From: Dictyobacter formicarum | GTDB taxonomy: Bacteria; Chloroflexota; Ktedonobacteria; Ktedonobacterales; Ktedonobacteraceae | Direction of reading: 5' to 3' | NCBI RefSeq assembly: GCF_016587435.1 | Contig: NZ_BNJJ01000017.1 | Location: 62,001-126,000 of the forward strand | DNA: 64,000 nt | Shown here: positions 1 through 64,000 of the stretch, piece after piece | Layout: each line of letters begins with the position of its first letter | Numbering within the stretch: the first letter of the stretch is position 1 | The notes under the pieces: generated by a model | What the model was told of the DNA's origin: nothing | Database searches by the model: none | What the model saw: only the letters and a program-made list of their open reading frames with translations | Program-made: the position numbers and the translations under genes

Positions 1-160
1 GGAAGGTATCCGTCAGGGGTATTTTCGAGCCGACCTCAATCCGGCCCTGACTGCCCATACCATCATGTCCTTCTTCAAGGGCGCCACCCTGCAATTAGGG
101 ATGCCGCATGAAGAGCTAGAACAGACCGTGGCTCAATTTGAGCGCTTATTGCTCGCTTGA
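1..160 (+). CDS. TetR-family regulator, C-terminal end (partial)
   Basis: The window opens inside a reading frame (codons from base 2) that ends in TGA at 158-160. The 52 visible residues include a GIRQGYFRADLNP stretch, then a hydrophobic helix and an acidic C-terminal helix. This resembles the ligand-binding end of TetR/AcrR repressors, where a G-x-x-x-G-x-x-R-x-D pattern precedes the last helices. The DNA-binding half lies outside the window, so the family call rests only on this tail. Confidence 0.5.
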   Translation, partial: EGIRQGYFRADLNPALTAHTIMSFFKGATLQLGMPHEELEQTVAQFERLLLA

Positions 161-756
161 TCGACGCCTGCCTATGAATCATTCGCGAGTGCTCAAGCGC
201 GATTCCCTCGGGAAGATTTGTGTTTGAGAAGTGCATATGGCGAGATGCAGCCGCACCTACGTGTTGTCCGTTCGTCGGCCCTGCACCTTGCCATACGTGC
301 ATGGTCCAAAAATTCCCCTTCTATCGAGAATGGGTGATGAGCGACTGCCGAAGATTTGCACTATGGGCCATATCTGTGGAAGGGAACAATATTGGAATTT
401 TAGGAAAATGCGCCGCGAAGGTTGTTTAGGTGAGTATTCCTGTTCTATAATAAGATATGTAATCTTTTTAGTATAGAATAACGTCATGTGCATTTTATTA
501 TCAGGACTGTGTCCAGCCAGTGAGCGCAGCAGGCGTGGGGTGCCAGAGAAAACACGCGCACATGTCAGAGTAATCAGGGAGAGAGGCATACCAGGCATGA
601 AGTTCCAGCCATGATGCAAACCTGGCGTGATCTGCTGGCCCAGATTAGCCAGAATGAAGAAGTAAGGCTAGATCTGAATTGCCTGGTAGAGGCTCGAAGA
701 TAAATTGCTAGGGCGCTTCTTGCCAGATGGGCAGTAGACGGTTGCCCGGCTACATC
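161..756. other. Spacer, no convincing gene
   Basis: About 600 bases lie between the TetR tail and the S53 peptidase terminator. A 30-codon ORF at 611-703 (+) starts MMQTWRDLLAQIS. This resembles the first helix of HTH proteins common in Ktedonobacteria, but it stops at once, so it is at most a remnant. Nothing else is supportable. Confidence 0.4.
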
Positions 757-788
757 AAAAGAGCCAGCCAGGTGATCCTGGCTGGCTC
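757..788 (-). terminator. Rho-independent terminator of the S53 peptidase gene
   Basis: A perfect 12-bp inverted repeat (gagccagccagg / cctggctggctc) with loop TGAT spans 761-788. On the minus strand it is followed by TTTT. It sits 35 bases past the peptidase stop codon. Confidence 0.85.
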
Positions 789-822
789 TTACTACCCTCA
801 AGAGGGTATCCGTTCAAATTGA

Positions 823-2016
823 TTAGAAGGCGCCGATACCATCGGGGCTACCAAGGCCGGTCGGACCATCATAGCCTGCACCCGCGGTACACAGATAGCT
901 ACCACCGCAGGAACCATTGCTGCCGCTGGTCACGTCGAACAGGCTGCCTGTGTTGCTGTAAAGCGACTGGGCGGCGTTGACGCTGCTGGCATTGCCGGCC
1001 AGGGCATAGACGCTGGCAATGATCGGAGATGCCACGCTAGTACCACCAAAGACCAGCCAGCCAGAAGAACCATAGGTATCGTAGACCGAGACGCCGGTGT
1101 TAGGATCAGCCACCGCCGAGACGTCGGCAACTGTACGGCGACTGCAACCGGTATCCGTCTGCCAGGATGGTTTAGGCTGATACGCGCTACAACCGCTGCC
1201 CGCGCCATTCCAGGCGGTCTCGCTCCAACCACGAGCATTGCTGCTCTTCGACAGCGAGGTACCACCCACCGACACCACAGTATTGTAGGCTGCAGGTGCC
1301 TCTACACCATAGCCGCTATCGCCGGCACTGGCCGTAATGACATGGCCGGGATGATTATAGTAGGAGGCATATCTGGCATCGCTGCTAGACTCGTTGCCGC
1401 CATAACTATTACTTACCGTATTGGCTCCCAGCTTGACGGCTGTATTGACCGCAGTGCCCAGGCTGGCGATAGAGGTTTTTGACGCCTCAACCAATAAAAT
1501 GTGGCAGTTGGGGCAGATCGCGCTCACCATATCCAGGTCCAGCGAAATCTCTTGTGCCCAACCAACGTTGGGGGCCGGATATTTGGCGCCGCCATTCTGA
1601 TTGACTTTGCGGAAACAGCCATTGGCCGTCGTACAGGCAGGCAGGCCAAACTGGGAACGATAGACTGCCAAATCCTTTTCCGCATTGGGATCATCGTAGG
1701 CATCCACAATCGCTACCGTCTGTCCACTGCCCGCGCTGGCGGACGGCAATTTATAGGCGGATTGCAAATTGACGGGATTGAGACCGGAAGGGGCACTATT
1801 CGGCATGGCATTCCCGTTTTTGCTGTCAATCTGGATGGCAGTACAATGGGCGTTACCAACCAGGGCAACACCACAAACATGGTGGGAAATTAACGCGTGC
1901 AGCAATCTGGTCGGTTGCGATTGCGGTTGCGCGAATACACGAGCACCGGTGGTGATGCCCGCCACAATGAGTATGACAGCAGTTATTAAGTAGAAGGGGA
2001 GCTGAAGTTTGCGCAA
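823..2016 (-). CDS. Secreted S53 (sedolisin/kumamolisin-like) serine-carboxyl peptidase
   Basis: A 397-residue endopeptidase predicted to be exported. The N-terminus is a signal peptide: RK, then a hydrophobic stretch, then a VFA-Q cleavage-like site. Family S53 catalytic residues are visible: Glu156 and Asp160 in QEISLDLDM, the oxyanion Asp233 in ASAGDSG, and Ser327 in the GGTSVASP motif. The C-terminus carries the calcium-binding pattern FDVTSG...GYDGPTGLGSP. The large N-terminal prodomain of typical kumamolisins is missing; only about 60 residues precede the catalytic domain. The start is a TTG at 2016, preceded 5-6 bases upstream by GGAAAGGAAG; an upstream in-frame ATG has no ribosome site. 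The gene stands alone with its own terminator. S53 enzymes usually work extracellularly at acid pH. Confidence 0.9.
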   Translation of the reverse strand: MRKLQLPFYLITAVILIVAGITTGARVFAQPQSQPTRLLHALISHHVCGVALVGNAHCTAIQIDSKNGNAMPNSAPSGLNPVNLQSAYKLPSASAGSGQTVAIVDAYDDPNAEKDLAVYRSQFGLPACTTANGCFRKVNQNGGAKYPAPNVGWAQEISLDLDMVSAICPNCHILLVEASKTSIASLGTAVNTAVKLGANTVSNSYGGNESSSDARYASYYNHPGHVITASAGDSGYGVEAPAAYNTVVSVGGTSLSKSSNARGWSETAWNGAGSGCSAYQPKPSWQTDTGCSRRTVADVSAVADPNTGVSVYDTYGSSGWLVFGGTSVASPIIASVYALAGNASSVNAAQSLYSNTGSLFDVTSGSNGSCGGSYLCTAGAGYDGPTGLGSPDGIGAF

Positions 2017-2646
2017 AACGGCTTCCTTTCCGTTGATACAATATGTCACACGTAGCCCATCATAGCTCATTCATTTGATCGTACAACAGGTAGACCATAT
2101 ATAGCCGACAGGCCGAGAGACACGCAATGGGCCTGATATTGTATCAATATTAAGTAGTAAATAGAAAGAGGAGCATCGCTACGCCATAATTTTGTATGTG
2201 TAACAAAGAGTGTCAAATACAAATAGTATGAAAGCTACTATAGTATCGTTTGGCTCCTCAACACTCTTGCCATGAAGTATTGGCTATAAAGTGGCAAAAG
2301 TCAATATGTGTGATAAATTTTTTTATGAAAAAGAGATACATTTTTCATCTATAATTTACAAAAATTTTGTAGATATTTGTGGCTCTGAGCTAGTTAGAAT
2401 AGAGTATCAAGCACAATATAAAAAAATCGTCCCAGCTGAATTTTTAGTATATCCAACCAGGACGAATAGGCTAGCAAGAGTAGCTATTGCATGCTAACGT
2501 TCTTGTATCAAGAGGCAAGACTATGCTTTCTATCCATAGATTTTTTGCTGCAAAAGAAGGTACAATAGCTGAGAATGCTTCTTGTGCTTTTGCCCTGGAA
2601 GATCGCTCGTATTTGTTTTTCCTGACTGAGAAAGAAACACGCCTTC
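2017..2646. other. AT-rich divergent intergenic region
   Basis: About 630 bases separate the peptidase from the divergent oxidoreductase. They are visibly AT-rich with long A and T runs. Short ORFs here have no ribosome site and unconvincing composition. The promoters of both flanking genes presumably lie in this stretch, but no strong -35/-10 pair stands out. Confidence 0.5.
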
Positions 2647-3747
2647 ATGACACAAAGGATCTATCTGGTTGGCGCGGGAATCATTGCGCGCACGCATGCG
2701 GCCGCTATCAAGGGCTTGTCTGCTACTGAGCCTATCCAGCTGTCTGTGGCTGATCCCAATGCGGCGACGTTAAGCGCTTTTGCTAACCAGTTTCCAGCAG
2801 CTCGGACTTTTACCGATGCCGCCAGCATGCTGGCTGAAGATGCGGCTGAAGATGATATCGTGGTGGTTGCTACGCCGCCGTCTACCCACCATGAACTGGC
2901 CTGTGCCGCCCTGGAGAGCGGACGCCATGTGCTGTGCGAGAAGCCGCTGGCCATGGATAGAGCAGAGGCGCGCGCGATGTTTGCGCTGGCCCTGCAACGA
3001 CAACGCCTGCTCGGCTGTTGTAGTGTGCGTTATTTCGGCTGGTCCCCATTTGAAGAGACGCGTCGCCTGCTCAAAGAAGAGATCCTGGGCTCCATCTACC
3101 ACGTGCGCTTCACGTTCCTGGAGCAACGCAATCGGCCGGGCATTGAGTACCAGCCAGAGACGCTCTGGTTTCTGGATCGAGCTAAGAGTGGTGGTGGCAC
3201 CTTGATGGATCGCGCACCCTACGAATTCAGCCTGCTCAACTCCCTCTTCCAGCCTGTGCGAGTGGATGTCCTGAACGCCTGGCTGGCCGATCCTCTGACC
3301 GCGCTCAGTTTGCCCCAGACAGCCATCAACGACGTTGAGCAGCATGCTGGCGCCACCCTGCGCTATTACCTGCAGGACGGGACGACGTTTATCATGCATT
3401 ATGAACGCGCTTCTGGCACACACAGTACGGAGCAGGCTGATATTGAGATCACGGGCCTCAAAGGCGCGGTACGCTGGGACTGGCCGCACCGGCGTGCGCG
3501 CAAAACGCTGTCCCACACCTATGATCACGCCGGACAGGCCGAGACAAAGACCATCACTTTTCCCGCCTATTATCAAGGGCCTGTGCCATTTCTGGATAAG
3601 CCGCTCCACTACTTCTACCAGCGCGTCCACGGCCAGGACTCGCCCGCCGTCGTCAATGAGCAGGCCCTCTTTAACTTTTCCTGTGTACGTGCCATCTATG
3701 ACTGCGCCAGCACGCAGCAAGTACAAACGATTGTCGCTGGCGAATAA
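2647..3747 (+). CDS. Gfo/Idh/MocA family NAD(P)-dependent oxidoreductase
   Basis: A 366-residue protein with an N-terminal Rossmann fold (YLVGAGIIARTHAAAIKG near residues 4-21) and the family signature CEKPLAM near residue 98. It also has the C-terminal alpha/beta domain typical of glucose-fructose oxidoreductase and inositol dehydrogenase relatives. Members oxidise or reduce sugars, inositols or related cyclic compounds with a bound nicotinamide cofactor. The substrate cannot be told from the sequence. The gene is single and is followed 15 bases later by a strong bidirectional terminator, so it is not co-transcribed with the convergent catalase. Confidence 0.88.
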   Translation: MTQRIYLVGAGIIARTHAAAIKGLSATEPIQLSVADPNAATLSAFANQFPAARTFTDAASMLAEDAAEDDIVVVATPPSTHHELACAALESGRHVLCEKPLAMDRAEARAMFALALQRQRLLGCCSVRYFGWSPFEETRRLLKEEILGSIYHVRFTFLEQRNRPGIEYQPETLWFLDRAKSGGGTLMDRAPYEFSLLNSLFQPVRVDVLNAWLADPLTALSLPQTAINDVEQHAGATLRYYLQDGTTFIMHYERASGTHSTEQADIEITGLKGAVRWDWPHRRARKTLSHTYDHAGQAETKTITFPAYYQGPVPFLDKPLHYFYQRVHGQDSPAVVNEQALFNFSCVRAIYDCASTQQVQTIVAGE

Positions 3748-3761
3748 GCCAGTCGCATAGC

Positions 3762-3801
3762 AAAAAGAGATGCAGAACCGCATGGCTCCGCATCTCTTTT
3801 T
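3762..3801. terminator. Bidirectional terminator between oxidoreductase and catalase
   Basis: The inverted repeat aaaaagagatgc / gcatctcttttt has 12-bp arms (3762-3773 and 3790-3801). It gives a T-run on either strand and serves two convergent genes. Confidence 0.9.
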
Positions 3802-3820
3802 GTGTGTTAATCAATGACAC

Positions 3821-5317
3821 CTAGGGGCGCTGGGCGCTTTCCAGTGGCACATCTACGCTAATGCCAAGGCCTTGAGCGATACGGGTACCGAGGTCGCGGT
3901 CAACCTGGAGCCAGAGCTTGATAGCTCGTTCCTGGATGAACTTCTCGACATCCTGGCTCATGTGGCCTACGATATTGCTGACCATGTGATCCCGATCGGT
4001 CTGCGACAGGACCTTGCGATAGAGGGTGCCGGCCTGACCGAAGTCGTCGTCTTCCGCATGCAGTGCATAGGCGCTGCGGACGATCTCTCCATTGGCTTCC
4101 CAGCTGGGTTCAATGATATTGGGGTTGGCCTGCGGACCACCGTAGCTATTGGGCGCATAGACAGGCTGGTTGCCGTTATGACGATAGCGCATTGCGCCAT
4201 CCTTATTATAGCTATGAACCCCGCTCTTCGGCTGATTGACCGGCAACTGTAGGTAATTAGGCCCGATGCGATGGCGATGGGTATCGGGATAGCTAAAGAG
4301 GCGACCGAGCAACATCTTATCCGGGCTGGGTCCAATACCAGGGACCATATTGGCAGGCTCAAAGGAGGCCTGCTCGATCTCGGCAAAGAAGTTCTCCGGA
4401 TTGCGATCCAGCACCAGGCGACCAACCTCGATAGGCGGATAATCGCTGTGCGGCCAGACCTTGGTCAGGTCAAAGGGATTGAAGCGGTAATTGGCAGCAT
4501 CCGCAAAAGGCATGATCTGCATTTCCAGGCGCCAGACGGGGAAATCTTTTTTATTGATCGACTTGCGCAGGTCGCGACGATGGTAGTCGGGGTCCTGTGC
4601 GACCATGGCTTTGGCATCGGAGTCGGTGAAATTCTGAATGCCCTGTTCAGTTTTGAAGTGATACTTGACCCAGAACTTCTCGCCGCCCGCATTGATCCAC
4701 ATAAAGGTGTGGCTACCATAGCCATTCATATGGCGGTAGGTTCGGGGAATGCCGCGATCAGTCATCAGGAATGTCACCTGGTGAATCACCTCGGGTGAGA
4801 GGGACCAGAAATCCCATTGCGCATTATTGCTGCGCATATCCGTATCTGGCATGCGCTTCTGCGAATGGATGAAGTCCGAGAACTTTGATGGGTCGCGCAC
4901 AAAAAAGATCGGTGTGTTGTTGCCGACCAGGTCGTAGTTGCCTTCTTCTGTATAGAATTTGATGGCAAAACCACGCGGGTCGCGCACCGTATCGGCTGAA
5001 CCCAATTCACCGGCTACGGTGGAGAAGCGTGCCAGAACCGGGGTACGCTTGCCGACTTGATTGAGGAAAGCCGCGCTCGTCCATTGAGTAACATCAGCTG
5101 TGACCTCGAAATAGCCAAACGCGCCACTTCCCTTAGCATGGACCACGCGCTCAGGCACACGCTCACGGTTAAATTGGGCCATCTTCTGAATTAAATAGTG
5201 GTCCTGTAATACCAATGGCCCATTGGGACCTACCGAGAGAGAATGCTCATCACTGGTGGCAGGAATACCGGCATCAGTAGTGGTAACGGGTGGCTTTTTT
5301 TCGAAATTATCGCTCAC
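3821..5317 (-). CDS. katA: Monofunctional haem catalase
   Basis: A 498-residue catalase converting hydrogen peroxide to water and oxygen. Visible landmarks are the distal His60 in RVVHAKGSGAFG, the Asn of DLVGNNTPIFFVRDP, and the proximal haem Tyr in the signature LFSYPDTHRHRIGPNY. The length fits small-subunit (clade 3-like) catalases without the C-terminal flavodoxin-like domain of large catalases. The start is GTG at 5317, five bases after GGAGG; an upstream in-frame TTG overlaps that ribosome site and is unlikely. The gene is monocistronic. The roughly 630-base upstream spacer is unusually long and may hold regulation, but no operator was recognised. Confidence 0.95.
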   Translation of the reverse strand: MSDNFEKKPPVTTTDAGIPATSDEHSLSVGPNGPLVLQDHYLIQKMAQFNRERVPERVVHAKGSGAFGYFEVTADVTQWTSAAFLNQVGKRTPVLARFSTVAGELGSADTVRDPRGFAIKFYTEEGNYDLVGNNTPIFFVRDPSKFSDFIHSQKRMPDTDMRSNNAQWDFWSLSPEVIHQVTFLMTDRGIPRTYRHMNGYGSHTFMWINAGGEKFWVKYHFKTEQGIQNFTDSDAKAMVAQDPDYHRRDLRKSINKKDFPVWRLEMQIMPFADAANYRFNPFDLTKVWPHSDYPPIEVGRLVLDRNPENFFAEIEQASFEPANMVPGIGPSPDKMLLGRLFSYPDTHRHRIGPNYLQLPVNQPKSGVHSYNKDGAMRYRHNGNQPVYAPNSYGGPQANPNIIEPSWEANGEIVRSAYALHAEDDDFGQAGTLYRKVLSQTDRDHMVSNIVGHMSQDVEKFIQERAIKLWLQVDRDLGTRIAQGLGISVDVPLESAQRP

Positions 5318-5949
5318 TTTTACCTCCAAGTTACTTATCAGGCATCAGTTGAAACCTGTTTATCTGGCAATTAATCCAGCACAATGTTTTTTTGCTAGAT
5401 CGATTCTGTAGTATTGAATCCGAAATTTCTACTGAGGCCCTGTCTCTCATAAGGCTATTGCATGTATACATGCCAGCTCAAATGGTCTCAGTATCGAATT
5501 GTTCTATTTTAACACATTTTGAGTAACTAATTTTTACCATGTTTCAGGCCTCATTCCATTCTAGCAGATACTCACGTTGAGATGCAAGAATATACTCACG
5601 ATGTAAAATTATTGGCGGACTAAATAATTTACCAACAATATATTTAACCTGTTTTTTGGCGCTGCGCGCCTGATAGTTTGTATACCTTCAGACATTCAGT
5701 TTACCATCATCAAGTAATTCAGCTGAAAAGATCTTTAATTTCTGTATTTTGTGTAGCATATTCTTCAGAGAATGGCAGTATTGCCGGGAAGTATGCATAT
5801 TCGCTTGACATACCTGTGTTAAAGATATATCTTCCTCAGAAGAAAGAGTGAGCCCCTTTGGTGCCCTACCGAATCAGTTGCGCTGGAGCAACTGGCATGG
5901 ATGCAGTGTTTGTGTTTTATAGCGGTATTTTAAGGAAAGGGACTTTGCG
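5318..5949. other. Long spacer between catalase and padR
   Basis: About 630 bases without a supportable gene, AT-rich in the middle (5500-5830). The promoters of the divergent catalase and PadR genes must lie here. No clear palindrome was seen. Confidence 0.5.
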
Positions 5950-6606
5950 ATGAAAGAAAACGTATACCATCATGGTGAAGCGAGGCGGCCCGCAGGAAGT
6001 GGGCATAAGCATGCGTACCGCCGCCACCACTATTCCTGGCACGATGAAGACGTGCGAGAAGAGGGGAACGGACACAAGCATAATGGACGCAAGGAGCGCC
6101 TGGAGCGAGGAATGTTACGCTATCTCCTGCTTGAGGCGCTACGGCACTCTGCTATGCATGGATATGAGATGATCAAATGGTTCGAGGAGCGCACCTATGG
6201 CAAATATTCTCCGAGCCCGGGGACTGTCTATCCCACATTGCAACTGCTACAGGATCAAGGCTTTATCCAGGCGCAGAAACAGGTTGAGCGTAGCGTGTAC
6301 TCTCTAACAGAAAACGGCCGGAGCGAACTGGCTACCCATGCGAACTTGATCGCAGATTTCTGGGAGCGCTATGCGCGTCCGGCCCCCTCGTATGCGACTC
6401 TGCCAGAGGTCAGTTTCCTTCGAGAAGAGCTGAGCGACTTAAACCGCGTCGTAGAGCAAGGTTGGCCCTGCGCCATCCAGCATGACAATCCCGAGGCAAT
6501 TCTCCAGATGCGCCATGCGCTTGAAGGCTGCCAGAATGAGATCCGCTCCATTATCAGTCAATGCAGCGCATCCCATGCAGCTACACCTTCTGAAGTGCAG
6601 GAATAA
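5950..6606 (+). CDS. PadR-family regulator with a histidine-rich N-terminal extension
   Basis: A 218-residue protein. Residues about 50-130 form a PadR winged helix: MLRYLLLEALRHSAMHGYEMIKWFEE, then SPSPGTVYPTLQLLQDQGFI, then a wing ending in YSLTENGRSEL. A helical C-terminal region mediates dimerisation in this family. Ahead of the domain is an extension with nine histidines (7, 8, 19, 21, 26, 27, 31, 42, 44), often as HH or HxH. E. coli YqjI, a nickel-responsive PadR protein, likewise carries a metal-binding extension before its winged helix, so metal sensing is a reasonable inference here. AAGGAAAGGG lies upstream of the ATG. The 3' end overlaps the convergent P450 gene by 26 bases. Confidence 0.9.
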   Translation: MKENVYHHGEARRPAGSGHKHAYRRHHYSWHDEDVREEGNGHKHNGRKERLERGMLRYLLLEALRHSAMHGYEMIKWFEERTYGKYSPSPGTVYPTLQLLQDQGFIQAQKQVERSVYSLTENGRSELATHANLIADFWERYARPAPSYATLPEVSFLREELSDLNRVVEQGWPCAIQHDNPEAILQMRHALEGCQNEIRSIISQCSASHAATPSEVQE

Positions 6607-7951
6607 GCATATCATTTGCATCCAGGCGCATCGGCATCCCGTACCTGGGGCGCAGCGTCACCAATGGTTGAAAAACGACGCGTGCCCCAGGTGCCAGTTG
6701 GGGGACAAAGCGTTGGAAGATCGTGGCCAGCAGGAGCCTGGTTTCTAATTGGGCAAAAGGCATTCCAATGCAGATGCGTGGACCCAGCCCAAACGGGAAG
6801 TAGGCTCCCTGTGGGATCGTTTGTCCAGACTGCTTATCCCAGCGTTCCGGACGAAAATTTTCGGGATCGCCCCAGACGTCGGGCAGGTTGTGAACGACCC
6901 ACTGGCTGAGAATCGTTATGGTATGAGCTGGAATGTGATAGCCGTCCAGCTCAAAATCTTCAATGGCTATGCGTGCCTGGCGCCAGGCGGGCGGATAGAA
7001 GCGCCAGGCCTCATTAATCACGGCTTCCAGATAAGGTAAGGCCGGCAGATCGTCCAGCGTGGGAAGCCGGCCACCCAGCACCGTTTGTAGCTCGGCCAGT
7101 AATTTGGCGCGCACATGCGGATGCTGTGAGAGGAGATAAAGGGTCCAGGACAATGTATTCTGGGCCGTCTCATGTCCGGCGGCCACAAAGGTCAGCACAT
7201 GATCATGGATCTGCTTATCCGACATGGCGCCTGCCTCGTTTTTCTGCGCTGCCAGCAGCATTGAGAGCACATCACCGGTATCCTGCCCCGTTTTTCTGCG
7301 CTGCGCAATCAGGTTATAGACAAAAGTGTCGATGGTGCGCGCCCCTTCCTCGCGCTCGCGTTGGGCGGAGAAAGAAGGGATCAAACGTCCCATAATTGCT
7401 GAACGCTGTGGCCCATTGCTGATTACCACATCAAAGGCATGTCCCAGTTGTCTGGTTTGCTCGATCGAATCAACATCGAACAGCGTCTTGGTAATGATGC
7501 GCAGAGTCAGATACTGCATCTCGCTGGCCATATTGACCACCGACCCCGGCCGCCAGGCTTCTATCGTCTCCTGCGCATAGCGTGTCATGGTCGCCGCATA
7601 GCTATCCACCCGATGCTTATGAAAGGCAGGCTGCACCAGGCGACGCTGCTGACGATGTTGCTCGCCATCAATAGTAAGCAGGCCATCGCCCAGAAAGAGC
7701 TTCAAGCCTGCGCCGGTCGCGGTACCTGGTTTAATAAAATTGCGTGGATTCTCAACCAAAAAATAGCGGATATGTTCCGGGCGAAAACAAAAGAGGACCG
7801 GGCGTTTACCAACCATAGCAGTGGCCATGCCTCCATAGGTGCGCTCTAGATCCCGGAAAAACTGCAAGGGCCGCCGCTGAAAGTCTAGCAGGCTGCCGAT
7901 AAAGGGCAGCCCTTTGGGTCCTGGAGGGAGCGACGTCGCTGCTGTACTCAT
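6581..7951 (-). CDS. Cytochrome P450
   Basis: A 456-residue haem monooxygenase. It has a proline-rich entry (PPGPKGLPFIG), the I-helix oxygen-activation motif AGHETAQNT, the K-helix ExxR (EAWR), and the cysteine haem-ligand motif FGLGPRICIGM near residue 400. No transmembrane anchor precedes the PPGP segment, so it is a soluble bacterial form; pattern and length resemble the CYP102-like/fatty-acid-type group. No redox partner is encoded nearby. The start at 7951 follows GATGGAG; a longer in-frame ORF to 8113 runs through a repeat element and is not used. It converges on and overlaps padR by 26 bases, so transcription of one could interfere with the other. Confidence 0.93.
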   Translation of the reverse strand: MSTAATSLPPGPKGLPFIGSLLDFQRRPLQFFRDLERTYGGMATAMVGKRPVLFCFRPEHIRYFLVENPRNFIKPGTATGAGLKLFLGDGLLTIDGEQHRQQRRLVQPAFHKHRVDSYAATMTRYAQETIEAWRPGSVVNMASEMQYLTLRIITKTLFDVDSIEQTRQLGHAFDVVISNGPQRSAIMGRLIPSFSAQREREEGARTIDTFVYNLIAQRRKTGQDTGDVLSMLLAAQKNEAGAMSDKQIHDHVLTFVAAGHETAQNTLSWTLYLLSQHPHVRAKLLAELQTVLGGRLPTLDDLPALPYLEAVINEAWRFYPPAWRQARIAIEDFELDGYHIPAHTITILSQWVVHNLPDVWGDPENFRPERWDKQSGQTIPQGAYFPFGLGPRICIGMPFAQLETRLLLATIFQRFVPQLAPGARVVFQPLVTLRPRYGMPMRLDANDMLIPALQKV

Positions 7952-8011
7952 GTGTTGGCTCCATCTTCTTAAACAGAAGCAATAAACGCGTATTGATACA
8001 TAAAAAAACGT

Positions 8012-8216
8012 ATATTGCGATCCTTGCGGGCAACACATTTCATTTAGGCGAGAAGAAACACGACACGTAGGTTCGACCCTTGCGGTCGATTTGCCCCACC
8101 GTTTGTGGGGCAATCGAGGGCAAGCCTCGAACCTATGGGTTTTCGCTTTTCTTGTTGTGTTTGGTGCTTCGATATTCTCATAAATAAAATGTATTGTCCC
8201 TTGCGGGTGCTTTTAT
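8012..8216. repeat. Multi-arm intergenic repeat, copy A1
   Basis: The core 8068-8135 folds as a closed three-arm figure. The outer stem is taggtt (8068-8073) with aaccta (8130-8135). Arm 1 is cgacc-cttgc-ggtcg (8074-8088), arm 2 is gccccac-cgttt-gtggggc (8093-8111), and arm 3 is cgagg-gcaag-cctcg (8115-8129). An imperfect outer inverted repeat (aacacatttcatttagg... and ...ataaataaaatgtattgt) extends it to about 205 bases. Its right edge reaches the stop codon of the next minus-strand gene. Related copies lie at 43.5, 55.9, 57.0 and 63.6 kb. Confidence 0.8.
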
Positions 8217-9433
8217 ATGATGGGCATTTCGCTATTGCCTGGATTAAAGTGTTTCAGGATAACCAGCGGCTCCGTTGAGCTGTGGTTGCTGAGGGTGACG
8301 CCCTGCTGGGCTGCGGGCAGCGAGACAAAGAACTCATCCTCGGTCATCTCTCCAAAGCGGATCAGCGTTGGTGCCGAGATTGGATGCTTGCCGATGCGCC
8401 CATAGCCCTGAACGCAGATCAGGCCATACGCTCCTTCATCGCGCAGGGTGACACTGCGACCGGGTTGTACAGTGACTTCTTTGGCGCTAAAGAACTCGCT
8501 GCCATAGACGATCCAGTGCTCATTATAACCCGCAGCCTGCATCTCCTCCCGCGGGCGGGCCGCAATCGGAGTATGGAAACGCCGCTCTTTAAATTGAGGA
8601 TCGACGTTGGCCTCCCAATCCAGTAACGACAGGAGATAATCGTAATCCTCCCACTTATCCTCCGGCACATCCTTCACGAGCATGGAGCGATCAATGACCT
8701 GAAAATCGGCGACCAGGGACTGCCACATCGAGGATACATCGCTGGCGCGCTGCGGCTCGTAGGTGCAGAGTGTGCCCGGCGCATGGAGAATGCCGGTCGG
8801 TACGTCCCAGCCGGTACCAGTCGTCAGGCGATAAGCCTTCGAGAGCTGGAGCATGCCATTGTCGCCCTCATTCCAGCGTTTCAAGCAAGCTATGACCTGA
8901 TCTTTGGTAGTGCCGGGTTCCAGACCGAAAAAAGTATAAGGGAAGGCGTTGAGGGTAAAATTATACAGGGCCGGAAAATAATACGCTTCAGGTTTCCCGA
9001 CGCGACTAACATCGGCGGCCCGCTCATCGTTCTGGTGCAGATGGAATGGCAAAGGTTGCATATTGTCGAAGAACTTGCTGAACATCACCCAGCCACCATA
9101 GCGCTCAATAGCCTCCGTGCCCAGCACTTCTTTGCCAAGCAGTTCCAGGGCGTCGCGCAGCAGCACTTTTTGCTCGGCAACTGCGATAAAGCTCAATCCC
9201 TCATACTCGCTGGTCAAGGGACCATTATCGGCCCTGACCGTCGAGGCGAGCCAGCGCTCATCGATGCCGCCGCGCCGGGCGCCAAAGGCATACAGGTCGT
9301 TGGTATGCAGGCGTAAGCGGCGACCGGGTATACAGAAAACGCGCGGCACCCAGGTGGGTGTCAGACGTACAATGCCCTCCCCCTCCTCAAAAGCCTGGTG
9401 TGCTAATTGTAAGCTTTGCTGATCTGTCGTCAT
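8213..9433 (-). CDS. Phosphomannose-isomerase-like cupin protein
   Basis: A 406-residue protein starting MTTDQQSLQLAHQAFEEGEG. The central QPLPFHLHQNDE segment (about residue 145) carries the HxH metal ligands of type I mannose-6-phosphate isomerase cupins. It is followed by VGKPEAYYFP, similar to the substrate-side strand of that fold, and a second beta-rich cupin-like half lies near the C-terminus. Class I enzymes interconvert mannose-6-P and fructose-6-P, but spacing and flanks differ enough that the substrate is uncertain. A longer ORF to 9682 crosses the neighbouring terminator and is rejected. The ribosome site is weak. The stop codon lies in the edge of repeat A1. Confidence 0.7.
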   Translation of the reverse strand: MTTDQQSLQLAHQAFEEGEGIVRLTPTWVPRVFCIPGRRLRLHTNDLYAFGARRGGIDERWLASTVRADNGPLTSEYEGLSFIAVAEQKVLLRDALELLGKEVLGTEAIERYGGWVMFSKFFDNMQPLPFHLHQNDERAADVSRVGKPEAYYFPALYNFTLNAFPYTFFGLEPGTTKDQVIACLKRWNEGDNGMLQLSKAYRLTTGTGWDVPTGILHAPGTLCTYEPQRASDVSSMWQSLVADFQVIDRSMLVKDVPEDKWEDYDYLLSLLDWEANVDPQFKERRFHTPIAARPREEMQAAGYNEHWIVYGSEFFSAKEVTVQPGRSVTLRDEGAYGLICVQGYGRIGKHPISAPTLIRFGEMTEDEFFVSLPAAQQGVTLSNHSSTEPLVILKHFNPGNSEMPII

Positions 9434-9566
9434 TGGTAGGTAAACTCTTTCTGCTTCATCGAACGAATATGATACAACTATATATTCTATCTTCAATTGT
9501 AACCATACTAGCGCATGAAGCAAGAGAGGTGAAGGAAAGCCTTGCGAAGGACAGATGCCCAAAAGT

Positions 9567-9620
9567 AAAACATAGAGAAAAACCACTGCATAGCTATGCA
9601 GCGGTTTTTCTCTATGTTTT
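9567..9620. terminator. Strong bidirectional terminator
   Basis: A near-perfect palindrome: aaaacatagagaaaaacc pairs with ggtttttctctatgtttt around cactgcatagctatgcagc. It lies just past the stop of the minus-strand YggT gene and serves that gene. Confidence 0.9.
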
Positions 9621-9629
9621 TGCGTGTAT

Positions 9630-10181
9630 TTACAGGTGACCCTGGCGACGGGTCGAGATGTATTCACGGCGGCTGGGCACATTAGCGAAGAAGATGACGC
9701 GCACCAGAGAGACGATGCCCCAGCCGATCAAGGCATAGATCAGCATAGCCAAAATGGTGGAGACTTCAAAAACGCCGGTACTCCCGATGGTTTGATCATT
9801 AAAAATGCCATTAAAAACGATCACGAAAGGATGGCTCAGATCGTACAGGAATCTAATGAACGGGCTTCCCTCGCTGGCACCGAGGAGCCGGAAGAGGAAG
9901 CGCAATCCCAGCACGACTTCCAGCACACCCAGCAAGAAGTAAACCAACGAAGTAAACCAGTAGCGAGCGTTAATCATACTCTGGTTGAAGTCCTGATATA
10001 CCTCTCTGCGCTGTTGCACCTGGTTACCCGCCGGATCCTGGTAATTTTGCTGTTGGCTCCGCACATAGGCATTACCGGCATTGATATTCTGCTCGGTGGC
10101 TGCATCGTAAGGATATGAGCCTTGCTGCTGGTTCGGGTAATTCTGCTGTGGATCATTGTATGGATAAGGTTGATTTGGCAT
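9630..10181 (-). CDS. YggT-family membrane protein with a Gln/Asn-rich N-terminus
   Basis: A 183-residue protein. Residues 1-65 are a low-complexity, Pro/Gln/Asn/Tyr-rich cytoplasmic tail. A YggT domain follows with two hydrophobic helices (FTSLVYFLLGVLEVVLGLRFLFRLLG and VFEVSTILAMLIYALIGWGIVSLVRVIFF) separated by a loop containing SPFIRFLYDLSHPF, the typical YggT core. The family is membrane-embedded and loosely tied to cell division and osmotic shock, with no defined biochemical role. The ATG at 10181 follows GGAGG by seven bases, so an upstream in-frame alternative is ignored. Monocistronic. Confidence 0.85.
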   Translation of the reverse strand: MPNQPYPYNDPQQNYPNQQQGSYPYDAATEQNINAGNAYVRSQQQNYQDPAGNQVQQRREVYQDFNQSMINARYWFTSLVYFLLGVLEVVLGLRFLFRLLGASEGSPFIRFLYDLSHPFVIVFNGIFNDQTIGSTGVFEVSTILAMLIYALIGWGIVSLVRVIFFANVPSRREYISTRRQGHL

Positions 10182-10610
10182 TAAATGACCTCCTTTGTCA
10201 AATAGATTTGACAAGAACTGCTAGCAAATCTTTGATGCCGGCTACATTCGGTGAATAAGAGCACGTAGATATAAAGGATAAGCTCTTTTTTAATACGTAT
10301 GACGCAGCCATAAAGAAACGTATCTCAGTTCATCGCACAATTTTGAGCATGCGCTCCTGTTTGTGGTAACGAGTGGTTGAGCGTGTTCGTAACCTATGGT
10401 TGCCCGGTACGATTAGAGTTTCCGGGTTGAGTTTAGCATACTTATCCACGGTGAGACCAGCCAGTACCGCGTAATATAGACGAACGGGCAGGCTTTTTAC
10501 CTGTCTTGGAAAGGAAATGCATCATATAGGAGTCATTGGCTGGACGTTTCGGGGGGTGGCATAGGTTGCTGGTGCGCTTTATTGTAGACGGACGGTGAGG
10601 GGGAAGTTTA
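10182..10610. other. Spacer, degraded
   Basis: About 430 bases without a supportable gene. The next recognisable sequence is the photolyase fragment, so this may be further decayed coding DNA. Confidence 0.4.
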
Positions 10611-10907
10611 ATGCCACTGATGTTCTGGAATGCCCAGACCGACATGAATTGCATCCAGCATATTGCCCGACGCGTATTGAACACCGGCTACGCCAACCAT
10701 ATCGAGCGCCTGATGGTGATCTGTAACTTCTGCCTGCTGGCGGGTATCGATCCCTACGAGGTCTCCGTCTGGTTCCTGTCCTGCTTCGTTGACGCCTACG
10801 ACTGGGTGGTGGTGCCCAACATCGTTGGCATGGGCATGAACTCGGACGACGGCTATACGGCCACCAGGCCGTATATTGCCTCCGCCAACTACATCAACAA
10901 AATGAGC
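10611..10907 (+). pseudogene. Fragment of a cryptochrome/photolyase-related protein (FeS-BCP type)
   Basis: About 99 residues match the FAD-binding core near the C-terminus of photolyase-related proteins. Visible blocks are GYANHIERLMVICNFCLLAG, an IDPYEV...WF segment, FVDAYDWVVVPNIVGMG and ATRPYIASANYINKMS. Intact family members are about 500 residues, so most of the N-terminus and the final iron-sulfur cysteine region are missing; the match ends abruptly at about 10907. The frame then runs unrelated to 11021. A second-frame stretch at 10940-11035 (ESDHFAFPSGFIARIG) may be a remnant of another gene. No ribosome site; not functional. Confidence 0.75.
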
Positions 10908-11035
10908 GAAGTTTCTATCCATAAAAGGTCGATAAGTCGAATGGCATCGAGAGTGACCACTTTGCTTTCCCATCTGGCTTTATTGCCCGCATTGGTCTGG
11001 CCGACCGCAAAGCTCACCTGATTGCCAGAAGATAA

Positions 11036-11312
11036 TCCGCGAGCGCATACAGCGTAGAGTGTACCTCATGCGAGCAGGAATGCAACAATTATACTCATGT
11101 ATATAACGCAGTATTATTGAACGTCGTTATGCATGTGTTTATAAATTGTATTCTTATTCATTGTGTATCACGTATTAAAATCAGCTAAGTGTTATGCGAT
11201 TCAGCTGCTTACAAATAACTTTCATCGTGTCATATTCAATTCTAGCGCAACAGCTGATTGCTCTTGTAGTTATGAACTGATAGCATTATCAAGAAAGGAA
11301 TCTCTCCATGAC
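11036..11312. other. AT-rich left flank of the TnpB element
   Basis: No gene. Near its right end, AAAGGA followed eight bases later by ATGACA (11309) looks like the start of a short gene that is cut off by the element. This is tentative. Confidence 0.3.
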
Positions 11313-11402
11313 ATAGAGGGCTTTAGCCCTCGCTTGTTGAAAATGTGTTCCAAGTGTGCTATACTCAACAGGAAGCAGATCATCTGGGAGGAGCGCGGCA
11401 CG

Positions 11403-12806
11403 ATGGCAAAAGCAACCACCACCATTCGGCAAACACTGAACTACAACCCAGCTTCTGGCGCGTGGTTTGCTGCCACTCAGACCCTTTTCAACCAGATCGC
11501 AGCTTTCTACTTCTCCGTCATCCAGGCTCACGAACGGGTGTTAGCGTTAGGCAATCAACAAGCTCTCACTGCTCTTGAGAAGCTCACTCACGCCACAGCG
11601 ATCAACCCCGATCCAGTCATGCCGCTTCGCTCAATCGCAGCAGGCATTCCTGCCATGTTCCGGCGTGCTGCTATCAATGCAGCTTTGGGTTCAGCTCGTT
11701 CGTTCTACAGCCATCTCTCCCGTTGGCGCCAGCGCAAAGAGAAAGCAGAGGCCAAGGGGAAAAAGTTCAAAGAGCGTCCACCAGTCCCTCCTCGCACCTG
11801 GAACAAATCAGTGACGCTCTATGCGGGAATGTGGAAAGAGCGCAATGGCTCCTCCATCATGATCAAAATCTGGACAGGTTCATGCTGGAGTTGGATCAGA
11901 GCACGGGTCACGGGTCGTGTTCTTCCAGAAGGATGGGAGCTGTGTAGTCCACAATTGGTGTATCGGGGCGGTCGGTGGTACGTGCATACGCCGGTCGAAA
12001 AAAAGATACAAAATCCTGTCACAATAGCAAAGCAAATCAAGACCAATGAGCAGACTCGTATCTGTGCAGTTGATTTGAATCTCAACGAACATATCGCTGT
12101 GTGTACGGTCCGAGATGGTGAAGGTTCGACTCTTGCCACGCTCTTTATTGGAGGTGGACAACGAGTATCCGGCTTTAGGAAGCGCGTCTTGGGTCGTATT
12201 GCACGCAACCGCAAACAAACTGGCATCATTGCGGAAGGTGAACAGGACAATGCAGATCTGTGGAAGAAGATCAGGAATGGAGACGATTACGTCGCCCATC
12301 GCGTGAGCAAGCGCATTGTCCAGTTTGCCCAGGAGCATGGAGCAAGTATTCTCGTGTTTGAGCACCTTGGGAACCTGCAACCCACGAAAGGCAAGTACAG
12401 TAAGCGTTCCAACGAGAAACGTGCCTTTTGGATGAAAGGTCGTATCTTCACTGACACCAAGTACAAAGCGTATCATGCAGGCATGCTCACCAGTCGGGTC
12501 AGTCCGAGAAATACCAGCCGTGAATGTGCGTGCTGTGGAAGTCTGGTCGCTCGCTATGCAGAGGGGCAGGAAGCCCAAGGGTACACCTCTGGTGCTCCAC
12601 TGGTCTATTGTGCAAGCTGTGGGATGCGCAAGAATGCAGATCTGAATGCCAGTTTGATGATTGGGAACCGACTTTTTGAACGCTTTGGAATATGCTTCCA
12701 GGAAAAGCCTCAAACTCCTCCGGCGACGGAGAGGGAAGAGCAATCTTCAGGTGTTACTGTTCTCCAAGAGCCCAATATTCAAGTTGTGGGCCATGGTAGG
12801 GCATGA
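11403..12806 (+). CDS. tnpB: TnpB RNA-guided endonuclease
   Basis: A 467-residue protein with a complete RuvC catalytic triad: Asp224 in AVDLNLNEHIAV, Glu320 in LVFEHLGNLQ, and Asp413 in KNADLNASLM. Between the last two blocks is a four-cysteine zinc ribbon, CACC (near 12530) and CASC (near 12610). TnpB proteins use an omega RNA from the element's right end to cut DNA next to a short motif, and they are ancestors of Cas12. All key residues are intact, so nuclease activity is plausible. The ATG at 11403 follows GGGAGGAG; the reading frame extends 80 codons further upstream without a ribosome site. A long antisense ORF (11880-12743) is a shadow. Confidence 0.92.
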   Translation: MAKATTTIRQTLNYNPASGAWFAATQTLFNQIAAFYFSVIQAHERVLALGNQQALTALEKLTHATAINPDPVMPLRSIAAGIPAMFRRAAINAALGSARSFYSHLSRWRQRKEKAEAKGKKFKERPPVPPRTWNKSVTLYAGMWKERNGSSIMIKIWTGSCWSWIRARVTGRVLPEGWELCSPQLVYRGGRWYVHTPVEKKIQNPVTIAKQIKTNEQTRICAVDLNLNEHIAVCTVRDGEGSTLATLFIGGGQRVSGFRKRVLGRIARNRKQTGIIAEGEQDNADLWKKIRNGDDYVAHRVSKRIVQFAQEHGASILVFEHLGNLQPTKGKYSKRSNEKRAFWMKGRIFTDTKYKAYHAGMLTSRVSPRNTSRECACCGSLVARYAEGQEAQGYTSGAPLVYCASCGMRKNADLNASLMIGNRLFERFGICFQEKPQTPPATEREEQSSGVTVLQEPNIQVVGHGRA

Positions 12807-12858
12807 GAACAGGAACAGGCATGGCACCGCCCAGGACAGTCACTCAAGAATGGTTGAG
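12640..12858 (+). ncRNA. Predicted omega (guide) RNA of the TnpB element
   Basis: In characterised IS605 elements the guide scaffold overlaps the tnpB 3' end and finishes at the right end of the element. Here the tnpB tail plus 50 bases ends in the hairpin actcaa-gaatgg-ttgagt. The sequence after 12858 would then be the guide. The 5' limit is a guess. Confidence 0.35.
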
Positions 12859-13099
12859 TCTGTTCGTGATATCACCAACCACTACTATAGCGACTACCAA
12901 TGAGCCATATGTACAATCTCGGGTGCCTGAATATGATAGCCGATCCGCGCAGCAGCAGGTGCCACTACCGCCACAACAGACACCGGCTACCTATAACAAT
13001 GTTAACAACGCGTCGGTTCAGCAGCAGATGCCATCATCGCCATATGAGTCTCCGACGCAACAAGTATCACCGACTAATAATCCTCCTACGCAGCGTTAA
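12803..13099 (+). pseudogene. Gln/Pro-rich ORF, probable 3' remnant of a gene interrupted by the TnpB element
   Basis: A 98-codon ORF whose last 65 residues are low complexity (SAQQQVPLPPQQTP, SVQQQMPSSPYESPTQQ), ending in TAA at 13097-13099. Its first 19 codons fall inside the predicted element end, and there is no ribosome site in front of the ATG. Another frame just upstream reads VESVRDITNHYYSDYQ and stops at 12903, which could indicate a frameshift. The simplest reading is a broken gene tail. No family is recognised. Confidence 0.45.
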
Positions 13100-13128
13100 C
13101 CTTTGTAACTGTCTTGTGACAGCCAGTG

Positions 13129-13204
13129 ACGCCAGCATGTTTATAAATATGCTGGCGTCCCTATGCATCAGCTTTTTCCCCTATTTTAGGACGAAAAGCT
13201 GATA
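13129..13204 (+). terminator. Two consecutive hairpins after the Gln/Pro-rich tail
   Basis: The first is gacgccagcat / atgctggcgtc (13129-13159). The second is atcagctttt / gaaaagctgat (13168-13204). Neither is followed by a long T-run, so termination is only probable. Confidence 0.5.
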
Positions 13205-13876
13205 TTACCGAGTGTTTTTTTTATACACTCTTACAGAGAGGTAGTCAGTAAAAACCTTACATAGGTCGGTTATCACGCTATTATCATAGTGAGTCCCTTG
13301 TGTTCCTTTATAAGGAAGCCTGGCTGAAGCTAAAAGTACCTTTTCCATCGGGCGTCATGTACAAATCCCTCATGCAGAGGTGATGCCTCATGAATAATAT
13401 GCTACACTATATTACATCGGATGCGCCTATACATAATCGAGCATCGCACTACCTGTTAGAAAGAGTCAGATTCCCGTAGCATCCGCATTTACTGTGCATG
13501 GGTTTGCGTGCCTCCCTGTTCAGGATGCCTTTCATGACTGGTGCAGCAGGTGCGCATTCGCGCACCTGCTGCACCAGTCATGAAAAAGAGAGTGGGGACG
13601 CCTGCGTTCCCCAGGCCCAGGGGCGCCCTGCTTCCCACCATGATGGGAATCAGACACTCTGTTCGCTTTTGTATTAGTCCACACATATAGAAACAGGATA
13701 GTATTTCTATCTGTATTCTATTAAGAAATGTTACATTTGAGAGTAAGTTACGCTATCTTTAATAGATATACAAGAAAAGTAATAAATTCATAGCCAGGCA
13801 AAGATACATGCGCCGATTTGCGTGGTTTATGGATAGCTTTTTCACCAGAATGTTTCAATTGTAAGGGACTTTTTGG
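13205..13876. other. Gene-free region containing the 26-bp hairpin
   Basis: Apart from the hairpins at 13530-13649, no coding or RNA signal is recognised. A minus-strand ORF (13489-13686) reads across the palindrome and looks like a by-product. Confidence 0.4.
13530..13585. repeat. Perfect 26-bp inverted repeat with a 4-base loop
   Basis: Arms 13530-13555 and 13560-13585 are exact complements (starting tttcatgactggtgcagcag) around the loop ATTC. There is no T-run on either side. A weaker hairpin, ttccca / tgggaa, follows at 13632-13649. It lies in a 780-base gene-free stretch. Confidence 0.85.
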
Positions 13877-14917
13877 ATGGATATTGTTGTTACAACGGGA
13901 TCTGATAAGGCATATTTGCAAAAAGGGCCATTCTCCTTAGGAGATGAGCCGACTGACGATTGCTTTTCCTCTCGTCTGAGTATGCATTATCTGTGTGATG
14001 CGATAAAAGAGTCAGCAGCAGATGTCGTGCTTATTGCTTGCACCGGTCCTGATTATAGTGTACAGATCTGGGAGCAGCGCGGCTTCCAGATGCCAATCAA
14101 GCGTTTGTGCTATCAGGAACATATGGGTGAGATTACGGCACTGGCCTGGGCACCAGATTGCAGCTACCTGGCGACTACCAGCGAGGATAAGACGCTGCGC
14201 ATCTGGAATACCCATACCGGTGAAACACTGAGCATATATCGTGAACAACCCGCAATACGCGCCCTGGCCTGGTCGCCTGATAGTAGTAGCCTGGCTATTG
14301 GTAGCGATACAAATTGCGTCTCTATTTTGCGGATTGAGGAACAACGTATTTCTGCCATCAATCTGGGACATGCCGCCGGGATCTACGGGATCGATAGCGT
14401 CAGCTGGTCTCCTGATGGGGCCAGGCTTGCGACAGTCGGCGATGATAACACGATACGCATCTGTGATGGCCTGACTGGCGCGACTATTTTGACCTACAAA
14501 GGTCATCAGCAAGACCAATGGATTCTCAATGCCGCCTGGTCGCCAGATGGAGAATGGATCGCCTCGGGCGCGGATCGCATCCATATCTGGTCTGCGAAGA
14601 CAAGTACATGTCGATATATTTATGAACAACACGATACAGCTCAGCACTGGGTTGATGCGATTGCCTGGTCACCAGATGGCCGGTTGATTGCATCAAGCAG
14701 TACCGAGAATGTCTTACATATCTGGAACGCGTTGACTGGTGCTAATCAGTGTGTGTATCAGCATCCCTATACCAGCGGACAACTACAAGGGCTTATTTCC
14801 AATGCTCTGGCCTGGGATACAACTCAATTGTATGTAGGAAAAGCCGGCCAGCGCCTGGCTTTTGCCAGTTGTAACCGTGTAGTCAGTCAAATAGAGATAA
14901 CAGCCATAGAAAGCTAA
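13877..14917 (+). CDS. WD40 repeat protein
   Basis: A 346-residue protein of about six WD40 blades. Repeat units are visible as ALAWAPDCSYLATTSEDKTL then RIWNTHTGE, VSWSPDGARLATVGDDNTIR, AAWSPDGEWIASGADRIHIW and IAWSPDGRLIASSSTENV. The first 70 residues are less regular and include a degenerate blade. No enzyme domain, signal peptide or membrane segment is seen, so it is a cytoplasmic beta-propeller scaffold. AAGGGAC precedes the ATG. The stop codon is four bases before the start of the FemAB-like gene, so the two are almost certainly one operon; this suggests a protein-interaction role connected with cell-wall or peptide modification, which is inference. Confidence 0.88.
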   Translation: MDIVVTTGSDKAYLQKGPFSLGDEPTDDCFSSRLSMHYLCDAIKESAADVVLIACTGPDYSVQIWEQRGFQMPIKRLCYQEHMGEITALAWAPDCSYLATTSEDKTLRIWNTHTGETLSIYREQPAIRALAWSPDSSSLAIGSDTNCVSILRIEEQRISAINLGHAAGIYGIDSVSWSPDGARLATVGDDNTIRICDGLTGATILTYKGHQQDQWILNAAWSPDGEWIASGADRIHIWSAKTSTCRYIYEQHDTAQHWVDAIAWSPDGRLIASSSTENVLHIWNALTGANQCVYQHPYTSGQLQGLISNALAWDTTQLYVGKAGQRLAFASCNRVVSQIEITAIES

Positions 14918-14921
14918 AATA

Positions 14922-16043
14922 ATGAATGCATGTTTGATTACCAATCGGCAGCAATGGAATGATTTTATTGGCACGGCCCCGTTTGGGGCGATCACCCAGA
15001 CATATGAGTGGGGTGAGCTGGCCCAGTATGCCAATTCAAAACCATTGTACTGTGGCGTGCTAGATGACCAGGATCAACTCCGTGCAGCCATGCTGGTGCT
15101 GGTAATATATGTTCCAATGCTCAAAAGTACGTATTTCTATGCTCCCCGTGGGCCAATCGCAGCCAGCGCCAACGAGCCAGCCCTGGGACTGCTCTTAAAT
15201 TTTGTGAACAGCGAGGCTCGCCGTCACAAAGCCTTTATGCTCAAGATCGATCCCGTTGCCGAGGCAAACGACGCTGACTGGCTGCGCTTCTTTAAGCAGG
15301 GCGGCTTCAAGGCCAATGATAGCGTCTTGCATGGACGCAACGAATGGGTGCTGGACATCTATCCAGATGAGAAAGAGCAGCTGGCCCAGATGAAGGAGAA
15401 GTGGCGCTATAATATCCGCCTCTCTCGGCGCAAAGGAGTCGTCATTCGGCAGGGCCATGGACCAGAAGATATGCGCACCTTCCATCGTATTTTTCAGGAA
15501 ACCGGTGAGCGCGACAAATTTTATGTTCACTCGCTTGAGCATTTTGAACACATGATGAGCCTGTTTGAGCCAGGCGAGAAGGCGGCCCTCTTCCTCGCCG
15601 AATACGAAGGCAATGTCATCGCTGCTATCATCGTTATGCGCTGCGGCAACTGCTGCTGGTATCGTTATGGTGCCTCTTCAGCCCAGAGCCGCAATGTTAT
15701 GCCCAATCACCTGCTCCAGTGGACCGGAATCCAATGGGGACGTGAGCACGGCTGCACATACTATAATTTCATGGGCATCCCCACCATCCTTACCGAGGAA
15801 GAGGGTCCTAAAGATCCCAACTGGGGCGTCTACAACTTCAAGCGCGGCTTTGGTGGCTATGCGCGCTGCGCCATGGTCAGCCAGGAGAAAGCTTATAATC
15901 CGGCCATTTACAGGCTCTACTGCCTGATTCGCGATCTCAAGCACAGCTACAGTAACGCCAGATATGCTCGCTCGGAGCTGGCCCAGAAGCGCCAGGCATA
16001 TGCCGTCAAAAAACAGGAGAGCTCGGCACAACCGGTCAGCTAG
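14922..16043 (+). CDS. FemAB-type peptidyltransferase (lipid II amino-acid ligase-like)
   Basis: A 373-residue member of the FemABX family, which uses aminoacyl-tRNA to add residues to the peptidoglycan stem peptide. The tandem GNAT-like fold is marked by TQTYEWGELAQYANSKP near the N-terminus, TYFYAPRGPIA, KWRYNIRLSRRKGVVIRQG, and the second-domain blocks LFLAEYEGNVIAAIIVMRCG, WYRYGASSAQSRNVMPNHLLQW and YNFMGIP. Length and order match FemX/FmhB relatives. The amino acid added and the acceptor are unknown. It lies four bases after the WD40 gene and is closed by a strong terminator. Confidence 0.88.
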   Translation: MNACLITNRQQWNDFIGTAPFGAITQTYEWGELAQYANSKPLYCGVLDDQDQLRAAMLVLVIYVPMLKSTYFYAPRGPIAASANEPALGLLLNFVNSEARRHKAFMLKIDPVAEANDADWLRFFKQGGFKANDSVLHGRNEWVLDIYPDEKEQLAQMKEKWRYNIRLSRRKGVVIRQGHGPEDMRTFHRIFQETGERDKFYVHSLEHFEHMMSLFEPGEKAALFLAEYEGNVIAAIIVMRCGNCCWYRYGASSAQSRNVMPNHLLQWTGIQWGREHGCTYYNFMGIPTILTEEEGPKDPNWGVYNFKRGFGGYARCAMVSQEKAYNPAIYRLYCLIRDLKHSYSNARYARSELAQKRQAYAVKKQESSAQPVS

Positions 16044-16060
16044 CAGCACACTTATAAAGG

Positions 16061-16090
16061 AAGAGTCAGCTAGTTAGCTGACTCTTCTTT
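16061..16090 (+). terminator. Terminator of the WD40-femAB operon
   Basis: aagagtcagcta-gt-tagctgactctt is a 12-bp perfect stem followed by ctttg. It starts 18 bases past the stop codon. Confidence 0.85.
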
Positions 16091-16201
16091 GAGCGTCCTG
16101 AGATCATTGCATTAATTGAACAATATCGTTCCAGACAAACGGACTCCCAGTAACTCATCCTGCCATGGGAATAGCGCATCGCAGCCAGACACTACCAATG
16201 C

Positions 16202-16399
16202 TTACCCGTGGCACTTTGCTAGTTCGACCGTTATCGTACCGAGCGCTTTCTGCAAACTCTTGACAATAGATACCGTCTCGATTGGATTGACGCCCTCCTC
16301 CTCCGCCGCTTGAAGATCCTCTTTCAAAACCCTGATTTCCTCAACGAGACGATCATGTAGCTTTTGTAAATGCTCGCATTTATCAATGTTGTCGCTCAT
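16202..16399 (-). CDS. Small coiled-coil protein
   Basis: A 65-residue acidic protein starting MSDNIDKCEHLQKLHDRL. The heptad-like pattern of Leu/Ile/Val through the whole length (LVEEIRVLKEDLQAAEE, VSIVKSLQKALGTITVEL) predicts two helices joined at GVNPIE. There is no membrane segment or known domain. The start follows GGAG by nine bases; another in-frame ATG lies five codons upstream. Function not recognised. Confidence 0.6.
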   Translation of the reverse strand: MSDNIDKCEHLQKLHDRLVEEIRVLKEDLQAAEEEGVNPIETVSIVKSLQKALGTITVELAKCHG

Positions 16400-16644
16400 A
16401 ACTATTTTCTCCATCTCATGTTTCAGGCAAGCTTGCTTGCACGTGCGTTTATATCTGTTCTACTCCACCACTCCATCTGCGACATTAGGAGAGGAGTTAA
16501 TACTGACCCTAATGATATTATACTGTACGCGGATAAGGTGCCAGTTCACCAGGAGCTACCTTGCTTAGCCTCCCTCTTTATGAAGCAGATGAGTAGAAGG
16601 CGCATCCTTCGTGAGTACCAGGTTTCCGGCGCACGAAACGGTGT

Positions 16645-16969
16645 CCGCCCATACGCGACCGTCCCGTCAACACGAAACGGTATTCCTCGTAGGCGGCATA
16701 GGGCTGCGGCTTTCTATACACATCCCTTTACGGTAATGCAGCAGCCCGGCCTTGTGCATGCCGCTCAATTGGCGTAAAAAATGCCAACTATCACATTTTA
16801 AATGCATTATGTCATAAACGATTCTTAGGAACGTTGCGTACGCCAACAGAGCGGCATGCACAAGGCCGGATTGCTGTGTTTTCGTGCGATAAAGGTGTTA
16901 AAAAGGCCGCAATCCTATGCCGCCTACGGGATTTCGTTTCGTATTGAAGGAACGGTCGCGTATGGGCGG
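16645..16969. repeat. Large foldback (long inverted repeat) element
   Basis: Left arm 16645-16776 and right arm 16839-16969 are inverted copies, roughly 80 per cent identical by eye, around a 62-base AT-rich centre. Exact blocks include ccgcccatacgcgaccgt, gtaggcggcatagg, and ccggccttgtgcatgccgct with its complement. A motif near cacgaaacgg recurs at the outer ends and again at about 17000. The RNA or single strand would form a hairpin of about 130 bp. No ORF of substance lies inside. Confidence 0.85.
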
Positions 16970-16970
16970 C

Positions 16971-17079
16971 GATCATGCCCCCGGCATGATCAAACCATTT
17001 CGTGTTGAAAGGACGTTCGTTCGCCCACGGCAGATTTTCATATTTGTGTGTATGATGTCAAATTTCATATCCGTGGGCG
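16971..17079. repeat. Two small inverted repeats flanking the foldback element
   Basis: gatcatgcc-ccc-ggcatgatc is a perfect 9-bp hairpin (16971-16991). Its first 18 bases recur at 28209-28226 inside a different repeat. A second pair, cgcccacgg (17022-17030) and ccgtgggcg (17071-17079), ends two bases before the permease stop codon. Confidence 0.75.
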
Positions 17080-17081
17080 GG

Positions 17082-18488
17082 TTAGGTGGCGGCGATTTTT
17101 GCGCGCAGTAGCCAGAGGAGGATGAAGCCGGCGATGATCCAGGTTCCGACGACGAGCGGCACGAAGCTGAGTGGGGCGGGGCCTGGTGAGGCGAAGGCGG
17201 CGACAAAGATGGCTCCTATCAGCAGGGTGCTCAGCGTTGGGATTAGCAGGTGGCGGATGGGTTTGAACTGGCTGCGGCGCTGGCGCCAGAAGAAGCGGAT
17301 GCAGGCTATGTTGACCAGGATATAGATGGGTAAAATGAAGAGCGCATCCAGTGTGCCCAGGAAGGAAAAAGCGGTGATGGGCGTCATAAAGATGCCCATA
17401 GGGATACCGCAGGCCAGGGCGAAGACGCACAGCAGGGTGACGGCGCCGATCGGCGTCTGGTGGGTGGCATGCATCAGCGCGGTCCAGCGTGGTAGCAGGC
17501 CATCGCGTCCCACGGTGTAGATGATGCGCGCGCCACCGTTGATGATAGCCAGGGCCGCGCTAAAGAACGAGAGCGTCCCGGCCAGATCGATGATGCTGGC
17601 AAAGATGCTACCGCTGAAGTGGCGGCCGAGTGTATCAAAGGGCGCAGGGTCATTGGCATAGCCGCTAGCCATGTTGTTGATGCCATAGCCAAGCGTCGCT
17701 ACATAGGCCATCAGCACATAGAAGGCTCCCACTACCAGCATCGAGCCAAAGACCGCTCGCGGAATATTACGATGAGGATTGCTGGTCTCCTCGCCCAGCG
17801 TGGCCGCTGTTTCAAAGCCAATAAAGCTCAGCACCGCCAGGATAATGCCAACCGTCAGGTCGCCGTTTTTGGGCACCTGGCTGACGCTGAACGGGGCCGC
17901 GCTCAAGCCACCCTGACCGCCTACATGGAAGAGAATCAGCAGCGCCAGTATCAGGCAGATGCCGATCTCAAAGGCCAGCAAGGTCATATCCACGCTCAAC
18001 GATTGGCGGATACCTGTATAGCAAAGGGCAAAGACGATGCCGACAGCCAGCACAAACCAGAAGATCCAGCTGACCTGCAGGCCAAACCAGCGCTGCATCA
18101 GGGCCTGTATATTAGCGCTCATCAATACAAAAGAATAGGGCGCTCCCGTCGCGACGGCGATCAAGCCCAGCCAGCCAGTCAAAAAGCCCCAGTGGGGACT
18201 GAGTGCTTCACGAACATAGGTATAGGCCGAGCCACTGGAGGGCAATTCGCGCGACAGCTCGCTATACTGGTTGGCTACCAGCAGGGCCACAATAAAGCCA
18301 ATCACATAGCAGAGGGGAACGGCCGCGCCCACCACGCTGGCCTGGGGAATCGTATTAAAGAAAATCGAAGCCGCCGGCGACATCACAGCCACCGAAATCA
18401 CCACCGCATGGCGCAGACCAAGTATCCCTTTTCCCAGTGCGGGCGCCGTTGTCGTGGTTGCAGGCACAGGGGATGACGCATCACTCAT
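17082..18488 (-). CDS. APC-family amino acid permease
   Basis: A 468-residue inner-membrane transporter with about 12 predicted hydrophobic helices. The N-terminal APC signature is clear: HAVVISVAVMSPAASIFF, YVIGFIVALLVANQYSELS and the LPSSGSAYTYV helix turn. A mid-protein IGFETAATLGEE segment corresponds to the conserved helix-6 region of APC carriers. Substrate is unknown; from its operon it may import the amino acid handled by the PLP enzyme. The ATG at 18488 follows AAGGAG by seven bases. It is the last gene of the four-gene operon from 21790. The stop abuts the 16.6-17.1 kb repeat region. Confidence 0.9.
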   Translation of the reverse strand: MSDASSPVPATTTTAPALGKGILGLRHAVVISVAVMSPAASIFFNTIPQASVVGAAVPLCYVIGFIVALLVANQYSELSRELPSSGSAYTYVREALSPHWGFLTGWLGLIAVATGAPYSFVLMSANIQALMQRWFGLQVSWIFWFVLAVGIVFALCYTGIRQSLSVDMTLLAFEIGICLILALLILFHVGGQGGLSAAPFSVSQVPKNGDLTVGIILAVLSFIGFETAATLGEETSNPHRNIPRAVFGSMLVVGAFYVLMAYVATLGYGINNMASGYANDPAPFDTLGRHFSGSIFASIIDLAGTLSFFSAALAIINGGARIIYTVGRDGLLPRWTALMHATHQTPIGAVTLLCVFALACGIPMGIFMTPITAFSFLGTLDALFILPIYILVNIACIRFFWRQRRSQFKPIRHLLIPTLSTLLIGAIFVAAFASPGPAPLSFVPLVVGTWIIAGFILLWLLRAKIAAT

Positions 18489-18523
18489 GGGAGCACTCCT
18501 TGCAGACAAACAGTAATGGACAA

Positions 18524-19849
18524 TCAAAGCGATGCTGGTATGCTGGCCGCGAACAGACTGCGTAAATAGGCATTGAGGAAGGTGCCCTGTGGATCAAGTG
18601 AGGCCCGTACACGCTGGAAATCATGCCAGTGGGGATAGAGTTGCGCCAGGCTGTTTGCATCCTGCGTATGAAGCTTACCCCAGTGGGGCCGTCCCTGATA
18701 GCGCTTAAAGATCGCCTCGATCTGCTGAAAATACTCGCGATAGGGCATTCCTTTATACATATGCACCGCCACATATGCGGATGTGCGCTGGTAGGCCGGA
18801 CTCAGCCAGATATCATCGGCCTGAACAAAGCGGCACTCTACTGGAAAATGCACCCTGATATGGTGGGTCTCGATACTCTGCTTGATCTCTTGCAGCACCG
18901 TCTGGAAATGCTCAGCCGGAATGTTATACTCCATCTCCTGAAAGCGCACCGCACGCGGCGTGGCATAGAGCCGGTGGCTGTAATCCACCTCATCCACCGT
19001 AGCAATGCCCTGGGCCGACACCTTGCTAATCGTAGGTGTCAAAGACGGCAGCAGGCGGCACCCCTCAGAGAGCAGCCAGTACAGACCATTTTCCAGCACC
19101 ACCTTATTGAAGCGCCCCCACAGATTGTTACCGGTGACTGCAGCCTGCGTCTCATTCAAAAACTTTGCCTGCACCCACTCCGTATGCGGCATCCAGAAGA
19201 ACTCGAAATGGTTATTGTTATTCTTATAGTCTTCAAGATGCTCCAGGCACGTAGCGAGTCGTTCACGATGGCTCTTGAACCGGAGGCGCTTGGCTGGTAC
19301 CACTCGCAGCTTAATTCTGACGATCACGCCCAGCAATCCCAGCGAGATCTGGGCGGCCTTAAAGATCTCTGGATTTTGGTGGGCTGAACACTCCAGGATC
19401 TCGCCGCTGGCGGTCACCAGCGTCAGGGCCTCGACCTGCGTGGCTAGATTGCCAAAGCAGATACCCGTACCATGCGTGCCGGTACTGATGGCGCCCGCGA
19501 TACTCTGCATATCGATATCGCCCAGATTCGCCTGGGCCACGCCCTGGGCCAGCAAAGCCTCGCCCAGCAACTTCAGGCGCGTCCCTCCCAGCACTGTGGC
19601 AGTGCCATGCTCCGCATCGACCTTCTCAACGCCCTGCAGGTTATCCAGCGAGAGCAAAATATCATCGGTCTCGACCAGTGGAGTAAACGAGTGGCCATCT
19701 CCCACCGCCCGAACGTGGCGCCCCATGCGGTTATAGTAGCTGAGCAAGTGAGCCAGCTCAGCGATGCTGGACGGTTTCACCAGTTGTCGGAGGCTGGAAC
19801 GGACAGAGCCGGACCAGTTGTGCCAGTGTTGTGTCTGTTCTGTCGCCAT
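18524..19849 (-). CDS. FAD-linked oxidoreductase of the aldonolactone/alditol oxidase family
   Basis: A 441-residue VAO-type flavoprotein. The N-terminal FAD domain shows AVGDGHSFTPL, whose GHS histidine is the usual covalent flavin attachment site. It also has the nucleotide-binding IAGAISTGTHGTG and SLGLLGVIVRI segments. The C-terminal ALO domain ends with HWGKLH and the family's DPQGTFLN. Relatives oxidise L-gulono-1,4-lactone, D-arabinono-1,4-lactone, xylitol or other polyols with oxygen or another acceptor. The substrate is not determinable. AGGAG sits upstream of the ATG at 19849. The neighbours in the operon are an alanine-racemase-fold deaminase/aldolase and an APC permease. Confidence 0.88.
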   Translation of the reverse strand: MATEQTQHWHNWSGSVRSSLRQLVKPSSIAELAHLLSYYNRMGRHVRAVGDGHSFTPLVETDDILLSLDNLQGVEKVDAEHGTATVLGGTRLKLLGEALLAQGVAQANLGDIDMQSIAGAISTGTHGTGICFGNLATQVEALTLVTASGEILECSAHQNPEIFKAAQISLGLLGVIVRIKLRVVPAKRLRFKSHRERLATCLEHLEDYKNNNNHFEFFWMPHTEWVQAKFLNETQAAVTGNNLWGRFNKVVLENGLYWLLSEGCRLLPSLTPTISKVSAQGIATVDEVDYSHRLYATPRAVRFQEMEYNIPAEHFQTVLQEIKQSIETHHIRVHFPVECRFVQADDIWLSPAYQRTSAYVAVHMYKGMPYREYFQQIEAIFKRYQGRPHWGKLHTQDANSLAQLYPHWHDFQRVRASLDPQGTFLNAYLRSLFAASIPASL

Positions 19850-19912
19850 TGACTTCTCCTCGCATAAAATAAAAAGAATGAGCACATCGTGATAGATACG
19901 GTTTAATCGATG

Positions 19913-21154
19913 TTATAGGAAGCATTGTCCGTCGCCGCGATAGGTCGTGATTTCGTCTATGACCGCGCCATTAGAGATGAGCAACAGGGAGTTAAAGCGC
20001 TCGCACAGTTCGCCGGCTTTACTATGGCGTAGCAGGATCGGATCACCCGGTTTGAGGACTTCTGATCCGGCATAATGAATGGGAGTCTGGACCTCGCCAG
20101 CGCCTTCCAGCGGCTCCAGGCGTGCTCCGGTGGGCAGATACGGTTGTGGTAATTTATCGCGACCCACGGCACCCGAGGCGATATAGCCGCCACCCAGGCA
20201 GGTATAGATCGTGGGCGTCGCCCGGCGCACAATTTCAAGCGCAAAGCCGGCCGCCGGCTGATAGCGGAAGTCGCGATAATTATCGAACAGGGAGGGCGCA
20301 TAGAAGCCGGAGCCGACCGTGATCTCGGTCACAGCGGCCTCGGCGCGGGTGGTATGGATGCTGCCGGTGCCCCCACCATTCACAAAGCGTAGCGGGGGAA
20401 GGATATAGCTCTGGATCAAATCAAAGGCGGCGGCCCGGCGCGCGGCCGCCTCGCGGATCGAGCGCTGCTTCAAGTAGCGGACCACGGCATTTTTGGCCGC
20501 ACTTTTGGGATAATTATCGCCCACTCCCGCCACCTGAGCCTCATAGCCCATAATCCCATCCAGCAGCACATGGGGAGCAGCCGCAATGCTATCCAGCACC
20601 GGCTGCATCTGATCCGGCGTGCACAGGGGACTGCGCCAGACTCCAACGTGGAGCTTGGGCAGATGCAAGGCCATATCCAGGTCCAGGCAGACCGGGATCG
20701 TAACCTCGTGGCGGCTGGCTACCATCTCAATCCGGGTGATATGCTCCACGCTATCGATCATCAACGTAATCCGCGTCCCTTGCTTGATCTCCTCGGCTAC
20801 CGCCGAGATATCCTGCTCGTGCCAGGTGGGATAGCCCAGCAACAGATCATCAAAGCCCTGGGATGCCAGGTAGACCGCTTCCCGGGCCGTAAAGCACATG
20901 ATGCCCTGAAAACAGGGGTCGGCTGCCAGGATACGTTTGAGCGCCGCCACGCTACGCACCGATTTTGAGGCCACGCGGATACGCTTCCCGCCAGCCCGAG
21001 CCGCCACAGCACGAATATTCTGCTCCAACAGGTCCAGATCCAGATAGGCCAGCGGAAACGTGCGCCCCGCCAGAGCTTTCTTATAGTATTGATAGTCACG
21101 TGGCTCCTGCGTCTGCGAAGGAGAGCGCGCGGGGGGATCGGTAGATATGTTCAT
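19913..21154 (-). CDS. PLP-dependent amino acid deaminase/aldolase (D-threonine aldolase / D-serine dehydratase-like)
   Basis: A 413-residue fold-type III PLP enzyme: an N-terminal alanine-racemase barrel and a C-terminal D-serine dehydratase-like domain. The barrel begins FPLAYLDLDLLEQNIRAVA, with the PLP lysine in IRVASKSVRS. The C-terminal metal site is visible as RHSKAGELCERF, giving the His and Cys pair used for zinc in D-serine dehydratases. Members cleave or deaminate D-3-hydroxyamino acids. The start follows AAAGGAG. It is 21 bases after the TetR stop, so it is the first structural gene of the operon; with the permease this suggests use of an external hydroxy-amino acid. Confidence 0.85.
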   Translation of the reverse strand: MNISTDPPARSPSQTQEPRDYQYYKKALAGRTFPLAYLDLDLLEQNIRAVAARAGGKRIRVASKSVRSVAALKRILAADPCFQGIMCFTAREAVYLASQGFDDLLLGYPTWHEQDISAVAEEIKQGTRITLMIDSVEHITRIEMVASRHEVTIPVCLDLDMALHLPKLHVGVWRSPLCTPDQMQPVLDSIAAAPHVLLDGIMGYEAQVAGVGDNYPKSAAKNAVVRYLKQRSIREAAARRAAAFDLIQSYILPPLRFVNGGGTGSIHTTRAEAAVTEITVGSGFYAPSLFDNYRDFRYQPAAGFALEIVRRATPTIYTCLGGGYIASGAVGRDKLPQPYLPTGARLEPLEGAGEVQTPIHYAGSEVLKPGDPILLRHSKAGELCERFNSLLLISNGAVIDEITTYRGDGQCFL

Positions 21155-21175
21155 ATGGCGTGGCTCCTTTATCTA

Positions 21176-21790
21176 CTATGATGGTTGCCCGGTTGGATGT
21201 AGCGCCAATAAGGTGACCGACGTAATCAAGTGTGCCAGGTCGCGTCGAGCCCTGGTCGTATCGCGATCGCTAATAAATTGCAGGATCAAGCCATCGATGC
21301 CGGCGACCACAAAGCGTGCCAACTCGGCTGAGGAGATAGAGCAGGTCTGGCCCGTGGCTTGTATAGCCGTCTCAAATAACGTCTCAACGACCGTGCAATA
21401 GCCATCGTACTGTTGCCGGGCCAGCCACGCCGACTCAGGATGGCGCAAGGCGTAAAGCGTCAACTCATACTGAATGACCTGCTGCACTGGGTGCGACTCA
21501 ACATAGGCCCAGAACGCCTGCAAGCTATGCGCGATCATCTCCGGCAGCGTCCGACCATCCTGCTCCACCATCCCCGCGATCTCGGCTGTTTGCTGCATCA
21601 ACGTCTGCAGCACTGCAAACAGCAGCTCATCCTTACTACCGAAATAGTAGCGCAGCATCGCCTGATTGACCTGCGCCTCGCTAGCTATCTTACGCGTCGT
21701 GGTCTCAGCGATCCCATCGCGCTCCAGTACCCGCAGTGCCGCCTCAATAATCCCCGCCCGTCGCGCGCTGACCGGCTCTAACTTGACCAC
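21176..21790 (-). CDS. TetR-family repressor of the deaminase operon
   Basis: A 204-residue regulator. The HTH is clear: IIEAALRVLERDGIAETTTRKIA, then EAQVNQAMLRYYFGSKDEL. The C-terminal ligand-binding part is helical. The start is GTG at 21790, five bases after AAAGGGA; an upstream TTG is less likely. A perfect 20-bp palindrome lies 25 bases upstream of the start, the expected place for autoregulation. As first gene of the four-gene operon (21790 to 17082), it would control all of it. The effector is presumably a substrate of the deaminase or oxidase, which is inference. Confidence 0.88.
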   Translation of the reverse strand: MVKLEPVSARRAGIIEAALRVLERDGIAETTTRKIASEAQVNQAMLRYYFGSKDELLFAVLQTLMQQTAEIAGMVEQDGRTLPEMIAHSLQAFWAYVESHPVQQVIQYELTLYALRHPESAWLARQQYDGYCTVVETLFETAIQATGQTCSISSAELARFVVAGIDGLILQFISDRDTTRARRDLAHLITSVTLLALHPTGQPS

Positions 21791-21814
21791 GCTGATCCCT
21801 TTCTCTCTCAAAAA

Positions 21815-21834
21815 TTATTCAATCGATTGAATAA
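21815..21834. promoter_or_regulatory. Palindromic TetR operator
   Basis: ttattcaatcgattgaataa is a perfect 20-bp palindrome directly upstream of the tetR GTG at 21790. Its position and symmetry fit autorepression of the operon. Confidence 0.75.
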
Positions 21835-21937
21835 ATGGTAACCAGTAAAACGGGATAAGTCAAGGGAAAGTGACACTTGAAACGAATGCTTTACTTTTTC
21901 TCTTTAGCCTATTAAAATGGCGAAAAGAGCCTTATTG

Positions 21938-22429
21938 ATGAAATATAGAATGATATGTAATGGCTATAGAATTAGCATTGAAAAACGGTCCAAATCAACT
22001 GGCTTCTTAATAAAAGTGAGTATGGTCTGCCTGTATACATGTATACTTCTGATTTTAATTTTGATTGGCATCACGTTATATGTTCATCAGCCATTTGACT
22101 CAACAGTTATTACCACTCTCCTGTTAATTTTTATAGGCATATTTGTATTTGCGATATTAATTGTAGTCATGACGTTGGGTATCACTGTATTGATTGATTC
22201 TGTAGCCATTACTGCTACTGAGTATGATCTACAGGTGCAGAAAGGTTTTTGGAAGCGGAAAGTATCCTGGCAGCAGGCCAGCCTGTTTGCGATTGGAGAA
22301 GATCCATATGGCACATCGCAATGGGTGGAGCTTTCAAGCGCGACGACCATTCTGCGCTGGCTCCATGAGGGCGGCCCGACAAAAGGAGAATACCTTGTTA
22401 TTGTATGCTGGCAAAGCCCGCCCCCGTAG
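21938..22429 (+). CDS. Small membrane protein, unknown function
   Basis: A 163-residue protein with two strongly hydrophobic helices (about residues 25-50 and 60-90). They are followed by a soluble segment containing YDLQVQKGFWKRKVSWQQASLF and TSQWVELSSATTILRW, which resembles a bacterial PH-like/photosystem-assembly membrane domain in layout only. The ribosome site is weak, and the choice between starts at 21917, 21938 and 21950 is uncertain. The C-terminal CWQSPPP looks abrupt and another frame remains open, so a 3' frameshift is possible. It converges with the broken serine hydrolase. Confidence 0.45.
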   Translation: MKYRMICNGYRISIEKRSKSTGFLIKVSMVCLYTCILLILILIGITLYVHQPFDSTVITTLLLIFIGIFVFAILIVVMTLGITVLIDSVAITATEYDLQVQKGFWKRKVSWQQASLFAIGEDPYGTSQWVELSSATTILRWLHEGGPTKGEYLVIVCWQSPPP

Positions 22430-22456
22430 CGGACAGGCTTTGCGATAATTCTCGGC

Positions 22457-23356
22457 TTAACCCTGTTTCCTGGTGGCGTTGAATGAACGGTAGATCGGTA
22501 TAAGCAATGTGAGCGCGTTGAAGACTCCATCCTGCTCATTGGCAAAATGAACCTCGATCTCATCATCCTGGCTTGCGTAGTACGCTGTCTCGCTGATTGG
22601 CTGCAAGCTATCTTCGATGACACCTCGTAGTGTCAGTCGGTCCTCATCGCGTCCTATCTCTACTGAGCGGCCATCTTCGGTTATATATGTTCCTGCCGCT
22701 TTGTCGAGCAGTGCTGTACCTGGTGTCACAGGGGTATGTGTTACCGCAGGGATGTCAAAGAGGTGACGTGCTATCTTGCGGGTAATTTTTTCGACAGCAA
22801 TCTCTGGAGCATTTGCCAGCACAGCGATCATCGCCTGATCGTCGACAAAACGCGCCAGGAGTGTATGGAAGCCATGAATGCCTCCTCCATGTCCGATGAG
22901 ACGATGACCTTTATATTCGGTGATACGCAGGCCGAAGCCATATGGCTCTGTCCGACCATCATTCAATTGGACCGGTGTATACATCAATTCTTGCGCGGCT
23001 GCATCGAGCAGGCGTTCTTCACGTAGAGCGGCATCCCAGCGTATCAAATCCTCTACCGTTGAACCGAGTGAGCCCGCCGCATAGGGAATCATCATATTGA
23101 GATACTCGGCCTGCCGATATCCCTGCTGTGTTTTCGCATATCCGCTGGCTCGTCGCGGAATAATCGTCTCATTATGCATATAGTAGGAATGGTTCATGTC
23201 CAGCGGCTGGAAGATGTATTGCTGAATAAATTGTTCATAGCTCATCCCCATTGCTATGCTCAAACAAACGGCGATCCCCTCACATTTCCCTTTTTCGTGC
23301 AGGGACAGAGGGTAACCGCTTAGTGCAAAATTATACTTCTTTTGGTGTAATTGCAC
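22457..23356 (-). pseudogene. Truncated serine hydrolase (class C beta-lactamase-like)
   Basis: About 300 codons corresponding to the C-terminal two-thirds of a beta-lactamase/D-Ala-D-Ala carboxypeptidase-like hydrolase. Blocks seen are MSYEQFIQQYIFQPLDMNHS, AAGSLGSTVEDLIRWDAAL, and PYGFGLRITEY with the HGGGIHGF motif that replaces KTG. The N-terminal region with the catalytic SxxK is absent, because the frame begins right at the stop of the preceding gene. The stretch where the YxN motif should be (YNFALSGYPLSLHEKGKC) is garbled. It is therefore unlikely to be catalytic. The distal C-terminal domain (residues after about 210) appears intact. Confidence 0.7.
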
Positions 23357-23784
23357 TAGCCATAGTAGTCAAGCAAATCGACCTCACCATCCCATATCCC
23401 GTAGCCATCTGGGAAGGGATCGGTGGCGAAGCGCAGGAGGTGTTGGTAGGTGTGTTGCTGGTCGAAGGGCTCATCGATGGTGAAGGGGCCATCCAGGAGC
23501 TGGAAGGCGACCGTTTTGAAGGCGTTTTGCTCTGTCCTTTCAAAAGGTTGCCCCAGGTAATCAGCGGTGGTGTCAAAGAATTCGAAACGGAGCTGCATAT
23601 CAACAGAGATTTCATAACGAAAATCGATAAGGCTGCGCATCCCCTGACATTCACCATACATCATTTGGCCGGTACCATCCTGATGAAATTCGATTGCCAG
23701 CAGGAAGTCATCCCACTGGAGTCCAGCATTCCAGCGCTGGGCAGTGTGGAGAATATTTTTGACCTGTTCAATTGTTTTATCCAT
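23356..23784 (-). CDS. Hypothetical protein of 142 residues
   Basis: A soluble acidic protein starting MDKTIEQVKNILHTAQRW. ATG follows AAAGG by seven bases. It shows an alternating beta-rich centre (FLLAIEFHQDGTGQMMYG, MQLRFEFFDTTADYLGQPF) and a C-terminus with DGYGIWDGEVDLLDYYG. No known motif is recognised. Its stop codon overlaps the first base of the truncated hydrolase, suggesting the deletion junction lies here. Confidence 0.6.
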   Translation of the reverse strand: MDKTIEQVKNILHTAQRWNAGLQWDDFLLAIEFHQDGTGQMMYGECQGMRSLIDFRYEISVDMQLRFEFFDTTADYLGQPFERTEQNAFKTVAFQLLDGPFTIDEPFDQQHTYQHLLRFATDPFPDGYGIWDGEVDLLDYYG

Positions 23785-23992
23785 CAAAGAACCTTTCTTC
23801 GACTTCTGGTGCTGCTTGATGGCAGCGAGTATTTACTTGAATGTGGTGTTGTGCATACAATAAAAAGAACGAGCAGACGCTAAATAGTGTGATCGCTCTG
23901 TGACTCATGTATTTCCACGTGCAATTTTTGATGCTCCAGATATCCTTCATGGTGATGGACTGAACTTTGTGATTCTTGACTGGGAGCTGCTG

Positions 23993-25759
23993 ATGAGTGA
24001 AATGAGCGCTGACTCTCTGGTAAGTATACTGGCCCTGGTAGGCGTGGTCATTATTATCGCTTCCCTTCTCTCTGGCGTAATTGAGAAGAGTGGTTTCCCC
24101 CAGGTGGCGGCCTTTCTGGCTCTGGGCGCGGCACTGGGTCCTGTTGGGCTGAACATGCTGCATATTACGCTGGACTCACCTATCCTACATATCGTATCAA
24201 CCCTGAGCCTGGCGCTGGTCTTATTTACCGATGCCATCGCATTGGATTTTTCTGAGATCAGGAAAGCCGGATTGCTGGTTCTTCTTGTGCTTGGGCCAGG
24301 CACGTTGCTCTCGGCTTTCCTGATTGGTGTTGCGGGATGGGGGTTGCTCGGGCTGGCGCCCGCGGCCGCGGCACTGGTGGGAGCCGCGCTGGCCTCTACT
24401 GATCCGGTATTGCTGCGTGGTCTACTGCGCCGCGAGGAGGTCCCTTCAACCGCGCGCCTGGTGTTGCGCCTGGAGAGCGGCCTGAACGACATTGTACTGC
24501 TGCCAATCGTGCTGGTGGCTATGGTCTTCTTATCTCCCCATGCCTCCACTACCCCGGCCGACTGGGCAAGGCTGGCGCTCGACCTCCTGATCCTGGGACC
24601 AGGCGCTGGCGTCCTGGTGGGGGTCGTTGGTGTGGCCACACTTGATCTGATCCGCAAGCGTGTCAGTATTCGACGAGACTACGAGTCGATCTACTCGCTG
24701 GGTATCGCCTTTGCCGCCTACGCGGCCGCGGAAGCTGTGCATGGTAGCGGCTTCCTGGCAGCCTTCGCTGCTGGCCTGACCATCTCGCTACTCGATGTCG
24801 AGCTCTGCGATTGTTTCCTGGAGTACGGTGAGACAACGGCAGAAATGACCCTGCTCTTTACCTTCGTGCTCTTCGGCAGTTCACTGATCTGGAGCGGCCT
24901 GACGCAGATCAGCGGCATGGTGATTCTGTTTGCCCTGCTCGCGTTGCTGGTGCGCCCGGTCGCTTTCCTGATCTCCCTGGTACGCGTGAAGCTTTCGCTG
25001 CGTGATCGTCTGCTGATTTCCTGGTTTGGGCCACGAGGGCTCAGCTCCCTGCTGCTGATACTTCTGCCTGTCTTTGCGGGCCTGCCAGGTGCGCAGGCAC
25101 TGTTTCCGATCTGTTCTCTGGTCGTGATCCTTTCCGTCATCGTGCATGGAAGCGCGCCCATGTTCCTGCTGGCTCGTAAGAAGCGTCGCAGCTCGTCTCT
25201 TCCGCACGAAAAAGGACCGGGTAACGAACCAGCGAGTGCGTGCGCGTTTGAAGGTGAACACAGGCTAGGAGACGAACCCGCGAAGGAGCGTCCGCGCCGG
25301 CTGCCTGTCGCGGTTCCTGTTCTGTCCCCACCCAAACCTGCAGAGGAGCAGCAGGACGGCACTGCTAGTGTCCGAACGGAGGTGGCGGAGCCGGTGAAAG
25401 AGGGCCGGCCGCTATCCTCGATTCGCATCTCGGTTGATGAGCTGCGCGATCTCTGGCGCAGGAAAGATCCGGTCATTATCCTGGATGTGCGCAAGCTCCG
25501 TCCCTATGGGGCAAGCTCCGAGCAGGCTAAAGGCGCCATCCGCCTCTCGCCTGAGAGAGCGGTGGCCCACGCAACGGAACTGGGACTGCCGCGCGACGGC
25601 TGGCTCATCGGCTACTGCACCTGACGGAACGAGGAGACAAGCGCCCGTGTGGCGCAAGAACTGAGACGAGCTGGATGGCCGCGCGCCTATGCCCTCACCG
25701 GTGGCTGGGACGCCTGGAAGGCCGCCGGATTGCCAATCGAACCGAAGCCATCTGAATAG
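23993..25759 (+). CDS. CPA1-type Na+(K+)/H+ antiporter fused to a rhodanese domain, with an in-frame TGA at the rhodanese active site
   Basis: Residues 1-400 form a cation/proton antiporter with about 12 membrane helices. The ALASTDPVLLRGLL and RLESGLNDIVLLPIVL segments carry the Asp residues of the NhaP-type ion site. A charged linker (about 405-500) leads to a rhodanese domain beginning RISVDELRDLWRRKDPVIILDVR. At codon 544 (25622-25624) the frame hits TGA in GYCT-TGA-RNEETSARVAQEL, then continues for 44 codons through ALTGGWDAWKAAGLP to TAG at 25757. Related domains have cysteine at this place (YCTC-x-NE). So the protein is either a 588-residue selenoprotein or a 543-residue product cut by a recent TGC-to-TGA change. 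The ATG at 23993 follows GGGAG. Confidence 0.8.
25641..25655 (+). promoter_or_regulatory. Candidate bacterial SECIS hairpin
   Basis: gcgcc-cgtgt-ggcgc forms a 5-bp GC stem with a 5-base loop whose second base is G. It begins 16 bases after the in-frame TGA (loop 21 bases after). The published bacterial SECIS pattern asks for a short stem-loop with G among the first two loop bases about 16-37 bases after UGA. Short GC stems also occur by chance in coding DNA. Confidence 0.4.
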
Positions 25760-25763
25760 CCAA

Positions 25764-25806
25764 TCAAGGCGTACGATCAACACAACGGATCGTACGCCTT
25801 GACTTT
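25764..25806. terminator. Bidirectional terminator after the antiporter-rhodanese gene
   Basis: tcaaggcgtacgatc (25764-25778) pairs perfectly with gatcgtacgccttga (25788-25802), followed by cttttag. It starts just after the TAG at 25757, supporting that as the real end of the upstream gene rather than the TGA at 25622. Confidence 0.88.
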
Positions 25807-27653
25807 TAGAGGGTGCGATTGATAGCAAGAGCAGCGTAGGCAAAGGTTAGCATCCGTTCATACAGAGCGATCTTTTCCTCAACGACCAGCGATCCATGCC
25901 CGGAGTCAAACCAGTCGATTTCAATCTGCTTGCCGAGCAATTGCAGGCGAGCCACATACTGCTCCATCTGGCGTGGTGGGCAGCCATAATCGTTGCGACC
26001 CTGGATGATCAGTACAGGTGCCTGCACCTGTTCAGCGTAGGTAATGGGCGAGCTGACGCGATACTGCTCTGGCCGCTCCTCGGGCGTTCCTCCCAACTGC
26101 CGGGTGGGTTTTAATGCTTCATGGGTATCCTCATAGAGCAGGGCCCAATCGGCAATGGCGATGCCCGCCATGCCTGCGGCCCATAGCTCGGGATATTTGC
26201 CCAGTGTGAGCAGTGTCAGGTAGCCGCCATAAGACCAGCCAGTTAGCAGGATGGTTTCGGGGTCGGCAATTCCTGTATTGACCAGCCAGTGGTGACATGC
26301 CACAATATCTTCCACCTCCCAGTGACCAGGATTGCCCAGGATCTGGTCCTGAAAAGCCTGGCCGAAGCCAGTTGAGCCACGATAGTTGACGCTACATACT
26401 GCAAAACCATGATCAACCCACATTTGAAGATCAGGGGCCGGATCGACCGTGCGTTGTGTATTTGGGCCGCCGTGGAGGTCCACTATCGTTGGATATGGTC
26501 CTTTGCCTTCAGGAATGATGAGCCACGCCTGTATTTCCTGGCCGTCTGAAGAAGGAAACGTGACTGATTGCCAGGGGCGTCCAGTTGGAGCTGGTTCAAG
26601 GGCTACCAGCGTGCGTCGCTGCTCGCTGGTGTCAGTATCCAGAGCAACAATTTCAGGGCCAAGGACAGTACCATCTTTGACCATGCCCCAATGTGTATAT
26701 ATTTCGCGCGAGTTGCCATAGTAGCTGCTCCAATATGTGCCGGGCAGGTCACTCAGTATTTGCATGCTGTGGTCAGCCAGTGTATAGATGGCAAAGCGTG
26801 CCCCATCCTGGTGATCCTGCTTCAGGAGCAAACATTGGCCATCGGGTGACCAGGAGCAAGGGATGAAATTTTTCTCTCGTGCATCTAGAGCAAGCAGGAT
26901 ACGTTCGCCAGTGCGCGGATTCCAGATAAGATGCTGTTGTATATCACCACGATGAAGGGTGGCCCACAGCCGTTCATCACCCACTAAAGGCGAGTAATCC
27001 CCTGGTGAGACATAGCCACCTTGCTCTTCTTGTAATGTATCAACGCAGACTCCGGTCGCAAGATCAATAGCCAGCAAGCGCTCATAAGCGGAAGGACTGT
27101 GTGGGTTTGAGATCATGACCGCCGTCGTATCAGCACTGGAAAGAGCCACCAGCTTTCTACCAAGCAGGTTCGGCACCGGATTATGAAAAGCGAGCTGTGC
27201 AGGACCGACGCTATCATCAGGCCCGAGCGGCACGATGTAGAGATTTACTCCCTCGCGCTCCCCTACCAGAAACCCAAGCATTGTACCCGTAGGATTCAGG
27301 AAGGGATCGGCGAAGTAGGGAGGGAGATAGGGAGTGAGCAACTGTGGTTCGCCTCCCTCAAAAGGAACGCGGACAAAATGTCCGACCTCATCGCCATCGT
27401 CATCATGCAGATAATAGATGAAGCGCCCATCTCCCGAGAGACGGCCAATAAACGCTCCCTTTGGCTCATTGCTGACCTGCCTTAGCTTGCCGGTTGGTAC
27501 ATCCCAGGCATGAAGTTGATAGCTTCCTGACAGATCGCTCAATAGCAGACCCCGCTCGGGTGCATGGTACGCTATCTGAGACCAGGCCAGCATAGGAACA
27601 CGAAAACGCCGCTTCCAGGTCGCCTGTGGATCGGTGGATAAGGGTTGTAACAT
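25806..27653 (-). CDS. S9-family prolyl oligopeptidase / acylaminoacyl-peptidase-like enzyme
   Basis: A 615-residue cytoplasmic serine peptidase. The N-terminal 350 residues form a beta-propeller (GSYQLHAWDVPTGKLRQVS, SWSPDGQCLLLKQD). The C-terminal alpha/beta hydrolase carries the nucleophile in GWSYGGYLTL, the Asp in IQGRNDYGCPP and the His in DSGHGS. LHGGPN is the oxyanion segment. Enzymes of this type cut short peptides. The start at 27653 follows GAGGAG by nine bases; the longer frame to 27803 has none. Monocistronic, sharing a terminator with the antiporter gene. Confidence 0.92.
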   Translation of the reverse strand: MLQPLSTDPQATWKRRFRVPMLAWSQIAYHAPERGLLLSDLSGSYQLHAWDVPTGKLRQVSNEPKGAFIGRLSGDGRFIYYLHDDDGDEVGHFVRVPFEGGEPQLLTPYLPPYFADPFLNPTGTMLGFLVGEREGVNLYIVPLGPDDSVGPAQLAFHNPVPNLLGRKLVALSSADTTAVMISNPHSPSAYERLLAIDLATGVCVDTLQEEQGGYVSPGDYSPLVGDERLWATLHRGDIQQHLIWNPRTGERILLALDAREKNFIPCSWSPDGQCLLLKQDHQDGARFAIYTLADHSMQILSDLPGTYWSSYYGNSREIYTHWGMVKDGTVLGPEIVALDTDTSEQRRTLVALEPAPTGRPWQSVTFPSSDGQEIQAWLIIPEGKGPYPTIVDLHGGPNTQRTVDPAPDLQMWVDHGFAVCSVNYRGSTGFGQAFQDQILGNPGHWEVEDIVACHHWLVNTGIADPETILLTGWSYGGYLTLLTLGKYPELWAAGMAGIAIADWALLYEDTHEALKPTRQLGGTPEERPEQYRVSSPITYAEQVQAPVLIIQGRNDYGCPPRQMEQYVARLQLLGKQIEIDWFDSGHGSLVVEEKIALYERMLTFAYAALAINRTL

Positions 27654-27946
27654 GAACAGTTTCTCCTCTTCTGCTTGTTTAGAAGTCAGGGAAAACATGC
27701 GGCGCGCAGCGTGTACCAGAAACACCTGAGGAGAAGAGCAAGCAGCAGCATAAGTGGCCCGGCAGACGAAGATCCCCATAGACGTGACCGGTACGGCATG
27801 CACGCCTCACAATCTTCCTGCCTTGTTCTCTGGTTTTGAGAACACAAAAAAGATCATGAGCAATACATGGTTATCGCCCAGGGCCTGCTACAATGTGGTG
27901 GTATTTAGCGCGTAGATACTTCTGGAGCTAAAAAAGGACATAGTAC

Positions 27947-28144
27947 GGCCCTGGGCTACCGGCACAGAGAAATGTGCGTGCCACAGTAGTGCGTGTGAAA
28001 CAGGAATATTTCCACAGCCATACTTTTAAAACATCCTTTTCGCAAAAAAAACGTATAAGCGAGATAGGCCACCTTATCGCTCTAAATAAAGAATACTCGT
28101 ATTTGAATGTATTTGTCAAGCTTCGTGAAACTTAGCCCAGGGCC
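27947..28144. repeat. 198-base segment bounded by a 12-bp inverted repeat
   Basis: ggccctgggcta (27947-27958) is the exact complement of tagcccagggcc (28133-28144). The interior is AT-rich with no credible gene. Another cccagggcct lies at 27878. It adjoins the next repeat, sharing bases 28140-28144. Confidence 0.65.
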
Positions 28145-28291
28145 ATTTAAAAGTCTTTTTTTGCCGCCTTCGGCGGCGGCGAGGAGGGAAGGTGTGAGCG
28201 GGGACTTGATCATGCCCCCGGCATGCTCGCCCGCACCCCGCAAGGGACTGCCGCCACTTGACCCCGCTGAGCGCGACTTTTAAATAGCCCT
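28140..28291. repeat. MITE-like repeat with 16-17-bp terminal inverted repeats
   Basis: gggccatttaaaagtc (28140-28155) pairs with gacttttaaatagccct (28275-28291) with one mismatch. The interior is GC-rich, in contrast to its surroundings, with the hairpin gccgcc-ttc-ggcggc and an 18-base block gatcatgcccccggcatg (28209-28226) shared with 16971-16988. No coding capacity. Confidence 0.75.
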
Positions 28292-28393
28292 GTCCCGAGG
28301 GTGTTTGGCTTGCACGAGATGGAGCAGGTATGTTACACTTTTGCTAGCTCGTCCAGCTTTTGAATGTTGGATGGAACAGATGGAAGAAAAAGC

Positions 28394-28510
28394 ATGAGTC
28401 GATCGGAACATTATCGCTACAATAGTATACGCCTGACAGTAGCTCAACAGCGGCAAGTAAACCAACTCCGCCGGAGGTATGGTTCGCTGAGCATGCTCTT
28501 CACTTCCTGA
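28394..28510 (+). CDS. Possible 38-residue basic protein
   Basis: The ORF starts MSRSEHYRYNSIRLTVAQQR and ends SMLFTS, with a GGAAG site nine bases upstream. It has several arginines and no membrane segment. It is followed 25 bases later by a strong terminator, and a TTGGCT-18-TATGTT promoter-like pair lies about 75-100 bases ahead, so the unit could equally be a small RNA. No family recognised. Confidence 0.4.
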   Translation: MSRSEHYRYNSIRLTVAQQRQVNQLRRRYGSLSMLFTS

Positions 28511-28534
28511 TCTTTAAAAAAGAAGCAGATACAG

Positions 28535-28577
28535 AGAAGCCACCAGACCTCCCACGCAGGTCTGGTGGCTTTTTTGC
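28535..28577 (+). terminator. Strong rho-independent terminator
   Basis: agccaccagacct-cccacgc-aggtctggtggct followed by TTTTT. It ends a transcript coming from about 28340-28510 just before the LysE gene. Confidence 0.9.
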
Positions 28578-28610
28578 GTGTATGCGGGTCGGTTTTTATA
28601 AGGAGAAAAG

Positions 28611-29231
28611 ATGGATATCAGTTTTCTGTTCCGTGGATTGCTGATCGGCCTATCCGTTGCTGCCGTGGTTGGACCTATGAGCGTACTGTGTATTCAGCGC
28701 ACACTGCACAAAGGCTTTCTCTATGGACTTATCTCGGGGCTAGGCGTGGCCACCGCCGATGGCTTGTATGGGTGTATAGCAGGTTTTGGGCTGACAGCGA
28801 TTGCCAGTTTCCTGGTACATCAGCAGGGGTGGGTGCGCCTTGTTGGGGGCCTGTTCCTTATCTACCTGGGACTCAAAACGCTGTTTACCAGGCCAGCGAA
28901 ACGAGCGGCCAGTGTCGCCAGTGCCAGCAGCTGGCCGGGCGCCTACCTCTCAACCTTCTTGCTGACACTGACCAATCCGCTGACCATCTTATCCTTCGCC
29001 GCTATCTTTGCCGGTCTGGGGGTTGGTAGCGGGGATAGTAATTTTATGAGCGCCTTGCTCGTCGTCTCTGGCGTCTTCCTTGGCTCGGCTCTCTGGTGGC
29101 TGCTATTAACCGGCGGCATTAGCCTGGTACGCGGACGCTTCAACGCGCAGTGGATGCTCTGGATCAATCGCATCTCGGGCCTGGTAATTACCATCTTTGG
29201 CGTGATCGCCCTGATTGGACTCACCCGATAG
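28611..29231 (+). CDS. LysE/RhtB-family amino acid exporter
   Basis: A 206-residue inner-membrane protein with about six hydrophobic helices. The family N-terminus is clear: LLIGLSVAAVVGPMSVLCIQRTL, then GFLYGLISGLGVATADGLYG. The mid-protein LTNPLTILSFAAIFAGLG is the second conserved motif of LysE transporters. These export lysine, homoserine, threonine or related metabolites by proton motive force; the substrate is unknown here. AAGGAG precedes the ATG by six bases. Monocistronic. Confidence 0.9.
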   Translation: MDISFLFRGLLIGLSVAAVVGPMSVLCIQRTLHKGFLYGLISGLGVATADGLYGCIAGFGLTAIASFLVHQQGWVRLVGGLFLIYLGLKTLFTRPAKRAASVASASSWPGAYLSTFLLTLTNPLTILSFAAIFAGLGVGSGDSNFMSALLVVSGVFLGSALWWLLLTGGISLVRGRFNAQWMLWINRISGLVITIFGVIALIGLTR

Positions 29232-29328
29232 GGATGGGTGAACCAGTTCATGGTATCTGAAATGGCGCATGGCAGGCATCATCATCTGCTATACTCTATT
29301 TTAGAAGCGCTGAAAAAAAGGAATGGTA

Positions 29329-30336
29329 ATGATGCAACAAAATCAGTTACAGGGAGCTTTGTCCTCGCAGTTTGATACGGTGCTGGAGACGATGGAGGGT
29401 ATCGCAACCTCTTACTTTCTGTCCGGTCGCCTGGAGCAGGCCCTGCAAATCTTGCAGGTTGGCAGGTTGCTACTCTCAATGCCAGAAGTGACCACGCATG
29501 CTCAGGCACGGTTTCTCCTGCAGTATGGGCGCACATTGACCCTCAAAACACAATTTGAGAATGCGCCCGAAGACGAAGCGATTGCCGTACTGCAGCAGGT
29601 CCAGCAGCTAGCGAAACAGCTGGATGATCCGCAGCTCATCGCCGATGCTGTGGATAGCATTGGCTTCGCCGGATACACGGCGGCCTCTAACCGGCGCGAG
29701 GGTGATCCCTCGCTGCTGCAAGGCTATTTTCAAGAGGCCCTGGAGCGGCGGCAGGCCTTGCAAGATCAACGTGGTTGCAGCGAAAGCCTCTTCCATCTTG
29801 GCCTGATTGAGGATATCATTGATCAGCCAGAGCAGGCTCATCGTTACTACACGCAGGCGCTCCAGCTGGCCCGGCAGCATAATCATCCAAGGGAAGCCGC
29901 AGAGGCGTTACGCCACCTGGGATTTCAGGCGCAAAGGCAGGGCAGGCCGGCCGAGGCCCAGCAATATTTCAGGAGGGCTTTGCGCATGGCGGAGCAGTCC
30001 GAGATGCAGGTATACATTCCCTTTGCCCATGTGGCCCTGGCTGATGTGTATCTTGAGCAAAAAGAGTTGGACCGTGCCAGCGAGCATGCCCGGAAAGCCC
30101 TTGAACTGGCGCAGAGCATGGACATAAAGAGGGCTCATATCTTCGCTTTGTTCAGTAACGGGAGCATTTGCCAGGCGCGCGGCGATACAAAGCTAGCCCG
30201 TGATTATTATGAGCAGGCCCATGCATTAGCGCAAACGATCGGACTTGGTTATGCTATCCAGCGTGCTGGTGACGCCCTGCAACAACTTGCCGAGAACACC
30301 GATAGCCAGTTGAGTGCACAAGAACAGGAGCAATAG
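29329..30336 (+). CDS. Tetratricopeptide-repeat protein
   Basis: A 335-residue soluble all-helical protein. At least five TPR units occupy the second half, with the consensus A/G/Y/A spacing visible in AHRYYTQALQLARQHNHPRE, AQQYFRRALRMAEQSEM, ASEHARKALELAQSM and ARDYYEQAHALAQTIG. The N-terminal 130 residues are degenerate helical repeats. No effector or DNA-binding domain is attached, so it is an interaction scaffold. Three in-frame ATGs occur at 29323, 29329 and 29332; AAAGGA overlaps the first, favouring 29329. The 3' end overlaps the convergent GT39-like gene by 83 bases. Confidence 0.8.
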   Translation: MMQQNQLQGALSSQFDTVLETMEGIATSYFLSGRLEQALQILQVGRLLLSMPEVTTHAQARFLLQYGRTLTLKTQFENAPEDEAIAVLQQVQQLAKQLDDPQLIADAVDSIGFAGYTAASNRREGDPSLLQGYFQEALERRQALQDQRGCSESLFHLGLIEDIIDQPEQAHRYYTQALQLARQHNHPREAAEALRHLGFQAQRQGRPAEAQQYFRRALRMAEQSEMQVYIPFAHVALADVYLEQKELDRASEHARKALELAQSMDIKRAHIFALFSNGSICQARGDTKLARDYYEQAHALAQTIGLGYAIQRAGDALQQLAENTDSQLSAQEQEQ

Positions 30337-32053
30337 AGATCAATAGCTGAGCAGAATCAAAAGCGAGCGGCGGCCGTAAACACGTCGGTCTTGGATTGTA
30401 AACTGCATACGCGCCGATAGAAAAGTTGCGGCAAAATCCTCGTCGCTTGAGCCCGGGGGCACATGGTATATCCGAGCGTAATAGATAAGCGGCCTGTGGA
30501 TCTTGTCGGGTCATATCATAATAAGGCTGATATCTATTGTGTCTATCTGGCTGGAACGAACAGTCATTCCTGACCACCCCACATGTGACGCGCTCAGCAC
30601 TCTGAAATGCCAGGCGATAGCATGTCCAATAATCGGTGTAGACATGGGTAATATGATGCCGGGATAGAGAGGCGATAAGCATTTCTTCTCGTTGGTGGGA
30701 GGCCTGTGCTTGTGGCACCTCGGACAGCGTCTCATAAGTGCCATAGCTAAGGCTAAATATCATAATCATTATCAACCCGATGACCAATAGAGAACGAATA
30801 CTTTGTATTTTACGTGAGACAAAGCTTTTACGCGCAAATTTCCATGAAGGCCAGAGCAGAACAGGGGTCGCTATCCAGAGACAGATCAAGTAGCGCGCGT
30901 AAATCGAGGCTCCATCGAGAGGAGCATGGCTACGAGTAAATGAATACAACGTTAAAGTAGCCTGTAGCGCTATAGCAAGCGCTGTGCAAGATCGGATGAA
31001 CGAACTTGAGATCATTTCATCCCTGGAATTTTTATGCCAGGTGGAAAAATGCTTCCATACCTGTATTCCCTGGCGTATGAATACATACAGCAATAAAACC
31101 AGGTATATGCATGACCATCCCGATTTAATGGCGATACAGGTGAGACTCATCGGCTGCACGGGCTCAAAGCCCAATGTGTTCAAGCCCGGCAAGTCATCTG
31201 TATGGCATAAGGGATTGCCAGTAATGGCTGGCAGGCTATAAAGCACTGTTCTACTTATTTGTTGAATGATGGTATCTATCGATAAGGCAGGCGCTCCCTG
31301 CATGCTTACCAGAACAGACCAGGAATCTTGACCAGGTATAGCAGTCACGTTATAGATAATAAGCGGAAACGTTCCGATGATGAGTCCCAGCAGAACAAGG
31401 AAAAAATTTCCTCTCTTTAAATCTTCCCAGCAGAAGCAAATAAGAACCAGGGCAGAACACATGATTGCTGGTAGAATCAGCAAATCGCTCCATATGCCGA
31501 CTCCAACGACGATTCCCCAGACAGTGTAGCCAATTCTTCTCCATATAGGAGATGAGGTCGGGCTGGCAGTAGAAAGAGAGAGCAATAACGCAAGGAGAAA
31601 AGAGAGCGTCCCGCACAGTAAAATCTCTATGTATCCTCCAATAGCATTCAACTGCCGCGAGAATACCGCATTAGTGCCCAGGCTCAGAAGAAGAAGAACG
31701 AAGAGGGCAAAGCGCTTTGTATACAGGCGAGCGGTTAAAATATAGAGGCACACCAGAAATAAAGTGAATAACAGTACCAGACCCAGACGGAGAGAGAAGG
31801 AGGAACTCCCAAAGTAAGGAAAAAGGCCAGCACCAAGGTAGGCCTCTAGCGCTCCCATATAATTTTGTCCATAGAAAAAGATGGGATGTTGACCCGATTG
31901 AATATGCCGAGCCATAATACCCATAACACCTTCATCCGCATTAAGTTGTGGCCAATCGTTGTAAGCGAGCAAGATGCGCAGTGCAGCGGCGCAGGCAATC
32001 AGTAAGCCAGCGCACATCTCAAATTTATATTTCCCAAAAAAAATCTTTGCCAT
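30254..32053 (-). CDS. GT39/ArnT-like integral membrane glycosyltransferase-type protein
   Basis: A 599-residue membrane protein with about ten hydrophobic helices. The first periplasmic loop has NADEGVMGIMARHIQSGQHP then FFYGQNYMG, matching the acidic DE catalytic region of C-type (dolichyl/undecaprenyl-phosphate sugar) glycosyltransferases. The C-terminal 150 residues are soluble. Such proteins transfer sugars from lipid carriers on the outer face of the membrane; donor and acceptor are unknown. The start at 32053 follows AAAAAGG. The last 28 codons run antiparallel into the TPR gene, and the final residues look unlike the family, so the original stop may have been lost. Confidence 0.75.
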   Translation of the reverse strand: MAKIFFGKYKFEMCAGLLIACAAALRILLAYNDWPQLNADEGVMGIMARHIQSGQHPIFFYGQNYMGALEAYLGAGLFPYFGSSSFSLRLGLVLLFTLFLVCLYILTARLYTKRFALFVLLLLSLGTNAVFSRQLNAIGGYIEILLCGTLSFLLALLLSLSTASPTSSPIWRRIGYTVWGIVVGVGIWSDLLILPAIMCSALVLICFCWEDLKRGNFFLVLLGLIIGTFPLIIYNVTAIPGQDSWSVLVSMQGAPALSIDTIIQQISRTVLYSLPAITGNPLCHTDDLPGLNTLGFEPVQPMSLTCIAIKSGWSCIYLVLLLYVFIRQGIQVWKHFSTWHKNSRDEMISSSFIRSCTALAIALQATLTLYSFTRSHAPLDGASIYARYLICLWIATPVLLWPSWKFARKSFVSRKIQSIRSLLVIGLIMIMIFSLSYGTYETLSEVPQAQASHQREEMLIASLSRHHITHVYTDYWTCYRLAFQSAERVTCGVVRNDCSFQPDRHNRYQPYYDMTRQDPQAAYLLRSDIPCAPGLKRRGFCRNFSIGAYAVYNPRPTCLRPPLAFDSAQLLISIAPVLVHSTGYRCSRQVVAGRHQHAG

Positions 32054-32336
32054 TGCATCTGCCTTTTTGAGTAATGAGATTAAGGGGTACATAGACAAAA
32101 TACATTGCTATATAAGTTTAATTTGAAAATGGATCAATCTATCATAAAAATAGCAACGAGGCTATAAAATATATTATAGGACGCACAGGAATAAATATGG
32201 TAAGAAAAGGCTGACAGAATAAAAGGAAGAATGGACGGATTAAAGCATAGGATGGGATAGTAATGGAAGGATTAGTGGTTGCCAGGAGGGAGATGCATAC
32301 AGACGGAACAGTGAACATCCCCTCCGGACATGATTA

Positions 32337-33386
32337 TTATGAGTGGTCTGGAAGGCGCACGCTATTTGAGAGGGTATCAAATAATGTGGCGTCGGGTTGG
32401 GTTGCGAGCAACTGAGCGCGGATCGCGGCAGTAATCGGTGTCCCGCTAATATCCAGGGCACCGAAGAGGACGCCAATGATGGGCTCGTAGTGAGCACGTG
32501 TCGGTTGTACATCTGGCGAGGTCTGACGGACACGCTCAACGATGGCGTCCGCTAACAGCGGTGAGCTATTGCGCAGCACACCACCAGCCAGTACCAGAGG
32601 ATAGGCGGTATGCTCAATCCCGACCTTGCGAGCAGCTACGACAGCATAATCACCCAGAGCCCATCCATGTTGTTGAACCACGCGTCGGGCTACAGGGTCT
32701 CCGGCATCGGCCTCATTGAATAAAATCGGCGTCAGACCATCGATGCGTATAGCGCCGCGAGTGCGCGTTTCGCGGTTGGTCAGATAGTGAAGTATCTGCT
32801 CAACACTATCCATCTCAAAGAAATTGAGCACACGTGCCGTCAGCGTGGTTGGTTCTTCCAGCCCCAATTCCGCACGAACGACTGTATTCAGGGTTTTTCC
32901 ACTCAGCTCGACGCCACCCTGTGGTCCCTGCCAGAAACTTGCGTGCCAGACGGAGCCATCAGGTCCGCGGGCACCAGTTGTACAGCCAGTGCCACAGACC
33001 ACTGATACTCCCACATTTTCCAGCGAACCGGCATGTAAGATCCCCAACGCATCATTCTGAATCAATATCGTCTGGCCAAAGTGGCGTGCCTGCATCGCTG
33101 TATGTAACAGCGTAAAATCTTCTGGCCAATCAGCCCCCGACATATTAAAGACTCCGGCCACAAGATCTTCCGGTGCTATCTGTGCCTGATGGAGCGCCTG
33201 GTTGACCGCGTGCTCAATATTGACAATGGCCGCCTCCTCAGAGGTTAATCCCCGTGTATTGGCCGAGAAGCTATTATAGATATCCCCAAAGCCACCGCGG
33301 CCAGCTCCGACAATTGTGCCATCCAGGCTGGCAATCAGCGCGATAGTCTTGGTATTCCCTCCATCAACCCCCAGAATATACGGCAT
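32337..33386 (-). CDS. BadF/BadG-type amino-sugar kinase
   Basis: A 349-residue ASKHA-fold kinase. It has the phosphate-1 motif ILGVDGGNTKTIALIA at the N-terminus, a phosphate-2-like SVVCGTGCTTGARG segment, and the adenosine motif LAGGVLRNSSPLLADAI. Family members phosphorylate N-acetylglucosamine or glucosamine using ATP. It is the last gene of the gntR-GH4-nagB operon, seven bases after nagB. No nagA deacetylase is in the operon, so glucosamine itself is a reasonable substrate because its product feeds NagB directly. AGGTAGGA lies upstream of the ATG. Confidence 0.85.
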   Translation of the reverse strand: MPYILGVDGGNTKTIALIASLDGTIVGAGRGGFGDIYNSFSANTRGLTSEEAAIVNIEHAVNQALHQAQIAPEDLVAGVFNMSGADWPEDFTLLHTAMQARHFGQTILIQNDALGILHAGSLENVGVSVVCGTGCTTGARGPDGSVWHASFWQGPQGGVELSGKTLNTVVRAELGLEEPTTLTARVLNFFEMDSVEQILHYLTNRETRTRGAIRIDGLTPILFNEADAGDPVARRVVQQHGWALGDYAVVAARKVGIEHTAYPLVLAGGVLRNSSPLLADAIVERVRQTSPDVQPTRAHYEPIIGVLFGALDISGTPITAAIRAQLLATQPDATLFDTLSNSVRLPDHS

Positions 33387-33392
33387 AGATTC

Positions 33393-34157
33393 CTACCTCT
33401 CGTTGTCTTGTTCTTGCGCGATCTTAGCAGGAGAAACGGGATAAGGCCAGGCGGACCGATCAGCAATCACCAGGGCATTGGATACCTGTTGCAAGTAAGA
33501 AGATGGCACAGCTGATGTCACCGGACCATTGATTGTTTGCCATAGAATGTCGCGTTTGTGGGAGCCTGAAACGAGTAGCAAGATCTGCCGGGCCGCCAGC
33601 AGATGGCGCATACCACAGGTCAAAGCTCGGGTAGGCACTTCCAGTTTATCCCAGTAGCCTGCATTACTGGTCAGCGAGGTTTGTGTCAATGTAACCTGCC
33701 GTGTAGGTGCATCGGCCTCAGTGGGTGGCTCATTAAAGCCCAGGTGTCCATTGGGACCCAGGCCAAGAATCGCCAGGTCAAAGCCACCCGTGGCCTCGAC
33801 CGCCTTGTCATAACTATGGCAGGCGCCTGGGATGTCTGCTACATCCCCTCGTAAACGCACCATATGCTCTACAGGCAATTGGAGAGGATCAAGGAAGGCC
33901 CGTTTGCTCCAGCCAAAGAGAGAACGAGGATCGGTGGCTGGAACATGCAGATATTCATCGAGCTGGAATGGACGTAACTGCGACACATCCACCTGATCTT
34001 GTTGTACAAGTTGGGCCAGCTCCTGATAGGCTTGTAGTGGTGTATTGCCTGTGGCCACCACCAGGGCAGCCGTTGGATTAAGTTGAATCGCCGTCTCAAT
34101 CAGGCGGCCGGCGACTCGACTCATCTCGGCATGATCATCTGTCACGATCAGTCGCAT
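33393..34157 (-). CDS. nagB: Glucosamine-6-phosphate deaminase
   Basis: A 254-residue enzyme converting glucosamine-6-P to fructose-6-P and ammonia. Conserved blocks are VVATGNTPLQAYQEL (phosphate binding), PFQLDEYL (catalytic Asp), and LGLGPNGHLGFNEP (catalytic His and ring-opening residues). Near the C-terminus is LVSGSHKRDIL, corresponding to the SGxxKA phosphate loop. Length fits short bacterial NagB forms without the allosteric tail. AAGGAGG precedes the ATG. It lies between GH4 and the kinase on the same strand. Confidence 0.92.
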   Translation of the reverse strand: MRLIVTDDHAEMSRVAGRLIETAIQLNPTAALVVATGNTPLQAYQELAQLVQQDQVDVSQLRPFQLDEYLHVPATDPRSLFGWSKRAFLDPLQLPVEHMVRLRGDVADIPGACHSYDKAVEATGGFDLAILGLGPNGHLGFNEPPTEADAPTRQVTLTQTSLTSNAGYWDKLEVPTRALTCGMRHLLAARQILLLVSGSHKRDILWQTINGPVTSAVPSSYLQQVSNALVIADRSAWPYPVSPAKIAQEQDNER

Positions 34158-34173
34158 ACGAGAGGAAGCCTCC

Positions 34174-35472
34174 TTACTTCAAAAGACGCTCAGGTAGATA
34201 GGCACGCAGAGCATGCGCCATCTCGTCATAAATAGCCTCAGCCTTATGTGTTGATAGGACCAGGGGATTACTGGCCAGGGCCTGAATTGCCTGTTTGCGA
34301 TTACCACTCCAGGCGGCTTCGGCTGCCAGGGCCTGATATTCGCCCAGCATTTCGACCAGTCCCCGCACCTGGCGTGGCAGGTGTCCCTGGGCCATAGGTG
34401 TGATACCGCTCTGATCCACGAAGCCGGGCATCTCAACCACCAGATCGGATGGAAAGTCCGCCAGCGCGCTCCGATTGGGCATATTCACATACCAGACCTC
34501 TTTGCGATCATTGTAGATCGCGTCCATAACGTCGATAGCCAGCTCTAACTCATGAATACCACCGCGTGAACGCTGAGGATCCAACTCTGGAGTGTCACTT
34601 ATCGCCTGCTCGCGATAATGCTGCCAATAATCGCCCACCTGAGCCAGAATATCCTGGGCCCGGGTCGTAGGTTTTTGTTGGAGTTCAGCCAGGATCTCAT
34701 CCTTAAAATAATAGTATTGGAAATACTCACTGGGTAGCGATTCCATGGTGCAGGCCAGTTCCATCAGGCGTAACGTCCCGTGGTGCACGCTTTTATCGTT
34801 GCGCATACGCTCATAGGCCGCCTGTAAGAGTGGAATAAAGTCCTGCCCCTCATACAGGTGACGGATCGACCAGGACCCATGATTCAAACCAATAGATACG
34901 GCATCCAGCTTTTGTGGGTCCACGCCAGCCAGGCGTGCGTAGTGGTTGTTGTAAATGATTGGACCCTCACAGAAAGAATACGTCTCGATGTCTGAATGAT
35001 GGGTCACAGCCTCGGAGACCAGATTAATGGGATTGGTATAGTTGAACAGGCGTGCTCGCGGGCAGACCTCCTCCATGTCGCGAATAATATCTTTCATGAC
35101 ATGAATCGTACGCAGAGCCATAAAGAAGCCGCCTGGTCCCTGCGTCTCCTGTCCGATTACCCCATGCTTGAGCGGAATACTCTCGTCGAGATAGCGTGCC
35201 TCAAAGCCGCCTGGACGATAGCTGGTTAGTACCGCATCGCAGCCCTGTAGGCCAGCGCGCCGATCAGTTGTTGCCGTAATAGTGATATCCAATCCCCGGG
35301 CCCGGGCCATCTTCTGGGCTATTGTTTGTACAATCTGTAGCCGCTCCTCATCCAAATCAATCAGAACGACCTCAGAGCCAACAAAATTCTCCCCCTGGTG
35401 AATAAACGAAGCCATCGTTCCAGCTCCGCGTGTACTGCCACCACCGATGTATGCCAGCTTAATACGTGCCAC
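34174..35472 (-). CDS. Glycoside hydrolase family 4 enzyme
   Basis: A 432-residue NAD+- and metal-dependent glycosidase. The Rossmann start IKLAYIGGGSTRGAGTMASF binds NAD+. GVIGQETQGPGGFFMALRTI, FNYTNPINLVSEA, the metal cysteine in YSFCEGP and the metal histidine in IGLNHGSWS are all in place. GH4 cleaves sugars by an oxidation-elimination route. E. coli ChbF, a GH4 enzyme, works on chitobiose-6-phosphate, and the nagB/kinase/GntR neighbours make an amino-sugar disaccharide the likely substrate. The start is GTG at 35472, eight bases after AAGGAG. No PTS or ABC importer is in the window. Confidence 0.9.
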   Translation of the reverse strand: MARIKLAYIGGGSTRGAGTMASFIHQGENFVGSEVVLIDLDEERLQIVQTIAQKMARARGLDITITATTDRRAGLQGCDAVLTSYRPGGFEARYLDESIPLKHGVIGQETQGPGGFFMALRTIHVMKDIIRDMEEVCPRARLFNYTNPINLVSEAVTHHSDIETYSFCEGPIIYNNHYARLAGVDPQKLDAVSIGLNHGSWSIRHLYEGQDFIPLLQAAYERMRNDKSVHHGTLRLMELACTMESLPSEYFQYYYFKDEILAELQQKPTTRAQDILAQVGDYWQHYREQAISDTPELDPQRSRGGIHELELAIDVMDAIYNDRKEVWYVNMPNRSALADFPSDLVVEMPGFVDQSGITPMAQGHLPRQVRGLVEMLGEYQALAAEAAWSGNRKQAIQALASNPLVLSTHKAEAIYDEMAHALRAYLPERLLK

Positions 35473-35538
35473 GTTTTAGTCTCCTTACTTTTTGTATCTG
35501 CAATACAGCGATCGTATCAAATAATTAGATTATTCATT

Positions 35539-36291
35539 TCAAAGACCAGCCAGCTGAGTCTCGTGTTGACCATGGATCACGCTCAGTGGGTAACGCTGAG
35601 GATGGAACAGGCCCAGCGAGACTTCCAGTGGTTGCTGCCGAATATCATAGGTAATTTGATCGACAGTCAGCACAACCCCTGGTTGAGGTAGGGCCAGGTA
35701 GCTAGCCTCCTGCTCTGTCGCCAGGCGCGCACTGATCGTCATACGCCCCTGGGCCAGCTGATGACCATATTGCTCACGCAACAGGCCATAGAGCGAAGCC
35801 GCGCTAAAGTCATTTTCCAGGATCTCACGACACAGAGAATGTGGCAGCCAGTTGTATTGGATACCCACTGGTTGTCCATCCAGATAACGCAGGCGTTCCA
35901 ACTCAACTATCTCGGTGCCGGGACTTATCTGTAGCTGATAGGCTAGAGTCGCAGAAGCAGGAATCATATGAGCCTTCAACACTCGGCTATGGGGAACCTG
36001 TTTGTGTGCCTGGGCCACCTCTGAAAAGCTAAGTAGCGCCGCAAACTCATTAGGCTGTTCTTGCTTGCTGGCCACAAAGAATCCTTTGCCAGGTACGCTA
36101 TAAAGATAGCCACGCAAGACAAGATCATTCAAAGCCTGGCGTACCGTAATCCGGCTCACCTCCCATTGCTTTACCATCTCGCGCTCAGAAGGAAGACGGC
36201 TGTGGGCCACCAGGGCACCTGAGGTAATTTCCTGCAATAAATATTGCTCTATTTGCTGATAGAGTGGCGTTGCGGACTGTCGCGAAATCAT
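35539..36291 (-). CDS. GntR/HutC-family regulator (NagR/DasR-like)
   Basis: A 250-residue regulator. The N-terminal winged helix reads PLYQQIEQYLLQEITSGAL, LPSEREMVKQWEVSRITVRQ, ALNDLVLRGYLYSVPGKGFFV. The C-terminal UTRA ligand domain follows (about 90-240), with ELERLRYLDGQPVGIQYNWLP. NagR/DasR proteins of this subfamily sense GlcN-6-P or GlcNAc-6-P. Its gene heads the GH4-nagB-kinase operon, and a DasR-type palindrome lies 30 bases upstream, so autoregulated control of the operon is very likely. The ATG at 36291 is nine bases after GGAGG; a TTG three bases after GGAGG is too close. Confidence 0.9.
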   Translation of the reverse strand: MISRQSATPLYQQIEQYLLQEITSGALVAHSRLPSEREMVKQWEVSRITVRQALNDLVLRGYLYSVPGKGFFVASKQEQPNEFAALLSFSEVAQAHKQVPHSRVLKAHMIPASATLAYQLQISPGTEIVELERLRYLDGQPVGIQYNWLPHSLCREILENDFSAASLYGLLREQYGHQLAQGRMTISARLATEQEASYLALPQPGVVLTVDQITYDIRQQPLEVSLGLFHPQRYPLSVIHGQHETQLAGL

Positions 36292-36320
36292 TGTCAACTG
36301 CCTCCACTACTTCCTGTTAT

Positions 36321-36338
36321 AACTGGTCATAACCAGTT
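36321..36338. promoter_or_regulatory. dre-like GntR operator
   Basis: aactggt-cata-accagtt has 7-bp arms and a 4-base centre. It closely matches the DasR/NagR consensus built on TGGTNNNNACCA (for example actggtctagaccact). It sits 30 bases upstream of the gntR ATG. Confidence 0.75.
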
Positions 36339-36435
36339 GGTGTAATTACCATACTCTGATTGATACTATCTGTCAAGGGAAATTTGCAGTTTTTTTCTTC
36401 TCCTTCTTCATCCCTGTCAATCTACACGCTCAGGA

Positions 36436-36484
36436 GCAATCAGGTCATACACATCCCAAAAATAGAACGCTAAGACCTGATTGC
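36436..36484. promoter_or_regulatory. Inverted repeat upstream of the ThDP enzyme
   Basis: gcaatcaggtc (36436-36446) and gacctgattgc (36474-36484) are 11-bp perfect arms separated by 27 bases. There is no T-run. It could be a regulator site or a hairpin for either divergent gene. Confidence 0.45.
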
Positions 36485-36568
36485 CCGGATGAATAGTTCA
36501 ATGAATGCTGGCGTATGGGGTAGAATAAAAGAAATGAAGAATGATATTCAGTCGGAAAGGAACATATT

Positions 36569-38152
36569 ATGGCGACAGTGCGCGAGGAGACGTTCCGTTT
36601 ATTACGCTTGCTTGGCCTGACAACTATTTTTGGTAATCCTGGTTCAACTGAATTGCCATTTCTGCGCGATTATCCAGAGGATTTTCGTTATGTGTTGGGG
36701 CTACAGGAGGCGTCGGTAGTGGGCATGGCCGATGGCTATGCCCAGGCCAGCGGGCAAGCAGCACTTGTGAATCTGCATACCGCGCCCGGCGTGGGCAATG
36801 CTATGGGCAATATCATTACCGCGTTTCATAATCGGAGCCCTTTGATTATCACAGCTGGTCAACAGACACGCGCTATGATGGCTCTGGAGCCGCTACTCTT
36901 TGCTCGTGATGCGACCGAGTTGCCCAAACCGTATGTTAAGTGGAGCCATGAGCCGGTGCGGGCGCAGGATGTACCGGCAGCCATTGTGCGCGCCTACCAT
37001 ATGGCTACCCAGCAGCCGCGCGGCCCCGTCTTTCTATCTATTCCAATGGATGACTGGGATGCTGAGGTTGAACCGCTGGCCCTCCATGAGGTCGCGTGGC
37101 GCATCGCGCCCGATCCTATCGCGCTCCAGGAGGTTGCGAGGCAGTTGCAAGATAGTCAGAAACTGGCGCTGGTAGTGGGTGCCGAGGCAGATCGCGATGG
37201 CGCCTGGGAGCAGATGATCGCGCTGGCCGAACGCACCAACGCCGCAGTCTGGCGCGCGCCACTATCAGGACGCGTTGGTTTTCCGGATACGCATCCCTTC
37301 TTTCAAGGCGATCTACCGCCAGCCGCCAAACCACTGTCCGAAAAGCTAGCCAGCTATGATACCGTACTGGTCGTGGGAGCGCCCGTCTTCCACTATTATC
37401 CATATGTGCCAGGGCTCATCGTCAAAGAGGGCACCAGCGTCATTCACATCACTAATGATCCCGACGAGGCCGCCCGCATCCAGGTGGGCCGCAGCCTGGT
37501 GGGACATATTGCCCTGACCGTCGAGCAGTTATTGCCACTGCTGCTGCACTCAGAGCGAGCAAAGCCCGAGCCGCTCCGCGCGCCAGACGTACCCGAGGCC
37601 CGCACACCGATTCCTCCAGCGTTCCTCATGCACACCCTGGGCCGGATCTTGCCGGAAGACGCCGTCGTCCTTGACGAATCCCCATCCACCAACGGCCTGC
37701 TACGCAGATATATCAAGGCCAGCAAGCCCGGAAGTTTCTACCTGACCGGGAGTGGTGGACTGGGCTATGCCATGCCCGCGGCTATTGGCATCAAACTGGC
37801 CCTGCCCGATCGAACAGTGGCCTGTGTACTTGGTGATGGATCCAGCATGTACTCGATCCAGGCCCTATGGACCGCTGCACAGCTACGGCTACCCATCCTC
37901 TTCGTCGTGCTGCGCAACGAAACCTACGCTATCCTCAAAGCCTTTGCTCGTTTCGAACAGGTCGGCGAAAAGATTCCAGGACTGGACCTGCCAGGCATCG
38001 ATATCTCGCAGATCGCCCGGGGCTTTGGCTGTGAAGTCCAGCGTATTGAGCAGCCACAAGAACTGGTGCCCGCCATCCAGAAGCATCTGCAAGCAGGGCG
38101 ACCCACCGTATTAGAGGTGCTGGTAGACAAAAAGGGATCGTCTCTACTCTAA
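36569..38152 (+). CDS. mdlC: Benzoylformate decarboxylase-like thiamine diphosphate enzyme
   Basis: A 527-residue ThDP enzyme of the POX/ALS/BFD superfamily. The catalytic Glu lies in LGLQEASVVGMADGYA near residue 47. FGNPGSTELPF and NLHTAPGVGNAMGNI at the N-terminus match benzoylformate decarboxylases closely. The ThDP/Mg motif begins LGDGSSMYSIQALW and continues to NETYAILKAF. Benzoylformate decarboxylase turns phenylglyoxylate into benzaldehyde and CO2 in the mandelate pathway, but no mandelate racemase or dehydrogenase gene is nearby, so another 2-oxo acid is possible. AAAGGAAC precedes the ATG. Monocistronic. Confidence 0.85.
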   Translation: MATVREETFRLLRLLGLTTIFGNPGSTELPFLRDYPEDFRYVLGLQEASVVGMADGYAQASGQAALVNLHTAPGVGNAMGNIITAFHNRSPLIITAGQQTRAMMALEPLLFARDATELPKPYVKWSHEPVRAQDVPAAIVRAYHMATQQPRGPVFLSIPMDDWDAEVEPLALHEVAWRIAPDPIALQEVARQLQDSQKLALVVGAEADRDGAWEQMIALAERTNAAVWRAPLSGRVGFPDTHPFFQGDLPPAAKPLSEKLASYDTVLVVGAPVFHYYPYVPGLIVKEGTSVIHITNDPDEAARIQVGRSLVGHIALTVEQLLPLLLHSERAKPEPLRAPDVPEARTPIPPAFLMHTLGRILPEDAVVLDESPSTNGLLRRYIKASKPGSFYLTGSGGLGYAMPAAIGIKLALPDRTVACVLGDGSSMYSIQALWTAAQLRLPILFVVLRNETYAILKAFARFEQVGEKIPGLDLPGIDISQIARGFGCEVQRIEQPQELVPAIQKHLQAGRPTVLEVLVDKKGSSLL

Positions 38153-38192
38153 GTTCGTATAGTCTTGAAGTTTACCTGCTCCGTTGAGGAAA

Positions 38193-38609
38193 TCACGAAT
38201 CGGAGTCTTTGCTATCCAGCACAATTTCATACACCGCTGTTTTGTCACCAGGATATTTGCGATCGAAGACGATCCCGAAGAAGCGACCCACGATGCCTAC
38301 ACGCAACAGGTCTCGCGCATGTTTAGCTTCCTCGGCATACAGGCGGCGCGCTGTACCTTCAATTGTCGGTCCAAGTGCGTTACCCTTGCGATTGCCAGGC
38401 GCGAGGGTGACGCGCGGATTGTGGACAAGGCGCTTGACCTTCCATGTGTTCGCTGGCGTCATAAAGTAGAGCTTGCCATTCGAGGCGATTGTTCCCACCG
38501 GGGTGCCGACGCCTGTACCGTTGCGGCGAAAGCTGATCAGCAGGGTCGTATGACCTTTCCCTGGGGTGGTCAGGTACTGTCGCGTGGTGTAAGTGGCTTT
38601 TTGGCTCAT
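38193..38609 (-). CDS. PPOX-class F420/FMN-dependent oxidoreductase
   Basis: A 138-residue split-barrel flavin/deazaflavin protein. The family pattern is visible as RQYLTTPGKGHTTLLISFRR, then GTPVGTIASNGKLYFMTP, TWKVKRLVHNPRVTLAPG and GPTIEGTARRL. Small proteins of this type bind F420 or FMN and reduce quinones, biliverdin or xenobiotics. The TPANTWKVKRL stretch is typical of the F420-using PPOX group. AGAGGAAC lies upstream of the ATG. It converges with the ThDP enzyme; the stops are 40 bases apart without an obvious terminator. Confidence 0.85.
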   Translation of the reverse strand: MSQKATYTTRQYLTTPGKGHTTLLISFRRNGTGVGTPVGTIASNGKLYFMTPANTWKVKRLVHNPRVTLAPGNRKGNALGPTIEGTARRLYAEEAKHARDLLRVGIVGRFFGIVFDRKYPGDKTAVYEIVLDSKDSDS

Positions 38610-38787
38610 GAAAGGTTCCTCTTTCTTGTGTTTCTCTGCTCGGAGTTCTCTGCTTCTTGTTTTTAAGCTCTACCCAGGAGCAGCGATCGCTCCAGGTAAA
38701 GTATAGCCTGTCATCCGTTTATCCGGTTGACATATTAGGATATTCATTCACACCTCGAGGAGGATTGTTTTTCCTGTATGCTCCCGG

Positions 38788-39378
38788 TCAGGAAGGCAGG
38801 ATCGCGGCAAGCAGCCCCTGCACCAACTCCTCAGCGAACTGTTGATCCGTTTGATGGAACGGATCAAAGCCCATGAATTGCTGGTTAAAGGCCCGCTGAA
38901 AACAGGGACCCAGCAACAACGTCGCCATGGTCAAAGCGGAGGGATACTGTCTGAGGCGTCCTAGACGCTGCTCCTCTTCAAGGTAGGCTGCAAGCCGTTC
39001 AAACACGTTGTGTGGACCTATATCTAGTGGCTGAGTCGTGGCGCGAAATTGCTCCAGGAGTTCTTTATCAGCCAGGAAGGAGACACCCATGGGAATTAGC
39101 TGCCCATAGTAATGGACAGTCGCTAGCACGAGCGCCACAAGATTCTCGCGGACGGTTGCGGTGCCTGCCTGATGTGTCTGGAACACCTCATGGAAGACCG
39201 GCAGGTGCTCGGCCATAAGCGCGAAAAAGATGTCTTCTTTATGATCGAAATGCCGGTAGAGCGCGCTTTCAGACAGACCAACCGCACGTGCGATCTCCTT
39301 GGTGGTCACATGTGCTGAGCCTTTTAAGAGCAGCAGTTTTTCGGCAGCTTCCAGAATTTTGTGTCGTGTTGTTCCCAT
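38788..39378 (-). CDS. TetR-family regulator
   Basis: A 196-residue repressor with N-terminal HTH: ILEAAEKLLLLKGSAHVTTK, EIARAVGLSESALYRHFDHKEDIF. The helical ligand domain is unassigned. AGAAGGA is upstream of the ATG. A perfect 28-bp palindrome begins 12 bases upstream of the start codon, strongly suggesting autorepression. The divergent ArsR-MFS pair lies on the other side, but its own operator differs, so a target beyond itself is not evident. Confidence 0.88.
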   Translation of the reverse strand: MGTTRHKILEAAEKLLLLKGSAHVTTKEIARAVGLSESALYRHFDHKEDIFFALMAEHLPVFHEVFQTHQAGTATVRENLVALVLATVHYYGQLIPMGVSFLADKELLEQFRATTQPLDIGPHNVFERLAAYLEEEQRLGRLRQYPSALTMATLLLGPCFQRAFNQQFMGFDPFHQTDQQFAEELVQGLLAAILPS

Positions 39379-39389
39379 ATATTCCTTCT

Positions 39390-39417
39390 CTATGTGAGTG
39401 AATATTCACTCACATAG
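39390..39417. promoter_or_regulatory. 28-bp palindromic TetR operator
   Basis: A perfect palindrome whose left half is ctatgtgagtgaat, immediately upstream of the tetR ribosome site. The gtgagtgaatattcactcac core resembles TetR-type operators. Confidence 0.85.
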
Positions 39418-39510
39418 TATAATCAGATATGAAGCGCTTGTCAAGGAAAACCAATATATCGCCAGCCTCGCGCATCTCACTCCCCATAAAAAAACTCTCT
39501 CGTTATGTGC

Positions 39511-39539
39511 TTGACAGGAAGATGGTGTAAAGGTATATT
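39511..39539 (+). promoter_or_regulatory. Promoter of the arsR-MFS operon
   Basis: TTGACA (39511-39516), a 17-base spacer and TATATT (39534-39539) form a near-consensus sigma-70 promoter. It rules out the longest ORF start at 39505. Confidence 0.85.
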
Positions 39540-39542
39540 TAT

Positions 39543-39566
39543 AACGTACGGTAAATATCGTACGTT
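39543..39566. promoter_or_regulatory. Operator at the arsR transcription start
   Basis: aacgtacg-gtaaatat-cgtacgtt has perfect 8-bp arms. It begins four bases after the -10 box, so a bound dimer would block initiation. The likely ligand protein is the ArsR-type product downstream. Confidence 0.75.
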
Positions 39567-39606
39567 AGGGAATGGCAGTACGGATAGACAGGAGGCAGGT
39601 TCAGAA

Positions 39607-40251
39607 TTGGAGAAGCATGCTGATACGACTGTAGAGGCGAATGGGGCTGTTGTGATGCCTGAGTTGCCGGCTACCCTTACGGTCAATACGGCGCAGCAAT
39701 TTAAAGCCATTGGGGACACGACGCGGATGAGTATTCTGGATCTCATTAAGTATGAGCCGCTGACGGCCAAGCAGATTGGTGGACGACTAAAGATTCCGGC
39801 CGGGACCGTTGGGCACCATTTGCAGGTTCTGGAGGCGGCTGGACTGGCCCAGGTTGTCGCGCGGCGTTTAGTACACGGGATCACGGCCAAGTATTATACA
39901 CGCACCGCGCGCCTGTTTATCTTTGATTTTCCGCCCGAGGTTGCTTCGGGTATGGAGAGGACGCTGAATTTTCTGACGCAGACCCGCGAACAACTGGTAG
40001 ATACGCTGGCGGCGAATGAAGAAGAAGTATTCTGTCAGACCGGTTTTCCCCATGCTCGCCTATCCAGTGAGCGCGCGGAAGAGTTTAGCAAACGTCTGTT
40101 TGAGCTGGCTTATGAATTTGCAACTGCTGAGCCTGATCCCGATGGACAGGTCTATGGATTATCCATCACCTATTTTCAGGCGCCTCCCTATCTGCAGCGT
40201 CCCGGTGGGGAGCAGCGGGACGCTGGTATAGACCTGGATACTCAAGAATAG
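39607..40251 (+). CDS. ArsR-type winged-helix regulator
   Basis: A protein of about 214 residues with a winged helix at QQFKAIGDTTRMSILDLIKY then EPLTAKQIGGRLKIPAGTVG, HHLQVLEAAGLAQVV. A longer C-terminal domain (about 100 residues) is of the helical ligand-binding kind seen in large HTH_20/ArsR-like drug regulators. It has no CxC metal site. The start is uncertain: TTG at 39607 lies 11 bases after GGAGG, while ATG at 39655 follows a GGGG tract. Both are downstream of the mapped-by-eye promoter. It is co-directional with the MFS exporter 57 bases later, which it probably controls. Confidence 0.8.
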   Translation: MEKHADTTVEANGAVVMPELPATLTVNTAQQFKAIGDTTRMSILDLIKYEPLTAKQIGGRLKIPAGTVGHHLQVLEAAGLAQVVARRLVHGITAKYYTRTARLFIFDFPPEVASGMERTLNFLTQTREQLVDTLAANEEEVFCQTGFPHARLSSERAEEFSKRLFELAYEFATAEPDPDGQVYGLSITYFQAPPYLQRPGGEQRDAGIDLDTQE

Positions 40252-40308
40252 CTGTTTTGATATGCATCATTGACCGGGAACTTAAAGAAGAAGGCATAGG
40301 AGGCCAGT

Positions 40309-41592
40309 ATGACTGTTCAACAGGACGAAATATCTCTACCTCAAAAGAAGATTAATTGGGATTTCTGGAAATACTGGACCGGTCAAACAATCTCGAATCT
40401 GGGCAGCTCGGTCACCCTTTTTGCATTACCTCTACTTGTGTATACTATTTCGGGCTCGGCACTCAGCCTGGGCATTTCTTCGGCGGCAAATATGCTGCCA
40501 TACCTGTTCTTTGGCCTGGTTCTGGGAGCCTGGGCAGACCGGATAGACCGCAAGCGGATGATGATCTACGTTGACATAGCGCGTGCCTCCGTGATTGCCA
40601 CGATCCCGCTGATGGCAGCCTTTGGACATCTCTCAGTATGGTGGATATACGGGGTAGGATTTGTGCACACAACATTGAGCATCTGTTTTGATGCCGGAGA
40701 GTTCGCAGCCATTCCCAGCCTCGTTGATCAGAATGATTTGGTGACGGCCAACGGACGCATACAAGCCAGCTATTCAGCGGCCAGCATTCTGGGTCCCGTG
40801 CTGGCGGGTCTGCTGGTTGCCTTCGTTCCGCTGGTCGTGCTGGTTTTTCTCGATGCCTTCTCCTTTTTATTGTCAGCCCTTTCAATTGCGTTGATCGCTA
40901 CCAGCTTCAATGGACTCCGGGAAGAAACACAGGAACGCAAACACATCGCACGCGACGTCGCGGAGGGACTGCGCTACGTCTGGGGACATCCGGTGCTACG
41001 GAACATCTCCTTGATGATGGCATTGGTGAACTTTGTGTCGGCAGCCCAGGGAGCGCAGCTGGTCCTGTTTGCCAAAGAACGTCTGCACGCCAGCAACACC
41101 CAGGTCGGCTTTCTCTATACGGCAGGCAGCATCGGTGTAGTCATACTGGCGCTGCTGGCGGGTAAATTACGCAAACGCTGGCCCTTCAGCAAGGTTGCGC
41201 TGATCGCATTGATGTGCAACGGCCTGTTTATTCTAGCCCTATCATTCACGCGCTGGTACTGGTTGGCACTGGTGTTTGTGGGATTGTTACAGGGATGTGG
41301 CATCCTCTTCAACATCAACACCGGCAGCTTACGACAGGCCATTGTTCCCAACCACATGCTTGGACGGGTAATGAGCATCGCCAGCGTTCTGGCCTGGTCC
41401 GCAATACCATTGGGAGCCCTGCTCGGTGGAGCAATTATCAATCAGACCCATAACGTAGCGCTGGTATATAGCGTTGCCGGTGTGCTGGTCATGTTAATAC
41501 CCGTGGGCTTCCTGTTTACGCCCCTGGGTCGCGCGGAACGCTATCTGCCCCAGACTCCCTTAAAGCCTCAAAGCGAAGCCAGCCAAAAATAA
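40309..41592 (+). CDS. MFS transporter (MFS_3/macrolide-efflux-like)
   Basis: A 427-residue 12-helix exporter. The N-terminus WDFWKYWTGQTISNLGSSVT and the loop GAWADRIDRKRMMIYVDIAR, the MFS motif A region, are typical of the MFS_3 (Mef/enterobactin exporter) group. The second half has LAGKLRKRWPFSKVAL. Substrates are probably drugs or siderophore-like molecules pumped out by proton antiport. AGGAGG precedes the ATG by six bases. It forms an operon with the ArsR-like gene. Confidence 0.9.
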   Translation: MTVQQDEISLPQKKINWDFWKYWTGQTISNLGSSVTLFALPLLVYTISGSALSLGISSAANMLPYLFFGLVLGAWADRIDRKRMMIYVDIARASVIATIPLMAAFGHLSVWWIYGVGFVHTTLSICFDAGEFAAIPSLVDQNDLVTANGRIQASYSAASILGPVLAGLLVAFVPLVVLVFLDAFSFLLSALSIALIATSFNGLREETQERKHIARDVAEGLRYVWGHPVLRNISLMMALVNFVSAAQGAQLVLFAKERLHASNTQVGFLYTAGSIGVVILALLAGKLRKRWPFSKVALIALMCNGLFILALSFTRWYWLALVFVGLLQGCGILFNINTGSLRQAIVPNHMLGRVMSIASVLAWSAIPLGALLGGAIINQTHNVALVYSVAGVLVMLIPVGFLFTPLGRAERYLPQTPLKPQSEASQK

Positions 41593-41700
41593 ATAGTAAA
41601 TGCATGGCAAAAGTGGTTTCGAATTGTTTCAATTGCGTATGTTTTTTTCGAATTTGATTCGTATTGAGAAAAATAATAAGCATAAATGTGAACTTTACCC

Positions 41701-41730
41701 TTGAGAATCGTCGTGAGCATGAGCTATAAT
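41701..41730 (+). promoter_or_regulatory. Strong promoter ahead of a short terminated transcript
   Basis: TTGAGA (41701-41706), 18 bases, TATAAT (41725-41730). No ORF with a ribosome site follows before the terminator at 41813-41868. Confidence 0.7.
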
Positions 41731-41736
41731 CAAGCG

Positions 41737-41868
41737 GGGCGGTCATAAGGATGTGGGAAAGCAGGAAGTAGCGCATGCTGACTGGCAACGTTTAACATAA
41801 AGCCAAGAGCACAAGGACCAGCAGACATCATCATCGCAGCATATGACGATGTCTGCTGGTCCTTTTTT
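41737..41868 (+). ncRNA. Candidate small RNA or leader upstream of the sagB gene
   Basis: About 130 bases between the promoter and a rho-independent terminator. No known riboswitch or sRNA family is recognised. It could be an independent sRNA or an attenuated leader of the SagB gene, which starts 165 bases after the terminator. Confidence 0.45.
41813..41868 (+). terminator. Rho-independent terminator
   Basis: aaggaccagcagacatc (41813-41829) pairs perfectly with gatgtctgctggtcctt (41848-41864) and is followed by TTTT. Confidence 0.9.
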
Positions 41869-42032
41869 CGTGGATTGTGGGCGGTTTGCATCACTGATGA
41901 TTACTCCTTCGTTCTTTGAATGAGTGCGCCTGGTAGGCGGCGACCTCAGCAGTCGTTGTATCGACGGCATAACAATAGAGTGGACGCTCAGAAAGTGGGA
42001 GCATGAGTGCGGTATTTAGAGAGGAGTTGGCT

Positions 42033-43475
42033 ATGAACCTCATTCCAGCATCGTCACATATCTCTTATTGCTTAACCGAGGGAACGGAGGTGCATGATGA
42101 GGCGCAGGGTATTGTCGCAGCGTCACCATATTTCCGGGTGACTATTTCCCCGCTTAGTTCTGGTCTGCACCATGTGTTTAGCAGACTGGCACAAGCTCCT
42201 TGCTCGATGCGCTGGATCAATGAAACTATATGTGCTGTCCACGAAGAGAGCATGTTGACTACCTGTTACCGCTACCTATCCAGCTTAATGCGACACCAGA
42301 TGTGCCATATGTATGTGACCAGCGAAACCAGCGCCGTGCCCCTGGCAACATTATATCCAACCTCAACTTCATTCCAGCATAAATGGATAAACATCCGGCC
42401 AGAGCAGCAGTATCGCCTGTCGCGTTTCGCTTATATGCACAGGGGTGAGGACGGGCTTTATTGGCTGGAATCGCCGCTTGCTCATGCACAGCTCAATGTG
42501 CAGAGCATGATGGTGGCCGAACTGCTCTATCAACTTGGTACAGCGATCACTTCGCGTGAGCTTGCCCGTATGCTCGGAGAGGAGTCGTTGGATACTGTGA
42601 CAGGCGTCCTGACGCTCCTGCTGATAGGCAATTTTGCCGCCGCTACGACGGACGATGGTCAACTCAGCGAAGAGCAGGATGCCACACTAAGGCAGTGGGA
42701 ATTTCATGATCTCTTATTTCACAGCCGCAGCCGGGCTGGAAGACATAACAACCCGGTGGGTGGTACGTATCGCTTTTTACATCAACTGCCTCCCCAACCA
42801 GTCATAAAGCAGATGCAATGGCCAGTCACAATACAACTACCGCAGCCCGCTATGGAGCGCGTTCAGTCCATAGAGCCCGCTCTATCAACTGTGATGGAGA
42901 AGCGAGCCTCCATACGCAAATATGATGATGACCTTCCCATTACTATCGCGCAGCTAAGTGAGTTCCTCTATCGCGTCGCGCGCGTCAAAGAGATCTATAC
43001 ATATGGCGAAAGCGAACTGACCAAAAGACCCTATCCCGGCGCAGGCGCAACCTATGAACTAGAATGCTACCTGACCATTGACCGCAGCGCAGGCTTAGCC
43101 GCGGGACTCTACTGGTATGATCCATTAAAGCATACCCTGTCCCTGATTCGCGAGCCAGATAAAGATACTGAACGATTGCTGATCGATGCCAGTCTATCGA
43201 TGGAAGGAGATAGCCGCCCTCAAGTACTGATCACGCTTGCAGCCCGCTTTCAAAGAGTTTCATGGAAGTATCAAAGCATTGCCTATGCGCTGATACTGAA
43301 AGACGTAGGTGTGCTCTATGCCACAATGTATCTTGTCGCCAGCGCTATGGGCCTGGCTCCTTGCGCATTGGGCTTGGGGGACGCTGACCTCTTCGCCCGA
43401 TTAATTGGCTCTGATTATTTCCAGGAAACTTCTGTTGGAGAATTCGCCCTGGGCAGCAAGAAACACGACGTGTAG
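42033..43475 (+). CDS. SagB-type FMN dehydrogenase of the azole-peptide cluster
   Basis: A 480-residue protein. The C-terminal 200 residues are the nitroreductase-fold SagB/ThcOx domain: MEKRASIRKYDDDLPITIAQ opening helix, YPGAGATYELECYL (the S/A-GGxxP-x-E-x-Y region), AAGLYWYDPLKHTLSL, and a C-terminal ASAMGLAPCALGLGDADLF. These enzymes oxidise thiazolines and oxazolines to thiazoles and oxazoles. The N-terminal 270 residues include a winged-helix-like segment (ELLYQLGTAITSRELARMLG) seen in long SagB proteins. The ATG at 42033 follows AGGAG. It faces the YcaO gene, with repeat A2 between them, and is read on the opposite strand from the rest of the cluster. Confidence 0.85.
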   Translation: MNLIPASSHISYCLTEGTEVHDEAQGIVAASPYFRVTISPLSSGLHHVFSRLAQAPCSMRWINETICAVHEESMLTTCYRYLSSLMRHQMCHMYVTSETSAVPLATLYPTSTSFQHKWINIRPEQQYRLSRFAYMHRGEDGLYWLESPLAHAQLNVQSMMVAELLYQLGTAITSRELARMLGEESLDTVTGVLTLLLIGNFAAATTDDGQLSEEQDATLRQWEFHDLLFHSRSRAGRHNNPVGGTYRFLHQLPPQPVIKQMQWPVTIQLPQPAMERVQSIEPALSTVMEKRASIRKYDDDLPITIAQLSEFLYRVARVKEIYTYGESELTKRPYPGAGATYELECYLTIDRSAGLAAGLYWYDPLKHTLSLIREPDKDTERLLIDASLSMEGDSRPQVLITLAARFQRVSWKYQSIAYALILKDVGVLYATMYLVASAMGLAPCALGLGDADLFARLIGSDYFQETSVGEFALGSKKHDV

Positions 43476-43556
43476 GTGTGCCCCCACACGTGCGACGAGG
43501 CTGGAAGCGCCCGCAAGGGGTGCACCTACGAGAAGCGCCCGCAAGGGGCACACCTA
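43456..43556. repeat. Multi-arm intergenic repeat, copy A2
   Basis: Outer arms taggtgtgcccc (43473-43484) and ggggcacaccta (43545-43556) are exact complements. Inside are two tandem units of the type gcgccc-gcaag-gggygc-accta (43507-43529 and 43535-43556). The upstream edge gcaagaaacacgacg matches A1 and A3. Its right end abuts the YcaO stop codon, and its left end overlaps the last codons of sagB. Confidence 0.85.
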
Positions 43557-45584
43557 TTAGAAGAAGGGGTGGGGGTGGGGATTGATTTCGGCTTCGGTGA
43601 GAGGGTGGTCCTGGTAGCCCAGGGTATAGGGTAATTGATGCAGGCGGCTAAAACCTGTGATGCGACGATTGTGTTGTCCAAATGTCATAGGAAGCATGCC
43701 CGGCATAAGTATTTTTACACAGCGCATACCAGTGTGCATATGTTCTGGCGCTGTTTGATCGACCACAATCGTATCAATGCCGCGTTGGAGATAGTACTGA
43801 ATAAGATGTTCGATGTCATATTTCAAATCCATCTGTGTTGGTGGCTGACGGTAAAAGGTCTCAAAAGCCTCCTGAAAGGTTTGTTTACGCGGTGTGTGAT
43901 ACAGGAAGCCAAGCCGCTTAAAGGCTGCGGGCAAATAGTAGATGAGTGGATGGTCATACATAGTTTTGACCAGATTGGCATCCGCCAGCATCTCAAGCGC
44001 CTGCTCGCGTCTCTGTTGATACATTTCATGGGCGGTAGACATAACAGCCGCGAACTCGCGCAAGCCTCGCAATAAGGCTTGTTCGGGATGTGGATGTGTA
44101 CCAGTTGCCACCTGAGCTTTTGGCACGCCTTCCCGATTGTCTTCATCGATGCCGAGCAAGCAGATGCATGGCAGCGCATGATCCAGGGTGGCATTAAATG
44201 CATGCAGTTTATAGCCAGTTTGATACTCCAGGCGCGCAACGAGTGAACGAATAGTTGAATCCGTTACCGTGTCAAGATCCAGGCGCGGCAAGCCAGGGCG
44301 GGCATACCACGTAAGAAGGAATGAGTCACGCTCCATAACCTCCGTGCAGCCATGAAAGATAGCCTCCTCAAGGTTATTTCCCAGGGCACAGCCATTCGAT
44401 ACTTCATATATAAATTCAGGATTGTCTTTGTTATGTGGTAATCCATAATAGACGCTCTGTTCTGGCACGAGGATAGGAGCCTGGCGTTGGAAGGAATAGC
44501 CCCAGACCCAATGGAACGCTAAATCATGGTGGTAGGGTACCATCTGGCAACAATGCTGCTGTTCATGCTGCTCATAGCACGCTGGACTGTGAAGCCCTAA
44601 CGTGGTTGGATCAAGTACCGACTGCCTTTGCTGTATGAGTTGATGATAACTGGCACATACCATTGATTGCTTGCTTCTGGGGCACTGACCAGCGTAGCGC
44701 TCGACACATTCTAAAACGGAAATAATTTTACTCTGTTGCACGCGTAAGGTACAACCAGTTCCTCGTGTGGATTCAGGGCCATCCTGTAATTCATGGCGCA
44801 GATTTGTTGAAGCAATTGGCAGCGTTCTATCGTGCTCAACGTTCAGGAAATAGACCAATCCTGTCTGTTCATCAACGTATGTCGAGATAATTTGTTCCGC
44901 CGTGGCCGACGGCGATTGCGCACGATAGGTAAAGGCATCTTGTTTGAGGCGCGATTGCAAGGCAATGACCGCCTGTTCTGCTGTATCGCTGGCTAGCTCA
45001 CCGCAAGCAGGACACGACGTCGACGGCAGGAAAGTATGCCTCTGACAATCCAGGGTCGCCAATGGAATCGACAGTAGCGCCCGGCATGTTTGTAGCTGGT
45101 CTGGCTGCTGGAAATACGCCATGACCTCTTTGGCCACCAGGGTCCCCAGCAGCTCCAGGCTAAACGATGATAGCCAGGGTTGAAAGGCAACCGGCGCCAG
45201 CTTATGATAGAGGAACTGATGGAGCAGTTCGCGTTCAGTGCCGGTGTAAGTGGTACCAAATTTGCATAACTCGGCGCAACTTGTACAGCCTTTTTCATAG
45301 GGAACTACACAGGGCCCAATAATCGCCTCCTCAAATTGGGTATATACAGGCAATAGTGGCTGCTGTGCCAGCAGGCAGGACCGATTGAGCTGTTGAAGCA
45401 CCTGCGGTGCCCAGGTATCGCTACAATAAACAATCAGGTTGCACGCCATCAGTTGCTGCGCGGCATCCTCCGGCATGCATGAGACGATTTGATACCGTTC
45501 CTCTTCCAGGTGCTGCCGCACGCAACGTGCGATATTCCCCTGTCCCACCAGGCCAATAGTATGCTGTGTATGGACCTGTTGCAT
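43557..45584 (-). CDS. Fused leader-binding (E1-like) and YcaO cyclodehydratase of the TOMM/LAP cluster
   Basis: A 675-residue protein. Residues 1-230 form an Ocin-ThiF/E1-like region starting with a nucleotide-binding-like IGLVGQGNIARCV, with zinc-type cysteines in CTSCAELC and CPACGE. Residues about 260-665 are a YcaO domain: SVLECVERYAG, ALGNNLEEAIFHGCTEVMERDSF and LLRGLREFAAVM are the ATP/Mg-binding blocks. The C-terminus NPHPHPFF is the PxPxP-type tail of peptide-heterocyclising YcaO proteins. Together this is a fused C-D cyclodehydratase converting Cys (and Ser/Thr) of a precursor to azolines using ATP. The ATG at 45584 follows GAGG; it begins one base after the stop of the upstream maturation gene, so the two are translationally coupled. 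Confidence 0.9.
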   Translation of the reverse strand: MQQVHTQHTIGLVGQGNIARCVRQHLEEERYQIVSCMPEDAAQQLMACNLIVYCSDTWAPQVLQQLNRSCLLAQQPLLPVYTQFEEAIIGPCVVPYEKGCTSCAELCKFGTTYTGTERELLHQFLYHKLAPVAFQPWLSSFSLELLGTLVAKEVMAYFQQPDQLQTCRALLSIPLATLDCQRHTFLPSTSCPACGELASDTAEQAVIALQSRLKQDAFTYRAQSPSATAEQIISTYVDEQTGLVYFLNVEHDRTLPIASTNLRHELQDGPESTRGTGCTLRVQQSKIISVLECVERYAGQCPRSKQSMVCASYHQLIQQRQSVLDPTTLGLHSPACYEQHEQQHCCQMVPYHHDLAFHWVWGYSFQRQAPILVPEQSVYYGLPHNKDNPEFIYEVSNGCALGNNLEEAIFHGCTEVMERDSFLLTWYARPGLPRLDLDTVTDSTIRSLVARLEYQTGYKLHAFNATLDHALPCICLLGIDEDNREGVPKAQVATGTHPHPEQALLRGLREFAAVMSTAHEMYQQRREQALEMLADANLVKTMYDHPLIYYLPAAFKRLGFLYHTPRKQTFQEAFETFYRQPPTQMDLKYDIEHLIQYYLQRGIDTIVVDQTAPEHMHTGMRCVKILMPGMLPMTFGQHNRRITGFSRLHQLPYTLGYQDHPLTEAEINPHPHPFF

Positions 45585-45585
45585 G

Positions 45586-47715
45586 TTACACCTCAATCCA
45601 GCTCAAAAGGACACGCACTACATAAGGAAAGATCTTGGCTAAAGCTGGATCGTGGTCCAGTGGCACCACCGAGGCACAGATCTTGTGAGATTGCAATGTT
45701 TGCACCAACCATGCAAGCTGATCCGACCACGAGGCGGGGCATGAGTAGGCTGGCACATATCTCTGTTCACCACGCAAGGTCCGAGGTAAATCTACCAGGG
45801 GCGCAGATGGGTATGCAGACTGCTGAAATTGTATGGATTGATAGTGCTGCAGTGCTTGCTCCAGTCCCATTTGCAACGCCAGCGCCACATCACAATGTGT
45901 GCTGTAAGCAATGACCTTGTCTTTCACACATAGAGCGAAGGTCGGAACGTGTAGCGGACCTGTCACATCGTAGACCGTGAATTGTCCGCATGCTATGTTC
46001 AAGAGCTGATAAAGATGAGTGCCTTCCGCTGTCAGCGGCGTCTTAGTCAGATCAACCTGCGGATACGGCTGTGGCGAGTTCGACAGTTGATCGATGGTCA
46101 GATAATTGCACCAATCTAATAGGGCGCGGCAGACTGCTTCATTCCAATTCATCCCAGATGCAATACCGCGCGGTTGCACACGTTGATGGTGCAGCGCGTG
46201 GAAGACCTGTGAGGCGGGCACGAGGCAGGCCTGAGTGTTATGGAGATTGAAGGCCCAGGTCCACAGTTCATGTGCTGGCGGTGGACATAACGGATTGATT
46301 AAGTGAGCAGTCGCTATCGTGGGCAGTGCCTGTTGTTGTACCTGTTCAAGTGTCAACAAGCGCCGCCGATCCACGACCTCGGCCAGGTAACACTCGCACG
46401 CAGTCTGGGAAGCACGCAGTCTGGCGGTCGTAGCATCCAGGCCTGTGGCAGTGACCGTAAGTGGTTCGTATTGACGCTCTAGCAGCATAGGATTTGAGAC
46501 CTGTACCTGATAGACCATTAGAGGCAGCTGGACAAAATCCCCGGCATCCGCAGTGGTTAAAATTCCCAGTAGCTCATTTATACAGGGCGTGATAGAGCTA
46601 AAGAACATATCCGCATCGATTGAAGGATGACATTGCAAGGAACGCAGCTGCTCCAGGAACTGGAGGGCAGTTGGGACGACCGGATGTTGATCGGCCTGAC
46701 AGAGGGGATGGGGTAGAAATGCATGGCTCTTGCTTTGAAAGGTGCCAAGGTCAAGATCGATAAGTTGGCTACTATCCTGGAGATTGTCAATCTGGGTGAA
46801 ATATTTGAACACCTCGAAAAAGAGCCGATTGGCGATCACGCCAGCTGCCGTTTTAGTGACCGGTGGCTGGTCAGCCAGGACTGACGGCTGAGCATCAAAA
46901 GCGTAAAGAGGTAATTGGCTGGCGAGAGGGACCAGATTGGATTGGAGGCGTCGCCATGCACACTCCCAGCAAGCGTTTGCCGTCGGGTGTACTAATGGCC
47001 CGATCCAGGCATGATCAGCAATTACAAGCGCCTGCATAAAGACGCACTTTTGTTGCGTACAGAGCCGATTTAATAGCTGGACCCGTGCCAGCATTGGCTG
47101 ATCAGAGACATGCAGCACAGCATCATAGTCCTGGATAATTTGTAGCAACCCGGCCTCATCATCCCAGGGCAGCGCAGCTATTTCCTGTACAGTTTGCCCA
47201 GGAGTGCTGGCTGACAATAAATCCTGGTGTTTAAGATCGGATGTTGTCGCGATGTCTTCTGTACTCACGCCAATGTGCCTGATACCTCGTTGCAGGCTGG
47301 CCTGTACAAGCGAAGAGAAGCAGAGGCCAGAACCGATGATCAGCAGGCGCTGGTTAAGAAAACGCATAAATGCACGAGCAGCAGCATCTTGAAAAGAGGC
47401 GATAAAGGTAAAATCAGAGGAATACGTTTCTAGCTCAGACAGAGGAATGCTTTGCGGCTGATCCTGGCCTGTATCGCGCAGGAAATGATGGGTATATAAT
47501 TTCTCGACCAGGTTAACAATCATCTGCTTCCGGCCAGCATCCAGCCCATCAGTAATCTCGTCAAGAGTAGCATTGCCATCGAGAATGGGAATGAGGTGTT
47601 GTAACAAACCATGTAAGCTTTTGCCTTTGAGCATCAGCCCACCATGATTATTGCGCAGATAGACCCCATCGTGTATGGGGATGTAGCAAGTATCAGACTG
47701 GAATTTTGGCCGCAT
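45586..47715 (-). CDS. Thiazole-containing bacteriocin maturation protein (TIGR03693-like)
   Basis: A 709-residue protein without membrane segments. The first 80 residues (RPKFQSDTCYIPIHDGVYLR to EKLYTHHFLRD) resemble a PqqD/RRE-like peptide-recognition domain. An E1/ThiF-like Rossmann region follows, with RLLIIGSGLCFSSLVQASLQ and a CWEC pair, and then a YcaO-like remote region (about 380-700). This layout matches the putative thiazole-containing bacteriocin maturation proteins of Bacillus heterocycloanthracin clusters. It probably presents the precursor leader to the cyclodehydratase. The start at 47715 is the first ATG; TTG codons at 47721 and 47727 are alternatives near an AGGATAGG site. 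Confidence 0.82.
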   Translation of the reverse strand: MRPKFQSDTCYIPIHDGVYLRNNHGGLMLKGKSLHGLLQHLIPILDGNATLDEITDGLDAGRKQMIVNLVEKLYTHHFLRDTGQDQPQSIPLSELETYSSDFTFIASFQDAAARAFMRFLNQRLLIIGSGLCFSSLVQASLQRGIRHIGVSTEDIATTSDLKHQDLLSASTPGQTVQEIAALPWDDEAGLLQIIQDYDAVLHVSDQPMLARVQLLNRLCTQQKCVFMQALVIADHAWIGPLVHPTANACWECAWRRLQSNLVPLASQLPLYAFDAQPSVLADQPPVTKTAAGVIANRLFFEVFKYFTQIDNLQDSSQLIDLDLGTFQSKSHAFLPHPLCQADQHPVVPTALQFLEQLRSLQCHPSIDADMFFSSITPCINELLGILTTADAGDFVQLPLMVYQVQVSNPMLLERQYEPLTVTATGLDATTARLRASQTACECYLAEVVDRRRLLTLEQVQQQALPTIATAHLINPLCPPPAHELWTWAFNLHNTQACLVPASQVFHALHHQRVQPRGIASGMNWNEAVCRALLDWCNYLTIDQLSNSPQPYPQVDLTKTPLTAEGTHLYQLLNIACGQFTVYDVTGPLHVPTFALCVKDKVIAYSTHCDVALALQMGLEQALQHYQSIQFQQSAYPSAPLVDLPRTLRGEQRYVPAYSCPASWSDQLAWLVQTLQSHKICASVVPLDHDPALAKIFPYVVRVLLSWIEV

Positions 47716-47795
47716 CTTCAATACCAACCTATCCTACTGATTCACATATCATGTACTACCTGAAGCTCCGCATCTATGCGCAGCTTATCGGGAGT

Positions 47796-47843
47796 TTGTG
47801 GTGAGCAGTGAACCCGCGATCGCGGGTTCGCTGCTCACCACAA
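47796..47843 (-). promoter_or_regulatory. Long hairpin between precursor and modification genes
   Basis: ttgtggtgagcag-t-gaacccgcga pairs with tcgcgggttc-g-ctgctcaccacaa: 23 pairs with one mismatch and almost no loop. No T-run follows on the minus strand. It probably stabilises or separates the precursor mRNA from the enzyme mRNA, or acts as a leaky terminator. Confidence 0.65.
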
Positions 47844-47943
47844 GTGATCTTTTCTCCTCTAACCGAAGATCAATACCTACCATAGAAACGTCGCTACTGT
47901 ACTATCGGCTACATACAATACCTGTTCGTCAACAGTATGGAGA

Positions 47944-48225
47944 TCAGCAGCCGCAGGCAGCACAGTCACAGCCGCAACCACAGCCGCAACCACAATTACA
48001 GCCACAGCCACAGCCGCAACCACAGCCGCAGCCGCAGCCACTACAGCCGCCGCATTGACATCCACAGCGGCCACAGCGGCGACAGCCACACTGGCCACCG
48101 TAAATGCCGCCAACCTCCGCTACCTCGACTTCTTCCAGGTCCTTGTCACTCAGATCGATGAAATCTACGAATTCTTTAGACAGCTTTTCAGCTCTTGCCC
48201 GAACATCATGATCGCTGTGATTCAT
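47944..48225 (-). CDS. Cys/Gly-repeat TOMM precursor peptide (heterocycloanthracin-like)
   Basis: A 93-residue peptide. The leader (about 1-40) is acidic and helical: MNHSDHDVRARAEKLSKEF then VDFIDLSDKDLEEVEVAEV. A GG-IYGG junction follows, and the core is almost entirely alternating Gly and Cys: 22 cysteines in about 50 residues, one Ser, three Arg, two Gln, single Asn and Asp, two Ala. Repeats of (GC)n span about 48017-47950. AAAGGAG lies eight bases upstream of the ATG. The core composition and adjacent SagB, YcaO and TIGR03693-like genes identify it as the substrate for thiazole formation. The mature product is unknown. The antisense Gln/Pro-repeat ORF is an artefact. Confidence 0.9.
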   Translation of the reverse strand: MNHSDHDVRARAEKLSKEFVDFIDLSDKDLEEVEVAEVGGIYGGQCGCRRCGRCGCQCGGCSGCGCGCGCGCGCGCNCGCGCGCGCDCAACGC

Positions 48226-48729
48226 GATAGGCACTCCTTTCTGTACTGCTTGTGGGTCCAGACATTTTTCGGCTTGTAACGATTCCAGGCAGAGTTACTC
48301 GGCTTTTATACTACAAACAACCTACGAAACTAGCTGGACAGGGGCTATACACAGGAGTTTTGGATTAATTAATAATTGAACAGAAAATAAATTATTAGAG
48401 AAATCACAGCAAAATAATGTACTATATAAGATTAAAATGACATATTAAATAGAAACAAGTCAAGGTCCTTGTAATTGCCTGCGGCTAGCTAGTGAAGAGT
48501 ATGCATACGATGATAGCGGATGGTATCTCATTCGCATTTTTCTGGGTATAGGTTGCCTTTTTTTTTGGCAATTGGCGATATTGTCGAAGGAAAATGAGGC
48601 ATGTTGGCAGGTTTCAATCATTGTCAAACAACAGATTTTGGGGAGCGTATCATTTCCGTGGTCGTGATGAGACAGACGCGTGGAAGGTCGTGAGCAAGGA
48701 GTGTTGCCCGCACGTGTGTGAAAGTGGAT
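48226..48729. other. AT-rich spacer upstream of the precursor gene
   Basis: About 500 bases. The precursor promoter must be here but no clear -35/-10 pair was found. No gene. Confidence 0.45.
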
Positions 48730-48751
48730 GCTGGCAGCCATAGCTGCCAGC
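48730..48751 (-). terminator. Hairpin after the small gene at 48765
   Basis: gctggcag-ccatag-ctgccagc is an 8-bp stem 14 bases past the stop codon. No T-run, so termination is uncertain. Confidence 0.5.
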
Positions 48752-48764
48752 GGGCCAGGATATA

Positions 48765-48974
48765 TTACAGGCGAATCACATGATTGGCAATCAATGTGCG
48801 TAAATAATCTGCCGCCTCTTGTTCTGTCATTTCAGGATGCAGTTTGCGGATATCGACATTACCTCCAGTGCGATGGATCTCCATAATATCGTCTGCAAAG
48901 TTAATGCTGTGCGGTGCCTGCTCACTCTCTTTAACTGTCATCTCTTCAGCGCGAAATGAACGAAAAATTTTCAT
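48765..48974 (-). CDS. Small hypothetical protein of 69 residues
   Basis: Starts MKIFRSFRAEEMTVKESEQ. It has a basic N-terminus, then HSINFADDIMEIHRTGGNV and a predicted helix MTEQEAADYLRTLIANHVIRL. AAAGGA lies about ten bases upstream. It is on the same strand as the azole-peptide precursor, about 540 bases upstream of it. It has neither cysteine richness nor a double-glycine junction, so it is not an obvious second precursor. Function not recognised. Confidence 0.5.
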   Translation of the reverse strand: MKIFRSFRAEEMTVKESEQAPHSINFADDIMEIHRTGGNVDIRKLHPEMTEQEAADYLRTLIANHVIRL

Positions 48975-49170
48975 CCTATTTTTATCCTTTGCTGCTTTAA
49001 GGCTCGTTGTTAACCTCATAGTGCGGATTGGACTGGCTGCATATATCTGTTGCATGCAGAGCAACACCCTTAGTTTTGATATACCATCCACAAGAATAAG
49101 CATATTGGTATACGCCCTAAAAAGCATAAGGCATTTTACTTTGCGTGTTTAAGAGGCATGGGGACGGGTT

Positions 49171-49785
49171 TTATGGGTCGGGGCGTAAGGTATGCCAGGC
49201 AGCCCGGCCCAGTTCTTGTTGGATCTGGTGGAAATCGATGTCCTGGCGTGACCTGAGCCAGCGGCGCAAAAATTCCCGGCTTGGTCCAAAGAGCAGGGGG
49301 ATGTAGAGTTGATCCGGGTAAGGAGCGATGTGCCTGGCGTTGATAATAGGGCGCAGCCAGGCCATCACGTGCTGGGAGACGGCATCGGATGATTGTTGGA
49401 GGAACCGTACCTGGGCGCTCAGATATTCGGTGCTATCGGCTTGAATAACATACTGGCCCAGATCTGGATTGTCTACGAACCAGGCGATATAGGCAGAAAC
49501 CAGGCCTTTGACCGTCTCTTCCAGCGACAGCCCTGGAGTATTCATGACAATCTGCAGTCTGACATTCAGATCCTGGCGCCCTTCCAGGTAGAGAGCCAGA
49601 GCCAGCTTCTCTTTATTTTCAAAGTGGTGATAAATACTTCCCGTGCTGGCACCGGACAACTGCCGAATATCCTCCATGGTAGTCTCGGTGTAGCCTTTGG
49701 TGGCAAATAATTTGAGGGCCGCCATCAGGATCACTTGTCTGCGCATCGCGGTTGTCTCACGGCGATAGGAAGTACTCTCAACCAT
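49171..49785 (-). CDS. TetR-family repressor divergent from the MFS exporter
   Basis: A 204-residue protein. The HTH is QVILMAALKLFATKGYTETT, MEDIRQLSGASTGSIYHHFENKEKLA. The C-terminal domain is helical (TetR_C-like, with GLVSAYIAWFVDNPDLGQYV). The ATG at 49785 is eight bases after AAGGAG; an ATG two codons upstream is too close. It is divergent from a DHA2 MFS gene whose promoter is covered by two overlapping palindromes, so it most likely represses that exporter. Confidence 0.88.
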   Translation of the reverse strand: MVESTSYRRETTAMRRQVILMAALKLFATKGYTETTMEDIRQLSGASTGSIYHHFENKEKLALALYLEGRQDLNVRLQIVMNTPGLSLEETVKGLVSAYIAWFVDNPDLGQYVIQADSTEYLSAQVRFLQQSSDAVSQHVMAWLRPIINARHIAPYPDQLYIPLLFGPSREFLRRWLRSRQDIDFHQIQQELGRAAWHTLRPDP

Positions 49786-49938
49786 AATCATTGCTCCTTC
49801 TCTGTTTTAGCACCGTCATCATCCGTGCGGACGTCATCTATAGCAACTGTGCGGCCAGACTAGTGGATACGGAAACGTGGCGCCACATCAGTGTAAAGGG
49901 TTGCCAGGATTTTGCTTGCACAACATTGTAACATAACC

Positions 49939-49967
49939 TTGACTAGAATACTATTCTAGAATATTAT
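49939..49967 (+). promoter_or_regulatory. Promoter of the DHA2 MFS gene
   Basis: TTGACT (49939-49944), 17 bases, TATTAT (49962-49967). Both boxes are overlapped by the operator pair. Confidence 0.8.
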
Positions 49968-49972
49968 TCTAG
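49943..49972. promoter_or_regulatory. Two overlapping TetR operators
   Basis: ctagaata-c-tattctag (49943-49959) and ctagaata-t-tattctag (49956-49972) are two 17-bp palindromes sharing ctag. They cover the spacer and -10 box. Confidence 0.85.
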
Positions 49973-50029
49973 TGATTGATATATCTCTATTATCCTCACG
50001 CACTGTAGACCTCTCAGGAAGGAGCATTC

Positions 50030-51817
50030 ATGGATACTGCGACTCCTAATGTGGAAGCGCGAGAAAGGCGGCGTGTGTCGCGATCACAGAGACCGGTAGG
50101 TCCTCACTATAAATGGGTGGCGCTCACTAATACAACGCTTGGCGTACTGATGGCCAGCATTGACGCGAGTATTGTGTTAATTTCCCTGCCCGCAATTTTC
50201 AAGGGTATCAATATTAACCCACTCGCTCCCGGAGAAACCAATTACTTTCTCTGGATGTTACTGGGTTATATGGTGGTCACGGCAACCTTGCTGGTAACCT
50301 TCGGGCGTATCTCTGATATGTTTGGCCGTGTACGCCTGTATAACCTGGGGTTTGCCATTTTTACCGTCGGCAGTATTCTGCTCTGGCTCACGCCTGGCAC
50401 AGGGAACACGGGAGCTCTAGAATTGATCATCTTCCGTTTTGTGCAAGGTATCGGAGCCGGTTTCCTGTTCTCTAATAGCGCGGCTATTCTAACGGATGCT
50501 TTTCCCGTACAACAGCGTGGCTTTGCCCTGGGAATCAACCAGATTGCAGCGATCCTGGGATCTGTGATCGGCTTGATCCTTGGCGGTATCCTCTCATACT
50601 TCAGCTGGCGACTGGTCTTCCTGGTCAGTGTCCCGGTAGGAATTGTGGGAACCGTCTGGGCCTACCTCATGCTGCGCGAGGTCGCAACCATTCGTGGCAA
50701 GCAGAAAATCGACTGGGCCGGCAACATCACATTTGCCGTCGGCGCAACGGTCCTATTATTAGGTATCACCTATGGTATCGAGCCATATGGCGGCTCACCC
50801 ACTGGCTGGGGTAATCCTCTGGTGATCAGCGCACTGGTCATTGGCGTCTTGCTACTGATCGCCTTCATCTGGATTGAACTGCACGTTACCGATCCTATGT
50901 TCCGGTTGGATCTGTTTAAAATTCGCATGTTCGCGGCCGGCAACGCCAGCAGTTTCCTGGCCAGCATTGCCCGTGGTGGACTGCAATTTATGCTCGTCAT
51001 CTGGCTACAGGGCATCTGGCTACCCCTGCACGGCTACAATTACGACGTCACCCCTCTCTGGGCCGGTATCTATATGATTCCGCTCATGGTAGGCTTCCTG
51101 CTGATGGGTCCACTGAGCGGCTATCTATCGGACCGCTTTGGCGCGCGCATCTTCTCGACCACCGGCATGCTCATTCAGGCGGTCAGTTTTCTCCTGCTCA
51201 CATTTTTGCCCGCGAACTTCGATTACCTATGGTTTGCGGCCCTGATCTTCTTCCTGGGACTGGGACAGGGCATGTTCTCATCGCCCAACACTTCATCGAT
51301 CATGGGCAGTGTGCCGCCTGAGCAGCGTGGTGTTGCCTCCGGCATGCGCGCTACCTTCCAGAACTCAGGCTCAATTGTCAGTATCGGCGTCTTCTTCAGC
51401 ATTATTACTGGTGGTCTGGCCGCCGCCCTGCCGAACACCCTTGCCAGCGGCCTGACTGCAGCTGGCGTGCCCGCCGCCGTTTCCGACAAGATCGCCCACC
51501 TTCCCCCCACATCGGCACTGTTTGCCGCCTTCCTGGGATATAACCCGATGCAGACCTTAATTCCGCATAATGTATTGGCTGCATTGCCTGCTGCCAATCA
51601 GGGCAACCTCTTAGGCCATAGCTTCTTCCCCAATTTGATTTCCTCGCCATTCATGCTGGGAATCCACAACGTCTTCTATCTCTCAGCCGCTATGTGCCTG
51701 GTGGCAGCGATTGCCTCGCTACTACGTGGCAAAGGACAGCAGGATAGCGGGTCAGTGGAGAGCGAGAATACGGATAGCAATCCTGAGCAGATCCCGACCT
51801 CGAGCCAGGTCCGCTAA
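50030..51817 (+). CDS. DHA2-family MFS multidrug exporter (EmrB/QacA-like)
   Basis: A 595-residue inner-membrane protein with about 14 hydrophobic helices. TNTTLGVLMASIDASIVLISLP at helix 1 carries the family Asp. TFGRISDMFGRVRLYNLGF is MFS motif A, and the RFVQGIGAGFLFSNSAAI region resembles motif B. Members export drugs, dyes and peptides. It neighbours the azole-peptide genes, so export of that product is conceivable, but TetR/DHA2 pairs are common on their own. AGGAAGGAG precedes the ATG. Confidence 0.93.
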   Translation: MDTATPNVEARERRRVSRSQRPVGPHYKWVALTNTTLGVLMASIDASIVLISLPAIFKGININPLAPGETNYFLWMLLGYMVVTATLLVTFGRISDMFGRVRLYNLGFAIFTVGSILLWLTPGTGNTGALELIIFRFVQGIGAGFLFSNSAAILTDAFPVQQRGFALGINQIAAILGSVIGLILGGILSYFSWRLVFLVSVPVGIVGTVWAYLMLREVATIRGKQKIDWAGNITFAVGATVLLLGITYGIEPYGGSPTGWGNPLVISALVIGVLLLIAFIWIELHVTDPMFRLDLFKIRMFAAGNASSFLASIARGGLQFMLVIWLQGIWLPLHGYNYDVTPLWAGIYMIPLMVGFLLMGPLSGYLSDRFGARIFSTTGMLIQAVSFLLLTFLPANFDYLWFAALIFFLGLGQGMFSSPNTSSIMGSVPPEQRGVASGMRATFQNSGSIVSIGVFFSIITGGLAAALPNTLASGLTAAGVPAAVSDKIAHLPPTSALFAAFLGYNPMQTLIPHNVLAALPAANQGNLLGHSFFPNLISSPFMLGIHNVFYLSAAMCLVAAIASLLRGKGQQDSGSVESENTDSNPEQIPTSSQVR

Positions 51818-51850
51818 ACTACATAAATAATGGTCGAAGCAATCAGAAAA

Positions 51851-51890
51851 GGGTCCTTACCTCTATCTCAACAGGTAAGGGCTCTTTTTT
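51851..51890 (+). terminator. Terminator of the MFS gene
   Basis: ccttacct (51855-51862) pairs with aggtaagg (51873-51880), followed by gctctttttt. Confidence 0.85.
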
Positions 51891-52068
51891 CTATTTTGGG
51901 ACAGGCAACATAAATAGAGACAACGTATAGCAGAACAAGATGCAAGCAGCGCTGTTATTATTTCGGGAACTTTATTCTTCTGCCCAACGTCAATGCTATA
52001 CAAGCGACGCAACGAACAACGGCAATACTATTCTGGCTAGTTTGCCGGATAGCGCGAAAGGGAAAGAG

Positions 52069-52614
52069 ATGGAAATACAAAGTTTTCGAGCTCCTGTTTA
52101 TCCAGTGCTAACTATGTTCATATTAGTGCTGGTGGTACTGGCACTGGCTGCCTGTGGCAGCAACAGCGATCAGGGCAGCGCAAGCACAACCACTCACCCG
52201 GCTCAGAGCACGCCGAGCCCCGCCTCTCAGGCTGTAGCCACCAGTACGCCGGGAGCAACTCAAGGCTATTGTGGAAGCATCTCACGCATGCTACTGGGAG
52301 CAAAAGCTTCACCAGGACAAGGTGATCCGCAACAGGTCGCCAACTGTTTTTGGAGCGCATATCAACAGTGTCGCCCCGCCTCGTTCACTTATGCCACAGG
52401 TAGCGTAGATACGATATTAACGCGAACGTTCCAGACGCAAAAGAGCGCCAGTGGCTGTCTCGTACAGGATAAATTGCAGATGCGTGTTCTGCCACGTCCT
52501 CCCAGAACCACTGCGGTATACACCTGCGCATCCGTAAAAATGCAGGCATCCACACTGCAATTTCTCAACTGCCAGAAAGATGGCACGATCACCCTCTCGC
52601 TGAATAAGCAATAA
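52069..52614 (+). CDS. Lipoprotein of unknown function
   Basis: A 181-residue protein with a signal peptide ending in the lipobox LALAAC-G (about residue 28). A Ser/Thr/Pro-rich linker (SASTTTHPAQSTPSPAS) is followed by a domain of about 110 residues with several cysteines (GYCGSIS, NCFWSAYQQCRP, GCLVQDK, YTCASV, NCQKDG). It is predicted to be anchored outside the membrane with internal disulfides. No family recognised. The ATG at 52069 follows GGGAAAGAG; a longer frame to 51940 has no ribosome site. Confidence 0.75.
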   Translation: MEIQSFRAPVYPVLTMFILVLVVLALAACGSNSDQGSASTTTHPAQSTPSPASQAVATSTPGATQGYCGSISRMLLGAKASPGQGDPQQVANCFWSAYQQCRPASFTYATGSVDTILTRTFQTQKSASGCLVQDKLQMRVLPRPPRTTAVYTCASVKMQASTLQFLNCQKDGTITLSLNKQ

Positions 52615-52699
52615 GGCTATATAAAGTCTCAAAGAACACTTAATAAATCGGCGACAAATGCGCCTGGAACTTTGGTAACTCCAGCAGTGCTGTCGAGGG

Positions 52700-52740
52700 T
52701 TTCCACTGCTGGCAATGCCGCCGGCGGTGGAAATTTTTTT
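52700..52740 (+). terminator. Terminator after the lipoprotein gene
   Basis: tttccac (52700-52706) pairs with gtggaaa (52727-52733), followed by seven T. Confidence 0.8.
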
Positions 52741-52839
52741 GTGCGTCCACCAATGATGATGGTTGAGGAGAGACGGAAATTGCCGATTATGTATTGCCAT
52801 AAGCGATAGTGGATATATTGTAGTGTATGAGAAGGAATA

Positions 52840-53367
52840 ATGCCTGTGTTACGACGCGTGCTTAGTGGAAGTCGTTATCTGATCCTGATCGCGGTAGCGG
52901 GCTCGTTACTAGCCTCTATTATTCTCCTACTCTACGGAGCGGCAATGATAGTAAAACTAGCCATAGAGGTTGCTACTCATCCTATTTTTACCACCGAAGA
53001 TGCCAAACCCCTGGCAGTAGCGTGTATTGAAGTCATTGACCTGTTCTTATTAGCCACGGTTCTTTATATTATAGCATTAGGGCTCTATGAGCTTTTTATT
53101 GGCGCTGATCTCCCCACCCTTCCCTGGTTGATAATCAATACTCTCGATGATTTGAAGGTCCGGCTGATTGGCGTCGTCATTGTACTTTTGTCCGTAACCT
53201 TTCTTGCTTCCGTTGTCGAGTGGAAAGGTAACACCAATATACTCACCCTTGGAGCAGGTATTGGCCTCGTCTTACTGGCGCTGGGCTATATTCTCAGGCA
53301 AGTAGATACCACTCATATGCCAGACGAGCAGGGACCTTTGCATGAGCCAATAAGGGTCCCTGAGTAG
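52840..53367 (+). CDS. YqhA/UPF0114-family membrane protein
   Basis: A 175-residue protein with four hydrophobic helices: YLILIAVAGSLLASIILLLYG, VIDLFLLATVLYIIALGLYELF, VRLIGVVIVLLSVTFLASVVEW and a last helix near 145-162. The loop GADLPTLPWLIINTLDDLK and the terminal layout match UPF0114. Function of the family is unknown. GAAGGA precedes the ATG. Monocistronic. Confidence 0.85.
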   Translation: MPVLRRVLSGSRYLILIAVAGSLLASIILLLYGAAMIVKLAIEVATHPIFTTEDAKPLAVACIEVIDLFLLATVLYIIALGLYELFIGADLPTLPWLIINTLDDLKVRLIGVVIVLLSVTFLASVVEWKGNTNILTLGAGIGLVLLALGYILRQVDTTHMPDEQGPLHEPIRVPE

Positions 53368-53690
53368 CACGCTACAAGCGTAGCTGCTGAATGGAAAAGC
53401 TGGACCCGAGACCTGCACTGATCCCCCTTCCGTAGTTAACGCTAAAGCTGGATAAACAGTATTATCGCGTTTGATTAATGCTGTAACCAGGCCTATATCC
53501 TGGGTGCATCAGGGCTCAATTCCAAACTAGCGGAACTGATAGTGTCAGCATTGGTCCTGCTGAACACAACGACATGCTGATTCATTTTGATTATGCGGGA
53601 TAATACATCTTGCAAGAGCATATAGATGAGAATGTACCATCCAGTGTTCCTAATATTGGATGAGAATTTGACCACTATTACTGCTAAGTA
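53368..53690. other. Spacer, nothing recognised
   Basis: About 320 bases without gene signals between the UPF0114 gene and the candidate short RNA. Confidence 0.4.
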
Positions 53691-53691
53691 A

Positions 53692-53767
53692 TGCTATAAT
53701 TATAGATATGCTTTCAGGCAATCATTGCGTTTATGCTGTTAGCAGACCTGCAATGGTTGCTTTTTTG
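53692..53767 (+). ncRNA. Candidate 60-base RNA with its own promoter and terminator
   Basis: An extended -10 box TGCTATAAT (53692-53700) is followed about 17 bases later by a terminator hairpin: gcaatcattgc (53718-53728) with gcaatggttgc (53750-53760) and TTTTTT. The transcript would be about 60 bases and contain no ORF. It precedes the pseudokinase gene by about 150 bases. Confidence 0.45.
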
Positions 53768-53920
53768 TGCGAGCGTGCAGAAACGGATATAAAAAATTCA
53801 GCATAAGCAAGCGGCAAACACTATATTTTACAAGCTAAATAAAATAGTTGACGTTATCATATTATTTACGTAAAATAGGTGATCGGAAAACCTATTACTA
53901 TACTTTTGGAGGCCCTCTGT

Positions 53921-55804
53921 ATGGTAGATCAATCACTTATTATTGGGCGACAATTAGGCAATTATCGTGTGGAAGGCCTTATTGGACAAAATAGTATTAG
54001 TGAAGTATATCGAGGAACACACGTACAACTGCGCAGGCAGGCGACGATCAAAATCTGGCATTTGCAGCTAAACGATAGCGAGTGGCAAATGTTTTGGCGT
54101 GAGGTGCAAGCACTTTCCCAACTCGACCATGAACATATTTTACGGATCCGGGATGTCGGCAGGGAGCATGGTGTGCCATTGTTGGTGATGGAAGATATCG
54201 CTAATAGTACACTGAGACAGCGCTTAAGAGATGGGCAGCACTTACCTCTCTCCATTGTTATTACTTATATCAAACAGCTTGCTGAGGCCCTCCAATACAT
54301 TCACGACCATCGCCTGGCCCATTTGAACATCAAGCCAGAAAATATTTTGCTGGACGGCCAGAACAACGTGATCTTAAGTGACATCCGTATTGGCACCATC
54401 GTGCGCCACCTGGCTGCCAAAAATAATCCTATGCCCTTGAGCAACATCCAGTATATGGCACCTGAGCAGGTAATGAATCAACCCCATATTACCAGCGACC
54501 AGTATGCATTGGCTGCTGTGGCCTATGAGTGGTTGTGTGGACGTCCACCATTTCAAGGATCATATAGTGCAATCATCGAAAAACACCGCACGCTACCCCC
54601 ACCATCTTTGCTTGATCAGTTGCAGGCACTGCCAGAAGAAGTAGAGCGCACTTTGTTTAGGGCTCTGGCCAAAGATCCTGCTCAGCGCTTCCCGCGCATC
54701 ACAGATTTTGCTAATGCCCTGGAGCAAGCCAGTTATCAGAAGCCAAAAGCGCGTAACACCGCATATATGACCAACGAAATAAGTCCGATGGCCGATCAAG
54801 CGCAGCGAACAGCGCCCCCTCATCCACAATTTGTGCGTTCCTTTCCATCTTCGTTGCGTCCAAAAATGAATCTTACCTCATCGGCACTGAGCACCGGACC
54901 CTTCTGTACGCTACGCGAGCCCGTATTGAGCCTGGACTGGTCCGCGGATGGCAAGCACATAGTCACCGCAGCCGATGGTAGAAATATTTCTATCTGGGAT
55001 ATCGCAACCAGGAAAGTCGTCAAAACCTATCAGAGGCATCGAGGCAAAGTGCAGATGGTCGCCTGGGGACCGCAAGAGATGCGCCCCATGGTCGCCTCGG
55101 CCAGTAGCGAAGGGAACATCCAGGTCTGGAATGTCAACTCAGGTATGCAACAGGCATCCTGGCTCGAAGATGCACCTATCCGCTATTTTGCCTGGTCACC
55201 GGATGGTCAATTTATTGTCTCGATCAACATGGCGGGCAACAACATCAAGATCTGGGATGTCAAAACCGGACGACTCGTGATCCAGTACAAAAGTAAAATC
55301 CAGCAACTTCAGGCCCTGGATTGGTCGACGGATGGAGCCTACATAGTCGCCGCCAGTAAAGAAGGCTCGATGCAAATGTGGTTTGTCGGAACCGGAATGG
55401 ATGGAGATCGAGACTCACTGAAGCGCGAGCAAACTCGCGTATACCAGAGAACGGCGGTCAGCAATATTAACGCCCTCGATTGGTCACCAAACAAAAAACT
55501 GCTAGCCTATGGGGGTGGCAACAACAGCGTCGACATCTGGAACCCGATTACTGGTATCTCGCCAGTTCATTACGGTCAGCACAAAGGACCTATTCACGCT
55601 ATCCAGTGGTCGCCCGACGGCTCGATTATTGCCTCCGCCAGTGCCGACAAATCGGTACAGGTCTGGGATGCCAACAACGGCAAAACGATTTATAGCTATC
55701 AGCATCATTCTGACGCAGTCAATGCCGTCAAGTGGTCGCCGGACGGCAAACTGCTCGCCTCTGGCAGCAGTGATAGGACCATTCATATCTGGAGTCCCAG
55801 CTAA
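53921..55804 (+). CDS. Serine/threonine kinase-like (probable pseudokinase) fused to WD40 repeats
   Basis: A 627-residue protein. Residues 10-285 are a Hanks-type kinase fold: LGNYRVEGLIGQNSISEVYR, Lys44 in ATIKIW, HEHILRIRDVG, YMAPEQV and SDQYALAAVAYEWLCGRPPF. The catalytic loop reads HLNIKPENILL, so the Asp of HRD is Asn136 and the Arg is Leu. The DFG motif reads DIR (154-156), and the glycine loop has lost its glycines. It is probably catalytically dead or strongly impaired. Residues 330-627 carry about seven WD40 blades (LDWSADGKHIVTAADGRNIS, IQWSPDGSIIASASADKSVQ). There is no membrane helix between them. The ATG at 53921 follows GGAGG by eight bases. Confidence 0.92.
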   Translation: MVDQSLIIGRQLGNYRVEGLIGQNSISEVYRGTHVQLRRQATIKIWHLQLNDSEWQMFWREVQALSQLDHEHILRIRDVGREHGVPLLVMEDIANSTLRQRLRDGQHLPLSIVITYIKQLAEALQYIHDHRLAHLNIKPENILLDGQNNVILSDIRIGTIVRHLAAKNNPMPLSNIQYMAPEQVMNQPHITSDQYALAAVAYEWLCGRPPFQGSYSAIIEKHRTLPPPSLLDQLQALPEEVERTLFRALAKDPAQRFPRITDFANALEQASYQKPKARNTAYMTNEISPMADQAQRTAPPHPQFVRSFPSSLRPKMNLTSSALSTGPFCTLREPVLSLDWSADGKHIVTAADGRNISIWDIATRKVVKTYQRHRGKVQMVAWGPQEMRPMVASASSEGNIQVWNVNSGMQQASWLEDAPIRYFAWSPDGQFIVSINMAGNNIKIWDVKTGRLVIQYKSKIQQLQALDWSTDGAYIVAASKEGSMQMWFVGTGMDGDRDSLKREQTRVYQRTAVSNINALDWSPNKKLLAYGGGNNSVDIWNPITGISPVHYGQHKGPIHAIQWSPDGSIIASASADKSVQVWDANNGKTIYSYQHHSDAVNAVKWSPDGKLLASGSSDRTIHIWSPS

Positions 55805-55837
55805 CGCAACGAGGACCAGGCAAGCCATCGAACGCAA

Positions 55838-56005
55838 CAAGAAACACGAACTCGTGGGTGCGCCCTTTGCGGGCGCTTTTTAACCTTCAATCTCGAGAAA
55901 TAAACAATAATAACGTTATGCGTCGAGTCAAACCGCTCCCGATCGTTTTTCAGGAGCGGTTTCGAGCGAGAAGCAAGGAAGCGCCCGCAAGGGGCGCACC
56001 TACGA
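55838..56005. repeat. Multi-arm intergenic repeat, copy A3
   Basis: Outer stem gtgggt (55854-55859) with acctac (55998-56003). Arm 1 is gcgccc-tttgc-gggcgc (55860-55876), the middle hairpin is aaccgctcc / ggagcggtt (55931-55961), and arm 3 is gcgccc-gcaag-gggcgc (55981-55997). This is the same order as copy A1. The leading acaagaaacacga matches A1 and A2. The CTA at 56000-56002 is the TAG stop of mgsA. Confidence 0.85.
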
Positions 56006-56491
56006 AGCTGTCCCTAATGGGAACGGTAGTTTTGTTTTCACCTCGATAGCCTGTTCCTGGAAGTTGTGTTCCAGGTAATGCTGGTAGTCAGGGAGGTATG
56101 GCTGGTACTCATTGTACATGAGAGTAGACGAAATCAAGAAATCAGCTGACGCACGGTTACAGGCAACAGGAATATTCCAGACGACCGCGATGCGCAGGAG
56201 AGCCTTTACATCTGGATCATGTGGTTGCTGCTCAAGGGGGTCCCAAAAGAAGATCAGTACATCAATCTCCTGCATCGAAATCTTCGCTCCGATTTGCTGG
56301 TCCCCACCGAGCGGTCCACTTTGCAATTTGTGAATAGGATAACCAAGTTCTTGCTCTAACAATTTGCCTGTTGTACCAGTGGCATACAACTCATGCTGGG
56401 CCAGAAAATGTCGGTTAAATCTAGCCCAATCCAGGATATCGCGTTTCTTATTGTTATGCGCGATGATAGCAATGCGTTTAGTCTGTTGCAA
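56000..56491 (-). CDS. mgsA: Methylglyoxal synthase
   Basis: A 163-residue enzyme turning dihydroxyacetone phosphate into methylglyoxal and phosphate. Family residues are present: IAIIAHNNKKRDIL, the phosphate-binding TGTTGKLL, the SGPLGGDQQIGAKI block, the catalytic Asp in FFWDPLEQQPHDPDVKALLR, and NIPVACNRASADFLI. The start is TTG at 56491, seven bases after AAAGGAG, with no nearby ATG. Its stop codon is supplied by repeat A3. Confidence 0.93.
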   Translation of the reverse strand: MQQTKRIAIIAHNNKKRDILDWARFNRHFLAQHELYATGTTGKLLEQELGYPIHKLQSGPLGGDQQIGAKISMQEIDVLIFFWDPLEQQPHDPDVKALLRIAVVWNIPVACNRASADFLISSTLMYNEYQPYLPDYQHYLEHNFQEQAIEVKTKLPFPLGTAS

Positions 56492-56864
56492 TGGAAATCT
56501 CCTTTATGCATACCAGAAGGTGTGCCTCTTTATTCATCTCCGACCGACGTCCCCGCATAATTCGACCAGAAAAACAGTCAATACAGACATGATCTAGCGA
56601 AGGGAACATGTAACAGTCATGTGTACGTCGGCACGTTGAATTGGGCACATATAAGCTATTTGCTATCTTGCTGCCGTGCAAGTATCAAAGAGAACAGAAT
56701 CAAGGAGGTATCGTTACCAGGAAGGAGCGTTCCAGCGAAAGGTAGTAATCTCGCTACAATACAAGACGCGAGAATATGAATACCTGCTGCGTTAGCCATT
56801 TTAGCTATTGAAAAACCAACTATGGTTATTCACATTCAATTTGTATCATATAGGCCGGGTATTT
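56492..56864. other. Spacer, nothing recognised
   Basis: About 370 bases upstream of mgsA with no supportable gene. AAGGAGG-like strings at 56703 and 56720 are not followed by an ORF. Confidence 0.4.
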
Positions 56865-57037
56865 GTCAAGCAAGCACAGCCGTAGGTTGTTCTCTTTTCG
56901 TGGTGTGTTCTCTTCGTGTTGTCATCTCTAAATGAAATGCATTGCCCCTTACTGTCACTTTTAACCTTAAAGATCGAAAAATATTTTAGAAGTATTATCG
57001 AGTGGGAAGCAAGTGAGCGCCCGTAAGGGCGCATCTA
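56865..57037. repeat. Multi-arm intergenic repeat, copy A4 (divergent)
   Basis: The left half (gccgtaggttg... then tctctaaatgaaatgcattg) matches the A1 flank. The right half has gcgccc-gtaa-gggcgc-atcta (57017-57037). The CTA at 57035-57037 is the TAG stop of the MaoC-like gene. The inner arms are degraded. Confidence 0.65.
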
Positions 57038-57487
57038 TTCGCGTACCACGAGGGTTGTTCTGGTATTCAGCACTGGTTGGTTATGTTGGTTGACATAACG
57101 CGTCTCTAGCGTCAGGATATCCAGCGAATGGCCGCCACTGCCTGGGCGGGTCTTGCCATCAACCAGGGTAGTAGTGCCGGTCAGTACATCGTTGGGATAG
57201 ATCGGGGCCAGGTATTCATACTCCTCTTCGCCATGCAGGATACGAGCCACATTTATGCCCAGTTCCGCCATGCTGGTTCCGCGCTGCTGATTGCCCCAGA
57301 AGCTAAACATGGTCGGCGTCGTCGGCGAAATGGGAACATCGGGATAGCCCGCAGCCTGCGCGGCTTCATGGCTATGGTAGATAGGATTCATATCGCCGAT
57401 CGCCGTGGTCAATTCATGAATTTTGTTCGGTTGCACTTCATAGGTGAAGGGAGCGAACCTATAGCCAATCTTTCTGGTATCAAACAT
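57035..57487 (-). CDS. MaoC-like / FAS1-type hot-dog dehydratase (N-terminal domain protein)
   Basis: A 150-residue single hot-dog domain. MFDTRKIGYRFAPFTYEVQP and the hydratase-like DMNPIYHSHEAAQAAGYPDVP segment match the MaoC dehydratase N-terminal family. The family hydrates enoyl-CoA or dehydrates 3-hydroxyacyl-CoA, often as a partner of a second small hot-dog protein, which is not seen here. AAAGGAG precedes the ATG. It is the last gene of the acyl-CoA operon, 21 bases after the SDR gene. Confidence 0.82.
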   Translation of the reverse strand: MFDTRKIGYRFAPFTYEVQPNKIHELTTAIGDMNPIYHSHEAAQAAGYPDVPISPTTPTMFSFWGNQQRGTSMAELGINVARILHGEEEYEYLAPIYPNDVLTGTTTLVDGKTRPGSGGHSLDILTLETRYVNQHNQPVLNTRTTLVVRE

Positions 57488-57508
57488 ATCGGGCTCCTTT
57501 GCGCGAAC

Positions 57509-58267
57509 TTAGCGCGGACCACCGGCGACGTAGATGATCTGACCGCTGACATAGCCTGACTCTTCGGACGCCAGGAAGTTAATGACATTAGCGACATCGC
57601 GTGGCTGGCCCACACGGCGCACAGGAATCGCCTTGGAGGCCGCATCAATGCGTTCCTGAGGATCAAAACCCATGCGGCGCGCCGTCGCACGCGTCATCTC
57701 GGTATCGATAAAGCCCGGAGCAACCGCGTTCGCCGTAATCCCGAAAGGTCCCAGTTCGATGGCCAGCGTGCGCGTCAGCCCCTGGAGTCCAGCTTTGGCG
57801 GCGGAATAATTGCTCTGACCACGATTGCCCAGGGCGGACGTGGACGACAGCGAGATGATGCGCCCATACTTTTGTTTGACCATGTGTACCTGGGCCGCGC
57901 GGCTACAAAGGAACGCTCCACGCAGATGCACATTCATGACCGTTTCCCAGTCATCATCGGTCATTTTAAAGAGCAAATTGTCGCGCGTCACCCCGGCATT
58001 ATTGACCAGGATATCCAGGCGCCCGAAGCGCTCGACCGCTTGCTGGATGGCCGACTCTACCGCGTCTTTCTCGGTCACGTTACAAGGGACTGCCAGCGCC
58101 TGTGCGCCAATCTTCTCTATTTCAGCCACCACTTGCTGGCAGCTATCGGTATCGATATCGGCCACCACGACCTGCGCATCATCCTCAGCCAGGCGCAGAG
58201 CGGTGGCCGCTCCAATACCTCTACCAGCACCGGTGACAAAAGCTACTCGTCCATCAAGTTTACCCAT
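57509..58267 (-). CDS. Short-chain dehydrogenase (FabG-like 3-oxoacyl reductase)
   Basis: A 252-residue SDR. It has the cofactor motif VTGAGRGIGAATAL, the NNAG motif in ILVNNAGVTRDN, the catalytic Ser in SLSSTSALG and the YSAAKAG Tyr/Lys. C-terminal AVAPGFIDTEMT and SGQIIYVAGG are typical of FabG-like enzymes. In this operon it probably acts as a 3-hydroxyacyl-CoA dehydrogenase. Asp in VVADID at the end of beta-2 favours NAD+. The ATG at 58267 follows AAAGGA; a longer frame has no ribosome site. Confidence 0.92.
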   Translation of the reverse strand: MGKLDGRVAFVTGAGRGIGAATALRLAEDDAQVVVADIDTDSCQQVVAEIEKIGAQALAVPCNVTEKDAVESAIQQAVERFGRLDILVNNAGVTRDNLLFKMTDDDWETVMNVHLRGAFLCSRAAQVHMVKQKYGRIISLSSTSALGNRGQSNYSAAKAGLQGLTRTLAIELGPFGITANAVAPGFIDTEMTRATARRMGFDPQERIDAASKAIPVRRVGQPRDVANVINFLASEESGYVSGQIIYVAGGPR

Positions 58268-58361
58268 GATTACATGTCCTTTCCTATCTATCGGCATAGA
58301 AATAATGAGATTGTTATTATGCCTGCCTGTTGTTACATAGAGCAAGCCAGCGGGTAGGATG

Positions 58362-60503
58362 TTACTCTTGCCAGCTGATCAGCACATCCAGGGCCTCAAT
58401 CAAGCCAGCCTGAACCAGCAGAGGATTGATTTCCAGCGCGCTCAAATGAGGTCCTAAGGCCAGCGCGAGCGTGCAGATGCGATGGATGACCTGGCCAAGT
58501 TGCGGCAGGTCGACAGCCTCCTGGCCACGTGCGCCACGCAGCAGAGCCGCGCCGCGCAGTTCATCCAGCATGGTGAGGATCTCAGAAGGTTGAACCGGCA
58601 GCACACGGACCGCCGTATCGTTGAGCACCTCCGTCCAGACGCCTCCCAGGCCGAGCGTGAGCACAAGGCCCCAGATAGGGTCGCGCACAATGCCGACCAA
58701 CAGCTCAAGGCCGCGTGGACGCATCGGCGTGACTAGAATGCCCTCAATCTCTACCTCTGGAGCCTGGTCCTGAACACGTTTCAGCATAGCGCCAAAGGCT
58801 GTAGAGACCTCTTCTTCCGTCCGCAAATTAAGCGCGACACCTCCAATATCGCTTTTATGAGGCAGCACCGGCGATTGTATCTTGAGCGCGACAGGTAGAC
58901 CCAGCGTACGAGCAGCCGAAACCGCCGCCTCGACCGTCGTAGCCAGTTGTCCCGGCACCAGTGGAATGGAGGCCTGCTGCAGGAGCGAGCGAGCACGCGC
59001 TTCCGACCACGTTCCGCTGGTAGGCTCGAAGGTCAGAGATGGCAGCGGCGTCCTCACCTGCGCTGCATTCTCCTGGGGAGCCTGAAATTGTTCAGACCAC
59101 CAGAGGAATCTACCCAGGGCGCGCACACCATGTTCCAATCCGGCGATAAAGTGCAGGCCAGTACGCTCGACCACCACGCGTGTCGTTGCCGGCAGATCCA
59201 TGCAGGTATTGGTGGTAAGAATGACCGGGCACGGCGCCGCGCGGATAATGCGGGTCAGATTATCATAGAGCGGCAGCGTCGTGGCCAGCGTCTCGGGCGT
59301 AGGCTCGCGACCCCCCTCAACGGTCGTGAGATTCAGCACGAAATCGATGTTAGGATCATTAACTACCACCTCAAGCGCACGCTGCTGTAGCGTCGCATCC
59401 ACCACCACATAGCCGGTCACATCCAGCGGATTATGGCTGGTGGAGAACGGGGGCAGCACCGACTGCAGCTGTTCTATGGTCGTGGAAGCGAATTCTGGCA
59501 CCTGTAATCCCACCTCTTCTGCCAGGTCCGAAATAATGTCGCAAGCACCGCCGGATGGAGTGACGACTCCCATGCGGCGTCCCGGGAGTGGCTGGCTATA
59601 GCCTGCCAGGGCAGCGGTCGTCAACAGATCTTCAAGAGAGGAGACGCGGATAATGCCGAGCTGGCGAAAGGCTGCCGCATTGATGGCATCATTCCCGACC
59701 AGCGCGCCAGTATGGGCCAGGGCGCTGCGTGAACTGGCCTCGCTCCTGCCGATCTTGAGCGCCACAATGGCCTTGCCGAGCGCGCGAGCCTTCTCAGCTA
59801 CGCGCCGCAACTCAGAGGGATGGCGCACGGACTCCAGGAAAAGCGCGATGGAGCGCGTAGACTCATCGTCGAGCAGATAGTCCACCACATCGGTCACGGA
59901 GATCATGCTTTCGTTGCCCATGGCGACCAGCAAGCTCAGGCCAATGGCATGTCCCTGGGCGAAGGCCAGTACCGCACTGGTGAGCGCGCCACTTTGCAGG
60001 ACCACCCCGACCGGACCGGCCTTGAGCGGCGGTGTAATGGGCAGACCATAGGGCGTAATCTGATCGGTGATATTAATGAAGCCATTGCCATTTGGACCCA
60101 GGATGGTCAGAGAATGAGCCCGAGCATAATCAAGCAAATCCTGCTCAAGCTGAGCGCCAGTATCGCCCGTCTCGCTAAAGCCGGAGGTCAACACGACGAA
60201 GCGCGTTGTACCCAGCTCAGCTGCCTCCTGCACAATAGGGAGCACGCGAGCCGTCGACACCATCACAAACGCCAGGCCCACCACCTCGGGCACATCGCGC
60301 AACGAGCGAAAGGCACGCTGACCATGCACAATCTCCCGATTGGGATTAATCAGGTAAACGGGACCTGAAAAGCCGAAATTCCTCAGATTATCAAAGGTAT
60401 AAATTGACCAGCGTGAACTATCGGTAGCTCCAATCAGCGCGATATTGCGTGGCCGAAAGAAGCGGTACAACTGCTCCGTTGTTATATGTCGGGATGGTAA
60501 CAT
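58362..60503 (-). CDS. ADP-forming acyl-CoA synthetase (acetate-CoA ligase type)
   Basis: A 713-residue fusion of the alpha and beta parts of NDP-forming acyl-CoA synthetase. The CoA-binding domain opens FFRPRNIALIGATD. Succinyl-CoA-ligase-like domains follow, with LGPNGNGFINI, the phospho-His in ALAHTGALVG and GVVTPSGGACDII. The C-terminal ATP-grasp domain carries LPVALKIQSPVLPHKSDIGG and ALEINPLLV. It links a carboxylic acid to CoA at the expense of ATP with ADP and phosphate as products. It lies 94 bases before the SDR gene. The ATG at 60503 follows GAGG by eight bases. Confidence 0.9.
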   Translation of the reverse strand: MLPSRHITTEQLYRFFRPRNIALIGATDSSRWSIYTFDNLRNFGFSGPVYLINPNREIVHGQRAFRSLRDVPEVVGLAFVMVSTARVLPIVQEAAELGTTRFVVLTSGFSETGDTGAQLEQDLLDYARAHSLTILGPNGNGFINITDQITPYGLPITPPLKAGPVGVVLQSGALTSAVLAFAQGHAIGLSLLVAMGNESMISVTDVVDYLLDDESTRSIALFLESVRHPSELRRVAEKARALGKAIVALKIGRSEASSRSALAHTGALVGNDAINAAAFRQLGIIRVSSLEDLLTTAALAGYSQPLPGRRMGVVTPSGGACDIISDLAEEVGLQVPEFASTTIEQLQSVLPPFSTSHNPLDVTGYVVVDATLQQRALEVVVNDPNIDFVLNLTTVEGGREPTPETLATTLPLYDNLTRIIRAAPCPVILTTNTCMDLPATTRVVVERTGLHFIAGLEHGVRALGRFLWWSEQFQAPQENAAQVRTPLPSLTFEPTSGTWSEARARSLLQQASIPLVPGQLATTVEAAVSAARTLGLPVALKIQSPVLPHKSDIGGVALNLRTEEEVSTAFGAMLKRVQDQAPEVEIEGILVTPMRPRGLELLVGIVRDPIWGLVLTLGLGGVWTEVLNDTAVRVLPVQPSEILTMLDELRGAALLRGARGQEAVDLPQLGQVIHRICTLALALGPHLSALEINPLLVQAGLIEALDVLISWQE

Positions 60504-60550
60504 CTTTATTACCTCGCACGCGGTGCCCACAAAGGGCACAAGCTCCGAAT

Positions 60551-60961
60551 CTATGGGATGATTCGAAAATAGGGGAGCGTGAGGTTTTCGTCGACGTTTT
60601 GGAAGACGACCTGCACTGGTGCTCCAATTTGAATGCGTTCATGGGGAGGGTCGACCAGGCGCGACATCAGGCGCACGCCCTCTTCCAGCTCGATGAGCGC
60701 GACAACAAATGGGGTAGCCGTGGCGAACGCTCCATATGCCTGGTGGACAACGGTGTAAGAATAGATGCTGCCCCTGCCGGTGGCGACAATCCAGTTCAAG
60801 GTCGCGGCATGGCAGTGCGGGCAGAGCGAGCGCGGATAGAATACCGCCTTTGAGCAGCTGGCGCAACGCTGGATACGCAGTTCACCCTGCGCCAGACCAT
60901 CCCAGTAGGGACGCGAATCGCTATCCTGCTGAAGCAGCGAGGCCGGCACTTGTTCAGGCAT
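60551..60961 (-). CDS. OB-fold/zinc-ribbon protein of the DUF35 family
   Basis: A 136-residue protein. An N-terminal helix is followed by a zinc ribbon (QRCASCSKAVFYPRSLCPHC, two CxxC pairs) and an OB-fold (GRGSIYSYTVVHQAYG, PFVVALIELEEGVRLMS). DUF35 proteins act as partners of thiolase-like or lipid-transfer proteins and probably bind acyl-CoA. It directly follows the thiolase gene. The start is ambiguous between ATG at 60961 and TTG at 60970, which begins right after the thiolase stop. Confidence 0.88.
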   Translation of the reverse strand: MPEQVPASLLQQDSDSRPYWDGLAQGELRIQRCASCSKAVFYPRSLCPHCHAATLNWIVATGRGSIYSYTVVHQAYGAFATATPFVVALIELEEGVRLMSRLVDPPHERIQIGAPVQVVFQNVDENLTLPYFRIIP

Positions 60962-60970
60962 AATGTTCAA

Positions 60971-62119
60971 TTAATCCTTTCCCAGAATAACCGTCGCGGC
61001 CGACGAGAGCACTCCTCCGGTTCCGTGGGCCAGCGCGACGCGCGCGCCCTCGACCTGGCGTGAGCCACATTCACCACGCAACTGCCGCGCCGCCTCAATT
61101 AGTAAGAAGATACCATACATGCCAGGATGGCAGTAAGAGAGTCCACCGCCATTGGTGTTCATTGGGAAGGGGCCGCCGGGAGCCGTCCGCTGTCCACTGA
61201 CAAAGGCTCCGCCCTCGCCCGGGCCACAAAAGCCCAGCGCCTCCAGGGTCAGCAGCACCGTAATCGTGAACGAATCATAGATTTCAGCCACATCGATGTC
61301 GTTCGGCGTCATCCCGGCTCTGGCGAAGGCCGCTTTACCAGAAGCAATAGCCGCTTGATGGGTAGCCAGATCAGGCATGTTCGCGATAGTATTATGGGTA
61401 TGCGACTCGCCGTGGCCGAGGATCCAGACCGGCGGCTTACGCGTGGAGCGAGCCCTGTCGGCTGAAGCGACAACGACCGCGCCCCCGCCATCCGTTACCA
61501 GGCAGCAATCCAGCAAGTGTAGCGGCTCAGCCACCCAGCGAGAATTCAGCACATCGGCAATACTGATCGGCTCGCGCATCATGGCCTTCTCGTTCATTGT
61601 AGCCCATTTTCTCGTGGCCACCGCCACCTCGGCCAGCTGCTCACTGGTCGTACCATATTCATGCATATGGCGCATCGCCGCCAGAGCGTAAGCTCCCACG
61701 GGAGTCGGCAGACCAAAGAGCGGCTCGAATTGTTCTGTCAGCTTAAAGGAGGCAGGACTGCGCTGACGCGAGCGATCGGAGCGTTGCGTGCTGCCATACG
61801 TAATCAAGGCCACATCGAAGAGTCCCGCCTCAATGCCAGCCAGCGCATGCCCGATATGGGTTTCAAAGGAAGAGCCACCAATGTTCGTTGAATCGGTATA
61901 CTCAGGCTGGATGCCCAGATATTCGGCCAGCATCAGATTGGGGGACCAGGCCCAGTTGCCAGCGCCGAACAGCGCCTCAACATCATCGAAGGTCAGCCCT
62001 GCATCATCCAGCGCGGCCCGAGCCGCTTGCGCTTGCAGTTGGAGCACCGTTTTATCCGGGGTGCGACCGAGATCTGACTCGGCCACTCCGACAATGGCTG
62101 CTCCACGTGAGGGGCCCAT
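60971..62119 (-). CDS. Thiolase-fold acetyl-CoA acetyltransferase / lipid-transfer-type protein
   Basis: A 382-residue protein. AAIVGVAESDLGRTPDKTVL and DDAGLTFDDVEALF open the thiolase fold. The nucleophile position reads NIGGSSFETHIGHAL, with Ser in place of the usual Cys, as in SCP-x-like aldolase/lipid-transfer subfamilies. GGGLSYCHPGMYGIFLLIEA and the final ALAHGTGGVLSSAATVIL lie at the C-terminus. With the DUF35 gene beside it, an aldolase- or thiolase-type cleavage of a branched acyl-CoA is likely. Its ATG overlaps the dehydrogenase stop (TAATG), so the two are coupled. Confidence 0.85.
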   Translation of the reverse strand: MGPSRGAAIVGVAESDLGRTPDKTVLQLQAQAARAALDDAGLTFDDVEALFGAGNWAWSPNLMLAEYLGIQPEYTDSTNIGGSSFETHIGHALAGIEAGLFDVALITYGSTQRSDRSRQRSPASFKLTEQFEPLFGLPTPVGAYALAAMRHMHEYGTTSEQLAEVAVATRKWATMNEKAMMREPISIADVLNSRWVAEPLHLLDCCLVTDGGGAVVVASADRARSTRKPPVWILGHGESHTHNTIANMPDLATHQAAIASGKAAFARAGMTPNDIDVAEIYDSFTITVLLTLEALGFCGPGEGGAFVSGQRTAPGGPFPMNTNGGGLSYCHPGMYGIFLLIEAARQLRGECGSRQVEGARVALAHGTGGVLSSAATVILGKD

Positions 62120-63285
62120 TAAAGTGCCTCCCCAACTTTGACATGGCCGCGCAAGAGGTTACGCGAAATAATGAAGCGCTGAATCTCATCGGTACCCTCA
62201 AAGATACGCCAGAGGCGCACTTCGCGGTACCAGCGTTCCACCGGCAACTCTTTGGTATAGCCCATCCCACCATGAATTTGCAGCACACGATCGATAACGT
62301 GATTGACCATATTGGAGCCATGTAACTTGGCGATCGAAGAGGCATGGCGATTATCCTGTTTCTGTTCCGCCAGCCAGGCTGCATAGAGCGCCAGCCAGCG
62401 CGTCGCCTCAATCTCAACATGCGAATCCGCGATCATCCACTGAATAGCCTGGCGATCAGCAATCGGCTTGCCAAAGGTCACGCGTGTATGCGAATAATCG
62501 ATCGCCATCTGCAAGGCACGCTCGGCCACGCCCACTGCGCGGCAAGCGATCACCCAGCGGCCCGCCCCGATCCACTGCATGCCCAGGTTAAATCCTCCGT
62601 TGAGCTTGCCAAGGATATTTTTGGACGGCACGCGCACATTCTCAAAATACAACGAGGCCGGTCCCCATTCACCCATGGTATGGATATAGGTAGAGCGCCA
62701 TCCCATATCGCGATCGACCAGAAAACAGGTCACGCCGCCATGTGCCCCCTTCTCAGCGTCTGTGACCGCAAAGACCATCGCAAAGTCCGCCTCATTACCA
62801 TTAGTAATGAAGACCTTCTCACCATTCAGAATCCAATCATCGCCATCCTGGATGGCCCGCATCTGAATATTGGCGGCATCAGAGCCAGCGCCGGGCTCGG
62901 TCAGCGCGAAGCAAGAGCGGCGCTCGCCATTGATGGTTGGGATCAAATAGCGCTGTTTCTGTTCTTCATTGCAGTAATAGAGGATATTGTCGGCGTTACC
63001 GCCAAAGGCAAACGGCACAAAGGTACGCGCCAGTTCCATGCTCACGACCGCCGTCATCAGCGGGCCGAGATTCGCCCCACCATACTCCTCGGGTGTATTA
63101 ATGCCCCAGAAGCCCATCTCCCTGGCCTTACGTTGCAATTCTCGGATCTTCGCGGGTTCAATGCCGGGTCGCCCCTCGCGCTCATTGCGCAGCACATCGC
63201 CTTCCAGGGGAAACAACTCTCTCTTCACAAAATCACGAACGGTCTGCTGAACCATCTTCTGTTCATCGGTCAGGCTAAAATCCAT
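62119..63285 (-). CDS. Acyl-CoA dehydrogenase
   Basis: A 388-residue flavoprotein oxidising acyl-CoA to enoyl-CoA. It has the N-terminal helix MDFSLTDEQKMVQQTVRDFV, the FAD-binding signature CFALTEPGAGSD, WILNGEKVFITNG, the ARWVIACRAVGVAERAL-like helix, and a C-terminal QIHGGMGYTKELPVERWYREVR then RIFEGTDEIQR. The catalytic base Glu is probably in FEGTDE. The ATG at 63285 follows AAAGGAG. It is the first gene of the six-gene operon running to 57035. Confidence 0.93.
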   Translation of the reverse strand: MDFSLTDEQKMVQQTVRDFVKRELFPLEGDVLRNEREGRPGIEPAKIRELQRKAREMGFWGINTPEEYGGANLGPLMTAVVSMELARTFVPFAFGGNADNILYYCNEEQKQRYLIPTINGERRSCFALTEPGAGSDAANIQMRAIQDGDDWILNGEKVFITNGNEADFAMVFAVTDAEKGAHGGVTCFLVDRDMGWRSTYIHTMGEWGPASLYFENVRVPSKNILGKLNGGFNLGMQWIGAGRWVIACRAVGVAERALQMAIDYSHTRVTFGKPIADRQAIQWMIADSHVEIEATRWLALYAAWLAEQKQDNRHASSIAKLHGSNMVNHVIDRVLQIHGGMGYTKELPVERWYREVRLWRIFEGTDEIQRFIISRNLLRGHVKVGEAL

Positions 63286-63371
63286 CACTGGCTCCTTTGC
63301 ACTGTCGGTAGAGGCGTGACCTCGCAGATATTAGAGAAGACCACCCTGGTCTTCGGCCCATAACGGGATCA

Positions 63372-63415
63372 TAAAAAAGATAGGCAGACATTCACGCATC
63401 CTGGTGAATGTCTGC
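63372..63415 (-). terminator. Hairpin upstream of the acyl-CoA operon
   Basis: gcagacattcac-gcatcctg-gtgaatgtctgc, followed on the minus strand by ctatctttttta. It is a good rho-independent terminator for a minus-strand transcript, but no minus-strand gene precedes it, so it may be an attenuator in the operon leader. Confidence 0.7.
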
Positions 63416-63567
63416 TGGTGGTAGCATGCTTCTCGTTCCTTTTGCTTGTCGCTATCCGCTGAAGGTAGAGGATTGTTGATAATGTAGATCTTGTGCACAA
63501 GCGTAGCATATTTTAGGTGAATATTCAATGGAGGCGATTTTGCCGGGTGTCCGTTATATGTTTGCCC

Positions 63568-63618
63568 GTAGGTGCCGGGCTTGCCCCGGCTTGGAGCCCG
63601 CGCCAGCCCGGCACCTAC
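63568..63618. repeat. Multi-arm intergenic repeat, copy A5 (short)
   Basis: gtaggtgccggg (63568-63579) is the exact complement of cccggcacctac (63607-63618). Arm 1 can also fold as gccggg-cttgc-cccggc (63574-63590), with the same cttgc loop as copy A1. Confidence 0.75.
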
Positions 63619-63725
63619 TTGACTTTCATTTGTTGAGAAAATACACTGATGTGTATCGAATGCCTATCTACGCAAGCTCACTTAAATGAATGCTATACAT
63701 TCACATCCGGTTAAGGAGGGCTCCT

Positions 63726-64000
63726 ATGACAGCAGTTCCCAAACGGACCTATACGACACTGAGTAGCAGCGGTCTCCGCCAGGACATCCTGCCAATGCGC
63801 CTCTATCATAAAGCCAAGAAGTTAGGCATCTGGGACCCACGCGCTATCGATCTCACGCACGATCGCCAGGATTGGCTGAGCTTACCTGATGAGAAGCGAG
63901 AAGCCGTCCGCCGCAGCGTGATCGCCTTCCAGGCGGGAGAAGAGGCGGTCACCCTCGATCTGCTACCCCTGATTATGACCATTGCCCGCGAAGGTCGGCT
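63726..64000 (+). CDS. R2-like ligand-binding oxidase (R2lox-type), N-terminal part
   Basis: 91 codons are visible before the window ends. The order LRQDILPMRLYHKAKKLGIW, DPRAIDLTHDRQDWLSLP and AFQAGEEAVTLDLLPLI resembles R2lox proteins, which hold a Mn/Fe centre in a ribonucleotide-reductase-R2 fold. The Glu of AGEEAVT is a likely metal ligand. The diagnostic Tyr-Val crosslink and remaining ligands lie outside the window. AAGGAGG is seven bases upstream of the ATG. Confidence 0.75.
   Translation, partial: MTAVPKRTYTTLSSSGLRQDILPMRLYHKAKKLGIWDPRAIDLTHDRQDWLSLPDEKREAVRRSVIAFQAGEEAVTLDLLPLIMTIAREGR

Follow-up and report, generated by a model that had tools for sequence, protein, structure and literature searches.

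A predicted F-dependent azole peptide cluster in Dictyobacter formicarum: one conserved precursor leader, many repeat cores and a putative leader-binding pseudo-cyclodehydratase

What might a bacterium make from a precursor peptide whose C-terminal part is mostly cysteine and glycine, and is such a repeat a selected peptide at all or an artefact of simple-repeat DNA? We addressed this question for a locus in a 64-kb stretch of Dictyobacter formicarum DNA, here called the window, for which a reading made from the letters alone (hereafter the sequence-only reading) had proposed a heterocycloanthracin (HCA)-like azole peptide cluster in a probable Ktedonobacterium. The host assignment holds: the F protein described below matches Dictyobacter aurantiacus and, among the F homologues listed (at least 120), the 13 with an organism name are all from Ktedonobacteria. 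The four proposed genes were likewise recovered where that reading had placed them, the three enzymes matching their expected families: the precursor A, the F protein and the fused cyclodehydratase CD lie in a row, with the start codon of CD one base past the stop codon of F, and the dehydrogenase B converges on them (Table 1). The precursor is indeed a 22-cysteine (GC)n peptide of 93 residues, with a Shine-Dalgarno sequence (AAAGGAG, 48240-48234) eight bases ahead of its ATG. The 49 residues that follow IYGG comprise 22 Cys, 17 Gly and one Ser/Thr residue (a Ser), with Gly preceding 15 of the 22 Cys; the richest unrelated 49-residue open stretch, across all frames of the window, has 8 Cys. 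The locus thus displays features of the TOMM/LAP class, namely a YcaO cyclodehydratase with an E1-like C domain and an adjacent precursor with a leader and a Cys-rich core, and we assign it, at a probability of a little under 0.8, to the F-dependent linear azole peptide clusters, its product being a prediction from sequence.

Table 1. Coordinates of the cluster features in the window and of the precursor orthologue in D. aurantiacus
Feature	Position	Strand	Description
Precursor gene A	47944..48225	(-)	93 aa; ATG at 48225, stop at 47944
Leader of A	48094..48225	(-)	residues 1-44, IYGG at end; family motif about KLSEQFVDFIDLTDEDLEEV
Core of A	47947..48093	(-)	residues 45-93; 22 Cys, 17 Gly; (GC)7 and (GC)4 runs with NC between
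Strong stem-loop in the A-F gap	47794..47843	(-)	folding energy against window background
F protein	45586..47715	(-)	709 aa, ATG at 47715; RRE ~1-85, E1-like ~88-345, degenerate YcaO ~365-706
Fused C-D cyclodehydratase (CD)	43557..45584	(-)	675 aa; E1-like domain truncated and RRE-less, YcaO motifs intact; C-terminal NPHPHPFF
B, SagB/ThcOx-type azoline dehydrogenase	42033..43475	(+)	480 aa; convergent with CD
69-aa ORF upstream of A	48765..48974	(-)	same place in only two relatives
Precursor orthologue, D. aurantiacus	L001:7469-7825		

The enzymes support this assignment individually. CD exceeds the cut-offs of both TIGR03604 (316.7 bits; cut-off 219.25) and TIGR03882 (102.3 bits; cut-off 36.9) and ends in NPHPHPFF, as expected of the fused C-D YcaO cyclodehydratase that had been proposed. 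It aligns with LynD from chain residue 151 onward, the N-terminal leader-binding part being missing, and shares the active-site motifs of LynD. B, proposed as a SagB-type dehydrogenase, reaches 170.5 bits against TIGR03605 (cut-off 78.4) and aligns with CyaGox across 457 residues, i.e. almost its full length. The YcaO and SagB families, whose absence had been named as an argument against the proposal, are accordingly both represented.

The F protein, described in the sequence-only reading as TIGR03693-like, does match that family (190.9 bits, E 3e-56), though below its cut-off of 561.9 and only over profile positions 9-440 of 637. Its RRE matches that of PbtF (8t19, E 4e-8), and its C-terminus carries a YcaO-like stretch (PF02624, E 2e-12) that had gone unmentioned. 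The YcaO motifs are intact in CD and lost in F. In its domain make-up F therefore looks like a full-length pseudo-cyclodehydratase, consisting of RRE, E1-like and degenerate YcaO domains, with the fold match speaking to fold and not to function; we infer that F and CD may constitute a pair of leader-binding pseudoenzyme and catalyst. No Pfam YcaO match was obtained for two F proteins from Streptomyces plasmids or one from Sutcliffiella. In hhalign comparisons with the F profile, the first Streptomyces protein (L054, start chosen by hand) aligned over 638 columns (E 1.6e-77) and the second over 511 columns, while the Sutcliffiella protein aligned over the N-terminal 149 columns only; the Streptomyces alignments indicate that the YcaO-like tail extends beyond the Ktedonobacteria. 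The non-Ktedonobacterial gene at L055:7540-9483 encodes a normal CD. Within the class, F matches occur in 18 of 47 genomes, some of them distant and of thiopeptide type: loci L046-L053 are Ktedonobacterial thiopeptide-type clusters that combine F with LanB-like genes, and the YcaO-like tail is also present in all three of their F proteins that were tested.

Whether the Gly-Cys repeat is maintained as a protein can be judged against D. aurantiacus S27 (L001), the sole locus with F from the scan of genome contigs. It has an intact set of precursor, F (64% identity), CD (75%) and, beyond three ORFs, B (75%). Between the two cores 33 of 36 aligned residues are identical, and of 18 changed codons 15 are changed silently, giving a dN of 0.048 and a dS of 2.12 (NG86, over just 36 codons and with dS near saturation). 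The corresponding dN values of F, CD and B are 0.21, 0.148 and 0.146, so the core is under stronger constraint at the protein level than the enzymes predicted to act on it. The register (GC)7-N-C-(GC)4-D-C is preserved, the non-repeat N and D positions included. The core of A is under selection and not decaying, and the decayed or out-of-frame cores in relatives, for which it had been suggested to look, did not turn up.

The leader (motif about KLSEQFVDFIDLTDEDLEEVEV; profile A1, built from 16 aligned leaders) has 15 matches in 10 of the 47 genomes of the class, each followed by an F gene within 2.3 kb and, in 13 cases, within 0.8 kb. Conversely, it lies upstream of 12 of 14 full-length F matches (at least 45% identity), the two exceptions being in L035 and, for one of its two F genes, in L044. 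The cores that follow it vary widely: alternating GC in the window, L001, one of two precursors in L034 and part of L037; CGHRD repeats in L034; CHG and CGG repeats in L044; GSC with Trp in L038, L040, L041 and L045; CHSC in L043; FGGGG in L039; Tyr-Gly in L042; and a Cys-poor core in L036. In L039 two precursors share their first 44 residues exactly and diverge afterwards. The precursors of L038, L040 and L041 are 152-163 residues long, their GSC/Trp repeats containing 16 to 35 Cys. At L044:5489-16884 a tandem F-CD pair, one B with a further B fragment and two different precursors look like a cluster duplication, and a fragment similar to the beginning of an F gene, in two frames, lies at L039:10121-10335 between the two precursor genes, upstream of the intact F.

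A profile built from 19 full precursors retrieved 33 proteins (E <= 1e-5) from the 7991 candidates that shared most words and were the ones scored. The leader HMM matches all 33, a partly circular result with the leader in the query and three seeds among the 33; the named sources are Ktedonospora formicarum, D. aurantiacus and a Ktedonobacteraceae bacterium. Several cores are low in Cys (none in P0154, two in P0153, three in P0003, four in L042), and because some are almost Cys-free, extensive conversion to thiazoles is not what unites the family. None of the 19 precursors has a convincing match in Pfam or NCBIfam, the hits being at most weak and unrelated; PF19409, precomputed for P0146, did not reproduce, and we rejected an assignment of the leader to a known precursor family. 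This is, then, an uncatalogued precursor family with a conserved leader and hypervariable cores, its named members so far all Ktedonobacteria. The relatives retain the machinery but replace the core, so that a single leader would serve many predicted products.

B is distributed less evenly than the leader. At 55% identity or more it occurs in 6 of the 10 leader-bearing genomes, in 8 copies that all sit in an F locus; G033 and G035 have none, and G031 and G034 have 27% matches at best. Counted by locus, it is present in the window and in 7 of 12 other leader-bearing loci, with L043, among the five that lack it, ending at a contig edge. With four of the ten genomes devoid of a B above 27% identity, azole formation does not extend to the whole family: these four lineages may stop at thiazolines, and the peptides of L038, L040 and L041, whose genomes have no B above that identity, are candidate thiazoline-only products.

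Beyond A, F, CD and B, no other ORF group is common to three or more leader-bearing loci except in the synteny of L038, L040 and L041, as judged from greedily picked non-overlapping ORFs of at least 60 aa, which missed some genes, e.g. B of L039 and L044. Within the reach of that ORF picking, this agrees with the earlier remark that no dedicated protease, immunity protein or exporter is present. The 69-aa ORF upstream of A, found in 3 of 47 genomes and linked in two, was rejected as a cluster gene and is probably a mere neighbour outside the system. An MFS transporter (40309-41592) and an ArsR gene (39505-40251), considered for export and regulation, were also set aside, with no tblastn match in 21 other loci; a second MFS gene (50030-51817) with a TetR gene (49171-49791) recurs near the cluster in L034 only and makes a weak candidate partner. 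A neighbouring MFS protein has, over its first 155 residues, a 95-100% identical counterpart in genome G025, which fits the host assignment. The stem-loop between A and F is the second strongest of 11 window sites at or below -28 kcal/mol, and 9 of 14 gaps (13 A-F, one A-A) contain 50 nt that fold at -24 kcal/mol or lower, against a background computed for the window only. No U-run follows the A-F hairpin in the bases inspected, and an attenuator or mRNA stabiliser would be a guess at its role. The stretch 43476-43556, where B and CD converge, contains GAAGCGCCCGCAAGGGG twice, and the window ORF 11163-12806 resembles, by eye, a TnpB-type transposon protein, with paired CxxC motifs near its end.

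The leader of A includes FVDFI and an IDLTDEDLEEV region, the former being of the FxxxB type reported for streptolysin and microcin B17 leaders (PMC10634744). This motif, together with the RRE of F, the RRE-less CD and the HCA precedent, leads us to propose that F and CD act as a pair, that ring closure consumes ATP and that B carries out the oxidation. Specifically, the FVDFI/IDLTDEDLEEV region would bind the N-terminal RRE of F; F, presumed to be catalytically dead, would pair, by homology, with CD, which lacks an RRE and keeps the YcaO active site; CD would use ATP to cyclise one Cys side chain after another with the carbonyl of the residue before it, mostly a Gly; and B, with FMN, would oxidise the thiazolines to thiazoles. 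The product would be a mainly alternating Gly-thiazole chain with up to 22 rings, its leader probably cut near IYGG by a host protease and the peptide exported through a non-dedicated pump. The calculated mass of the unmodified precursor is 9336.5 Da; a core released after IYGG would weigh 4436.2 Da unmodified and 3995.6 Da with 22 thiazoles. More broadly we consider, tentatively and at rather less than even odds, a combinatorial RiPP system, spread through the Ktedonobacteria, in which an entire RRE-E1-YcaO enzyme was duplicated, one copy decaying to a leader-presenting F beside an RRE-less CD, with exchangeable cores and, here, a poly(Gly-thiazole) of about 20 rings without known counterpart.

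A simple-repeat artefact in place of a selected peptide could be argued from the hexamer-like repeat DNA of the (GC)n frame and the hypervariable repeats of relatives, but the predominance of silent changes against L001 (15 of 18), the held register of N and D, the leader, the Shine-Dalgarno sequence and the linkage to F reduce its likelihood to next to nothing. A peptide with thiazolines or few rings only, its core consisting mostly of free or disulfide-bonded Cys, would suit the four of ten leader-bearing genomes in which B is missing or weakly matched; for the window itself we regard this as distinctly unlikely, with B inside this locus and seven others and matching CyaGox nearly end to end. 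Somewhat more credible, though still unlikely, is a metal-handling or structural polymer in place of an antibiotic, in which thiols and thiazole nitrogens chelate or poly(Gly-thiazole) serves as surface or matrix material: the extreme Cys density, the want of a visible immunity or exporter gene and the use of one machinery for very different low-complexity cores would fit it. Against it, the ORF groups shared by at least three loci, as greedily picked and outside the L038/L040/L041 synteny, include no metal gene, the non-repeat N and D are fixed in the cores of two species, and cores with few Cys exist.

True membership of the heterocycloanthracin/sonorensin bacteriocin family, by acquisition from Bacillus, draws on three shared enzymes, namely F, B and a fused CD that lacks an RRE, and on a core of Cys/Gly repeats (PMC4603692). 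None of the 19 precursors, that of the window included, matches TIGR03601 at E <= 1, however, and none of the 47 class genomes does, in a test in which the control genomes gave no positive either; an F above the TIGR03693 cut-off is similarly found in none of the 47, and in none of 14 control genomes. In a tree of 25 CDs, arbitrarily rooted, with two long rows from other phyla and built without Bacillus HCA sequences, 15 cluster together (91/98; in 90% of bootstrap trees), adjacent to the Ktedonobacterial thiopeptide-type CDs of L046-L050. We hold family membership to be quite improbable: of the label 'heterocycloanthracin-like', the F-dependent azole system stands and strict HCA membership, failing the TIGR03601 and TIGR03693 tests, is not supported.

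Searches of the open-licence PMC literature gave no earlier description of the precursor family or of a degenerate YcaO domain in F, and the family is not named in the available parts of two surveys of the Ktedonobacteria (PMC6497799, PMC13289182), which portray the class as a promising yet underexplored source of natural products. As far as we know, three things are new: the leader family, its cores, which vary widely but are constrained locally, and the resemblance of F to a pseudoenzyme. They add to the Ktedonobacteria, a class with named strains such as D. aurantiacus S27 open to study, a precursor family without Pfam or NCBIfam model; they offer a natural series of repeat cores for one enzyme set, with which to ask about the azole number per cyclodehydratase and about sequence context; and they suggest a dead YcaO domain as the identity of the long C-terminal half of these F proteins, so that the predicted sharing of tasks between F and CD can be tested as an example of subfunctionalised duplication.

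Among known systems, the HCA clusters of Bacillus (TIGR03601/TIGR03693) share with the window an F with RRE, an RRE-less fused CD, a SagB-type B and a Cys/Gly-repeat core; in those clusters, according to PMC4603692 and PMC10634744, F binds the leader and the truncated fused CD depends on F, with a 1:1 ratio given in the latter. Here, in contrast, the precursor gene is adjacent and the precursor has no TIGR03601 match, its core is mainly alternating GC and not CGG, and F scores far below the TIGR03693 cut-off. Two generalisations of the sequence-only reading need correcting: that the gene combination is mainly known from Bacillus overlooks the F proteins usual in thiopeptide clusters as well (PMC4603692), and the contrast drawn between a near-pure Gly/Cys core and known LAPs is too strong, Gly/Cys-rich cores having been described before (PMC2674419, PMC4603692). 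Thiopeptide F/CD systems (TbtF/PbtF; L046-L053) resemble the window in F-type leader binding and a fused CD, their CDs (L046-L050) being the nearest others in the tree and PbtF matching the window RRE. LanB N-type homologues, however, occur in all eight loci L046-L053 (with Pfam Lant_dehydr_N/C in L046 and Lant_dehydr_N in L053) and by tblastn in none of the 14 others, i.e. the window, L001 and L034-L045; given this absence, the locus is not a thiopeptide cluster. The window core also has just one Ser/Thr in 49 residues. Microcin B17-type systems have discrete C and D proteins, which are fused here. NHLP/Nif11 and cyanobactin precursors also combine conserved leaders with hypervariable cores (PMC4603692), whereas here the leader is short and unrelated and the enzymes are F-dependent. 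The LynD/TruD cyanobactin heterocyclases, finally, have the three-domain layout seen in F and the active-site motifs seen in CD; in the window, leader binding and catalysis are predicted to be divided between two paralogous proteins.
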